From NCBI GenBank assembly GCA_031256675.1, contig JAIRQC010000043.1:1-43940 (forward strand): a DNA stretch of 43,940 nucleotides. Reading direction: 5' to 3'. The notes below the pieces were generated by a model that had not been told where the DNA came from, ran no database searches, and was given only the letters and a program-made list of their open reading frames with translations. Positions 1 through 43,940 of this stretch are shown here, in pieces. Origin of the DNA: Rikenellaceae bacterium. Its GTDB lineage: Bacteria > Bacteroidota > Bacteroidia > Bacteroidales > Rikenellaceae. Position 1 is the stretch's first letter. The number at the start of each line of letters is the position of its first letter. A program made the translations under genes and the position numbers.

Positions 1-1014
1 CTTATTCACTCGCTGAACCCGTCCGTATTGCTGTTCGGCTGTGATATGGATATATCGATTCAGCACAGGAAAAATATAGTCATCATCGTCCCAGAACGGA
101 CTGCGATACTTTTCGATAAATTCTTTGCCAGTCGGTTGTAGCTGAAACGAGATCAATTTACCCGTTTTCTGCCGATGAAACGTAATACGTTCTTCCGTAA
201 CATTCTTATATGTTAAATGCAGAATATCAGTCAGATTAATTCCACAACCGAAATAACTGAACAGGAATAAATCCTTTGCCAGCGTCAGAAATGGTGTAGA
301 ATATTGGTACTCCTGTAATCTGGACGGCTCGAAATCAATCAGTTGCTTTATATGCTCCTTGCCGATTGACCTTTTCGCTGTCTGCTCTTTAAATTGACTG
401 ACCTTGAAATCATCAAAAGGATAATTGGCTTTCCTAACGAGGTTATCTGATACCGCGCTGTTGTATAACGCCCGCAAAGAACGTAAGCGTATTCCCATAG
501 TGTTGTCGGAGTAGCTTTTGACCGTCCGCATCCATTGTGCATACCGTTTCAGAAAATCCGTGTCGATGTCGAGAAAATAGAAATCGAGTGACTTGCAGAA
601 ATTCAGCAACGATGTCCGTAACTCCTTAAAAGTTTTAGCATTTCCGATGCGATTTTCGGTTGCCAGACGGTCGATGTAGCTGTCGAGGTAGTCCGCTACC
701 GTTTGCCGAACGGCAGGCTTGGATGCCTTTTTAATTAGCGTGTGCAGGGTATAGTCCTTATCGTTGGTTTTAAAGTCGATAATTTGTTCTTGTATTTCTT
801 TGGTTTTTAATTCGATAAGGTGTATAATCTTGTCTCTGTCGGGGCAGTTTCGCTTTGGCTTTCCTTTAGCGGTATCCCAAAATTTGGCATCCAACGAGAG
901 GTGCAAACTGATGTACTTTAGCTTTCTGTTCTTCGATAATCTTAACATTAGGGGATGTTGGCCGTTACTGAGGGTTTTTGAGGTGTAAAGTACGGCTGTA
1001 ACACTCGTGTTCAT
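1..1014 (-). CDS. Tyrosine recombinase (Bacteroidota-type integrase), 3' part beyond the window edge
   Basis: An open frame of 338 codons runs from an ATG at 1014 to the left edge without a stop, so the C-terminus is missing. Residues 1-75 resemble the N-terminal arm-binding domain of Bacteroidota integrases (MNTSVTAVLYTSKTL...). Residues ~100-200 resemble the SAM-like core-binding domain (VADYLDSYIDRLATENRIGN, then FCKSLDF, YAQWM). The catalytic domain begins near residue 225. The position of the first catalytic Arg reads SYFGCGINLTDILHL and lacks that Arg; IntDOT and relatives also lack it. The beta-strand Lys is visible in RQKTGK. The H-x-x-R box and the Tyr nucleophile would lie outside the window. 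The gene is clearly AT-richer than the genes at 1.25 kb and beyond and lies next to a tRNA, so it is probably the integrase of an element extending to the left. Family assignment is confident; element type is unknown. Confidence 0.88.
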   Translation of the reverse strand, partial: MNTSVTAVLYTSKTLSNGQHPLMLRLSKNRKLKYISLHLSLDAKFWDTAKGKPKRNCPDRDKIIHLIELKTKEIQEQIIDFKTNDKDYTLHTLIKKASKPAVRQTVADYLDSYIDRLATENRIGNAKTFKELRTSLLNFCKSLDFYFLDIDTDFLKRYAQWMRTVKSYSDNTMGIRLRSLRALYNSAVSDNLVRKANYPFDDFKVSQFKEQTAKRSIGKEHIKQLIDFEPSRLQEYQYSTPFLTLAKDLFLFSYFGCGINLTDILHLTYKNVTEERITFHRQKTGKLISFQLQPTGKEFIEKYRSPFWDDDDYIFPVLNRYIHITAEQQYGRVQRVNK

Positions 1015-1023
1015 GACTTTGTC

Positions 1024-1044
1024 GGTTTAAACACTGGTTTAAAC
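1024..1044. repeat. Direct repeat of a palindromic 9-mer upstream of the integrase
   Basis: GGTTTAAAC occurs twice (1024-1032 and 1036-1044) with a 12 bp period, and each copy contains the palindrome GTTTAAAC. It lies 9-30 bp upstream of the integrase ATG, where an excisionase or repressor, or the integrase itself, could bind. The function is inferred only. Confidence 0.5.
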
Positions 1045-1087
1045 AAACAGGCGATTTCGATGTGAAAAGGGGTGATTTTCGGGCACG

Positions 1088-1116
1088 AAAAAAGCGACCT
1101 GCTTCCGCAAGTCGCT
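1088..1116 (-). terminator. Rho-independent terminator of tRNA-Arg
   Basis: On the minus strand an AGCGAC/GTCGCT stem with an inner TGC/GCA pairing (1093-1116) is followed by a run of T (complement of the A-run 1088-1092). It lies 10 bp past the 3' end of the tRNA. Confidence 0.75.
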
Positions 1117-1125
1117 CACAATCAG

Positions 1126-1199
1126 TGATTCCGACAGGACTCAAACCTGTAACCTTCTGATCCGTAGTCAGATGCTCTATTCAATTAAGCTACGGAACC
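1126..1199 (-). tRNA. tRNA-Arg(ACG)
   Basis: A 74-nt cloverleaf can be folded on the minus strand. The acceptor GGTTCCG pairs with CGGAATC (one G-U), the anticodon stem TCTGA/TCAGA encloses CTACGGA with anticodon ACG (complement of 1163-1165), and the T-stem ACAGG/CCTGT encloses TTTGAGT. The discriminator is A and CCA is not encoded. It has a matched promoter and terminator. The 3' end faces the integrase 111 bp away, so this tRNA is the probable attachment site of the element at the left edge. Confidence 0.95.
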
Positions 1200-1213
1200 A
1201 TCGTTTGGGGTTG

Positions 1214-1244
1214 CAAATATAATAAAAATTGCGCACGCAGCAAA
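1214..1244 (-). promoter_or_regulatory. Bacteroidota-type promoter of tRNA-Arg
   Basis: On the minus strand TTTG (1244-1241), a 19 bp spacer and TATATTTG (1221-1214) match the -33/-7 consensus exactly. Transcription would start 10 or fewer bases before the tRNA 5' end at 1199. Confidence 0.85.
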
Positions 1245-1255
1245 ATTTTTAGAAA

Positions 1256-2155
1256 TTATTCCGCCTGCACGTCATTTTTGTCGCACAAATGACGTTGCAG
1301 CGCGTTGTCGAGCGCCTTGCCATGCAGGTTGCGGGCGACGATACGGCCGTCGGGGTCGATCAGAAAGTTGGCCGGCAGACTGCGGACGGTGTAGGCCGCA
1401 ACCGCCTCGCCCTCCCACCCTTTCGGGTCGAAAACGTTAATACCCGCCACATTATGAGCGGCCACGGCGGCAAGCCACCGCTCGCGGGAAGCGTCAAGCG
1501 ACAGGGCGTAAATTTCGAACCCCCTGTCGTGAAACTCGTTGTAGGCCGCCGCCAGCCCCGGCGTAGCCCTCAGGCACGGGCCGCACCACGATGCCCAAAC
1601 ATCGAGCAGCACCCATTTGCCTGCGCCCGCCAGCGACGAGAGGGCCACCGTGCGCCCCGTGCTGTCCTGCGCTTCGACGTCGCTGTACGGCCGGTCGTAA
1701 AATTTTGCCGCCCGCTCGCCCAGCCTTTTCGCCAGCTCACGTCCCCTGTCGCTGCGCCGTAACTTCCCTGACAGCTGGCCATACCACACTTCGAGTTCCG
1801 GCGGCGGCAGGCGATCGTGGTCGAGCAGTTCGCCGAAAGCATACAGCCCCACGAGATTGTCCATATTATCGTCGAGCGCATCGAGCAACAGCCCCGTATC
1901 TTTCTGTTCGTCAGCCTCTGCCTCGCGACGGGCCTGCAACAGCAGGGCCAAAACCTCGCTGTCGTGCGGCGACAGGCTGTCGCAGGGCGAAACGGGCGTG
2001 CAGGGGACTACGAACGGGGGACGGATGATGACCGTTGCCGTATCTGACAGCCACACAGCACGATATGGGACATAATAGCCCATGCCCGTCGCCTTCTGCA
2101 CGCCGTACCCGACGAGCAGCGCGGCGCAACAAACCGAAAGTATAAATCGACTCAT
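1256..2155 (-). CDS. TlpA-like thioredoxin-family thiol-disulfide oxidoreductase
   Basis: A 299-residue protein. The hydrophobic N-terminus (FILSVCCAALLVGYG) looks like a signal peptide or membrane anchor, placing the rest in the periplasm. Residues ~60-150 form a helical N-terminal extension common in Bacteroidota TlpA/ResA-like proteins. The thioredoxin-like domain covers ~160-295 with the redox motif WCGPC (Cys191/Cys194) and the cis-Pro region near RSLPANF. Such proteins reduce or isomerise disulfides of exported proteins or serve cytochrome c maturation; the exact partner cannot be inferred. The start codon overlaps the ruvC stop by ATGA, so it is probably translated from the nucleoside kinase-ruvC transcript. 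Confidence 0.88.
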   Translation of the reverse strand: MSRFILSVCCAALLVGYGVQKATGMGYYVPYRAVWLSDTATVIIRPPFVVPCTPVSPCDSLSPHDSEVLALLLQARREAEADEQKDTGLLLDALDDNMDNLVGLYAFGELLDHDRLPPPELEVWYGQLSGKLRRSDRGRELAKRLGERAAKFYDRPYSDVEAQDSTGRTVALSSLAGAGKWVLLDVWASWCGPCLRATPGLAAAYNEFHDRGFEIYALSLDASRERWLAAVAAHNVAGINVFDPKGWEGEAVAAYTVRSLPANFLIDPDGRIVARNLHGKALDNALQRHLCDKNDVQAE

Positions 2156-2748
2156 ATTTTTCGTGGTTTTATCACCCTGTCACTGTGTTCGTTAACGAAG
2201 CTTTCCCAGCTTTTGGAGCCTCTGCGCGACGTACGTCCGATTTTCGCCCCGACCGACGCTGCGTTCAGCGGCGACGAACTCTGAAAGTGGTGGCACAGCG
2301 CAACGGCCAGCCCGTCCGTCGCGTCCAGTTTGCGCATGTTGTACTCCACCCCAAGCATCTTTTTCAGCAGCGCGGCCACCTGCTCCTTCGACGCTCCGCC
2401 TGCGCCCGTAATCGACTGTTTCACAAGCCTCGGCGCATACTCGTACACCGGCAGGCCCTGCACGAGCGCGGCAGCCATCGCAACCCCCTGCGCCCGTCCC
2501 AACTTCAACATGCTCTGTACGTTATTTCCGAAAAACGGCGACTCCAGCGCAACCTCGTCCGGACGAAATTTCTCAATGAGTCCCGTCACCCGCCCAAAGA
2601 TCGTCCGCAGTCTCTCATACGGATCTTTAAGTTTATTCAACTCGATGTATCCCAGTGCAATACACTGCAAACTGCCTCCATGCGCCCTCAAAAAACCATA
2701 CCCCGTACAGCTCGTCCCCGGATCGATCCCCATAATAATTTTCGTCAT
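2152..2748 (-). CDS. ruvC: Crossover junction endodeoxyribonuclease RuvC
   Basis: RuvC resolves Holliday junctions in complex with RuvAB. The 198-residue protein has the RNase H-like fold with the four acidic metal ligands in the expected order: Asp9 (GIDPGTSCTGYG), Glu69 (ALESPFF), Asp142 and Asp145 (LDATDGLAVA). NNVQSMLKLGRAQGV is the conserved substrate-contact stretch. The C-terminal ~35 residues are basic and longer than in E. coli RuvC (173 aa). It lies 10 bp after the nucleoside kinase and overlaps the thioredoxin-like gene by ATGA. ruvA and ruvB are not in the window. Confidence 0.96.
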   Translation of the reverse strand: MTKIIMGIDPGTSCTGYGFLRAHGGSLQCIALGYIELNKLKDPYERLRTIFGRVTGLIEKFRPDEVALESPFFGNNVQSMLKLGRAQGVAMAAALVQGLPVYEYAPRLVKQSITGAGGASKEQVAALLKKMLGVEYNMRKLDATDGLAVALCHHFQSSSPLNAASVGAKIGRTSRRGSKSWESFVNEHSDRVIKPRKI

Positions 2749-2758
2749 AAAAAACGTC

Positions 2759-4429
2759 TTAATATTTGAACGAGCTGCCGCCGATGAATTCGCGCAGGAT
2801 TGACGTAGGGGGGATTTCGTCGGGCTGGACGGGTATGAAGTTGTCGATGAATTTGAGCAGACGTATCGCCTCGCCGTATTCGGGGACGTTGTTGGGAATC
2901 TCGTGGAGCAGCGGTTCGGCGAAGGCGCGGAGTACCGAGATCTCGTAAAACAGTGAGGAATTGAACATTATGTCGGCGTTCTCCTGATATGGGAATATGT
3001 ATGCGTCTTCGCCGCGACGGACGCTCTCCCAGCGGCGGAGTGTCTCGCGGGCGTCGGTGCCGCGGGTGCGGTTGTCGCGCACGATACGCCTCAACAGCCT
3101 GTTGTCGGTGGTGGAGATGCGCGAGAGGTTGTCGAGCGAGATGGAGGTCAGGGCGGAGGCGTAGATCTTGAATTTGTATTTGTCGTCGATCCCTGCGGTC
3201 AGGCGCGGGTTCAGGCCGTGTATGCCCTCGACTATCACCACTCCGCGCGGGGCGAGGGCGCAGGGGGCGCCGTCGAACCGCCGGGTGCCGCTCAGGAAGT
3301 CGTAACTGCATAGCCGTATGCTGTTTCCGTCGAGCAACGATTGGAGATCTTCGTTGAATTTCGCCACGTCGATGGCTTCGAGCGTCTCGTAATTGTAGTC
3401 GCCGGTCTCGTCGCGCGGGGTCTGGTCGCGGTCGACGAAATAGTTGTCGAGCGAGATCAGCAGCGGCGTTAAACCCAGGATCCTCAACTGAATGGAGAGC
3501 CGTTTGGCGAAAGTCGTCTTGCCGCTCGACGAGGGGCCGGAGATGAAGATGAGCTTGACGTTGCGTTCGCGGTTGGCCTTGTCGATAGCGTCGGCGATGG
3601 AGGCAATCTTCTTTTCGTGAAAAGCCTCGGCGATGCGGACGAGCTCGCCCGTCTCGCCGCCCAGCAGCTTGGCATTCAGCGACCCTATGTTCGACACCCC
3701 CATGACCGCTGTCCAGCTTTTATACTCCTTGAACACGTCGAACATTTTGTCCTGCGGCACCATGCCCACCAGTTCGGAGGGTTTGCGACGGTCGGGCCCT
3801 GCAAAGTAGAGGCCGTTGTAGTAGCTGCGGATGTCGTAAAGTTCCAACGCCCCTGTCGACAGGGCCAGCGCGCCGTAAAAGTTGCCGTATATGTTGGCCA
3901 GCGAGTAGACCGTCTGGTAGAGGCGCGGGCGGGTGCGGAGCAGCTCCAGCTTGTCGTCGTAGCCCATGCGCGTGTAGAGCTCCTCGACCTCCGAGGTCAG
4001 CAGCCGCTGGTTGACGATCGGCACATCCTGCGCAACCAGCTCTGCCATACGGCGTTTGATCTGCTCGACCATCTCCGGCGTCACCTTGTCCACGCCGTCA
4101 AGTTCGCAGTAGAACCCGCGCGAGACCGAATGCTTGATATGCAGCTTGTTATCAGGGAAAAGGTCGTGCACCGCCTTGTCCAGCGTGAAGAACATTGTCC
4201 GTTCATAGACCCTGATCCCCTCGAAATGGGTAATATCTATAAAACGTATCGACACAGGGTCGAATATCCTGTAACTCAACTCCCTAAGCCTGTTGTTCAC
4301 ATAGGCCGCAATAAACGGCCGCTCACTCGGCAACGCCAGTATCCCTGCAACCTCTTTCAGCAACGCACCCATATTGACGAACAGTTCGCTGCCGCTGTTC
4401 TCACAGTAAACCTTAACTATCTCAGCCAT
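2759..4429 (-). CDS. Nucleoside (uridine/cytidine) kinase with N-terminal ThrRS-like domain
   Basis: A 556-residue protein of a fusion type frequent in Bacteroidota. Residues 1-~60 resemble a TGS domain. Residues ~65-230 resemble the second additional (tRNA-editing-like) domain of threonyl-tRNA synthetase. The C-terminal part from ~290 is a uridine kinase-like P-loop NTPase with Walker A GPSSSGKTT (298-306) and the SLDNYFVDRDQTPRDETGDY nucleoside-binding stretch. It probably phosphorylates uridine/cytidine for pyrimidine salvage; the role of the N-terminal domains is unknown. It is the first gene of the operon with ruvC and the TlpA-like gene and has its own promoter. Confidence 0.88.
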   Translation of the reverse strand: MAEIVKVYCENSGSELFVNMGALLKEVAGILALPSERPFIAAYVNNRLRELSYRIFDPVSIRFIDITHFEGIRVYERTMFFTLDKAVHDLFPDNKLHIKHSVSRGFYCELDGVDKVTPEMVEQIKRRMAELVAQDVPIVNQRLLTSEVEELYTRMGYDDKLELLRTRPRLYQTVYSLANIYGNFYGALALSTGALELYDIRSYYNGLYFAGPDRRKPSELVGMVPQDKMFDVFKEYKSWTAVMGVSNIGSLNAKLLGGETGELVRIAEAFHEKKIASIADAIDKANRERNVKLIFISGPSSSGKTTFAKRLSIQLRILGLTPLLISLDNYFVDRDQTPRDETGDYNYETLEAIDVAKFNEDLQSLLDGNSIRLCSYDFLSGTRRFDGAPCALAPRGVVIVEGIHGLNPRLTAGIDDKYKFKIYASALTSISLDNLSRISTTDNRLLRRIVRDNRTRGTDARETLRRWESVRRGEDAYIFPYQENADIMFNSSLFYEISVLRAFAEPLLHEIPNNVPEYGEAIRLLKFIDNFIPVQPDEIPPTSILREFIGGSSFKY

Positions 4430-4448
4430 CGCTTTCCCGATTTCAACA

Positions 4449-4479
4449 CAAAATTAGCTTAAAATTATGCGGTTTCCAA
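4449..4479 (-). promoter_or_regulatory. Promoter of the nucleoside kinase-ruvC-tlpA-like operon
   Basis: On the minus strand TTG (4479-4477), a 20 bp spacer and TAATTTTG (4456-4449) fit the Bacteroidota consensus. The leader to the ATG at 4429 would be about 15 nt. Confidence 0.6.
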
Positions 4480-4540
4480 GTCAGTGGAGATAAAATATTG
4501 CCGCTGTCCCGCATTCAAAATCTTCACTTTTCGAGAGACG

Positions 4541-5284
4541 TCAGGCGTCGTTTGCGCCGTTCCAGATCTCCCACGACTTTTCGGCCTGGGCCACAAGCAT
4601 TTGATAGCCATTTATGCCGCGAGCGCCCCGGGCGGCCCCAAGCGTCAGAAATTTCGTCACGGGCGGATTGTAAACCAGGTCGAACAACAGATTTTCCGCA
4701 GTCATAAAATGGTAGGGCAACGGCGGGGCCTCATCCGTGCGGGGCGACGTGCCGAGCGGTGTGGCGTTGATTATCAGCGGATAGGCCTCCAGCAGCCGTT
4801 TGTCTACATCCGTATAAGTTATCCGCCCGCGAGATGCCTGTCGCGAGACCGTAAAGTGCTCCATGTCAAGATTTTTCAGCGCATATTCCACCGCTTTCGA
4901 CGCTCCGCCGCTGCCAAGCACGAGGGCCTGCGGACGGCGATTGCCGATCAGTTCGAGCAGCGAGATACGAAAGCCGTAAGCATCTGTGTTATAACCGGTA
5001 AGCCGTCCATTGTCGATCTTCACGCAGTTCACCGCGCCGATCTGCCGCGCCTCGTCGTTCAGGTCGTCGAGGAAGGCCATAACCTGCTGTTTATATGGTT
5101 TCGTGACGTTAAACCCACGAAGGTCGGGATGTTCCGCCAGCAGTTGCGGCAGGCGGTCGACAGTTTCAATGGGAAACTTGCTGTACGAGCAGCCTTCGAT
5201 ACCCTCCGCACGGAATTTTTCGGCGAAGTAACCATCTGAAAACGAGTGTCCAAGCGGAAAGCCTATCAATCCGTACTCTTTCAT
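4541..5284 (-). CDS. aroE: Shikimate dehydrogenase
   Basis: AroE reduces 3-dehydroshikimate to shikimate with NADPH in aromatic amino-acid synthesis. The 247-residue protein begins MKEYGLIGFPLGHSFS, whose Ser14/Ser16 bind the shikimate carboxylate. Lys62 in NVTKPYK is the catalytic Lys, Asn86 and Asp101 (NTDAYGF) are the other substrate residues, and VLGSGGASKA is the NADP-binding loop. INATPLGTS and QAEKSWEIWNG are family signatures. An ATG three codons upstream (5293) is in frame, but 5284 is preferred: it overlaps the stop of the upstream gene as ATGA and places the GFPLGHS motif as in homologues. At ~247 aa it is slightly shorter than E. coli AroE, as usual in this phylum. Confidence 0.95.
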   Translation of the reverse strand: MKEYGLIGFPLGHSFSDGYFAEKFRAEGIEGCSYSKFPIETVDRLPQLLAEHPDLRGFNVTKPYKQQVMAFLDDLNDEARQIGAVNCVKIDNGRLTGYNTDAYGFRISLLELIGNRRPQALVLGSGGASKAVEYALKNLDMEHFTVSRQASRGRITYTDVDKRLLEAYPLIINATPLGTSPRTDEAPPLPYHFMTAENLLFDLVYNPPVTKFLTLGAARGARGINGYQMLVAQAEKSWEIWNGANDA

Positions 5285-5880
5285 AGCAGGCAACCGATCA
5301 GCAAGAACGACCCGACGAGCAGCACGGTGAAGGCCAGCGCCAGCCAGTTGAAATATTTGTCGATAAATGTCTTAACCGGCTGGCCGAACCGCCATATCAG
5401 CCACGCTATCAGGAAGAAACGCGCGCCGCGGCTCACTGTCGACGCCAGCAGGAACATCACGAAATTGATGTTGAAAATCCCTGCCGTGATCGTCGCAACC
5501 TTGTAAGGCAGAGGCGTAAAGCCCATCGTGAAGACCACCCAGAAGTTATATTTGTCGTAAAGTCCGCTGATCGTCCTGTAGCTTTCGTGCGAAAAACCAG
5601 GGATCACATCGAAAAAGAAGTCGGCCACGCCGGGCGTTTGCCACAGGTAATGTCCTATGCCATAGCCAAGTATGGCGCCAAGCAATGAGCCTGCCGTGCA
5701 GATCGCCGCATAACGCAACGAGCGCGCGCTCAGACCGAGGCACAGCGCAATGAGCAGAACGTCAGGCGGTACGGGGAAAAAACTCGACTCGGCAAACGCA
5801 ATGCAGAACAGCGCGACCGCTCCCCAACGCGATTTAGACCACCCCAGCACCCAGTCGTACAGCCTTCGTATAATCCTCAT
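5281..5880 (-). CDS. DedA/VTT-family inner-membrane protein (YqaA-like)
   Basis: A 199-residue protein with about four to five hydrophobic segments. The sequence AESSFFPVPPDVLLIALCLG near residues 30-50 and the glycine-rich GSLLGAILGYGIGHYLW are hallmarks of the SNARE-associated/VTT (DedA) superfamily, YqaA branch. Members act in membrane homeostasis and lipid-carrier movement; the substrate of this one is unknown. It overlaps aroE by ATGA, so the two are co-translated, which is common for this pair in the phylum. No clear promoter is seen upstream (a TAAATTTT near the start is too weak to call). Confidence 0.85.
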   Translation of the reverse strand: MRIIRRLYDWVLGWSKSRWGAVALFCIAFAESSFFPVPPDVLLIALCLGLSARSLRYAAICTAGSLLGAILGYGIGHYLWQTPGVADFFFDVIPGFSHESYRTISGLYDKYNFWVVFTMGFTPLPYKVATITAGIFNINFVMFLLASTVSRGARFFLIAWLIWRFGQPVKTFIDKYFNWLALAFTVLLVGSFLLIGCLL

Positions 5881-5883
5881 AAT

Positions 5884-6148
5884 TTGGAAGTTCGCTTAAA
5901 ATTTAAGTTCAATATCTCAACGCATCAGCCCCGTTGCAGAATGTGCGCCTTGCCCGACCGCACAGCGTTGCCCGAGGCCCTGCTTCGGGTTTGCGCCACT
6001 GGCCTGGCAACCATCAGGGATACAACAGGTTCACTGGCCAGTCTATTTTCTTTTCACATCTCCGGAGAGCAACCTCGGAAAGCAGTCTCGGAGAACAACC
6101 CCGAAAAGAGCAACCTCTGAAAACAGGCACGGAGCAACCCCGAAAAAT
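5884..6148. repeat. Gene-free stretch with degenerate 'gCAACC(C/T)CGAAAA' repeats
   Basis: No convincing gene is present. The part 6061-6147 contains four imperfect copies of a short motif around GAGCAACCCCGAAAA (e.g. near 6063, 6088, 6107 and 6132), spaced about 19-25 bp apart, just downstream of the SGNH hydrolase stop. The function is unknown. Confidence 0.45.
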
Positions 6149-6829
6149 CTACCTTTTCTTTGCCTTTGCCGCCCTGTCTATTTCAGGCTTTATTATTGCC
6201 TCCATCACCGCATAACCTTCCGCCGTGGGGTGTACGCCGTCTTTGGCATATTTTTCGGGCAGGCCGTTGCGCTCGTCCTTCATCGCCGAGTGGTAGTCGA
6301 CATAGAGGCAGCCGTTACGGGCGGCATAGTCGCGCAGCAGAGCGTTGAGTTCGATGATTTTGTCCGCCGGTTCGAGCCCCTTGCGCCACGGATAGTCGTA
6401 CACCGGCAGCGTTGAGCAGATGATAGTCCGAATGCCGTGGGCCCGCGCCAGTTCGGCCATCGAGAAAATGTTGCCCGCGATGTTCCTGATTGATATAAAA
6501 CCCTTGTTCATGGCAATGTCGTTGGTGCCGGCGAGGATAACGACACATTTCGGCCCCAGGTCGAGCACGTCGGCCCGAAAGCGCGCAAGCATCTGCGAGG
6601 TGACCTGTCCGCTGATGCCGCGACCGATGTAGCCGTTCTCTATAAAAAATTCCGGACGGGAGTTGGCCCATCCCTCGGTGATCGAGTTGCCCATGAAGAC
6701 CGCCTTCGCGCCCTTTGCCGCCGTCACGTTGGCCTTCTCATAACGTCTGAACCCCGCCCAATCCTCCTGAGACTCAACTCCCAGTGTGCACAGCACGGCC
6801 GAGAGCAGCATGACAGTTCTTTTTTTCAT
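6149..6829 (-). CDS. Secreted SGNH/GDSL-family hydrolase
   Basis: A 226-residue esterase/lipase-like enzyme. A signal peptide (MKKRTVMLLSAVLCTLGVES) precedes the SGNH fold. Block I is MGNSITEGW (Ser49 nucleophile), block II is GRGISGQ, block III is AGTNDI (Asn103) and block V is DGVHPTAEGY with the catalytic Asp/His. Such Bacteroidota enzymes are usually acetyl- or acyl-esterases acting on glycans or lipids in the periplasm; the substrate here is unknown. A TTG two codons upstream is in frame, but ATG 6829 gives a standard signal peptide and suits the promoter at 6853-6860. It is transcribed divergently from cstA. Confidence 0.88.
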   Translation of the reverse strand: MKKRTVMLLSAVLCTLGVESQEDWAGFRRYEKANVTAAKGAKAVFMGNSITEGWANSRPEFFIENGYIGRGISGQVTSQMLARFRADVLDLGPKCVVILAGTNDIAMNKGFISIRNIAGNIFSMAELARAHGIRTIICSTLPVYDYPWRKGLEPADKIIELNALLRDYAARNGCLYVDYHSAMKDERNGLPEKYAKDGVHPTAEGYAVMEAIIKPEIDRAAKAKKR

Positions 6830-6852
6830 GATCAATCATATAAAATTTTTTA

Positions 6853-6860
6853 CAAAGATA
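6853..6860 (-). promoter_or_regulatory. -7 element for the SGNH hydrolase
   Basis: TATCTTTG on the minus strand, about 25 bp before the ATG at 6829. No clear TTTG is seen at the -33 position. It is only 12 bp from the divergent -7 box of cstA, so the two promoters overlap. Confidence 0.5.
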
Positions 6861-6872
6861 AGCAAGAATCCT

Positions 6873-6880
6873 TATATTTG
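6873..6880 (+). promoter_or_regulatory. -7 element for cstA
   Basis: TATATTTG, followed 21 bp later by the ATG at 6902, leaves a leader of about 15-18 nt. Only a weak -33 match is present. Confidence 0.55.
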
Positions 6881-6901
6881 TACATTCCAAATCGTTTGCC
6901 G

Positions 6902-8308
6902 ATGATCACTTTTCTCGCCTGCCTTGCACTGCTCGCAGCGTCGTATTTCGGTTATGGCCGCTACCTCGAACGCCTCGCCGTGGCCGACCAGAAGGCCGCC
7001 ACGCCGTGCCGGAGCCGTTTCGACGGCGTGGACTATGTGCCTATGCCCCAGTGGAAAACCTTCCTGATCCAGCTGCTCAACATAGCCGGTCTGGGGCCGA
7101 TATTCGGGGCGGTACTGGGTGCGACCTACGGCCCTGTGGCCTTCATCTGGATCACCCTCGGCGGCATACTCTTCGGGGCGACGCACGACTATTTCGCGGG
7201 CATGATCTCGCTGCGCAACGGCGGGGCGAGCCTGCCGGAGATCATCGGCAAGTATCTGGGACGCAACATGCAGCAGTTCCTGCGCCTGTTCACCGTCGTG
7301 CTGATGGTGCTCGTCGGGGCGGTGTTCATCGACGGCCCTGCCGGACTGCTGGGCGGCATGACCGGCCTGATAAAACCGTGGTGGGTCGCGATCATACTCG
7401 CCTATTACATCGTCGCCACGCTGCTGCCCATTGACAAGATCATCGGCAAGATCTACCCCGTTTTCGGCGCGGCGTTGATATTTACGGCCGTCGGCGTAAT
7501 GGGTGCGCTGATATTCGGCGACATGCAGATACCCGAACTTACATCTTTCGCCAACATGAAGAGCAATGCGGCGAGCTTCCCTGTCGTGCCCACACTCTTT
7601 GTCACCATTGCCTGCGGGGCGATCTCGGGCTTCCACGCCACGCAGTCGCCGCTCATGGCGCGCTGCATGACTGGCGAGAAGCAGGGACGCGGGGTGTTTT
7701 TCGGGGCAATGATCTCCGAGAGCATCATCGCCCTGGTCTGGGCGGCGGCGGCAATGGCCTTTTTCGGCGGCGCGGGCGGATTGAACGCCGCCCTGACCGA
7801 ACACGGAGGTTCGGCGGCATGGGCCGTGGAGACAATCTCCAACACTACGCTCGGCAGGGTCGGGGGGCTGCTGGTGCTGATCGGGGTCGTGGTCGCGCCC
7901 ATCAGCACGGGCGACACGGCATTTCGCAGCGCGCGGCTCATCGTGGCCGACTTCATGCGCATTGACCAGCGACGGCTCGCCAAACGCATCCGGATCTGCC
8001 TGCCGCTCTTCGCCGTCGGTTATGCCATCACGCTGATGCCGTTCGATGTTATCTGGCGTTACTTCGCCTGGACTAACCAGACGCTCTCGGTCGCAACACT
8101 CTGGATGATAACCGTCTACCTCTCCGGTCGAGGCAAGAACATTTATGTTGCGCTGCTTCCGGCGCTGTTCATGACGATGATCTGCGCGAGCTATCTGTTC
8201 GTCGGCAGGGAGATGATCGGCATGGACTACACGGCCGGAATGGCGCTTGGCGGCGCAGTGACGCTGGGGGTGTTGTTGTTGTTTGTCAGATACATGCGCA
8301 AACGATGA
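6902..8308 (+). CDS. Carbon starvation protein CstA-family transporter
   Basis: A 468-residue polytopic inner-membrane protein of the CstA family, whose members import peptides or pyruvate during carbon limitation. Hallmarks are PMPQWKTFLIQLLNIAGLGPI, GATYGPVAFIWITLGGILFGATHDYFAGM and SGFHATQSPLMARC, spread over about a dozen hydrophobic segments. It is the short form usual in Bacteroidota, compared with ~700 aa for E. coli CstA. ATG 6902 is chosen over an in-frame TTG at 6878 because that TTG is part of the -7 promoter box. The stop overlaps the next ATG by ATGA. The transported substrate cannot be read from sequence. Confidence 0.9.
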   Translation: MITFLACLALLAASYFGYGRYLERLAVADQKAATPCRSRFDGVDYVPMPQWKTFLIQLLNIAGLGPIFGAVLGATYGPVAFIWITLGGILFGATHDYFAGMISLRNGGASLPEIIGKYLGRNMQQFLRLFTVVLMVLVGAVFIDGPAGLLGGMTGLIKPWWVAIILAYYIVATLLPIDKIIGKIYPVFGAALIFTAVGVMGALIFGDMQIPELTSFANMKSNAASFPVVPTLFVTIACGAISGFHATQSPLMARCMTGEKQGRGVFFGAMISESIIALVWAAAAMAFFGGAGGLNAALTEHGGSAAWAVETISNTTLGRVGGLLVLIGVVVAPISTGDTAFRSARLIVADFMRIDQRRLAKRIRICLPLFAVGYAITLMPFDVIWRYFAWTNQTLSVATLWMITVYLSGRGKNIYVALLPALFMTMICASYLFVGREMIGMDYTAGMALGGAVTLGVLLLFVRYMRKR

Positions 8309-8631
8309 GCCCTGATATAATAGTAGTTTTGCTGACGGGCGCGCTCACAGCCGGCTGCGGATTCTTAGCCGGGGCCCGTCCCGACTTAATCGCCGGATAC
8401 AACACCATGTCCGCCGAGAAAAAGAAAAATGTCGACATACGGGGGCTGTCGACATTCCTGCGCAAATGGCTCGTCGCTTTGGGCGCGGCACACATCGCCG
8501 TTTACTTTATCCTCCGCCTGGCCGGAGCGGGCGTCGAAACAGGCGTCCTCACAGCCTGCGCCGTATTATTTATCGGAATACCCTCCCTGTCGCTCTTTGC
8601 CCGACGTTACGACCACAACAAAAGGCGATAG
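8305..8631 (+). CDS. DUF3784-family small membrane protein
   Basis: A 108-residue protein with three hydrophobic segments (near 5-22, 53-70 and 78-95). The motif LIAGYNTMSAEKKKNVD after the first segment is the signature of the DUF3784 family, small membrane proteins of unknown function. It is translationally coupled to cstA (ATGA overlap), so it may assist or modulate the transporter; this is inference. Confidence 0.8.
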   Translation: MSPDIIVVLLTGALTAGCGFLAGARPDLIAGYNTMSAEKKKNVDIRGLSTFLRKWLVALGAAHIAVYFILRLAGAGVETGVLTACAVLFIGIPSLSLFARRYDHNKRR

Positions 8632-8685
8632 CGCTGCGAGCCGTCGCAATGCCGTTAATTTGTCGTCGGCTGTTCACGTTAGGCG

Positions 8686-9390
8686 TTACGGTATCTCAAT
8701 TGCCAGCAGGTCGGAGGTCTCGACGGCTTTTATTGTGAAGCGGTTGGCGTCGCTTACGCCGATAGCGTCGCGACGGGCCAGTCGTTGCTTTCCGATTTCG
8801 ACGAGGCCTTCGATAAGGAACAGGTAGACCATGTGGTCGGGAATCCTGCATTCGTAGTCGATCGACCGCCCTGCTTCGAGCCTGACCCGCGAGAACAGAG
8901 CGTCCTGGTTGATCCACAGCGCACCGTCGCGCTCGTCGGGGCTAACCAGCACCTGCCAGCGGTTCTGCCGCAATGCAGGGTCGAACCGCTTCTGGTCGTA
9001 GCGCGGCTTGATGTTGTTCACCCTGGGAAAGACCCATATTTGCAGGAAGTTGACAACTTCGTCCGGCGAACCGTTGTATTCTGAGTGGCGGATTCCCGTC
9101 CCTGCGCTCATTATCTGCACTTCGTCGACGTGGATCGTGCCCGCCGAACCGGTGGAATCGCGGTGGGCCAGCGAACCGGACAACGGAATGCTGACGATCT
9201 CCATATTCTCGTGAGGATGAGTGCCGAAGCCCTCGCCGACAAGTACTATGTCGTCGTTCAGCACGCGCAGCGCGCCGAAATGTACCTTCTGCGGGTCGTA
9301 CCAGCCTGCAAAACTGAACGAATGGTGTGTGTCGAGCCAGCCGTGGTCGACGTGGCCGCGCTCGGAGGCAGGATGAAAGATCGTTGTCAT
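8686..9390 (-). CDS. Pirin-family bicupin protein
   Basis: A 234-residue cytosolic bicupin. The N-terminal cupin carries the pirin metal ligands His58 and His60 (THPHENME), His102 and Glu104 (GIRHSEYN), plus the typical beginning HHSFSFAGWYDP. Characterised relatives (YhaK, YhhW) show quercetin 2,3-dioxygenase activity or respond to oxidative stress; the physiological role here is unknown. It lies 44 bp downstream of the permease pseudogene on the same strand and converges with the DUF3784 gene. Confidence 0.88.
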   Translation of the reverse strand: MTTIFHPASERGHVDHGWLDTHHSFSFAGWYDPQKVHFGALRVLNDDIVLVGEGFGTHPHENMEIVSIPLSGSLAHRDSTGSAGTIHVDEVQIMSAGTGIRHSEYNGSPDEVVNFLQIWVFPRVNNIKPRYDQKRFDPALRQNRWQVLVSPDERDGALWINQDALFSRVRLEAGRSIDYECRIPDHMVYLFLIEGLVEIGKQRLARRDAIGVSDANRFTIKAVETSDLLAIEIP

Positions 9391-9434
9391 GGTTTATGCC
9401 GTTTTTAGCAACGTTACAACAAATTTCATTCCAC

Positions 9435-10870
9435 TTAATGCAATCTGCTGCGCCTGCGTCCGTAGAAGAAATAGATCGCCAGCCCGAGCGCCGTCCAGAC
9501 TATCAGCCGCTCCCACGTCGGCCACGGCAGCGACGCCATTTGCGCAATGCACACCGCCGCCCCCAGCAGCGGCACGAACGGCGACCACGGGGCTTTGAAC
9601 GGGCGGTGCAGGTCTCTGCGGGTGCGGCGCAGCACGATCACCGACAGGCATACGATGGTGAAGGCGAGCAGTGTGCCTATCGACACCAGCTCGCTCAGCA
9701 CGTGCAGCGGCAGTATGCCCGCAATGGCCGCCGTGGCTATGCCCGCCAGCAGCGTCGCGTTGCGCGGAACGCCGTTCCTGAGCCTCGACAGCCCCGTCGG
9801 CAGCAGGCGGTCGCGCGAAATGGCGTAATAGATGCGCGACTGGCCGAGCATCATCACGAGGATCACCGAGCTGATGCCCGCAATAGCCCCGAGTTTGATG
9901 AGCGGCGCAAGCCAAGTCAGCCCCTGCCCCGCCCTGTCGACGGCCAGAGCCATCGGAGCGTCGACGCCCAAGTCGCGATAGTTGACGATGCCGGTCATCA
10001 CCGCCGTCACGGCCACGTAGAGCAACGCGCAGACGCCAAGCGATATAAGTATGCCTTTCGGCATGTCTTTCTGCGGGTTGCGGGTCTCCTGGGCGGTTGT
10101 CGACAGCGCGTCGAAGCCGAGGTAGGCGAAGAAGACCACCGCCGCCCCACGGAATATCCCGCTCCAGCCGAAATGGCCGTAAACTCCCGTGTTTTCAGGA
10201 ATATACGGCGTCCAGTTCGACGTGTTGACATACGACAGCCCGAAGCCGATGAACAGCACGATCACCGTCACCTTCACCAGCACTATTATATTGTTGACCA
10301 GCGCCGACTGTCTCACGCCGCCCAGCAGCAACGCAGTGATAATGATCACGATAGCCATTGCCGGAAAGTTGAACATGCCGCCCGTGAAGATCCAGCCTTC
10401 GGCCGTATGGTCGAGCGTCGGGGTGGTCAGCGTCCACGGCAGATCGACGCCCCAGCCGTGCAGCAGGTTCTGCATGTAGCCCGACCAGCCGATGGCCACG
10501 GTCGAGCAGGCGAAGAGGTATTCTCGAGCACCAGGTCCCACCCGATGAACCACGCAGGCAGCTCACCCATAGTGACATAGCTGTACGAATAGACGCTGCC
10601 CGACACAGGGATCATCGCCGCGAACTCGGCATAGCAGAAGCCGGCCAGCACGCAGCCGAGGGCCGAGATCAGGAACGAGATGGTCAGCGACGGCCCTGCA
10701 AATTCGGCCGCCGCAGTGCCGGTGATGACGAAGATGCCCGTGCCGACGATAGCCCCGATGCCGAGCGCCACCAGATGCCACGCCGACAGGCTCCGCCGCA
10801 GCCCGCCGCCCTCCGACTCGTCCAGCGCGTCGGAAATGCTCTTTTTGCGGAAAAGTTTATCCAACATCAT
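9435..10870 (-). pseudogene. Amino-acid permease (APC superfamily) interrupted by a frameshift
   Basis: Two overlapping frames make one permease of about 477 residues. The 5' part (10870 to ~10526) has the APC opening GIGAIVGTGIFVITGTAA and runs through YVTMGELPAWFIGWDLVLE. The 3' part, in another frame from ~10520 to 9435, continues EYLFACSTVAIGWSGY and carries the remaining helices (HTAEG, FFAYLGFDALSTTAQE, GQSRIYYAISRDRLLP). In homologues 'GWDLVLEY' is continuous. Here two extra bases at 10521-10525 (GAGAA where GAA is expected) shift the frame, looking like a GA duplication. It is either a sequencing error or a real recent inactivation, since the rest is intact. A cationic or broad amino-acid transporter is most likely. 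It lies 5 bp after the NERD gene. Confidence 0.85.
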
Positions 10871-10875
10871 ATCTA

Positions 10876-11634
10876 TTATCTGAAAACTCTATCTGTGCCG
10901 AGCATATCTTTTATGTTTTCAACATGCCGTATTCGTGTCTGCTCATTGTTGCCATTTTGCACCGATGCTTTCAATATTCTGACAACCTCGTTCTTGTCGG
11001 AATAGTTTGCAGGATAATTATTTCTCACAATGGCATCCACAACCTCCAAAACTCTGTTCTGCTTGACAATAAATGTTCCTTCCGGCACGAAACTGATCTC
11101 TCTCAGTTCACAATCTCCGCAGAACACTATAACCGAATAAAATGGCACCGGCGCACATTGTGAAAGTCGTTTTTGCAACTCCGCCATATGTGAAGCGTTC
11201 TGCATTATCGGGTTGTAAAAGCGATATTTATTCCTGCCATATGCCAATACCTGCGTCCATTGCGTATTTTTTCCATTTCCGAAAATCCAACCGCTGTAAT
11301 CCTTTACCTCAAATACGATTATACTGACTTTCGTCGCGACGACCAGATCTATTTGTGAAAATTTGCCATTATGTTTTCGGACATACAAGTCATGAAAAAT
11401 TGCCTGCGACGATATTCCGTATTTCAGAAGTCCAAGTATCAAATCTCTTTCCGCTCCTGTTCCTCTGTCGAAATCGGTTACGGTTCTTATCAGTTCTTGG
11501 TTTTGTTTATATTCGTTAATTCTTATTTGTTCGTTGATTTTGTGTTGCCTGACACATCGACAAATAATCAGCACAATAGATACTATACCCAAGCCGATTA
11601 TAGCCAATGCCGTCATTATAATACTGTCGGACAT
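10876..11634 (-). CDS. Membrane-anchored NERD-domain protein
   Basis: A 252-residue protein. One N-terminal transmembrane helix (IIMTALAIIGLGIVSIVLII) is followed by a charged linker and a NERD (nuclease-related) domain: GTGAERDLILGLLK, then QIDLVVATKVSIIVFEVKDY with the Asp and Glu-x-Lys of the restriction-nuclease-like core, then QWTQVLAYGRNKYRFYNPIMQN. NERD proteins are predicted nucleases or DNA-processing factors, sometimes found in defence islands; no activity is established for this one. ATG 11634 was chosen; an in-frame GTG at 11652 is possible. The gene is clearly AT-richer than its neighbours, suggesting transfer, yet sits only 5 bp upstream of the permease. Confidence 0.82.
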   Translation of the reverse strand: MSDSIIMTALAIIGLGIVSIVLIICRCVRQHKINEQIRINEYKQNQELIRTVTDFDRGTGAERDLILGLLKYGISSQAIFHDLYVRKHNGKFSQIDLVVATKVSIIVFEVKDYSGWIFGNGKNTQWTQVLAYGRNKYRFYNPIMQNASHMAELQKRLSQCAPVPFYSVIVFCGDCELREISFVPEGTFIVKQNRVLEVVDAIVRNNYPANYSDKNEVVRILKASVQNGNNEQTRIRHVENIKDMLGTDRVFR

Positions 11635-11828
11635 AACCTTAATTTGTTTCACCCTATGCCATGCGCCGATATATACCCTCCGGCATTTGACATAGCGGCC
11701 ATAAAGTTACGCTGTTTTATCGGTTTTCGCCAAATATTTACGTTTTTTTTAACCGCAGGCAAATTTTCTTTCCGGCATAAACGTCCCGTTCAGGAATTAT
11801 TTGCTATACTTCGGAATAATTTCGCTTT

Positions 11829-12344
11829 ATGAAAACCCCGGACGAGCGCAAACTGTTGAGATACATCCGCCTTATCGTGCTGTTCTACATCACGATGCTG
11901 GTGTTCTGGGGGGCGACGGCCTTTCCGTTGCAGTGGGGCGTTGGGGTGGCGTGCCGTCTGCTCGGCGTCGCGCCCGACGCAGACGGCGGACTTGCGGGAT
12001 GGCTGACAACGGTGTGGCGCGGCGTTACGACGGCAGGCGGACAGTTCCCGTTCCTGTTCTACGGCACAGACTGGCTGGCCTTCTCGCATCTTGTTATTGC
12101 TGTGGCCTTTATCGGGGTCTACACGAAACCCGTGCGCAACGTCTGGGTCGTGTATTTCGGCATGACGGCCTGCGCTGGGATCATACCGTTGGCCCTGATC
12201 TGCGGGCCGTTACGCGGGATCCCGCTGTTTTGGCAACTGATCGACTGCTCGTTCGGGGTGTTCGGCGTCGTGCCGCTGATAGCGTTGCGACGCCTGATAC
12301 TCAGGCTCGAAGCCATCTCGGGCCGGCAAACCTATAAATATTAG
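11829..12344 (+). CDS. Hypothetical membrane protein (four predicted helices)
   Basis: A 171-residue protein that I do not recognise. Hydrophobic segments lie near residues 13-35, 75-98, 107-127 and 135-152, with little soluble sequence and a basic C-terminus (RRLILRLEAISGRQTYKY). Codon use fits the GC-rich host. It stands alone between the NERD gene (divergent) and the GT14 gene (convergent, stop 29 bp away). No known motif is visible; a small integral membrane protein is all that can be said. Confidence 0.7.
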   Translation: MKTPDERKLLRYIRLIVLFYITMLVFWGATAFPLQWGVGVACRLLGVAPDADGGLAGWLTTVWRGVTTAGGQFPFLFYGTDWLAFSHLVIAVAFIGVYTKPVRNVWVVYFGMTACAGIIPLALICGPLRGIPLFWQLIDCSFGVFGVVPLIALRRLILRLEAISGRQTYKY

Positions 12345-12373
12345 CCGGAGACCGTGCGCCCAAATGCAAGATG

Positions 12374-13240
12374 TTAGCCGGCTTCCGAACCCCCGCGGTA
12401 AAGCCGGTCGATCATCTCCACCACCCCGCCGCTGTGGTCGCCGAACTTGCGGGCGAAGAACGGGCCGCCGTTCGCGCTTGTCGCGGCAAACAGCGGCAGG
12501 TGCTCCACGGTGATCTCCGCAGGGCCGCTGCCCCCGTCGCGCCAGTCGGTCCAGGTGAGATTACCCAGAATGTCGTCGCGGTAGGGCGAATTGCCGATGA
12601 TAGTCTGAAAGAAAGCCTCTTCCGGAGCCAGCGCAGTGCGGAAAAAGGCGACGTATTCCGGGTGCGTGTCGACATAATCGAGAATATGACGGACACATCC
12701 GCCGCTCAAAACCGACCATACCGTCCCGACATACACCCGCTCGAACGGGTAGCGACGCTTGTGCGCCACCGGGCGCAACAGCAACTCGACTCCCCTCAAA
12801 AACAGTTCGCGCAGGCCGCGGCGGCGACGGTCGTAACCATCGAAGTGATAGTATTTCAGCCTCTTTTCCGGTTTGTCGCTGCGGAACCCCTCGGCGGCGT
12901 TGATGAACTCGCCTCCTCCGGCAACTATCCGCCGCAACGTTTCGTCCGGCCTCACCGGATAGTCCGTCCCGCTGATCAGGGCGCAGTAGTCAAACCCCGC
13001 CGCTGCCCGCATCAGGTCGAGGATCGCCGCGGTGTGCGACCACCCTCCCCACCACACCCGGCGGCGGGGAGTGAAGGTCACATTGTCGAAGTCGCCGACA
13101 TTCTGCGGCATCGGGCTCCGTGCGTCGACGTGGATAAAGAAGTGCACATCCTCCGCGTCGAGGGCTTTCAGAAGCCGCCGCAGATGATCGTATTGTCCGT
13201 AAGCCGTTATAAGATAAGCGATTCGCATTTCTGTTGCCAT
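12374..13240 (-). CDS. GT14-family beta-1,6-N-acetylglucosaminyltransferase-like glycosyltransferase
   Basis: A 288-residue cytosolic or peripheral glycosyltransferase resembling core-2/I-branching enzymes (GT14). The order of motifs fits: AYLITAYGQYDHL at the N-terminus, FIHVDARS, VWWGGWSH, ALISGTDYPV, then APEEAFFQTIIGNS and GGPFFARKF near the C-terminus. It would add a sugar, perhaps GlcNAc, to a surface glycan or polysaccharide; donor and acceptor are not predictable. ATG 13240 is used, with a second ATG four codons in. It follows the sialate esterase by 51 bp on the same strand. Confidence 0.85.
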   Translation of the reverse strand: MATEMRIAYLITAYGQYDHLRRLLKALDAEDVHFFIHVDARSPMPQNVGDFDNVTFTPRRRVWWGGWSHTAAILDLMRAAAGFDYCALISGTDYPVRPDETLRRIVAGGGEFINAAEGFRSDKPEKRLKYYHFDGYDRRRRGLRELFLRGVELLLRPVAHKRRYPFERVYVGTVWSVLSGGCVRHILDYVDTHPEYVAFFRTALAPEEAFFQTIIGNSPYRDDILGNLTWTDWRDGGSGPAEITVEHLPLFAATSANGGPFFARKFGDHSGGVVEMIDRLYRGGSEAG

Positions 13241-13291
13241 AGACGAATGGCAAGATACTGATTTTTTTATAAAAAAACCCGCCTGTCGGCC

Positions 13292-14701
13292 CTACTTTGC
13301 TTCGTCCCAACTGTCCGTTCTGAATGGCAGCGCGGGCAGTCCGTTGACGCTGAACAGATTGCCCAGACACCAGTTGCGAAAGCCGTAACGCACCGCCACG
13401 GGTTTGGCAACCTTGTCGCAGGCCACCACCACCACGTTCTTACCCTTGACCGTCGCCGTTGCCGGATAGAACACCCTGTCGTCGCCCGCCAGCTCGAAAC
13501 ACTCGACCTGACCGTTATCCCTCAGGGCGGAGGCTGTCGCAAACGTGACCGAGGCCTTGCCGCCGGAGTATTTAACGCCCTTCATGACAGGGCTTTGAGC
13601 CTCCAGCTTAACGCCATAGTCGTTGGCAAGGGCCAGCAATGCCAGCCGTTCGCCGACGGGCTTCTTGTCGCGCGGGTGGATGTCTTTGGCCTCGCCCATG
13701 TCGAGCGTTCCGGCCACACCTCCATAAGGCATGAGTTTCGCGCCGCGGTGCTGTGTCTCGTTGAGCAGCGCGCGGTCGACGCCGTCGGGGTCGTTATAAT
13801 TATACGGCGCGATGTCGACCAGATAGAACGGCATCCTGCTGTTGCCCCACGCCTCGCGCCACGACCCGGCGAGGGCGGCGAGGTAGCGGTCGTAAATCTT
13901 GTAGTCGCCACGGTTCGACTCGCCCTGATACCATATGAATCCCCGCGCGGTGAACTTCACGATCGGGGCTATCATGGCGTTGTAGAGCCATCCTGGCTTG
14001 AAACGGTCTTCCGCGCCGGGCTTGGGCTCATTGACAAGCCCTGCCAGCGTGGTTTCGAGCGTCGCGGGCGAGATCCACGGCTGGATCGTCGTGCCGCCCC
14101 AGCTGCTGGCGATCAGGCCGACCGGAACGTTCAGTTCCTGCTGCAACCTGAGGCCGAAGAACCACGCCACGGCGCTGAACTCCGGCAGACTTTTGTCCGT
14201 GGGCGTCTGCCATTTGCCTGTGCAGTCGTCCTGCGGGGTTGCCGAAGCGGTGAGCTTGACGCTGAAGAAGCGCATTTTGGAGTAGCTGTCGGCGGCGGCG
14301 AAGATCTCGGCGGCGGCAGGTTCAGAGCTGTTGCCGGGCTTGTAATTTGACAACATGAACTGCATGTTCGACTGGCCGGAGCAGACCCACACCTCGCCGA
14401 TAAAGATGTTTTCGAGCACGGTCTCGTCGCCGTCGTCGATCTTGATAATGTAGGGGCCGCCCGCGTCGGGGGTAGCGATCTGCAAACTCCATTTGCCCGT
14501 GTTGGTTGTGGCAAAGTAGCTCGTCTCGCTCCACGATGTGGTCACCGTAACCATTTTGTGGGGATCGGTCGTCCCCCAGATGTTGACCTTCGCGTTGCGC
14601 TGTAACACCATGTTACTGCCGAGGATCGACGGCAGGCTCACCCTAGCCTGCGACGCACCTGCCCCGCACAGCAGGGCGAGGGTAAAGATAAGTTTTTTCA
14701 T
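13292..14701 (-). CDS. Sialate O-acetylesterase (SASA family)
   Basis: A 469-residue secreted enzyme with signal peptide [19 protein letters not shown]. It belongs to the SASA/SGNH family that removes O-acetyl groups from sialic acids so that sialidases can act. Seen motifs are [14 protein letters not shown] after the signal, [14 protein letters not shown] (nucleophile Ser), [16 protein letters not shown] and [10 protein letters not shown] family beta-sandwich covers roughly residues 30-95. ATG 14701 is used rather than an upstream TTG. It starts 64 bp after exbD on the same strand, so the two may be co-transcribed. Together with the sulfatase it points to host mucin use. Confidence 0.9.
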
Positions 14702-14765
14702 CGTCAAAACTATTAATTAGTATTATGATGTCACCCTGAGCGTATCGCAAGCGCAGTCAACGTGG

Positions 14766-15173
14766 CTATTCCTTCTCCGTAAAGAGTATTACCCTCATGT
14801 TCAGGCGGTTTCCTATGTCTATCACCCTCACCACGCTTTGCAGGTCGAGGGTGTTGTCGGCCTGGAGCAGTATGTTGGGCTTCTGTTCGTCGTCGAGGCC
14901 GGCGGCCTGGGCGGCGATGGCGGGTTCGATGTCGTCGAAGCTCACCTGACTGTCATCGAGGAAGTAGCGGCGGTCGGAGGTGATGGCCAGGTTAATATTT
15001 TTCTTCGTGGCTACCTGCTTGGATGTGGAGGACTTGGGCAGCATCACGCGGATGGCCATCGGGGTGACCATCGTCGAGATGATAAGGAAAAACAGCATCA
15101 GGAAGAACAGTATGTCGTTCAGCGACGCTGTATAGACCTCGGCGGCCCTGCTCCGTTTGCGTTCGATCTTCAT
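14766..15173 (-). CDS. exbD: ExbD/TolR-family biopolymer transport protein
   Basis: A 135-residue protein with one N-terminal membrane helix (DILFFLMLFFLIISTMVT) after a short basic cytosolic tail (MKIERKRSRAAEVYTASLND) and a periplasmic domain. The Asp in the helix (LND) is the proton-path residue of ExbD/TolR. It would work with the ExbB 6 bp upstream as a proton-driven motor powering TonB- or Tol-type systems. Bacteroidota often have several such pairs, and no TonB gene is next to this one. Confidence 0.9.
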   Translation of the reverse strand: MKIERKRSRAAEVYTASLNDILFFLMLFFLIISTMVTPMAIRVMLPKSSTSKQVATKKNINLAITSDRRYFLDDSQVSFDDIEPAIAAQAAGLDDEQKPNILLQADNTLDLQSVVRVIDIGNRLNMRVILFTEKE

Positions 15174-15179
15174 CGCCGG

Positions 15180-15884
15180 TCAGTTTGCACGCCCCTTAAC
15201 CGCGCCGCGCCCCTCCCCGCAACCGAACGCGATGGCTTTCAGCAACTCGTTGCCCCCCTTGTCCATCATGAGTACCATGCTGTCGAGCCGGCGGTTGAGA
15301 ATGTAGAACCCGACGTATGCCACGATACCCACCAGGAGCCCCGCGCCGGAGCATATCATCTTCTGATAGAGGCCGTCGGCGATGCTCGAAATGCTCAGGT
15401 CGTTGGTGAGCGAGATGTTGATAAAAATTTTGATCACGCCGAATATCGTGCCGAGGAAGCCCAGCATCGGTGCTATGGAGGCTATCATGCTCAGGTAGCC
15501 CACCGGGCCCTCGACGCAGGCGATGATCTGTCGCGCCTCGACCTGAATGTCCTCTTCGATCTGCGCCTGCGGCAGGTCGCCCGCCGCCAAAGCGGCCTTG
15601 AAGAGCCTCGCGAGAGCCGTATCGCCTTTTTTGGTCATGTCGTAAGCCCCCTGCAAGTCGCCTCCGTTGGCCTTTTCCATCACCCCGACATACCATTTGC
15701 GTCCCACGCGCGCCATCCGCCGCATAGAGAACCACACGTCGAACATAAAAAACAGCGCCAGCACGGCCAGCACGATCAGCGGGATCATGATCCATCCCCC
15801 CTTCATCATCAGCTCCACGAGCCCTATCCGCATCCCTGACGCAGAGGCGCCCGACTGTAACAGCATGGAAAAAATCATAGTCAT
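15180..15884 (-). CDS. exbB: MotA/TolQ/ExbB proton channel family protein
   Basis: A 234-residue inner-membrane protein with three helices: near residues 20-45, and the long conserved pair containing VGYLSMIASIAPMLGFLGTIFGVI and ICSGAGLLVGIVAYVGFYI. ExbB forms the pentameric channel around the ExbD helix. The frame extends upstream to 16037, but that part covers a tandem repeat and the promoter. ATG 15884 lies 15 bp after the -7 box and starts MTMIFSMLLQ, so I take it as the start. It is co-transcribed with exbD and perhaps the sialate esterase. Confidence 0.88.
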   Translation of the reverse strand: MTMIFSMLLQSGASASGMRIGLVELMMKGGWIMIPLIVLAVLALFFMFDVWFSMRRMARVGRKWYVGVMEKANGGDLQGAYDMTKKGDTALARLFKAALAAGDLPQAQIEEDIQVEARQIIACVEGPVGYLSMIASIAPMLGFLGTIFGVIKIFINISLTNDLSISSIADGLYQKMICSGAGLLVGIVAYVGFYILNRRLDSMVLMMDKGGNELLKAIAFGCGEGRGAVKGRAN

Positions 15885-15898
15885 CACGAAATAATTGA

Positions 15899-15930
15899 CA
15901 AATGTACGAAATCTCCGACAGAACGTCAAA
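15899..15930 (-). promoter_or_regulatory. Promoter of exbB-exbD
   Basis: On the minus strand TTTG (15930-15927), a 20 bp spacer and TACATTTG (15906-15899). The leader to ATG 15884 would be only about 8-11 nt. Confidence 0.75.
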
Positions 15931-15963
15931 TTCGTTTTTATTGTGAGTTTATCCGCTTGCGAG

Positions 15964-16090
15964 GGGCAGACCTCATCAAACATGGGGAAAAAAGGAGCCG
16001 CCCCCGTCAAATAGTGGGTAAAAAGGGGGCAGACCACGTCAAACAGATGGTAAAGAGGGCGGATCCCGTCGGACGGGGAATAAAAAGAGG
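15964..16090. repeat. Degenerate tandem repeat, four units of ~30-34 bp
   Basis: Units start near 15964, 15996, 16027 and 16057. Each begins with a GGGCAGACC-like block, has a TCAAAC/TCAAAT (or TCGGAC) block in the middle and ends in an A-rich tract followed by GG. The array fills most of the gap between the divergent exbB and sulfatase promoters. Confidence 0.7.
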
Positions 16091-16091
16091 C

Positions 16092-16122
16092 TTGTGCCGC
16101 ACGGTAATAATCCGTATATTTG
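16092..16122 (+). promoter_or_regulatory. Promoter of the sulfatase
   Basis: TTG (16092-16094), a 20 bp spacer and TATATTTG (16115-16122). It starts immediately after the tandem repeat array. The leader to ATG 16218 would be about 90 nt. Confidence 0.65.
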
Positions 16123-16217
16123 TAGACGTAACAGGATGCGTCCCTGCAATCTCGACCAAGTTTGAATTACTCTCGACGTTCACTATATTTCGGCAAAATT
16201 TAACAGAACTCAACAGA

Positions 16218-17696
16218 ATGAAAAGTATTATTGCTGCTGCGCTCGCGTTGCCCGTCGCGAACCTCGCCGCCAGAACCGTAAAAACAGTCAAAACAGACAA
16301 TCCGGCAGAAGTCTCCGATGATCAGAGGCTTAACGTCGTATATATCCTTGCCGACGACCTCGGTTACGGCGACCTCGGCGCGACGGGGCAACGCAAATTC
16401 ACCACTGAGAATATCGACCGCCTACGTGCCGAGGGGATGTTTTTCCGCCAGCATTACAGCGGCAGCACGGTGAGCGCCCCCTCGCGGTCGGCCCTGATGA
16501 CCGGACAACACACCGGCCACACCCCGATCCGCGGCAATCGCGAGCTGCCCGACGGCGCCGAGGGACAGAGCCCGCTTCCGGCCGGAACCTACACAATAGC
16601 ACGCATGTTTCACGAAGCGGGCTATGCTACGGGCTGTTTCGGCAAGTGGGGATTGGGCTGGCCCGGTTCGGAGGGCGACCCTGTCAACCAGGGTTTCGAC
16701 GAGTTCTACGGCTACAACTGCCAGCGGTGGGCCCATCGCTACTATCCCGACCATCTGTGGCACAACCTCGAGCGCGTGGAGCTCCCGTCCAATGTCGGCG
16801 GCCGTCGGGGAACCTACGCGCCCGACCTGATCCAGCAACAGGCCCTGCAATTTATCGCGAAGAACGGCAACAGGCCCTTTTTTCTCTTTATGCCGATCAC
16901 ACTGCCTCACGCCGAGCTGCTTGCGCCCGACGACAGCCTGCTGTGGCGGTACAGGGGCCTTTTCCCAGAAGTTCCGTTCAGGGGAGGGGATTACGCTCCG
17001 GACATGAACATTGCCAGCTACTGTTCGCAGCGGGAGCCATACGCCACATTCGCTGCAATGGTTTCACGTATAGATCGTTATGTGGGCGAGGTGATGGCCG
17101 CGCTCAAAGCGGCGGGCATCGACGGGCGCACCGTTGTCATGTTCTCGTCGGACAACGGCCCGCATCGCGAAGGGGGCGCCAATCCCGATTTTTTCGACAG
17201 TTACGGCCCATTCCGCGGCGTTAAGCGCGACCTTTATGAGGGTGGCGTCCATCTGCCGCTCTTTGTCCGCGCGCCGCAGATGGTCAGGGCGGGTTCGACG
17301 AGCGACCATATCTGCGCGTTCTGGGATATGCTGCCGACCATGGCCGATCTGGCAGGGGTCGAACTGCCCGCGACGGTGCGCACCGACGGTATTTCGATCG
17401 TCCCGACGCTCACCGGACGGGGCCGGCAGCGGCAACACGACTATCTTTACTGGGAGTTTCACGAGCAGGGAGGCAAGCTGGCCATTCGCATGGGGCGGTG
17501 GAAAGGTGTGATGCTCAACGTCTCCAAACCCGACAAGGCCGTTTTTCAGCTTTTCGATCTGTCGACGGACATACATGAAGATCACGACGTTGCGGCGCAG
17601 CATCCCGACGTTGTCGCCCGCATCCGCGACATATTCCGCACCGCACATACCGAATCGGAGACGTTTCGGTTTAACAGCGATGCGTTGTATATATAA
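16218..17696 (+). CDS. Secreted sulfatase (Ser-type, family S1)
   Basis: A 492-residue arylsulfatase-like enzyme. A probable signal peptide (MKSIIAAALALPVANLAA) is followed by LADDLGYGDLG with the metal-binding Asp46/Asp47. The sulfatase signature SAPSR (86-90) has Ser at the formylglycine position, so maturation would need the radical-SAM enzyme anSME, not found in this window. FGKWGLG, SSDNGPH and GVKRDLYEGGVHLP supply further active-site residues. It removes sulfate from glycans, plausibly sulfated mucin; the exact substrate is unknown. The open frame extends upstream to 15957 across the repeat and promoter, so ATG 16218 is used. Confidence 0.9.
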   Translation: MKSIIAAALALPVANLAARTVKTVKTDNPAEVSDDQRLNVVYILADDLGYGDLGATGQRKFTTENIDRLRAEGMFFRQHYSGSTVSAPSRSALMTGQHTGHTPIRGNRELPDGAEGQSPLPAGTYTIARMFHEAGYATGCFGKWGLGWPGSEGDPVNQGFDEFYGYNCQRWAHRYYPDHLWHNLERVELPSNVGGRRGTYAPDLIQQQALQFIAKNGNRPFFLFMPITLPHAELLAPDDSLLWRYRGLFPEVPFRGGDYAPDMNIASYCSQREPYATFAAMVSRIDRYVGEVMAALKAAGIDGRTVVMFSSDNGPHREGGANPDFFDSYGPFRGVKRDLYEGGVHLPLFVRAPQMVRAGSTSDHICAFWDMLPTMADLAGVELPATVRTDGISIVPTLTGRGRQRQHDYLYWEFHEQGGKLAIRMGRWKGVMLNVSKPDKAVFQLFDLSTDIHEDHDVAAQHPDVVARIRDIFRTAHTESETFRFNSDALYI

Positions 17697-17980
17697 CAGG
17701 GTGTGGCTGCCAAGTTCTAATCAAAAAGGTTTTCGGCCTTGCGAAGCAGGGCCGGCAGCCCGCAGCCATCGGCGGCGCAGGGCTGCTACTGTCGCCTGCG
17801 GCTCCGAGCGTCCTGCGCTGGCTGCGGGCCGAAAACGAAAACCAAGAGGCTGTCCCGACAGTCCGACTCCCGTCATTGCGGGAACGTAAGTCCGACGCAA
17901 TCAATCCGGTGAGGTGCAGTCTGTTTTTCCTGATTGCTCCGTTCTCAATGACAAAGATGCGACCGGACGGTCACAAAAAA
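17697..17980. repeat. Gene-free stretch: GC-rich inverted-repeat element (copy A) and dispersed repeat
   Basis: 17739-17845 is a GC-rich element with complementary arms GCAGCCCGCAG and CTGGCTGCGGGC around a core containing GGCGGCGCAGGG and GCCTGCGGC. A second copy is at 30450-30548. It is followed at about 17870-17975 by a dispersed repeat of the CGTCATTGCGGG / CAATGAC type, also seen near 23494, 30687, 38822 and 43822. No gene is present. Confidence 0.7.
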
Positions 17981-18017
17981 AGAGGCTGTCTCAAAAGTCA
18001 ATTTTGAGACAGCCTCT
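17981..18017 (-). terminator. Strong terminator hairpin after the sugar transporter
   Basis: A perfect 16 bp stem (17981-17996 with 18002-18017; arms AGAGGCTGTCTCAAAA) encloses a 5-nt loop. On the minus strand it is followed by seven T (complement of the A-run 17974-17980). The transporter stop is at 18035. On the plus strand it is followed only by TTCC, so it works mainly for the minus strand. Confidence 0.9.
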
Positions 18018-18034
18018 TTCCTTGAAACGTCTAA

Positions 18035-19348
18035 CTATTTCTTCGGCTGCACGATCCTCGACCCTGCCAGCGCATAGTAGAGCAGGAATACCAGACCGGC
18101 GAAGATCACCCAGTAGCTGGCCATGTAGTCGGCCTTGACGACATTCTCGGCCACGCCGCTTTCATTGACGGCAGAGACGACCGTTCCTGCCTTGTCAGCC
18201 ACAAAACCCTGAATAACAGGGAGAATACCACCGCCGCAGACCATAACCATAAATATGCCCGAAGCCTTCTTCACCGCGCTGCCCAACCCCTCGACAGCCA
18301 GATTGAAGATGCCGCCCCACATGATAGAGGTGCACAAGCCGCACAGTACGAGCAGCAGCACGCTTATCGGTGCCTGGGCCCAGCTGAACGACAGCTCTTT
18401 GGTTATGGCCGGGACGCGGGTCATAATGTCGGCGGGCAGGAATATCGCCAGCAGCACGAATACCATTCCCAACCCCGAAGCGACCGTAAGCATCGTCTTT
18501 GCCGACACTTTGGCGCCTACCGAGGCCCCTGTCAGACGCCCGACAAGCATCAGCAGCCAATAAGTTCCGGCCACCGAACCGGCAATCGCGGTATCCATAC
18601 CCAAACCTTTGGTCAGATAGAGGATCAGGAAGGCAGGAATACCCACCTCGACGCCAACATATATAAATATGCCGATGATGCCCTGCACAAAGTGGCGGAA
18701 CGACATCGGGCTGCGCGGTTTTTCGGTAGACGTTTCGGCCACCTGTTCGGGTTCCGGAATACGCACCAGGGCCAGCACCACGAACACCACGGCAAAGATA
18801 CCCATAGCGATGAACAGTGCGGGATTGGCATTTTCGATGGTAGGCCGCACGGTGTTACCAATCAGATAGCCGACCAGTACGGGAGTGATGGTGGCAGCCA
18901 TCGAGTTGAGCGAACCGCCGAACTGAATGAGCTGGTTGCCCTTGTTGCCGCCGCCGCCGAGGGTGTTGAGCATCGGGTTGACCACGGTGTTGAGCAGGCA
19001 CATTGAGAATCCGGCCACAAAAGCTCCGGCCACATAGACGGCAAAACTCGCTGCAACGCCAGAATAGAACTGAATGGCCACGCCCACCAGGCCGACGGCC
19101 ACGGCTATGAGGGCCGTCTTTTTGTAGCCCACCCGTTGCAGCAGCAATCCGGCGGGAATGCCCATAAAGGCATAGGCGATGAAATTGGCAAGGTTGCCAA
19201 GCTGCGAGGTTGCGCCCGAAGCGCCGAACTGATCTTTCAGGATCACCCCGATGGGGCTCGCGAGTCCCGTCACGAACGAGATCATCGCAAACAGCAGGAA
19301 CATCATGGCGATGGCCACACCGCGTCCGCTTGTTTTTTGTTGTGTCAT
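18035..19348 (-). CDS. Sugar MFS transporter (GluP/FucP-type), probably for galactose
   Basis: A 437-residue 12-helix MFS protein. The first helix region (FLLFAMISFVTGLASPIGVILKDQFG), FMGIPAGLLLQRVGYKKTAL and LNTVVNPMLNTLGGGGNKGNQLIQFGGSLNSMAATITPVLVGYLIG are typical of the fucose/glucose-galactose proton symporter subfamily. Its position after galK, galM and a nucleotidyltransferase makes galactose (or glucose/galactose) the likely substrate; that is inference from context. It is the last gene of the cluster and ends at a strong terminator. Confidence 0.88.
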   Translation of the reverse strand: MTQQKTSGRGVAIAMMFLLFAMISFVTGLASPIGVILKDQFGASGATSQLGNLANFIAYAFMGIPAGLLLQRVGYKKTALIAVAVGLVGVAIQFYSGVAASFAVYVAGAFVAGFSMCLLNTVVNPMLNTLGGGGNKGNQLIQFGGSLNSMAATITPVLVGYLIGNTVRPTIENANPALFIAMGIFAVVFVVLALVRIPEPEQVAETSTEKPRSPMSFRHFVQGIIGIFIYVGVEVGIPAFLILYLTKGLGMDTAIAGSVAGTYWLLMLVGRLTGASVGAKVSAKTMLTVASGLGMVFVLLAIFLPADIMTRVPAITKELSFSWAQAPISVLLLVLCGLCTSIMWGGIFNLAVEGLGSAVKKASGIFMVMVCGGGILPVIQGFVADKAGTVVSAVNESGVAENVVKADYMASYWVIFAGLVFLLYYALAGSRIVQPKK

Positions 19349-19424
19349 AGATAATTAAGGTTAAATTGGTTTTTGATTTTATATGGGTTCGGACGGCAGG
19401 CCATGCCCGCCGCCCGCTGTCGCC

Positions 19425-20582
19425 CTACTCTACCCTGCGCGCCCCGTCGCTGACGACCACGTCGTAGACTTTGGGCAGGATGTTGAACCTGGCCTTATAG
19501 TCGGCGAGCGTCCCGTCGATGAAGGCCTCGTACCTGGCTTCGGGAACGAGGTTGATGGTGCAGCCGCCGAAGCCGCCGCCCATGATGCGCGAACCGGTCA
19601 CGCCGTACTTTTTGGCGCAGCCGTTCAGGAAGTCGAGCTCCTCGCAGCTGACCTCGTACAGACGGCTCAGCCCGTCGTGGGTCTCGTACATCTTGTGCCC
19701 GACGGTCTCGTAATCGCCCTTGACCAACGCGTGGCAGGCGTCGAGCAGACGCTGCACCTCGCCGATGACGAACTCGGCGCGATCGTGATCCTCCGCGCTG
19801 ATCTCGTCCTTCACCTCGGCGAGCATGTCGAACGTTGCGTCGCGCAGGAACTCCACCTCGGGGTGGCGGCGGCGAATGGCGGCGGCGGCAGCCTCGCACG
19901 ACTCGCGACGACGGTTGTACGGGTTGTTGACCAGCTCGTGTTTGACGCACGAGTCGATCAGTACGACCCTGTAACCCGCCGGGGCAGGGTCGAACGGCAC
20001 ATACTCATATTCGAGCGAGCGGCAGTCGAGACGGATCAGGTTGCCCTTTTTGCCGAAGACCGAGGCGAACTGATCCATGATACCGCACTTTACCCCCACG
20101 TAGTTATGCTCCGTGGCCTGTCCGATCCTGGCCAGTTCGAACCTGTCGACGCCGAGCCCGAACATGTCGTTCAGCGCAAAGGCAAAGGCGCTCTCCAGCG
20201 CGGCGGACGACGACAGGCCTGCCCCGAGGGGCACGTCCCCGTAGAATGCTGCGTCGAAGCCTCCGACCGTCTTGCCGCGCTTGACGATCTCGCGCACAAC
20301 GCCGAAGACGTAGCGCGCCCAGTTTTTTTCGGGCTTGTCGGCCTCGTTCATGCCGAAACTGCACTCCTCGTCGTAGTCGACGGAGAACAGGCGCACCGTG
20401 TCCGTGCCGTTGGCCTTGACGGCGAGGGTGATCCCCTTGTCGATGGCCCCCGGCAGGACGAACCCGCCGTTGTAGTCGGTATGCTCGCCGATCAGGTTGA
20501 CGCGGCCCGGCGAAGCGTACAGTGCCTCCGCCGCCTCGCCGAATCGCTTCGCAAAAACCTCTTTCAGTTGCTTTGTCTCCAT
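19425..20582 (-). CDS. galK: Galactokinase
   Basis: Phosphorylates galactose to galactose-1-phosphate with ATP, the entry step of the Leloir pathway. The 385-residue GHMP kinase shows the galactokinase signature GRVNLIGEHTDYNGG (26-40), the ATP loop PLGAGLSSSAALE (118-130), GIMDQFAS with the catalytic Asp, and motif 3 GGGFGGCTINLV near the C-terminus. Length matches the family. It is followed after 76 bp by the transporter and preceded by a small secreted-protein gene and galM. No galT or galE is in the window. Confidence 0.96.
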   Translation of the reverse strand: METKQLKEVFAKRFGEAAEALYASPGRVNLIGEHTDYNGGFVLPGAIDKGITLAVKANGTDTVRLFSVDYDEECSFGMNEADKPEKNWARYVFGVVREIVKRGKTVGGFDAAFYGDVPLGAGLSSSAALESAFAFALNDMFGLGVDRFELARIGQATEHNYVGVKCGIMDQFASVFGKKGNLIRLDCRSLEYEYVPFDPAPAGYRVVLIDSCVKHELVNNPYNRRRESCEAAAAAIRRRHPEVEFLRDATFDMLAEVKDEISAEDHDRAEFVIGEVQRLLDACHALVKGDYETVGHKMYETHDGLSRLYEVSCEELDFLNGCAKKYGVTGSRIMGGGFGGCTINLVPEARYEAFIDGTLADYKARFNILPKVYDVVVSDGARRVE

Positions 20583-20747
20583 AAATTATTGGTTTATAAA
20601 AGTTTTAGCTATGTTCTTTCGCTCAGGTAAAACCTTATTCCCGTCAAATTTTCCATTCCGGTCGAGAAAAAGGATGGCGTGGCGACATAACGCTTTCCCG
20701 CCTGCACACGATCACTCGCCTCGGCCCTGCCCGAGGATTTGCCGTTA

Positions 20748-21257
20748 TTATAAATGCAAATTATTTTGTGCTCTCCAACAGGCAGCATATATTTTTTTCA
20801 CCCCTGTTTTTTTGTATTCACCCGTCAAGTAGCCGCGCGAACTTAAATTGTCTATCGTGCTCGCCTGAACCCTATCGGCTGTTGTCAATGTGGCGTGCTC
20901 CGGCAGCCGTGTTTTTTCGTCAAGCCGCCACACTCCGTTCGCGAGCCTCATGTCCCCTGCTCCTCGCCCCAAATATGGCGCCATGCGGCAAAGCCATCCG
21001 ACAAAACCGCCAGGCTCGGCCTTTTTCGCCAGCTTGAGCGGTATCGCTATTTCCGTCGAACCCGCGTCCGTACTTACGCTCATTATGGCGACTGCTTTGA
21101 GCCTGTCGTTCATGAAAGCCTCGTTTCTCACGGTCGACCCCGCGAGCCTGACGACACCTTCTTTTGTTCGCTTCTCACGTGCAGGCAAAGAGGAGTGGGA
21201 CGACAGCGTCGCAACCGCCGCCGCACAAAGCGCAAAAACCCTCGACAGCCTGTTCAT
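20748..21257 (-). CDS. Hypothetical secreted protein in the galactose cluster
   Basis: A 169-residue frame beginning 4 bp after the galM stop, with a plausible signal peptide (RVFALCAAAVATLSSHSSLPA). The rest shows no motif I recognise: an N-terminal half with short beta-like stretches, a Gly-rich middle (PYLGRGAGDMRLANG) and a basic C-terminus. Position and signal peptide argue for a real gene; the lack of any family resemblance and the AT-rich 3' end argue for caution. It could be a remnant. The 165 bp between it and galK hold nothing recognisable. Confidence 0.45.
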   Translation of the reverse strand: MNRLSRVFALCAAAVATLSSHSSLPAREKRTKEGVVRLAGSTVRNEAFMNDRLKAVAIMSVSTDAGSTEIAIPLKLAKKAEPGGFVGWLCRMAPYLGRGAGDMRLANGVWRLDEKTRLPEHATLTTADRVQASTIDNLSSRGYLTGEYKKTGVKKIYAACWRAQNNLHL

Positions 21258-21261
21258 AAGG

Positions 21262-22305
21262 CTATTCCTTAACCGTGAACGCCACCTCTATCGTATGTTT
21301 ATACTCCTGTCCGGGCCTGAGTATGCAGCTCGGGAAGTCGGGCAGGTTGGGCGAGTTGGGGCTGTACTGCGCCTCGAGACAGAATGCCTCGCGTTCGCCG
21401 TAGATCTTGCCCCCCTTGCCGGGCAGCGTGCCGCCGAAATAGTTGGCCGTGTAGAGATGGACGGTGGGATAGGTGCTGCTCATGGCCAGCGCGCGCCCCG
21501 ACGCCGGATCGCAGGCCTCGGCAACGAGCCTCATCTCCCCGTCGTCGACGTTCTTGACGAGGAAACTTTCGTCGTAACCCTTACAGATCCTGATCTGGTC
21601 GTCGTCGGCCTCTATGTCCTGCCCGATAGCCTTCGCCGTGCGGAAATCGAACGGCGTACCCTCCACCGGCCTGATCTCGCCGTAGACAACGCCCCCGTCG
21701 AGCATCGGCAGGAAGCTGTCTGCATGGATTTTAAGCTGGTGGTCGAGAACGCTGCCCTCGCCCGCGAGGTTGAAATAGGCGTGGTTGGTCAGGCTCACAG
21801 GGGTGGCCTTGTCGGTCGTGGCGCGAAACTCTATCGTCACCCTGTCGTCGTTGCCCCAGCGGTAGCGCACGCTCACGCTTAGCCGCCCCGGAAAGCCCTG
21901 GTCGCCGTCGGGACTGACCGTCGAAAAGGTCACGCCGTCCGCCTCCTCGCGGCTATCCCACAGACGGAACGACAGCCCGTCGACGCCGCCGTGCAGGGTA
22001 TTGTCGCCGTTGTTGACCGTCGTCTGATACTGCACGCCGTCGACGGCGAAGCGTCCGGCGGCGATGCGGTTGGCAAAGCGTCCGATGCTCGCGCCGAGGT
22101 AGCAGGCGTCGGAGGCATAGCCCTGCATACTGCCGTAACCCAGCAGCACGTCGCCTTTTTTGCCGTCGCGGTCGGGCACAATTGCCGACGCCCATGTCGC
22201 GCCGTAGTTGGTCACCGCGATGCTGTTGCCGCGGCTGTTGGTCAGCGTGAACAACTCGACCATCCGGCCCTCGAACAGGCCGAAGCCGCTTCTCATTATT
22301 TCCAT
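21262..22305 (-). CDS. galM: Aldose 1-epimerase (galactose mutarotase)
   Basis: Interconverts alpha and beta anomers of galactose/glucose so galactokinase receives its alpha substrate. The 347-residue protein has the galactose-mutarotase fold with the substrate Arg in YLGASIGRFANRIA, NTLHGG, the catalytic His in SLTNHAYFNLAG, and the catalytic base Glu in AFCLEAQYSPNSPN. No signal peptide is seen, so it is likely cytosolic. The start ATG at 22305 overlaps the nucleotidyltransferase by 10 bp; an ATG at 22296 forming a TAATG junction is an alternative. Confidence 0.94.
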   Translation of the reverse strand: MEIMRSGFGLFEGRMVELFTLTNSRGNSIAVTNYGATWASAIVPDRDGKKGDVLLGYGSMQGYASDACYLGASIGRFANRIAAGRFAVDGVQYQTTVNNGDNTLHGGVDGLSFRLWDSREEADGVTFSTVSPDGDQGFPGRLSVSVRYRWGNDDRVTIEFRATTDKATPVSLTNHAYFNLAGEGSVLDHQLKIHADSFLPMLDGGVVYGEIRPVEGTPFDFRTAKAIGQDIEADDDQIRICKGYDESFLVKNVDDGEMRLVAEACDPASGRALAMSSTYPTVHLYTANYFGGTLPGKGGKIYGEREAFCLEAQYSPNSPNLPDFPSCILRPGQEYKHTIEVAFTVKE

Positions 22306-23210
22306 AGCTTTTGGGGATATACGTTATTCTCTATCAGTTTGTTGAGTTTGTCCACCACCAGCGGTTTGTCCTCCTTGTAGGTCACGCCGAACCATGCGGC
22401 CGTCGTGTCGAGCGCCTTCACCGTAGCCTTGCCGCTACCGACCAGGTCGTTGACCAGCAGCGGGATAAAAAATTCCGACTTCGGTTCGCCGCCGCGCGCA
22501 TCAAGGAAACCCTTGAAATATTCCAGCGAGTGGTCGAAGTAATCGGGCGTGAAGCCCCACATGTTCATCGACACGGGAGTTTCGGCCGCCAGCGGATGCA
22601 GCGTTCCGTGTTCGTCCTTATATACTATGGCGTCGCCGCGCTTCTCGATGTGCGTGCGTTCGACCACGGCGTTCAGATAGCCCCTGTCGTCGGTCTGGCA
22701 CACCCCGCGGGCCACTGCGCCGCTCTCCGAGAGGGTATTGCCCACGCGGTAGCCCACCATGCCGTACTCGCCCTTTTTGCCTTCGGACGCGCTCAGAAAT
22801 CCGGCGATGGCCTCGTAGGATTCGCGTCCGTAGAAGTCGTCGGCATTGATTACGCAGAACGGCCCGTTTATGGCGCCGCGGGCCATCAGCACGGCGTGGT
22901 TCGTTCCCCACGGCTTTTCGCGGTCGGGGTTGATCTTCGCAAGGTCATAGCCTTCGGGCAGGCTGTCAAGCTCCTGGAAGACGACGGCGGTCTCAATTTC
23001 GTTGCCGAAACGGCTGTCGACAAAGTTGCGGAACTCCTTCTCGAAGCTGTGGCGGATGACGAACACCACCCTGCCGAAGCCGGCGCGGATGGCGTCGTAA
23101 ATGGAATATTCCATGATGGTCTCGCCGTTCGGGCCGATGCCGTCCATCTGTTTCAATCCTCCGTAGCGACTGCCAAGCCCGGCGGCAAGCACAAAAAGTG
23201 TCGGTTTCAT
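22296..23210 (-). CDS. Sugar-phosphate nucleotidyltransferase of the galactose cluster
   Basis: A 304-residue NTP_transferase-fold protein. It opens FVLAAGLGSRYGGLKQMDG, the nucleotide-binding loop of the family (GxGxR...K variant), and has the metal-binding VINADDFYG. It should join a nucleoside triphosphate to a sugar-1-phosphate. Located directly upstream of galM and galK, it is the first gene of the cluster. It may make UDP-galactose or UDP-glucose directly from the sugar-1-phosphate, standing in for the missing galT; this is inference. Upstream sequence contains TATCTTTA, a weak -7 match, but no clear promoter. Confidence 0.85.
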   Translation of the reverse strand: MKPTLFVLAAGLGSRYGGLKQMDGIGPNGETIMEYSIYDAIRAGFGRVVFVIRHSFEKEFRNFVDSRFGNEIETAVVFQELDSLPEGYDLAKINPDREKPWGTNHAVLMARGAINGPFCVINADDFYGRESYEAIAGFLSASEGKKGEYGMVGYRVGNTLSESGAVARGVCQTDDRGYLNAVVERTHIEKRGDAIVYKDEHGTLHPLAAETPVSMNMWGFTPDYFDHSLEYFKGFLDARGGEPKSEFFIPLLVNDLVGSGKATVKALDTTAAWFGVTYKEDKPLVVDKLNKLIENNVYPQKLWK

Positions 23211-23602
23211 CCTCTGTTTCTTGTATTTATATTTATTTGTCGATACGCAACCCGCAAAATCAGCGTTAAAGATAAAGATTTTTTCTAAGTTCTGGCATGG
23301 TTAGCGAATAATTTTATCAACGTTGAATCGCAAGCGGGCTCCTTAACCTGATCTCATCGCCTGTCAATACACCGTTTTTGTCTGACAGGCTCGGCGCTGC
23401 TACAGGTTGTCTCGGCATTGCTTTCCCTCGAAATGGCAATCGACATTACTTCGAAATACTCTCCCAATAACGGCAAATCAGGTGCCAGTTACAGGACTGT
23501 TTCGTTCTGCTCGCAATGACGTTCGGGATAGCTGTCCCTGCGTTTCGCCACCCCACCCTACCCTTTTGGGGCAGCTCCGCAGGAGCTGAAAATCTTTCTC
23601 AA
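23211..23602. other. Gene-free 392 bp with hairpins and a dispersed repeat
   Basis: No gene is seen. It contains a GCCTGTCA/TGACAGGC inverted repeat (23359-23390), a dispersed repeat at 23494-23521 that matches 38822-38849 almost base for base, and the inverted repeat CAGCTCC-GCA-GGAGCTG (23572-23588) about 15 bp past the sdaA stop, which may help end that transcript although no T-run follows. Confidence 0.5.
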
Positions 23603-24793
23603 CTACACCGGCTTTATCACCTTTGCCAGTCCGCCTTCGGAGGTCTCCTTGTAGAGGCTGGGCAGGTCGTGGCCGGTGCGGCCCATCACCTCGACCACCT
23701 TGTCGAAACTCACGCGGTGGATGCCGTCCGAAAATGTGGAATAGGTGTTGGCGTCGAGGGCGCGGGCGGCGGCGAAGGCGTTGCGCTCGATGCACGGTAT
23801 CTGCACCATGCCGCACACAGGGTCGCACGTGAGGCCGAGATGGTGCTCCAGCCCCATCTCGGCCGCATACTCGATCTGCGCCGGCGAACCCCCGAAGAGC
23901 TGGCACGCGGCGGCGGCGGCCATCGCACAGGCCACCCCCACCTCGCCCTGACACCCGACTTCGGCCCCCGAGATCGAGGCGTTGGTGCGCACGACGTTGC
24001 CGAAGAGCCCCGCCACGGCAATAGCCCTGTACAGACGTTGCATATGGAACTCGCGCGTCTGCATCAGGTGGTGGAGCACGGCGGGCAGGATACCGCACGA
24101 CCCGCATGTGGGGGCGGCGACAATCTCTCCCCCTGCGGCATTCTCCTCGGCCACGGCCAGCGCATAGGCGTAAACCATGCCGCGACTTCGCATCGTTCCC
24201 GAGTAGCCGCTGGCCCTGATCAGGTAGTCTGCCGCCTTGCGCCGCACGCCGAGGCCGCCGGGGAGCGTACCTTCGGCCTCCAGTCCGCGCGCTACGGAGG
24301 CCTCCATCGTCTCCCACACACGGGCGATGAAACCCCAGATCTCCGGCCCTTCGCACTGTTCGACATACTCCCAGTATGAGGAGCCGTTCTGCTCGCACCA
24401 CTGCTTGATCTCGCCGAGGGTGGTCATCCCGTATACCCTGGCGGCGGCCTCCTCCTCGAACCCCGGGGCTGATAGCGACCCGCCGCCGATGCTGAACACC
24501 TCCCACGGAGTGCAGCCCGCGGCCTCGAAGAGCATCCCGTTGGGGTGGAACGGCAGCGTTACCTCCGGTTTCCAGACTATCTCCACCTGTCCGGCCCGCT
24601 GCAACACGTCGAGGATGGCCCTGTCGGTCATGTGGCCGCGGCCTGTTGCGGCGAGGCTGCCGTAGAGCGTCACGCGGAAGTCGCGGGCTTCGGGGTTGCG
24701 CGAGAGATAGATCTGTGCGGCGCGTTTGGGTCCCATCGTATGGCTGCTCGAGGGGCCGTTGCCTGTTTTGAAGAGGGTTTTCAGCGATTCCAT
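23603..24793 (-). CDS. sdaA: L-serine ammonia-lyase (single-chain, iron-sulfur)
   Basis: Deaminates L-serine to pyruvate and ammonia. The 396-residue protein fuses the beta domain (MESLKTLFKTGNGPSSSHTMGPKRAAQIYL) and the catalytic alpha domain. Cysteines for the [4Fe-4S] cluster lie in APTCGSCGI, GAEVGCQGEVGVAC and LTCDPVCGMVQIPCIERN. The frame extends upstream to 24880, but MESLK matches the usual family start, so ATG 24793 is used. It is transcribed divergently from kbl-tdh, whose products yield glycine, and glycine can be converted to serine elsewhere, making a serine/threonine/glycine breakdown locus. Confidence 0.93.
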   Translation of the reverse strand: MESLKTLFKTGNGPSSSHTMGPKRAAQIYLSRNPEARDFRVTLYGSLAATGRGHMTDRAILDVLQRAGQVEIVWKPEVTLPFHPNGMLFEAAGCTPWEVFSIGGGSLSAPGFEEEAAARVYGMTTLGEIKQWCEQNGSSYWEYVEQCEGPEIWGFIARVWETMEASVARGLEAEGTLPGGLGVRRKAADYLIRASGYSGTMRSRGMVYAYALAVAEENAAGGEIVAAPTCGSCGILPAVLHHLMQTREFHMQRLYRAIAVAGLFGNVVRTNASISGAEVGCQGEVGVACAMAAAAACQLFGGSPAQIEYAAEMGLEHHLGLTCDPVCGMVQIPCIERNAFAAARALDANTYSTFSDGIHRVSFDKVVEVMGRTGHDLPSLYKETSEGGLAKVIKPV

Positions 24794-24850
24794 CCGCTTA
24801 ATTTTTTGCGAAATTAATAAATTCATATTATAAAGTAACGGCAAATCACA

Positions 24851-24858
24851 TATCTTTG
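24851..24858 (+). promoter_or_regulatory. -7 element for kbl-tdh
   Basis: TATCTTTG, about 105 bp before the kbl ATG. No clear TTTG at -33. It would give a leader of about 95-100 nt. Confidence 0.45.
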
Positions 24859-24963
24859 TACGATTTTTCAAAATAAGCATTCCGAGACTATTATCATCCC
24901 CGCAGCCGACGAATGTCCGTCGTCCTCTGCGCTATCGAAAGACAAAGCTAAATATTATAAAAC

Positions 24964-26157
24964 ATGGAAGCATATCGGCAATTCAAGGAGCATCTCGACG
25001 CGGAGCTCGACGCCATCCGCGCCGGTGGGCTTTACAAGAGCGAGCGCATCATCGCCTCGCCGCAGTCGGTGAACATCAGGCTGGCCGGCGGGCGGGAGGT
25101 ACTCAACTTCTGCGCCAACAACTATCTCGGCCTCGCCGACCACCCGGGGCTGATCGAGGCTGCCCGCAAGGCGATGGAGACGCGCGGCTACGGCATGTCC
25201 TCCGTCCGCTTCATCTGCGGCACGCAGGACGGGCACAAGGAGCTGGAGGCGGCCGTTTCGCGCTTTTTCGGCACGGAGGACGCCATACTTTACGCCGCCT
25301 GCTTCGACGCCAACGGCGGGGTTTTCGAGCCGCTGCTCGACGAGCGCGACGCCATAATCTCGGACGCGCTGAACCACGCCTCGATCATCGACGGGGTGCG
25401 GCTGTGCAAGGCCGTTCGCTATCGCTACGCCAACGCCGACATGGCCGATCTCGAAGCGCAGCTCCAGTCGGCGCAGGCCCAACGGTTCCGGCTGATTGTC
25501 ACCGACGGCGTATTTTCGATGGACGGCAACGTCGCCCCGCTCGACAGGATCCATGCCCTGGCGCAGCGGTACAACGCGATGGTTATGGTGGACGAGTCGC
25601 ACTCGGCAGGGGTTGTGGGCAGGAGCGGCCGCGGCTCCACCGAGCAGTTCGACCTGCGGGGGCGGGTGGACATTATCACCGGCACGCTTGGCAAGGCCTT
25701 CGGCGGCGCCGTGGGCGGCTTCACCACCGGACGCATGGAGATCGTCGAGATGCTGCGCCAGCGTTCGCGCCCCTATCTCTTCTCCAACTCGCTGCCGCCG
25801 TCGGTCGTTGGGGCGGGCGTCTACACCTTCGGCCTGCTGGAAAGCTCCAACGAGTTGCAGGACAGGCTCCACGAGAATACCGCATACTTCGTCGATAAAA
25901 TGATTGCCGCCGGCTTCGACGTCAAACCCACCCAGTCGGCCATCTGCGCCGTGATGCTGTACGATGCGCGGCTGTCGCAGGATATGGCCGCCAGACTGCT
26001 TGATGAGGGGATATATGTCACAGGGTTCTGCTATCCTGTTGTCCCGAAGGGGCAGGCGCGCATCCGGCTCCAGATCTCCGCCGCCCATAAACGCGAGCAG
26101 CTCGACAGTTGCGTCGAGGCATTTATAAAGGTCGGGCGCGAACTGGGGGTGATATGA
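24964..26157 (+). CDS. kbl: 2-amino-3-ketobutyrate CoA ligase (glycine C-acetyltransferase)
   Basis: Cleaves 2-amino-3-ketobutyrate with CoA to glycine and acetyl-CoA. The 397-residue fold-type I PLP enzyme has the family N-terminal [42 protein letters not shown] (His138), VDESHSAG (Asp210, His213) and the PLP Lys244 in [10 protein letters not shown]. Length equals E. coli Kbl. The stop overlaps the tdh ATG as ATGA, so the two enzymes of threonine breakdown are co-translated. Confidence 0.96.
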
Positions 26158-27104
26158 AAAGGATACTTATCGTCGGCAGCACGGGGCAGATAGGCTCCGA
26201 ATTGAGCACGCGACTGCGTTCCATATACGGTGCAAGCAACGTCATCTGCGGCTACTACACCCCGCCATACCCCGACGGGTTTTTCGAGGCGGGCCCCACG
26301 ATGGAGATCAACGCACTGCACATTGAGCAGATAGCCGAGGCGGTGAGCAGGCAGGGCGTAGACACCATCTACAACCTTGTGGCCATCCTCTCCGCCACAG
26401 CCGAGAAGCATCCCAAACTCGGCTGGGACGTGGGCACCGGCAGCCTGATGAACTGCCTCGACGTGGCGCGCGAGTATGGCTGCGCGGTCTTCACGCCGAG
26501 CTCCATAGGCGCGTTCGGCCCCGACACCCCGAAGGACGACACGCCGCAGGACACCATTCAGCGTCCAAACACCATTTACGGCATAACAAAGGTGCTTGGC
26601 GAACTGGTGAGCGACTATTACTTTCATCGGTGGGGGGTCGACACCCGTTCGGTGCGTTTTCCGGGCATCATCTCCAGCGTCACCCCTCCGGGCGGCGGGA
26701 CGACCGACTACGCCGTCGACATATTCTACAAGGCCGTACTGGGCGAGGAGTTCGTCTGCCCGATCGCAGCCGGCACCTTCATGGACATGATGTACATGCC
26801 CGACGCGCTCGACGCAGCCATTGCCATCATGGAGGCCGACCCTGCGCGGCTCGTCCACCGCAACTCGTTCAACGTGGCCTCAATGAGCTTCGACCCGGAG
26901 ATGATCTGCGCCGAGATCCGCAAACACATTCCCGATTTTCGGATGCGCTACGAGGTCGACCCGTTGAAGCAGCACATCGCCGACTCGTGGCCCAACCGTC
27001 TCGACGACAGTTGCGCCCGCGACGAATGGGGCTGGCAACCCAGCTTCGACATCGCCCGCACCACGGCCGATATGATCGGGAAGCTGAAAGTGAAACTCGG
27101 CTAA
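26154..27104 (+). CDS. tdh: L-threonine 3-dehydrogenase, short-chain (SDR) type
   Basis: Oxidises L-threonine to 2-amino-3-ketobutyrate with NAD, feeding Kbl. The 316-residue protein is of the extended SDR/epimerase-like type, not the zinc MDR type of E. coli: Rossmann motif [11 protein letters not shown], catalytic Ser in [11 protein letters not shown] and Tyr142-x3-Lys146 (YGITK). [13 protein letters not shown] is typical of this subgroup. The frame extends 15 codons upstream, but ATG 26154 overlapping the kbl stop is used. It ends before a convergent hairpin. Confidence 0.92.
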
Positions 27105-27120
27105 GGGGCTGTCGATTCGT

Positions 27121-27154
27121 GGCGGGTTAACATTAAGATTTATGTTAACCCGCC
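27121..27154. terminator. Hairpin between convergent tdh and DUF5672 genes
   Basis: A perfect 13 bp stem (GGCGGGTTAACAT at 27121-27133 and its complement at 27142-27154) with an 8-nt loop. There is no T-run, but the position between convergent stops suggests bidirectional termination. Its core resembles the hairpin at 30555-30603. Confidence 0.6.
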
Positions 27155-27167
27155 CCCGAGGCAAGGA

Positions 27168-28010
27168 CTACCCCTCCGTACGGGACATGGCGATTTTATC
27201 TCGCCAGAAATCTATCCGCGACGGTTTGCTCCACCCGTGGCATCCGAAAGGAAGCCGTCCGCCTGCTCTCGTCAGGCAGCGCAGCGGCTGTTCGGAAATC
27301 GAGAACAAAAGCGCCTCATGCAGATCGGGATAGCGAAATTCGGGGTTTTGCGTAGCCCAGAATACATCCTCGTTGAATTCCGAATGCAGCCTGCACCGCT
27401 CGACGAAGCGAGCGATCAGGGATTTTTTTGCCTTGCAGACCTCCAGGTGGGAGGCAACCCTGCGCAGGGAAAGGCCGCCGTTGCCGACCCTGTTTTCTGC
27501 AAAGGGGCGGAGCTCGCGATGGCGAAGAATTGTTTTTATTCTTAAAAACAGCCACAGTGGAAAATAGCTGTACTTCCGTTTGAGCAGCCACGGCGCCCCG
27601 ATGTAATCGTAACCCCGCCGGCACCACTGCTGCAACTCGTCACGGAAAACGTAGGCGTCCAGCTGATAAATCAATATGTAACGGCAGTCGGCAAAGCGTT
27701 CATAAAATTCCTGCGACATCATAAGGCGATTATATCCGGCCAGACTTGCAAAATATCCGTCGTCGAACGCCTTTGTCTCTATCGAAGGGTAATCCCTTTG
27801 CAAATTCACCGTATCCAGCGACTTCGGTTTTACAAAGACGGCAGGCCAGGCGGAGAGCGTTTTACAACACTGGTCCAAAGATATTTGCTCGCAGGCGTCC
27901 AATTGATCTTTGTAGATCGGGATCACGATTTTCGCCGGAATTAAATCGGCCTCATCCCTCATTTCGAGATACCTGCGCCGTCGTCCGGTGTTCATGGCAG
28001 TGAAGATCAT
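27168..28010 (-). CDS. DUF5672-family protein, probable glycosyltransferase
   Basis: A 280-residue protein of the DUF5672 family, which has a GT-A-like glycosyltransferase appearance. Conserved pieces are IVIPIYKDQL near the start, CRYILIYQLDAYVFRDEL (a DxD-like site), YDYIGAPWL, RVGNGGLSLR, FNEDVFW and LPFGCHGW. It probably transfers a sugar onto a surface polysaccharide; substrate unknown. The frame opens at a TTG (28055), but the promoter at 28031-28060 implies a start further in, and ATG 28010 gives a ~14-nt leader. ATG 27995 is also possible. Confidence 0.8.
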   Translation of the reverse strand: MIFTAMNTGRRRRYLEMRDEADLIPAKIVIPIYKDQLDACEQISLDQCCKTLSAWPAVFVKPKSLDTVNLQRDYPSIETKAFDDGYFASLAGYNRLMMSQEFYERFADCRYILIYQLDAYVFRDELQQWCRRGYDYIGAPWLLKRKYSYFPLWLFLRIKTILRHRELRPFAENRVGNGGLSLRRVASHLEVCKAKKSLIARFVERCRLHSEFNEDVFWATQNPEFRYPDLHEALLFSISEQPLRCLTRAGGRLPFGCHGWSKPSRIDFWRDKIAMSRTEG

Positions 28011-28030
28011 ATGTGTAATACGTTTTTCAA

Positions 28031-28060
28031 CAAAGATAATGATTGTTAGATACAAAACAA
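28031..28060 (-). promoter_or_regulatory. Promoter of the DUF5672 gene
   Basis: On the minus strand TTG (28060-28058), a 19 bp spacer and TATCTTTG (28038-28031). It sits inside the longest open frame and so decides the start at ATG 28010. Confidence 0.7.
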
Positions 28061-28630
28061 GTGTTTTGCATGATTTTTGTCGAAAAAATTTTTGCAGGAC
28101 GACGAGGGGGGCATGCTTTGCTATCTCGCGGCCGCAATGGAGAAAGATCGACTTTTGAGGCGGCCGTCCGTTTTCTGCCCTCCGCCCGAATATTAAATAA
28201 TTGTTAACATATTGCCGGAGGGGCGGAGAAACGGATGAAATTTATAATTTTGCAGCCGGATAATGTCGCCCCTGGCGAAGCATAACGCAGTTATCAGCCG
28301 CCACAGAGCGAAACGTAACACAGTCATTAGCCGCCACGGAGCGAAGCGTAACAGGCTGTATGTGCCATTCGGAGTGGAGCGTAGCGGGATCGAAGAACCT
28401 GCCCATGTGTTTTTTCGTCCGTCGTTTTTCGTCAGAAAAAGCAGGCCTTTCGACTGCGCTTCCGCACCGCCAAGGGTGACACATAATACTCCGGCCTGCT
28501 ACATTTCGCCACGTCCGGGGTGACCTCCGGCCCAAGCCCGACAATTCACATGGTCGGGCAGCGCCGACGACCGGTTTAAGCGCCGTGAGGCAGTTTTAAG
28601 GAGAGACAACCAATATAAATCTGTATAACT
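28061..28630. other. Gene-free ~570 bp with a promoter-like box and repeats
   Basis: No convincing gene. A -7-like TAATTTTG lies at 28245-28252 (plus strand, no clear -33 box), pointing toward the DUF47-Pit pair ~370 bp away. It is followed by a 33-bp tandem repeat, then by repeat-like GC-rich sequence to ~28500. A small frame at 28263-28523 translates the repeat and is not believed. Confidence 0.5.
28275..28355. repeat. 33-bp tandem repeat, about 2.5 units
   Basis: Units start at 28275, 28308 and 28341, each with GCGAA(G/A)C(A/G)TAAC followed by a variable block and AGCCGCCAC(A/G)GA. The period is exactly 33 bp, so it remains open when translated. Confidence 0.75.
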
Positions 28631-29281
28631 ATGGCTTTCAACACTTTCATGAAATTCTTCCTCCCGAAGGAGAGCAAATTTTTCCCGTTGCTGCACACGC
28701 AGGCCGACGACATCATCAAGGCTTCCGACCTGCTGATCCGCTTCCTGCAAACCACCGGCCACGAGCAGCGCAAGAACCTCTACTCCGAGATCAAAAAGGT
28801 CGAAACGCACTGCGACCAGGTCACCGACGAGATATTCAACGAGCTGAACAACACGTTCATAACCCCGTTCGACCGCGAAGACATCCACACCCTCGCCTCG
28901 CAACTCGACGACATTCTCGACATGATCAACGCCTCGGCCAAACGCACCATACTCTATCAGCCGCAGGAAACCTCGTCGAGCATGGTCTCTCTGGCCGAAC
29001 ATATCCGCGAGAGCGCGCTGAGCATCCTGATCGCCGTGGAAGAGCTGGCCAAAAAACGCCGCAAAAACATCATACTCAAAACGCAGTGCATCCGTCTGCA
29101 CGAGATCGAGAACAGCGCCGACGACGTCTACGAAAGTTTCATAATCTCGCTGGTCGAGACCGAGAAGAACGCCATAGAGATGATCAAACAGATAGAGATC
29201 AGCCAGTTGCTCGAAAGCACCACCGACAAGGCCTATCGCGTGGCCGATACGCTCAAAACCATTATGGTAAAATATTCGTAA
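28631..29281 (+). CDS. DUF47/PhoU-like Pit accessory protein
   Basis: A 216-residue, all-helical cytosolic protein of the DUF47 (PhoU-like) family: FFPLLHTQADDIIKASDLL, then paired helices with YSEIKKVETHCDQVTDEIF, LNNTFITPFDREDIHTLA and LDDILDMINASAKR. Such proteins are nearly always encoded beside Pit-type phosphate transporters and are thought to control or assist them. Here pit begins 130 bp downstream on the same strand with no terminator between, so co-transcription is likely. Confidence 0.92.
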   Translation: MAFNTFMKFFLPKESKFFPLLHTQADDIIKASDLLIRFLQTTGHEQRKNLYSEIKKVETHCDQVTDEIFNELNNTFITPFDREDIHTLASQLDDILDMINASAKRTILYQPQETSSSMVSLAEHIRESALSILIAVEELAKKRRKNIILKTQCIRLHEIENSADDVYESFIISLVETEKNAIEMIKQIEISQLLESTTDKAYRVADTLKTIMVKYS

Positions 29282-29411
29282 AAACTCCGCCTGTACCCTG
29301 ATTTCCGCGCCGCGCGCCGCTATGCCCATACCGCCGGCCAGGCCGCAAGCCGCGAAATACGTACCGCAGGAAGTTTTTTCGGCAGCAACAAGCAATCTGA
29401 AATCTTAGCGC

Positions 29412-30419
29412 ATGACTTTACTTATCATAATCATCATTCTGGCCCTGGTCTTCGACTTTATCAACGGCTTTCACGACGCGGCCAACTCCATCGCCACGAT
29501 CGTCTCGACCAAGGTGCTCACGCCGTTTCTGGCCGTTCTGTGGGCCGCATTTTTCAACCTTGTGGCGCTGTTCATCGCCAAACACATCATCGGCGGCTTC
29601 GGCATCGCCGACACCGTGGCCAAGACCGTAAAGCCCGACTTCATCACCCTGCCGGTGATACTTTCGGGGCTTGTCGCGGCCATCATCTGGAACCTTTTTA
29701 CCTGGTGGAAAGGCATCCCCTCCTCGTCGTCGCACACGCTGATCGGCGGTTTCGCCGGCGCGGCCATAATTGCGAGCAGCTTCGCCGCAATCAAGGGGGC
29801 GGTGATCATCAAGATCGCCGCGTTCATCTTCCTCGCGCCGCTCATCGGCATGGTCATGGCGTCGGTCATCACCGTGGCTATCATGCACATCTGCCGCTGC
29901 GCCAACCCGCACCGGGCCGAACGGTGGTTCAAACATTTGCAGCTGGTATCGTCCGGGCTGTTCAGCATTGGCCACGGACTGAATGATTCTCAAAAGGTTA
30001 TGGGTATCATCGCCGCCGCGCTGTTCGCTGCAGGAGAGATAACGGACATCGGCAACATACCGTGGTGGGTGCCCTACGCCTGTTTCAGCGTGATTGCGCT
30101 CGGCACGATGTCGGGCGGGTGGCGCATCGTCAAGACGATGGGCACCAAGATCACAAAGGTGACGCCGCTCGAAGGGGTCGCCGCCGAGACCGCAGGGGCC
30201 ATGACGCTCTACCTGACCGAGATATGGAAGATTCCCGTCAGCACCACCCACACCATCACCGGGGCCATCATCGGCGTAGGGGCGGTCAAGCGACTTTCGG
30301 CCGTGCGCTGGGGCGTGACGGTCAACCTGATGTGGGCATGGGTGATCACCATCCCCATCAGCGCACTGCTGGCAATGGGAATATATATGCTGGTGAAGCT
30401 GCTGGGAGTGGGGGTATAA
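29412..30419 (+). CDS. pit: Inorganic phosphate transporter, Pit family
   Basis: A 335-residue inner-membrane transporter driven by cation symport. It has the two PiT signature repeats: FDFINGFHDAANSIATIVSTK near the N-terminus and GHGLNDSQKVMGIIAAAL in the second half, with about ten hydrophobic segments and PSSSSHTLIGG / PVSTTHTITGAIIGVG. Length is typical of short bacterial Pit proteins. The start ATG gives a first helix (MTLLIIIIILALVFDF). It follows the DUF47 gene and ends at a strong hairpin. Confidence 0.95.
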   Translation: MTLLIIIIILALVFDFINGFHDAANSIATIVSTKVLTPFLAVLWAAFFNLVALFIAKHIIGGFGIADTVAKTVKPDFITLPVILSGLVAAIIWNLFTWWKGIPSSSSHTLIGGFAGAAIIASSFAAIKGAVIIKIAAFIFLAPLIGMVMASVITVAIMHICRCANPHRAERWFKHLQLVSSGLFSIGHGLNDSQKVMGIIAAALFAAGEITDIGNIPWWVPYACFSVIALGTMSGGWRIVKTMGTKITKVTPLEGVAAETAGAMTLYLTEIWKIPVSTTHTITGAIIGVGAVKRLSAVRWGVTVNLMWAWVITIPISALLAMGIYMLVKLLGVGV

Positions 30420-30422
30420 AAT

Positions 30423-30450
30423 CGCGGGGTAACTAAAAAGTTACCCCGCG
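30423..30450 (+). terminator. Terminator hairpin after pit
   Basis: A perfect 12 bp stem (CGCGGGGTAACT / AGTTACCCCGCG) with a 4-nt AAAA loop, 3 bp past the pit stop, followed after a few bases by GGTTTTC. Confidence 0.75.
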
Positions 30451-30762
30451 CAGGTTTTCAGCCCGCAGACGGCGGCGCAGGGTTGCGCTTATTGCCTGCG
30501 GCCCGTGCATCCGCCGTCTGCGGGCTGCCGACCCTGCCTTGCAAAGCATGAATTATGGCGTGTTAACATAAATCGAGCTATTCTGATTTATGTTACACGC
30601 CATACTCACATTAAGGGACGCTCTTCGCCGCCGTTGCAAGCAGGGCGAAACAGTCCGGCGAGACGTATATTCCCTGATTGCTGTGCCCGCAATGACGGAG
30701 ACGGCTGGCAATGACCACAATGGCTGTTTCGGACTTGCGTCCCAGCAGTGACTGAAAACAGA
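30450..30762. repeat. GC-rich inverted-repeat element (copy B), second hairpin, dispersed repeat
   Basis: 30452-30548 is a second copy of the element at 17739-17845: arms GCCCGCAGACGGCGG and CCGCCGTCTGCGGGC around a core with GGCGGCGCAGGG and GCCTGCGGC. A hairpin at 30555-30603 has a 19 bp stem with a single bulged T and arms starting ATGGCGTGT. At 30661-30755 there is a dispersed repeat containing GCAATGACGG. No gene is present. Confidence 0.7.
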
Positions 30763-30809
30763 CTGGGAGAGTTATACGATGGAAGGATCACATCGTATAA
30801 CTCTCCCAG
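30763..30809. terminator. Bidirectional terminator downstream of the alpha-2-macroglobulin gene
   Basis: A perfect 19 bp stem (30763-30781 and 30791-30809; arms begin CTGGGAGAGTTATACGATG) with a 9-nt loop. A further AAAACAG/CTGTTTT pairing outside the stem puts T-runs on both sides. The macroglobulin stop is at 30817. Confidence 0.85.
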
Positions 30810-30816
30810 CCTGTTT

Positions 30817-33800
30817 TTACTCCACCTTTATGTTCCGCCCTTCGGTGTTTGCCCTGACGGTGTGGTCGTACATCGCTTCGGCGCTGATTGGCGGCAGGTA
30901 GAACAGGCCGGGATAGACGGTGCAGAGGTTGACGCGCAACGTCACCTGACGGCCCGACGGCAGACGGTCGATGTAGCTGTACACCCTGTCGTCGCGAATA
31001 TCCTGATAGTTAACCCCGTCCGGATACCTGTCCGTCGACTCGCCGTCGGTGAAGCGGGTGTTGAGTATCTCCCAGCCGGAGGGGAATATCTGCGTGACGG
31101 CCACGTTGTTGTAGCTTTTGGGCGAGGGGTTGCGCACGGTGGCGACGGCGGTGAAGTTGACCCCCTGGCCGAGCGCGTCGACCGCTACCGGACGGCCGCT
31201 GCGGTCGAGGTATGATACCGTGACGGTCAAGCCGTTGGCGTAGGCCCTCTCCTCGCCCTGTTCGGGTATGCCCTCGGCTATTATGCGCACGAACTCGGTC
31301 GATCCGGAGGTGTTTTTCAGCTCTACGGCCACTTGTTTGGCCCCCTTGTCCAGCAACTGGCGGCTCCAGAGGCTGTTGCCGACGCTGACCCTGTCCTTTG
31401 CGCTGCCGCAGGAGTAGGAGAACTCCAGGTTGCCCGATACCTTGTATTTGGCCATGTATCCGGCCATCGCCATCAGGCCGTAGGCGGTGGTCTGCGTGCT
31501 GTACCACTCCTCCGTTGCGAAGGCCTTCGAGATGGCGCGCGCCTGTTCGGCCGCTTCGGCCCCCCTGTCCAACATGCATAGCGTTTGGAGTATGACCGCC
31601 TGATCGCGCAGCGAACTGCCGAAAGTCATGTCGTACTCGTTGTAAGTTTCCGCCTCGACGCCGACCGTGCGCGTGGCGAGCTCCGTAGCGACCTCCTTGC
31701 GACCGGCTTTGGCGTATGCCATCGCCAGCATCCAGCGCGAGGTCTGCGAGAGGTTTTTGCTCTCTTTCAGACGGTTCATTGCTCCCAGCTCGGCCGAACC
31801 GCCCAGCGCGAGCACATAGAGACGGTAGGCCTGCGTGGCCTCCTCCGAGCGGGCGTAAGATCCCCCGCTGGAGGGTTTCCAGTTGCGTGCCACGCGGCGC
31901 AGATAGCCTGTCAGGCTGGTTTTCATCTGCGAGGGCACCGAAAATCCCTTCGCCTCGGCTTCGCACTGGAAATGGGCGGCGTAGGTCGATCCCCAGCTGT
32001 GCGCGTCGCTGCCTCCGGGCCAGTAGCTCATGCCTCCCTCGCCGGTCTGATAGGTGCGCTGGCGGCGGATGACCTCCTTGACGGCCTCCTCGACGGTGGC
32101 GCTCTGCTCTTTGGTCAGCGTGGTCAACTCTTTGAGATAGAGCTGCGGGAAGCCTTTGGATGTGATCTGTTCGATGCAGCCGTGGGGGTAGCCGATCAGG
32201 TAACCGAGGCGCGAGGCAAGGTTGAGCGGCTCGACGTTGGACACTTCGAGGGTCAGCTTGTTGGTGCCGTCGGCCCCGGGCATGGCGACGTTCTGGTTCC
32301 AGCTCTCGCCCGGTTTCAACGTGAAGGCCGTGACGCGGCTCTGCGGCAGGCGCACCGAACGGATCTCGATGTCGGTTTCATACGTGCTCTTGTCGCCTTT
32401 GGCGGAGGCTGTTATGGTTACGTGCCCCTTGCCCTGCCTGCCCGTGACGCGGATGCGGAAAACGGCCTGCTTGTCGTCGCGCTCCTTGAAGTTGAGCGTC
32501 TGTTTGGCCGGGCCCACAATCTGCATGTTGTCCGAGCAGCTGATGGCCACCTCTACCGGCCCGACGTTGTTTTCGGTGGCGAAGACCGTCGCCGGCGCCG
32601 ACATCTCCTCTCCGAGGCCGATCACGCGCGGCAGCGTGCCGATCACCATCACCGGCTTGCGCACCGTCACGCTCTTTTCGGCATTGCCGTAGGCGCGTCC
32701 GTTGCCCGCGACGACCATCACGCGCACGCGGCCGTTGTAGTTGGGCATATCGTACTTGTGACGCGCCTTGCCGCCCTTTTTGAGCAGGAACGGCCCCTCG
32801 AACTTCACCACGGGCGGAAAGCGGTTGACGATCGCCTTCGGGCTGCCGGCAATAGCATCGTCGCCGCCGATGCTGAACAGCTGCTCAATGCGCCCGCCGT
32901 AGGCCCCGACTATGTAATTGTATAAATCCCATGTGTTTACGCCCAACGCTTCGCGGGCGTTGAAGGCGCGCCACGGGTCGGGGGTCTTGAAGCGCGTCAG
33001 GTCGAGCAGCCCCTCGTCGACTATTGCCAGGGTGTAGGCCATCTCCTGGCCGTTCTTCTCGCTGACGGTGATTTCGTACTTGCTTTCGGGCTTGATCTCG
33101 TCCGGCGTGCCGATGACCGGGGCCAGATGGCTCTCCTCCGAGGTAACCACCACGGGCGTAACGCCATACATACGTATCGGCATATCGTTGAGCGTCTGGG
33201 CGTGGGGCTGGAGCAGCGTTATGTAGAGATATGCGTTGGGCGTCATCTCGGGCGTAGCCTCGATCTTGATGACGGTCTCCTTGTCCTTGCACTCGAAGTC
33301 CTTGACCGACAGAACTTTCGACCCGTTCTGCACGGCTACCACTGCCCGGCTGCCTTTCGACGAGGGGATGGTTACGCTGATCTTCTCGCCGGGTTTGTAA
33401 CTCTCTTTGTCGGGCTTGAAACTGAGCAGTGTAGCCCCGTTGGAGCCCTCGTCGCTGCGGCTGTGGCCGTATGGCCAGTCGAAGTAGCTCACCACGCCGG
33501 TCGAGTGGCCGCCGGAGACGTCGCTGACCTGAATAAAGTAGGTTCCCCACTCGTTATTGCCGAACTCAAGGTCGAATTTGGCCTCGCCGCTGCGCGATGT
33601 GGTGAGCGTGAAGGTTTTGACGTGCTTTGCGCCGCGGTCGGAGATGTAGCTGGCCAGCGAACTGCGGTCGGACGACCACCACCAGTACCAGTCCATTTTG
33701 TAGACCTCTACGCGCAGGTCGACATCGCGCTGCGGTTTGCCGTCGTAGTCGACCGACGCCAGTTTGTAGGTATGGCTGCTGCCCGTATTGAGCTGTTCGC

Positions 33801-36513
33801 GATCTTTCTGCGGCGAGAGGATGCCCACATACCGCCGGTACGGAGAGAATTTCATCGAGAAAGCGTCCATGCTGAAATCGCCGCTCTGCTCGAAGACGCG
33901 GGTGTTCATCGTGGCCAGCAACATGCCCGGCGCAGCGTCGGCGTCGGGGTTGAATGCGGTAATGTTCACCGCCCCCGTAATGGTCGTCGCCGTGACGTCC
34001 GGCCCGTCGACAACCGCTTCATCTTCATCTGCGGGCTCTTCCGGTACGGTCGGCACGGACGCCTGGTTGTCGCCCAGCCTGATGAGCGCGTTGCCCTCCG
34101 CGTCGGTCGAGCCGTTGATGACGAGGCTCCCCTCGTCGGAGAAGCTCTTGATCGGGTCGTCGAAAACGTAACCCTTGTACTCTGCAAACGAGGTCGGTAT
34201 GGAGGCGAACGACGTTGCGATCTCGTAGCGCAGGTTGCGCGCCGTGGCTCCCTGCAACCACTCGACGTGCATCCGCGCCTGGCTCTGCCGTCCCCGCACA
34301 AGCAGCGGATCGTCTATCTTGATGTTTATTTTCAGCCTGTTGGGCTTGATGGTCTCCACGCGGATACGCTTTTCGAACGTCACGCCGCCAACGTGCACCT
34401 TGACGTTCCACGCGCCGGTGGGGGCCTCGGGATCGGTGGGGAAGCTGAAAGCGTACACGCCCAGTTCCCCGCGAGTGGCAGTACGTGTGTGTACCATCTG
34501 GCCGAGGGGATTATAGAGCTCCATCGTCACCGGATGGTCTGCGGGCAGCGTGCCGAGACGGTCGCTGAGCATGAAGCCCAGGTGCAACTCGTCGCCCGGC
34601 CGCCACACGCCGCGCTCGCCATATATAAAACCCTTCATACCCTTGTAGATCACCTCGCCCGACACGTCGAACGAGCTGAGCGACAGCGACGAAGCATTGT
34701 CCACACGCAGGTAGCCGCGCTGCGGGCCCTGCGAGGCGACGATATAGAACGGACGGCCGCCATTGACCGCTATCTGCGCATATCCCTCGTCGTTGGTCAC
34801 ACTCTCGCCCATGAGCTTGTTCTGGTAGTTGAACAGCCTGACCGTCACATCCTTTTCGGGCTTGGTCGAGAGCAGGTTATGCACCAGCACCGTGTAGCCG
34901 TCGGCCTCGCCCGCCATCGCTATCACCCCGAGGTTCGATGCCATCACGTTGCGCACCGGACTGCTCGTGGCGCGGTAATAGGTTTCATGGCAGGGGTTGT
35001 CGCGCTGGTTATAGTCGTAATCGTAATAATAGTCTTCGTCATCGTCCGAATAGTAGTAGTAGCCGCCGCGGTCAAGACGTTCGCTCTCCTCGCGGAACAG
35101 CCTCTCGTCGCGCGCCTCGATCTCGCGTCTGGACATCTGGCGGAACGCAGGTTCGTCGTCGGAATTTGAACCCTCGCCGCACTGGTAGGCCGACAGCTGC
35201 CTGTCCATCATCAGATAGATGCGGTATATGGCCCCCGGTTCGGGCTGCATGAGGGTGTTCAGGTCGATGGCGTAGGTGTTGAGCTGCGTAAGGTCGACGG
35301 TTGGATCCTCGTCGAGGAAGATGGTCTTGCGGGCCACAAGCCTGCCGACGCGCATCAACTCGGACGAGCCGTCCAACTGGTTGATTTGCAGGAACTGGCC
35401 GATGTTCTGCTCCATGATCTTGATCACCTTCACCGTCACCCCGCGCAGGTAGACCGCCTGGAACGGGATGTTCAGTTTGTCGGACTGCGGGATGATCACC
35501 CCGTTGCCGATGAAGTTGACGCTCGGCGTGGTCTCGCCCACGTTCACGACATAAGAGCCGCCCTCGGAGAGCGTCTTGCCGTCCTTGCTGTTTATCGACT
35601 TGTCTATCGTCACGGTCAGGCTGCCCGTGCGCCCCTCGTCGGGGTAGAGGAAGATTTTGTTGCCCTCGCGACGCACCACCTCCGAACGGTTGCCGACGAT
35701 GTTGGCCAGCCCCGTCAGGATCTGCGAGGCGTTGAGCGGACGGCTGAACGTCGCCACGATGCGGCGTTCCGGCGTACCCTGGTACTCAACGCTGTACACG
35801 CTGAAATCATCCTTTGCGGGCACGACGACGTCCAGCAGGCTTCCGCGCTCGAGGCCGAAGTTGTTGCTTGCGGCGCTCAACGACAGGTAGCGCGAGGCAT
35901 TATGCGGCTCGACGCCCTGCAACGTCGCCTCGTGCTTGCGCCCGTCGGCCGAATGCGACCAGACCACCGTCGCCTTTTCCGACAGCTCGACCAGCTTCTC
36001 GATATCCTCCGGCGTCTCGCTGTCGGCCGTAACCAGCGTGGCCACAATATCATAGTTTTCCGCATTCTCGCCGTTCACGTCGAGCGAGGCCAGATGAGCC
36101 CTCACCGCAAAGGGCAGCGTCGTGAAGCCGAACGTGAAGGTACGCTCGTCGTCCCTGACCTCGCCGAAGAGCTTGCCCACATCCATTTTGACCGTGTACT
36201 GCGCGTCGCGTTTGAAACCGTTTTTGGGGCGGAACGTTATGGTGCGTCCGTCGTCGGACGAAAATTCGCCCTCGACCGACGGCTTGATTTTCACTATGTT
36301 ACGCAGCGACTCATCATTGAGCGCCTCGGCGGGCAACTCCTTGCTCATCACGATGCTCATCGGGGCGTGGCGCGAGATCCTGCCCGCCGTAAATGCCTCC
36401 ACGTATGGGTTGTAGGCCACGGCGAGCTGTTCGCCCGACCCTTTTGTCCCGCAACCGGCCAACGTCATGGCTGCAAGCGCGGCAACGGAAATGAGGTACG
36501 AGATTCTTTTCAT
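30817..36513 (-). CDS. Alpha-2-macroglobulin family lipoprotein with thioester
   Basis: A 1898-residue protein. The signal peptide MKRISYLISVAALAAMTLAGC has a lipobox (Cys21), so it is membrane-anchored in the cell envelope. MG-type beta domains follow, with a bait-like region and the A2M family stretch FKTPDPWRAFNAREALGVNTWDLY. The thioester motif GCIEQ has its Cys at ~1446, followed by the helical thioester domain (MSYWPGGSDAHSWGSTYAAHF). Bacterial A2Ms trap foreign proteases, usually with PBP1C, whose gene is 2.5 kb away here. An unusual Tyr/Asp-rich stretch lies at ~475-505. The frame extends 24 codons upstream, but ATG 36513 gives the lipoprotein signal. Upstream only a weak -7 box (TATCTTTA, 36550-36543) is seen. 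Confidence 0.93.
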   Translation of the reverse strand: MKRISYLISVAALAAMTLAGCGTKGSGEQLAVAYNPYVEAFTAGRISRHAPMSIVMSKELPAEALNDESLRNIVKIKPSVEGEFSSDDGRTITFRPKNGFKRDAQYTVKMDVGKLFGEVRDDERTFTFGFTTLPFAVRAHLASLDVNGENAENYDIVATLVTADSETPEDIEKLVELSEKATVVWSHSADGRKHEATLQGVEPHNASRYLSLSAASNNFGLERGSLLDVVVPAKDDFSVYSVEYQGTPERRIVATFSRPLNASQILTGLANIVGNRSEVVRREGNKIFLYPDEGRTGSLTVTIDKSINSKDGKTLSEGGSYVVNVGETTPSVNFIGNGVIIPQSDKLNIPFQAVYLRGVTVKVIKIMEQNIGQFLQINQLDGSSELMRVGRLVARKTIFLDEDPTVDLTQLNTYAIDLNTLMQPEPGAIYRIYLMMDRQLSAYQCGEGSNSDDEPAFRQMSRREIEARDERLFREESERLDRGGYYYYSDDDEDYYYDYDYNQRDNPCHETYYRATSSPVRNVMASNLGVIAMAGEADGYTVLVHNLLSTKPEKDVTVRLFNYQNKLMGESVTNDEGYAQIAVNGGRPFYIVASQGPQRGYLRVDNASSLSLSSFDVSGEVIYKGMKGFIYGERGVWRPGDELHLGFMLSDRLGTLPADHPVTMELYNPLGQMVHTRTATRGELGVYAFSFPTDPEAPTGAWNVKVHVGGVTFEKRIRVETIKPNRLKINIKIDDPLLVRGRQSQARMHVEWLQGATARNLRYEIATSFASIPTSFAEYKGYVFDDPIKSFSDEGSLVINGSTDAEGNALIRLGDNQASVPTVPEEPADEDEAVVDGPDVTATTITGAVNITAFNPDADAAPGMLLATMNTRVFEQSGDFSMDAFSMKFSPYRRYVGILSPQKDREQLNTGSSHTYKLASVDYDGKPQRDVDLRVEVYKMDWYWWWSSDRSSLASYISDRGAKHVKTFTLTTSRSGEAKFDLEFGNNEWGTYFIQVSDVSGGHSTGVVSYFDWPYGHSRSDEGSNGATLLSFKPDKESYKPGEKISVTIPSSKGSRAVVAVQNGSKVLSVKDFECKDKETVIKIEATPEMTPNAYLYITLLQPHAQTLNDMPIRMYGVTPVVVTSEESHLAPVIGTPDEIKPESKYEITVSEKNGQEMAYTLAIVDEGLLDLTRFKTPDPWRAFNAREALGVNTWDLYNYIVGAYGGRIEQLFSIGGDDAIAGSPKAIVNRFPPVVKFEGPFLLKKGGKARHKYDMPNYNGRVRVMVVAGNGRAYGNAEKSVTVRKPVMVIGTLPRVIGLGEEMSAPATVFATENNVGPVEVAISCSDNMQIVGPAKQTLNFKERDDKQAVFRIRVTGRQGKGHVTITASAKGDKSTYETDIEIRSVRLPQSRVTAFTLKPGESWNQNVAMPGADGTNKLTLEVSNVEPLNLASRLGYLIGYPHGCIEQITSKGFPQLYLKELTTLTKEQSATVEEAVKEVIRRQRTYQTGEGGMSYWPGGSDAHSWGSTYAAHFQCEAEAKGFSVPSQMKTSLTGYLRRVARNWKPSSGGSYARSEEATQAYRLYVLALGGSAELGAMNRLKESKNLSQTSRWMLAMAYAKAGRKEVATELATRTVGVEAETYNEYDMTFGSSLRDQAVILQTLCMLDRGAEAAEQARAISKAFATEEWYSTQTTAYGLMAMAGYMAKYKVSGNLEFSYSCGSAKDRVSVGNSLWSRQLLDKGAKQVAVELKNTSGSTEFVRIIAEGIPEQGEERAYANGLTVTVSYLDRSGRPVAVDALGQGVNFTAVATVRNPSPKSYNNVAVTQIFPSGWEILNTRFTDGESTDRYPDGVNYQDIRDDRVYSYIDRLPSGRQVTLRVNLCTVYPGLFYLPPISAEAMYDHTVRANTEGRNIKVE

Positions 36514-36573
36514 AAAATTTTTATGGCGTCTGATTTTTGCGATAAAGATATGAAATGTTTCATAAATAGTTGC

Positions 36574-36581
36574 TATATTTG
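36574..36581 (+). promoter_or_regulatory. -7 element for the small exported-protein operon
   Basis: TATATTTG, 28 bp before ATG 36609. No TTTG lies at the -33 position. An inverted repeat ATGAAA-TG-TTTCAT (36550-36563) covers that region and could be an operator between this promoter and that of the divergent macroglobulin gene. Confidence 0.5.
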
Positions 36582-36608
36582 ACACAAAATTTCACCTTAT
36601 TGAATAGT

Positions 36609-37193
36609 ATGAAAAGAAAAGCACGGCTGTTGCTGGCCTTTCTGACCGTAACTGCCGCCGTTTCGGCGCAAAACGCCACTGTACAGGCGGAACCCGAGTA
36701 CAAGAGGGTTATCGCGAGGGAGTTCGCCGAGTTCCAGCGGCTGATCGCCGAACAGCAGTTCGAACGGGCGATGGATTACATCCCTGACGAACTGTTTGCC
36801 GTCGTGCCGCGCGACACGCTGATCATGGCCATGAAACAGATGTTCGACGACCCCGATGTGGAGATCAAACTCGACAGTGTGAAGCTCGTTTCGATTGGGG
36901 ACGCGCAGTTGGTCGAGGGAAAATATTTAGTCCGTTTCACCTACTCCTACCGGATGAGTATCAGGCTCGAGGCTGACGGGGAGACGGTCGCCATGTTGAA
37001 GTCGATCTACAACAACATGTTCGGCGAGGACAATGTAACATACGACAAGCGCAGCGGATCTTTCGAGCTCGCGCCCGTCAGGTCTGCCATCGCATATTCC
37101 ACGGACGGAACGGCAGACGCGACGACCAGGTGGAAGTTCCTCAACAACGAGAAGGAACAACTCGAAGCGCTGAAACTGTTCATATCCGAATAG
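36609..37193 (+). CDS. Hypothetical exported protein
   Basis: A 194-residue protein with signal peptide MKRKARLLLAFLTVTAAVSAQ (Ala-Gln cleavage likely). I do not recognise a family. The mature part is helix-rich at first (REFAEFQRLIAEQQFERAMDYIPDELFAVVPRD), followed by a beta-rich half (VEIKLDSVKLVSIGDAQLVEGKYLVRFTYSYRMSIRLE) and ends in KWKFLNNEKEQLEALKLFISE-like sequence. The layout resembles small periplasmic cystatin/NTF2-like folds, which is only an impression. The frame opens 13 codons earlier, but ATG 36609 matches the signal peptide and the promoter. It is followed by three paralogous lipoprotein genes. Confidence 0.75.
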   Translation: MKRKARLLLAFLTVTAAVSAQNATVQAEPEYKRVIAREFAEFQRLIAEQQFERAMDYIPDELFAVVPRDTLIMAMKQMFDDPDVEIKLDSVKLVSIGDAQLVEGKYLVRFTYSYRMSIRLEADGETVAMLKSIYNNMFGEDNVTYDKRSGSFELAPVRSAIAYSTDGTADATTRWKFLNNEKEQLEALKLFISE

Positions 37194-37287
37194 CTGCTCC
37201 AATAAGTTCCGGAGGCGGAACAGTCCCGACCGTTGCGCCGGACGCATCGTCAAACGACCCTGAACACCTGATCCTCATAAATTGGAA

Positions 37288-37686
37288 ATGCCGAACATCC
37301 TCGCCGTTTTATCAACCGTTGCGCTGCTCACGGGCTGCCTCGGCGACATTGCCGACCGGCAGATCGCCCGCGCCGCCGCAGAGGTAAACAGCGAATGCCC
37401 TCAGATCGTCGACAACGACATGAGGCTTGACAGCGTCGCCGCCGCGCCGGGCCGCCGGCTCCTCTACTACTTCACGCTGCCCCGCCTCGCAACGGAAGAG
37501 ATCGACGCGGCGGCTTTCGACAGCATCAGGCGGGCAAACGCCATCTCTTTCCTGCGCGAGAGCGACAACCCCTACCTCGCCCTGCTGCACGTGGGCGGGA
37601 CGACGTTCTGCTATCGGGTTCGCGACAGGAACGGCCTGCTGTTCTGGACGTTGGACATAACTCCGGAAATGTATAAAAAGAATTGA
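37288..37686 (+). CDS. Small lipoprotein, paralog 1 of 3
   Basis: A 132-residue lipoprotein (MPNILAVLSTVALLTGC, Cys17). It shares with the next two genes the pattern: Ala-rich helix, N-x2-CP, VD-x-(D/E)-(M/T)RLD, P-G-(R/K)-(R/K)-L-x-Y-x-(F/Y)-T, FLR, then YR-x-RD-x-NG and W-x-LDITPEMY. Shared Cys38-equivalent (ECP) is conserved in all three. The function is unknown; the pattern suggests a small secreted alpha/beta domain. An in-frame TTG two codons upstream was not used. It has no separate promoter and likely follows the gene at 36609 in one operon. Confidence 0.78.
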   Translation: MPNILAVLSTVALLTGCLGDIADRQIARAAAEVNSECPQIVDNDMRLDSVAAAPGRRLLYYFTLPRLATEEIDAAAFDSIRRANAISFLRESDNPYLALLHVGGTTFCYRVRDRNGLLFWTLDITPEMYKKN

Positions 37687-37688
37687 TA

Positions 37689-38105
37689 ATGAAACATGCC
37701 TTTATTTTTCGTCTTGCGCTGCCTGTCACCCTCGCCGCCGCACTCGCAGGGTGCAGTCGGGATGAGGTAATGCTGCTTAACGCCGCACGGGAATTGAACA
37801 GTTACTGCCCGATAATGATAGACAGGGACACGAGGGTGGACAAAGTCACCGCAATGCCGGGCAAAAAGCTGATCTGCCACTATACGCTGTTAAACCGTGA
37901 ATGGGACGGCGTCGACGCCGACAGCGTCGCCAGGAGCATCATGCCACAGATATTCAACCACGTGCGGACGAGTCCCGACATGGTATTCCTGCGCGAGCAT
38001 AACGTCGCCTTTGTCTACCGCTACCGCGACATGAACGGCCGGTCTGTCCTGAAACTCAGCATTACGCCCGACATGTACAAATATCTCGCGCCCCGGAACG
38101 GATGA
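37689..38105 (+). CDS. Small lipoprotein, paralog 2 of 3
   Basis: A 138-residue lipoprotein (signal ending LAAALAGC, Cys22) starting 2 bp after the stop of paralog 1. Family features: ARELNSYCPIMIDRDTRVDK, PGKKLICHYTL, FLREHNVAFVYRYRDMNG and LSITPDMYKYL. It differs from the others by W/LKLSI replacing the W-x-LD core and lacks the acidic C-terminal tail of paralog 3. Function unknown. Confidence 0.8.
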   Translation: MKHAFIFRLALPVTLAAALAGCSRDEVMLLNAARELNSYCPIMIDRDTRVDKVTAMPGKKLICHYTLLNREWDGVDADSVARSIMPQIFNHVRTSPDMVFLREHNVAFVYRYRDMNGRSVLKLSITPDMYKYLAPRNG

Positions 38106-38126
38106 GCTTCGCCTGACCGAAATTAT

Positions 38127-38157
38127 TTTGCCGTTTGAGAATTATTCGTTATGTTTG
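38127..38157 (+). promoter_or_regulatory. Promoter of lipoprotein paralog 3
   Basis: TTTG (38127-38130), exactly 19 bp, and TATGTTTG (38150-38157): a full consensus match. The leader to ATG 38180 would be about 16-19 nt. It shows that paralog 3 can be expressed separately from paralogs 1 and 2. Confidence 0.8.
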
Positions 38158-38179
38158 TCCGACAAAATCCCAAACTCAA

Positions 38180-38635
38180 ATGAAACCGATTAAATTCATC
38201 TGCATCGCGGCAGCCGTGGCCCTCGCCGGATGTCTCACCGGCAACATGCTTGACAAGGCGCTGATCAAGGCAGCCGAAGAGCTCAACAAGAACTGTCCAT
38301 TCATGGTCGACAGCGAGACGCGGCTCGACAACGCCATGGCCCTGCCCGACAAGAAGCTGGTCTATTTCTACACAATGGTCAATTACGTCAAAGACGAAAT
38401 CGACGTAGACGTTTTCGCCGAGAGCATGACCCCGACCATCATCAACGCCGTGAGCACCAATACGAGCATGGAGTTCCTTCGCAAACAGAAAGTTACGTTC
38501 AGCTACCAGTACAAGGACAAGAACGGCGAATTTTTCTGGACGCTCGACGTAACGCCCGACATGTACGAAAACCATGTTCCCATTCCCGTCTTCGAAGAAG
38601 CGGCCCCTGCGCCGGACACAACATTGACGCTCTGA
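38180..38635 (+). CDS. Small lipoprotein, paralog 3 of 3
   Basis: A 151-residue lipoprotein (MKPIKFICIAAAVALAGC, Cys18). Family features: AAEELNKNCPFMVDSETRLDN, PDKKLVYFYTM, FLRKQKVTFSYQYKDKNG and FFWTLDVTPDMYEN. A C-terminal acidic/Pro tail (VFEEAAPAPDTTLTL) is unique to this copy. The frame extends 15 codons upstream, but the promoter and lipobox fix ATG 38180. Function unknown; see the finding on the triplication. Confidence 0.82.
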   Translation: MKPIKFICIAAAVALAGCLTGNMLDKALIKAAEELNKNCPFMVDSETRLDNAMALPDKKLVYFYTMVNYVKDEIDVDVFAESMTPTIINAVSTNTSMEFLRKQKVTFSYQYKDKNGEFFWTLDVTPDMYENHVPIPVFEEAAPAPDTTLTL

Positions 38636-39036
38636 AAGGGCGGCAAGGAGCGGCAAGGAGCGCTAAGAGGGGCTAAGAGGCAAAGAGCGGCAAGGGGAGA
38701 CAAGGGCGCTAAGAACGGTAAGGAGAGGCAAAGAGAAGCAAAGAGCGCGCCAAACCTGATTTCAACGTCGTCGCGAAGGCGGCGATTCATTGTAGGCGGT
38801 GCGAAACGGTTCGGATTCTCCGGACTGTTTCGCACCGCTTGCAATGAGGGGGGACAGGTGGAGCGTCGCAATGACGGGGGCGCAATGGCCGGAAAACGCA
38901 ACATTTTATGAATTTTTGTCATCGCGACGGACGAAGCCACGAACCCTGAAACCCCGAAATTCCGAGGCGATTATGTGCAGGGGAGGAAGCGGAAAAAGCG
39001 CAACACGTGGAGCATAAGGTTTTCGACGAATAACCA
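38636..39036. repeat. Gene-free 401 bp: purine-rich repeats, hairpin, dispersed repeat
   Basis: 38640-38752 is a purine-rich strand made of degenerate ~10-12 bp units around GGCAAGGAGC, GCTAAGAG and GGCAAAGAG. It is followed by a 12 bp stem hairpin (GCGGTGCGAAAC, 38796-38807 with 38827-38838) and by 38822-38849, which matches the dispersed repeat at 23494-23521. The rest up to the pbpC stop holds nothing recognisable. Confidence 0.65.
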
Positions 39037-41430
39037 TTACTTTACATCGAAAGTTATTTTTCGGCTGTTGCCCCGCTCGTCGGTGAGCGTCAAAAGATGC
39101 TGTCCGGGACGGACGGTGCAGACCAGATGGTGGTCGCCGGTGGTTTTGGATATGTACCGGTCGTCGACGTGCCAGAATATCGTGGCCCCGGGGCGGGTGT
39201 GGGCGGCGCGGAAGATGAATTGCTGCTCGCCCGCGAAACCTTTTGGCAGGAACAGCGCCGCCCCGTGCTGCGGGTAGATGATCTCGATCTGGCTCCCTGC
39301 CGTTTCGCGGCATCCGGCTTTGAGTGGCGGCAGCGGACGATAGTCGATATGGTAGTTGCGGTAGTAATACTCCTGCGCCGACGGCAGCACGAACCAGCTG
39401 CGCGAGACGATGTCGGCGACCGCCTCGCACGAACTGTCCACCCGCCGGCTGCCGTCCGCCGAGAGGTGTACGAGCCGGTGATAGGGACAGACGGCCGTGC
39501 CGATACCGCTCAGGGGCATGGCCAGCGTGTCGACATGCTCGCAGAGGTCGGAGGCCTTGTGGCCGCTCTCGCGACAGAGGGCCATCGGTTCGAGTTCGTC
39601 GTGCGGCGGTTCGAACCACCCTCCCGACGGCAGCAGCGAGAAGACGTCGAACAGCACGGGAGCGGCATAACCTACCCCCGTCAGCCCCGGACGCCCCTCG
39701 CCCGAAGCGTTGCCGACCCACACCCCTACCACATGGCGCGGCGTAACCCCGACAGCCCAGCCGTCGCGCCCGCCAAAACTGGTGCCGGTCTTCCACGCCA
39801 CGCGCTTCATGGAGCCGAACTGCTGCCAGTCGGCCTCCTCCTCCGGACGGTTGAGCCCCGACATCGCCTCGAAGGCGAACCATATCGAGGCTGCCGACAG
39901 TAGCGGTTCGTCGGTGAGCCTTTCAGGCGGGACCGCCGTCATGAATGGGGTCAGGGGGCGTATATCCGCCTGATCGTAAAGGCCCTGATGGCCGCGGTAA
40001 TGGTTGAGCGCGCGGGCCAGCGAGGCGTATATGCCCGCTATTTCGTCGAGCCGCCCCTCGGCCCCGCCGAGGATCAGCGCCGCGCCGTAATGATCTTCCG
40101 AAAAGGGCAGAGTGGTCATCCCCAGCCGTTTGAGCAGCGTGAGGAAACGCCCTGTATTGTAGGTCGAGAGCATCCGCACCAGCGGCACGTTGAGCGACCG
40201 TTCGATAGCCACGCTCGCCGGAACCGCCCCGTAGTAACTGCGGTTGAAGTTCTGCGGGGCAAAGCCGTTGATATTGAGCGGCGTGTCGGCAATTAGCGTC
40301 GAGGGCAGTATCTGCCCGTCGCCAAGCATCGCCGCGTAGAGCAGCGGTTTGAGGACGCTGCCCGTGCTGCGCGGCGAGGAGATCACGTCGACGCTGTTGC
40401 CCCGCTCGACTTTTTGCAGCCCTTGCGGGGCAGGCTGCCGTGCGGCGGGGCTTTGTCCCGCCGCATCATACCCTGCCGAATTGCCGACGTAGGCCAGAAT
40501 GCGCCCCGTCTCGACCTCGGCGACGATTGCGGCAAGGTTGTAGATGTGGTTGGCGACGGCGTAATCGTGCGAATATCTGTTGACTATGTGTGCTGTTTGC
40601 TGTTGCAGTCGCACGTCGAGCGAAGTCTGCGACCGCTCGCCGGAGGGCAGGCGGTCGAGCAGGTGCGGGGCCATGTCGGGCAGCGGCACGGGGGCGTCGG
40701 GCAGCGGCTCGATGCAGGCCAGCCGGAGTTCGGTCGCGTCCAGCAGTCCGCGATGACAGAGGCGGGTCAGCAGTTCGTTTCGTTTGGCGAGCAGCGCATC
40801 GCGATTGCGTCCCGGGTGGATCAGCGCGGGGGAGTTGGGCAGTATGGCCAGCGTCGCCGTCTCGGCCCACGACAGGTCGAACGAACTGCGGCCAAAGTAG
40901 CGCCATGCCGCCGTTTCGAGCCCCACGACATTGCCCCCGAACGGCGCGTGCGAGGCGTAGAGGTTGAGGATGGTGCGTTTGCTGCATGTGGTCTCGATAT
41001 GGAGCGCCCAAAGCGTCTCGACACCCTTTTCGTATATGCTGCGGTGGCGGTTGCCGCGGGCGATGCGCGCCAGCTGCATGGTGATGGTGCTGCCGCCGGA
41101 GACGGTGCGCCCTGCGTTGATATTGAGCCGCAGGGCCCGCGCAAGGGCCAGCGGGTCGACCCCCTGATGATAGAAAAAGCGTTTATCCTCGTAGGTGGTC
41201 AGGCAGTCGACAAACCGTCGGGGCAGAGAGTCCGACGCAGGAAATCGCCATTGTCCGTCCGAAGCGATGCGCGCTCCCAGCAACTGCCCGTCGCGCGCAT
41301 AAAGCAGCGAGGAGTAGGGCGACGTGAACAGCCTGCGCGGCACGACAAGGAACATCGCCCCCCACGCGACAAGCAGCAGCCAGAGGGGGGGCAGCAGTCG
41401 ACGAAGCCATTTGCTTTTTCCTGACGGCAT
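39037..41430 (-). CDS. pbpC: Penicillin-binding protein 1C (bifunctional peptidoglycan synthase)
   Basis: A 797-residue membrane-anchored protein (helix PPLWLLLVAWGAMFLVV). The glycosyltransferase 51 domain has TYEDKRFFYHQGVDPLALARA (catalytic Glu), GGSTITMQLAR and RSIYEKGVETLWALHIE. The transpeptidase domain has RSTGSVLKPLL (active-site SxxK), ERSLNVPLVRML and KTGTSFGGRDGW. A C-terminal PBP1C domain covers the last ~90 residues. PBP1C polymerises and crosslinks peptidoglycan and in many bacteria is linked to A2M, thought to repair the wall after protease attack. The frame extends to 41601, but MPSGKSKWLRR at 41430 follows the promoter directly. The mRNA may be nearly leaderless. Confidence 0.94.
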   Translation of the reverse strand: MPSGKSKWLRRLLPPLWLLLVAWGAMFLVVPRRLFTSPYSSLLYARDGQLLGARIASDGQWRFPASDSLPRRFVDCLTTYEDKRFFYHQGVDPLALARALRLNINAGRTVSGGSTITMQLARIARGNRHRSIYEKGVETLWALHIETTCSKRTILNLYASHAPFGGNVVGLETAAWRYFGRSSFDLSWAETATLAILPNSPALIHPGRNRDALLAKRNELLTRLCHRGLLDATELRLACIEPLPDAPVPLPDMAPHLLDRLPSGERSQTSLDVRLQQQTAHIVNRYSHDYAVANHIYNLAAIVAEVETGRILAYVGNSAGYDAAGQSPAARQPAPQGLQKVERGNSVDVISSPRSTGSVLKPLLYAAMLGDGQILPSTLIADTPLNINGFAPQNFNRSYYGAVPASVAIERSLNVPLVRMLSTYNTGRFLTLLKRLGMTTLPFSEDHYGAALILGGAEGRLDEIAGIYASLARALNHYRGHQGLYDQADIRPLTPFMTAVPPERLTDEPLLSAASIWFAFEAMSGLNRPEEEADWQQFGSMKRVAWKTGTSFGGRDGWAVGVTPRHVVGVWVGNASGEGRPGLTGVGYAAPVLFDVFSLLPSGGWFEPPHDELEPMALCRESGHKASDLCEHVDTLAMPLSGIGTAVCPYHRLVHLSADGSRRVDSSCEAVADIVSRSWFVLPSAQEYYYRNYHIDYRPLPPLKAGCRETAGSQIEIIYPQHGAALFLPKGFAGEQQFIFRAAHTRPGATIFWHVDDRYISKTTGDHHLVCTVRPGQHLLTLTDERGNSRKITFDVK

Positions 41431-41437
41431 GACGGGG

Positions 41438-41468
41438 CAAAGATACGATTTTGAACGCGCCCTGCAAA
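41438..41468 (-). promoter_or_regulatory. Promoter of pbpC
   Basis: On the minus strand TTTG (41468-41465), 19 bp, TATCTTTG (41445-41438): an exact consensus match. The -7 box ends 7 bp before the ATG at 41430, so transcription would start at or within a few bases of the start codon. Confidence 0.78.
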
Positions 41469-41474
41469 CTGCCG

Positions 41475-41519
41475 GAACATATAGTGCCCTCTCAACGTTT
41501 GAGAGGGCGCTATATGTTC
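41475..41519. terminator. Long near-perfect hairpin between ald and pbpC
   Basis: Two arms of 21 nt (41475-41495 and 41499-41519; GAACATATAG, one mismatch, GCCCTCTCAA) around a 3-nt loop. It lies 85 bp past the ald stop and just upstream of the pbpC promoter. No T-run follows on either strand, so termination of ald is only likely. Confidence 0.55.
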
Positions 41520-41603
41520 GTCGGGGCTGGAGGCCCGAAGCGGCCTTATTGCTGTGCGCGGCAATTACGAGTGTCGCCGCGCCCTGCTCCGTCGCCCGCA
41601 ATA

Positions 41604-42710
41604 TTATGCCAACTCTGCTTCAGCGTATTTCAGCCCGAAGGTGTCGGCGACGGCCTTGCAGGTGACCCTGCCTTTGACGACGTTCAAGCCGGCTTTCAGG
41701 CCGGGATGTTCGGCGCAGGCCCTCTGCCATCCCATGTCGGCCAGCGCGACGAGGTAGGGGAACGTGGCGTTGGTCAGGGCCAGCGTGGAGGTCATCGGCA
41801 CCGCCCCCGGGATGTTGGCCACGCAGTAGTGTAAAACGCAGTCGACCATATAGGTCGGGTCGGCGTGGGTGGTGGCGTGCGACGACTCGAAACATCCGCC
41901 CTGATCGATGGCCACATCCACAAGCGCCGAGCCGGGTTCGAGCAGTTTGAGCATCTCGCCGGTTATCAGGTAGGGGGCTTTGGCCCCTGGGATCAGCGCC
42001 GCCCCGACCACCAGATCGACGCGCGGAAGCATCTGCTCGATGTTGTAACGGCTCGAGAACATTGTGTCGACGTTGGCGGGCATAATCTCGCTCAGATAGC
42101 GCAGCCGCGGCAGCGAAACGTCCATAACCGTGACGCGCGCGCCCAATCCGGCAGCCATGAACGCTGCCTGCGTGCCTACAACGCCGCCGCCGAGGATCAG
42201 TACGCCGGCCAGCCTCACCCCCGGAACGCCGCCCAAAAGGATCCCCTTGCCCCCTTGCGGCTTTTCAAGATATTTGGCCCCCTCCTGTACCGACATGCGC
42301 CCGGCAACCTCCGACATGGGGACCAGCAGCGGCAGCGTGCGATTGTGTTCGACCGTTTCGTAAGCTAGGCAGACAGCCCCCGAAGCGATCATCGCGTCGG
42401 TCAGAGAGCGATCGGCGGCGAGATGGAAATAGGTGAACAGCAGCTGGCCCGGGCGTATCAGCGGGTACTCGACGGGAATGGGCTCCTTCACCTTGACAAT
42501 CATATCGGCAACGGCGAAGACCTCCGCTGCGGTGGGCAGGATGGTCGCCCCTGCCTTGATGTAAGCCTCGTCCGGAAAGCCGCTGTTGCGTCCGGCATTG
42601 GTTTCGACATAGACGGTGTGTCCGCCGTGGACGAGCGCCTGCGCGCCCCCGGGCGTCAACGAGACGCGGCTCTCGTTGTTTTTGATCTCGCGTGGGATAC
42701 CGACCTTCAT
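41604..42710 (-). CDS. ald: Alanine dehydrogenase
   Basis: Interconverts L-alanine and pyruvate plus ammonia with NAD. The 368-residue protein begins [20 protein letters not shown] (substrate Arg15), with VKVKEPI (Lys75) and FHLAADRS (catalytic His96). The NAD domain has [21 protein letters not shown], and [12 protein letters not shown] carries the conserved Asp. Length is typical. It is transcribed divergently from the methyltransferase-like gene and has its own promoter. Confidence 0.96.
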
Positions 42711-42738
42711 AATGTGTGGTTTTTGGGTTGTTGTTTTG

Positions 42739-42771
42739 CAAATATACGCATTATTTGATTATAATTCCAAA
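42739..42771 (-). promoter_or_regulatory. Promoter of ald
   Basis: On the minus strand TTTG (42771-42768), a 21 bp spacer and TATATTTG (42746-42739). Leader of about 22-25 nt to ATG 42710. Confidence 0.7.
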
Positions 42772-42815
42772 TAAATATTAGATTTTTGATTGTAAATCGA
42801 CATATTTTTGCAGCC

Positions 42816-42885
42816 GTGACAATATCAAAAAAAATTCATATATTTGTCAGGTTGCAGTTACAATATTAAAAAATTCATATATTTA
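42816..42885 (+). promoter_or_regulatory. Tandemly duplicated promoter region of the methyltransferase-like gene
   Basis: Two ~30 bp direct copies (42816-42846 and 42857-42885) share ACAATAT, an A-tract and TTCATATATTT. The first ends in a perfect -7 box TATATTTG (42839-42846), the second in TATATTTA (42878-42885). A third -7-like TATTTTTG lies at 42803-42810. Confidence 0.6.
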
Positions 42886-42908
42886 TAAAATCAAATTTGC
42901 CAAAAGTC

Positions 42909-43781
42909 ATGGGAGTTGCAACGGACGCTTTGCAGGGCATGACATATGCCGCAGAGCAGGGGGTAAATTTCGCCTCGACGCTGACCATCGGGCGACAGAC
43001 GCTGTATGCGGAAGACAACAGCATCGAGAAGATGCTCAAACGGCGCGGCGCACGGCTCGACATGCTGTGCCCGCCCGACGAACGGGGCAGGCGATGGGCC
43101 GAGGGGCTGTTCGAACACTTCGGCGCCGAAAGGGTCGATTCGCTCGACTATTCCGACTACGAACATGCGACGATTGTCCACGACATGAACACGCCGGTGG
43201 CCGACGAGCTTAAAAACCGCTATTCGCTGGTCTGGGACGGCGGCACTCTGGAACATGTGTTCAACTATCCGACAGCGTTGCGCAACTGCATGGAGATGGT
43301 CGCCCCGTGTGGTCACCTCGTGCTGCACACCCCTGCCAACAACTTTTTCGGCCACGGGTTCTATCAGTTCTCGCCCGAGCTGTTCTTCAGCCTGCTTGTC
43401 GAGCAGAACGGCTTTGCCGACACGCAGGTGCTGATACAGGACGACTGTTTGCGCTGGTATGCGGTCGCCTCGCCGTGCGAGATTGGGCGCAGGGTCGACA
43501 TTTGTCGCGCCAGGCGCACCCCGTCGCTTATACTGGTCATTTCGAGGAAGGTGGGCGAGGTGCCGACGACGCTGACCGTCCAGCAGAGCGATTATGTCGT
43601 GCAGTGGGAGGCGAGCGGCAGCGGCGCGGGGGAGGCAACCTCGCCGTTGCGCCGGCTTTATTGTACGGTCGTCCCCGTGCCCCTGCAACGCGCCATTGAG
43701 AGATGTGTCTTTGCCGTCAGAAGGCCGTGCAGGAGGCGCAAACTGCTTAAATTGTTTTATAAGAGGGTAAGGATAAGTTGA
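42909..43781 (+). CDS. SAM-dependent methyltransferase-like protein
   Basis: A 290-residue protein. The stretch SLVWDGGTLEHVFNYPTALRNC followed by GGHLVLHTP-like sequence (CGHLVLHTPANNFFGHGFYQFSPELFF) matches the post-motif II/III part of class I methyltransferases of the kind found in surface-glycan loci. The N-terminal glycine-rich motif I is not evident: ERVDSLDYSDYEHAT occupies its place, so the cofactor site may be degenerate. The C-terminus (RAIERCVFAVRRPCRRRKLLKLFYKRVRIS) is strongly basic. ATG 42909 is used rather than a TTG at 42897. Target unknown. Confidence 0.72.
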   Translation: MGVATDALQGMTYAAEQGVNFASTLTIGRQTLYAEDNSIEKMLKRRGARLDMLCPPDERGRRWAEGLFEHFGAERVDSLDYSDYEHATIVHDMNTPVADELKNRYSLVWDGGTLEHVFNYPTALRNCMEMVAPCGHLVLHTPANNFFGHGFYQFSPELFFSLLVEQNGFADTQVLIQDDCLRWYAVASPCEIGRRVDICRARRTPSLILVISRKVGEVPTTLTVQQSDYVVQWEASGSGAGEATSPLRRLYCTVVPVPLQRAIERCVFAVRRPCRRRKLLKLFYKRVRIS

Positions 43782-43796
43782 CGGCAGGGAAAGGGA

Positions 43797-43940
43797 CTGT
43801 CTCAAAAGTTTGATATTCCGTCACTGCGCCCCCTCCGTCACTGCGGGGGGGTCTTTTATTGCGAGCGTGGCGAAGCAAACCCCCGAGCCGGTATGACCGA
43901 TTGAGGCGCGCCCCTCGCCAAGTGGTTGTATGGTGACGGG
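43797..43940. repeat. Dispersed repeat sequence at the right edge
   Basis: Begins with CTGTCTCAAAAG, which matches the arm of the terminator at 17981-17996, and continues with CCGTCACTGCG (twice), a C7/G7-type inverted repeat and ATTGCGAGCGTGGCGAAGCAA, related to the other CATTGCG repeats. No gene is seen up to the edge. Confidence 0.5.

Follow-up and report, generated by a model that had tools for sequence, protein, structure and literature searches.

Tandem triplication of a small lipoprotein with the predicted fold of AspS and PA3611 in a Rikenellaceae bacterium

Results

Three paralogous lipoprotein genes

The window analysed in this study is the whole stretch of 43,940 nucleotides taken from contig JAIRQC010000043.1 of a Rikenellaceae bacterium. 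Within it, three adjacent genes on the + strand encode paralog 1 (37288–37686, 132 amino acids), paralog 2 (37689–38105, 138 amino acids) and paralog 3 (38180–38635, 151 amino acids), with 2 bp between the first and the second gene and 74 bp between the second and the third. The original prediction of three adjacent lipoprotein genes of 132–151 amino acids is borne out by the open reading frames, each of which carries a lipobox (LLTGC, ALAGC and ALAGC, respectively). Degenerate, purine-rich short repeats resembling GGCAAGGAGC directly follow paralog 3, at positions 38636–38760.

When paralog 3 was used as the query of its own genome, paralog 2 was matched at 4e-30 and paralog 1 at 4e-25, and no match besides these two was found. 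The three proteins can be aligned end to end, with identities of 37–44% by pairs, and a maximum-likelihood tree of 41 domains drawn from the whole phylum places them in a single clade with a support of 96/90. The branch of paralog 3, the least diverged copy, is the shortest (0.32 changes per column), followed by those of paralog 2 (1.02) and of paralog 1 (1.46), the most diverged copy. Since the copies share one clade and differ in branch length, they have arisen in this lineage and diverged unequally; paralogs 1–3 have come from one small lipoprotein by lineage-specific tandem triplication, in line with the old duplication that had been proposed from their divergence. By significant mutual similarity and a common clade, the three paralogs and their relatives make up one domain family. 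The motif order described earlier as common to the three is kept in all of them, but the motifs themselves are loose in paralog 1 (EVNSECP, DNDMRLD and PGRRLLYYFT), which is without FLR at the aligned position. The family had also been described as unnamed, and indeed searches of Pfam, NCBIfam, PHROGs, PADLOC and PDB sequences with its window proteins gave no significant match, and neither did the phage records searched.

Exact matches to the Bacteroidota −33/−7 promoter consensus occur five times in the window (1214–1244, 15899–15930, 38127–38157, 41438–41468 and 42739–42771) against 0.12 expected by shuffling, all of these being consensus matches only. The last three directly precede paralog 3, the PBP1C gene pbpC and a gene on the − strand at 41604–42710, respectively. 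The match ahead of paralog 3 (+ strand) reads TTTG-N19-TATGTTTG and, in Bacteroidota terms, agrees with the claim that this copy has its own promoter. No exact match was found before the first of the four consecutive + strand genes to which the lipoprotein genes belong.

This first gene (36609–37193, + strand) encodes a protein of 194 amino acids with a signal peptide and no lipobox, as expected from the earlier description of a fourth exported protein preceding the three. It belongs to an undescribed Bacteroidota family and has no match in Pfam, and its single-sequence fold is poor (pLDDT 56). The idea that it is a diverged fourth lipoprotein copy was rejected, as it is without homology to paralogs 1–3. 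Its relatives are scattered over 11 of the 247 sampled genomes (10 of 246 besides its own); two of these (G340 and G423) carry both this family and the lipoprotein family, with the two genes far apart in each. The suggestion that the four genes constitute one module is contradicted by these relatives, and the 194-amino-acid gene is outside any conserved module with the lipoproteins.

Predicted fold of the mature domain

The mature domain of paralog 3 was modelled with AlphaFold2 from an eight-domain alignment, which gave a mean pLDDT of 90.2 and the order of elements H-EE-HH-EE-H. In a Foldseek search of the PDB, the model matched PA3611 (3npd) over the whole domain with an E value of 1.9e-6 and TM scores of 0.70/0.80, AspS (4ftf) at 3.7e-5 and its orthologue EpsS (6i2v) at 2e-4; these three matches below 0.001 represent one fold, and a fourth match, to AspS in its complex with GspD (5zdh), was obtained at 0.096. 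Nothing below 0.001 was found in the viral fold library. According to the model, the mature domain has the fold of PA3611 and of the AspS/EpsS pilotins.

AspS and PA3611 have a common fold and disulfide, and a hydrophobic crevice has been proposed as the secretin-binding site (PMC3542185), while EpsS grips a short secretin helix with its sheet and helix 2 (PMC6532946); pilotins of the AspS fold thus hold a short secretin helix in a hydrophobic pocket (PMC3542185, PMC6532946). For PA3611, in turn, secretion and an action on epithelial cells have been reported (PMC8860233), which means that a clamp role does not necessarily follow from the fold.

At the level of sequence, PA3611 gave a sub-threshold match in a register consistent with the fold match. 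The P. aeruginosa protein resembles the window copies in predicted fold and in being exported, but the identity is 15%, and PA3611 is without a lipobox and possesses a disulfide (PMC3542185). Regarding QSregVF (PF13652), the window domain has the predicted PA3611 fold, whereas the model itself did not match the window copies and matched one of 21 members at 0.005. DUF4854 (PF16146) gave matches in four of the 21 members scanned, the best at 0.0012, all below the curated cut-off, and the window copies were unmatched. The profile match to E. coli YghG fell short of significance, with an hhalign probability of 2% and with 83 of 1940 shuffles scoring as well as the real comparison. A member from Cupriavidus, tried as a sequence bridge to AspS, gave an alignment that is suggestive only, with an E value of 0.006 when the two were compared singly and of 1.1 in a search of the PDB; a tblastn search with this member found only Cupriavidus. 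The cysteine pair of AspS (disulfide Cys74–Cys111) is absent from the window copies, which have one conserved cysteine in a different column. Two cysteines in the disulfide columns of AspS and PA3611 are present only in distant members (Cupriavidus L015 and L096–L098), and because these stand at the positions expected from AspS, common descent of the domain and AspS is plausible.

Distribution and architecture of the family

With a profile of 11 members, the domain was found in 28 of the 295 genomes of the order and in 18 of the 247 genomes sampled from the phylum. Among the close relatives of the genome studied here it is present in four of 61 genomes, this one included, whereas in another Bacteroidales family (f20) 86 of 101 genomes carry it, with up to six domains each, and several of them have copies that are adjacent or fused. 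Members are also located on Cupriavidus megaplasmids and on a Methylotuvimicrobium plasmid. Tandem duplication has occurred both between genes (L011, L205 and L206) and within genes (L013, L065, L077 and others), and since adjacent, fused and intragenic copies recur, it can be regarded as a habit of the family.

Many members have a lipobox, others have one N-terminal transmembrane helix and a few have several (L014, L085 and L086). From these architectures, the domain appears to be nearly always exported and membrane-tethered, that is, held by the membrane outside the cytoplasm. A few members (for example L074 and L077) are listed without a visible anchor, possibly owing to wrong starts. Five members (L012, L064, L068, L069 and L082) carry a zinc ribbon and one transmembrane helix ahead of the domain, a fusion that suggests a protein reaching from the cytoplasm to the periplasm.

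The window lipoproteins and type II secretion pilotins

The window copies and the AspS/EpsS/YghG pilotins of type II secretion systems (PF16549) are alike in being small lipoproteins with the same predicted fold, a likeness that invites the view that the former are true pilotins of a secretin. The two groups differ, however, in several respects: the family occurs as tandem or fused copies in mostly secretin-free carriers, its similarity in sequence is not significant, and the disulfide retained as a cysteine pair by distant members is missing from the window copies. The T2SSS_2 model (PF16549) left the window copies unmatched at E values up to 1, with the E. coli YghG control at 1e-16. Secretins (PF00263) are absent from 34 of the 44 carriers, that is, from 33 other genomes and from the present one, which is 82% complete, so that the absence there is weak on its own. 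Co-occurrence with a secretin as a general rule was accordingly rejected. As secretins are lacking from these 34 carriers, the lipoproteins are not considered to be type II secretion pilotins, and we regard a role as true pilotins as extremely unlikely.

The neighbourhood of A2M and PBP1C

The four + strand genes sit between two genes on the − strand, both identified by domain models: that of a bacterial α2-macroglobulin (A2M; 30817–36513), the translation of which contains the thioester motif GCIEQ, and pbpC (39037–41430). The set is transcribed divergently from A2M and convergently with pbpC. The original prediction took A2M and PBP1C to be normally adjacent and codirectional, which holds for most cases outside the bacterium's own family; among the own-family genomes with A2M beside pbpC, seven of eight have the two genes head to head, with 116–313 bp between the aligned ends. 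Here (30817–41430 of the window), pbpC is flipped relative to most of these relatives and the four opposite-strand genes separate it from A2M, and the simplest reading of this placement is a local inversion plus an insertion.

It had been proposed that the lipoproteins are envelope factors that join A2M and PBP1C in countering proteases and wall damage. In favour of this are the placement of their genes between those of the pair, seen in this genome alone, a Dysgonomonas locus with pbpC nearby and the lipoprotein gene of genus g146, which adjoins an NlpC/P60 wall hydrolase. The genes nevertheless diverge from A2M and converge with pbpC, and conserved linkage was not found. Among the 44 genomes bearing the family, pbpC (TIGR02073) is absent from 18, is either on a different contig or separated by hundreds of kilobases in 25 and is adjacent only in the present one. 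A2M was found in none of 46 neighbourhoods of the lipoprotein family and pbpC in one, that of Dysgonomonas sp. 216, where it lies about 7 kb off; because five unrelated genes intervene, this was judged to be a coincidence rather than real linkage. None of ten other genomes of the bacterium's own family carries the lipoproteins, although nine of these carry pbpC. Homologues scattered without linkage, which had been named beforehand as the outcome refuting the proposal, are therefore what was observed, and a joint role with A2M and PBP1C is now very improbable. The lipoproteins and the A2M/PBP1C pair are physical neighbours in this contig only, without conserved linkage and without homology; the neighbourhood is an accident of local insertion or inversion and does not represent a functional system.

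Conserved neighbours in other carriers

Clustering of the 46 neighbourhoods revealed no common partner beyond single genera, and an operon conserved across genera was observed in family f20 only. At 12 loci in four genera of this family (L189–L199 and L207), the lipoprotein gene is followed by a GYF_2–CD225 gene and mostly then by CD225 and DUF2752 genes; the gap after the lipoprotein gene is mostly 11–15 bp, and some loci are without one later gene. A thirteenth locus (L080) keeps the GYF_2 neighbour. The operon is usually downstream of a dGTPase-like gene. In genus g41 (L200, L203 and L204), a gene for DUF805, a small membrane protein, stands about 20–30 bp after the lipoprotein gene, and in genus g146 (L077, L205 and L206) a double-domain gene adjoins that of the NlpC/P60 peptidoglycan hydrolase. 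The window contains no CD225/DUF2752, DUF805 or NlpC/P60 genes, and a literature search found no paper joining CD225 and DUF2752. From gene order, these neighbours may be taken as leads to the client of the lipoproteins.

The lipoprotein could accordingly be a periplasmic subunit of a membrane assembly of the CD225/GYF_2/DUF2752 type, with a distant set of these proteins as the target of the window copies. The tight operon of family f20, the retention of GYF_2 at the thirteenth locus, the DUF805 gene in genus g41 and the layout of the members with a zinc ribbon and a transmembrane helix, which resembles that of such proteins, are consistent with this arrangement. On the other hand, these partners are absent from most other neighbourhoods and from the window, and synteny inside a single family can persist through inheritance without reflecting function. 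We consider this reading to be rather unlikely as it stands; it is compatible with the clamp role discussed below, for which it names the client.

Discussion

To our knowledge, the AspS/PA3611 fold has so far been found in only a few Gammaproteobacterial proteins, which are either associated with secretins or reported to be secreted. What is new here is a structural identity, given by the predicted AspS/PA3611 fold, for an undescribed lipoprotein family.

The interpretation that we tentatively prefer, while giving it somewhat less than an even chance, is that the triplicated lipoproteins are tethered clamps of pilotin fold for a hydrophobic segment of an envelope client, with the A2M/PBP1C placement being accidental. 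As the lipoboxes suggest, the exported proteins would be held on the membrane by their lipid, and, by analogy with pilotins, the domain would open its sheet and helices and clamp a hydrophobic segment of the client, which would not be a secretin; the clamp would serve the transport, folding or stability of this client. Paralogs 1 and 2 are far more diverged than paralog 3, which also has its own promoter; for these reasons, the three are likely to serve clients that differ in identity or in regulation.

The recurrence in the family of tandem arrays with fast divergence might also be expected of immunity or decoy lipoproteins, the diverged copies of which would neutralize toxins or phage proteins in the periplasm, and paralog 1 weakly, although not significantly, matched the model of a putative T6SS immunity lipoprotein (NF045617; E value of 0.053 and 13.6 bits, where the cut-off is 43). 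The compared loci have no toxin or secretion neighbour family in common, however, and PADLOC gave no match, while in family f20 the gene is vertically retained with conserved synteny; an immunity or decoy function hence appears very improbable.

If the tethered-clamp interpretation is extended beyond this genome, the lipoproteins would represent a Bacteroidota-wide, undescribed pilotin-fold family that escorts or clamps non-secretin membrane proteins, including CD225 (IFITM-like) and DUF2752 proteins, and in which client specificity has been spread by repeated tandem duplication, a broader proposal that we put forward as speculative and unlikely in its full extent.

In conclusion, this study reports a tandem triplication of a small lipoprotein and assigns a predicted fold to its family. 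A common, tethered and often duplicated domain of this kind in secretin-free Bacteroidota suggests a wider binding domain for which the piloting of secretins is just one special use, and a nameless family thereby gains a structural identity as well as testable partners.
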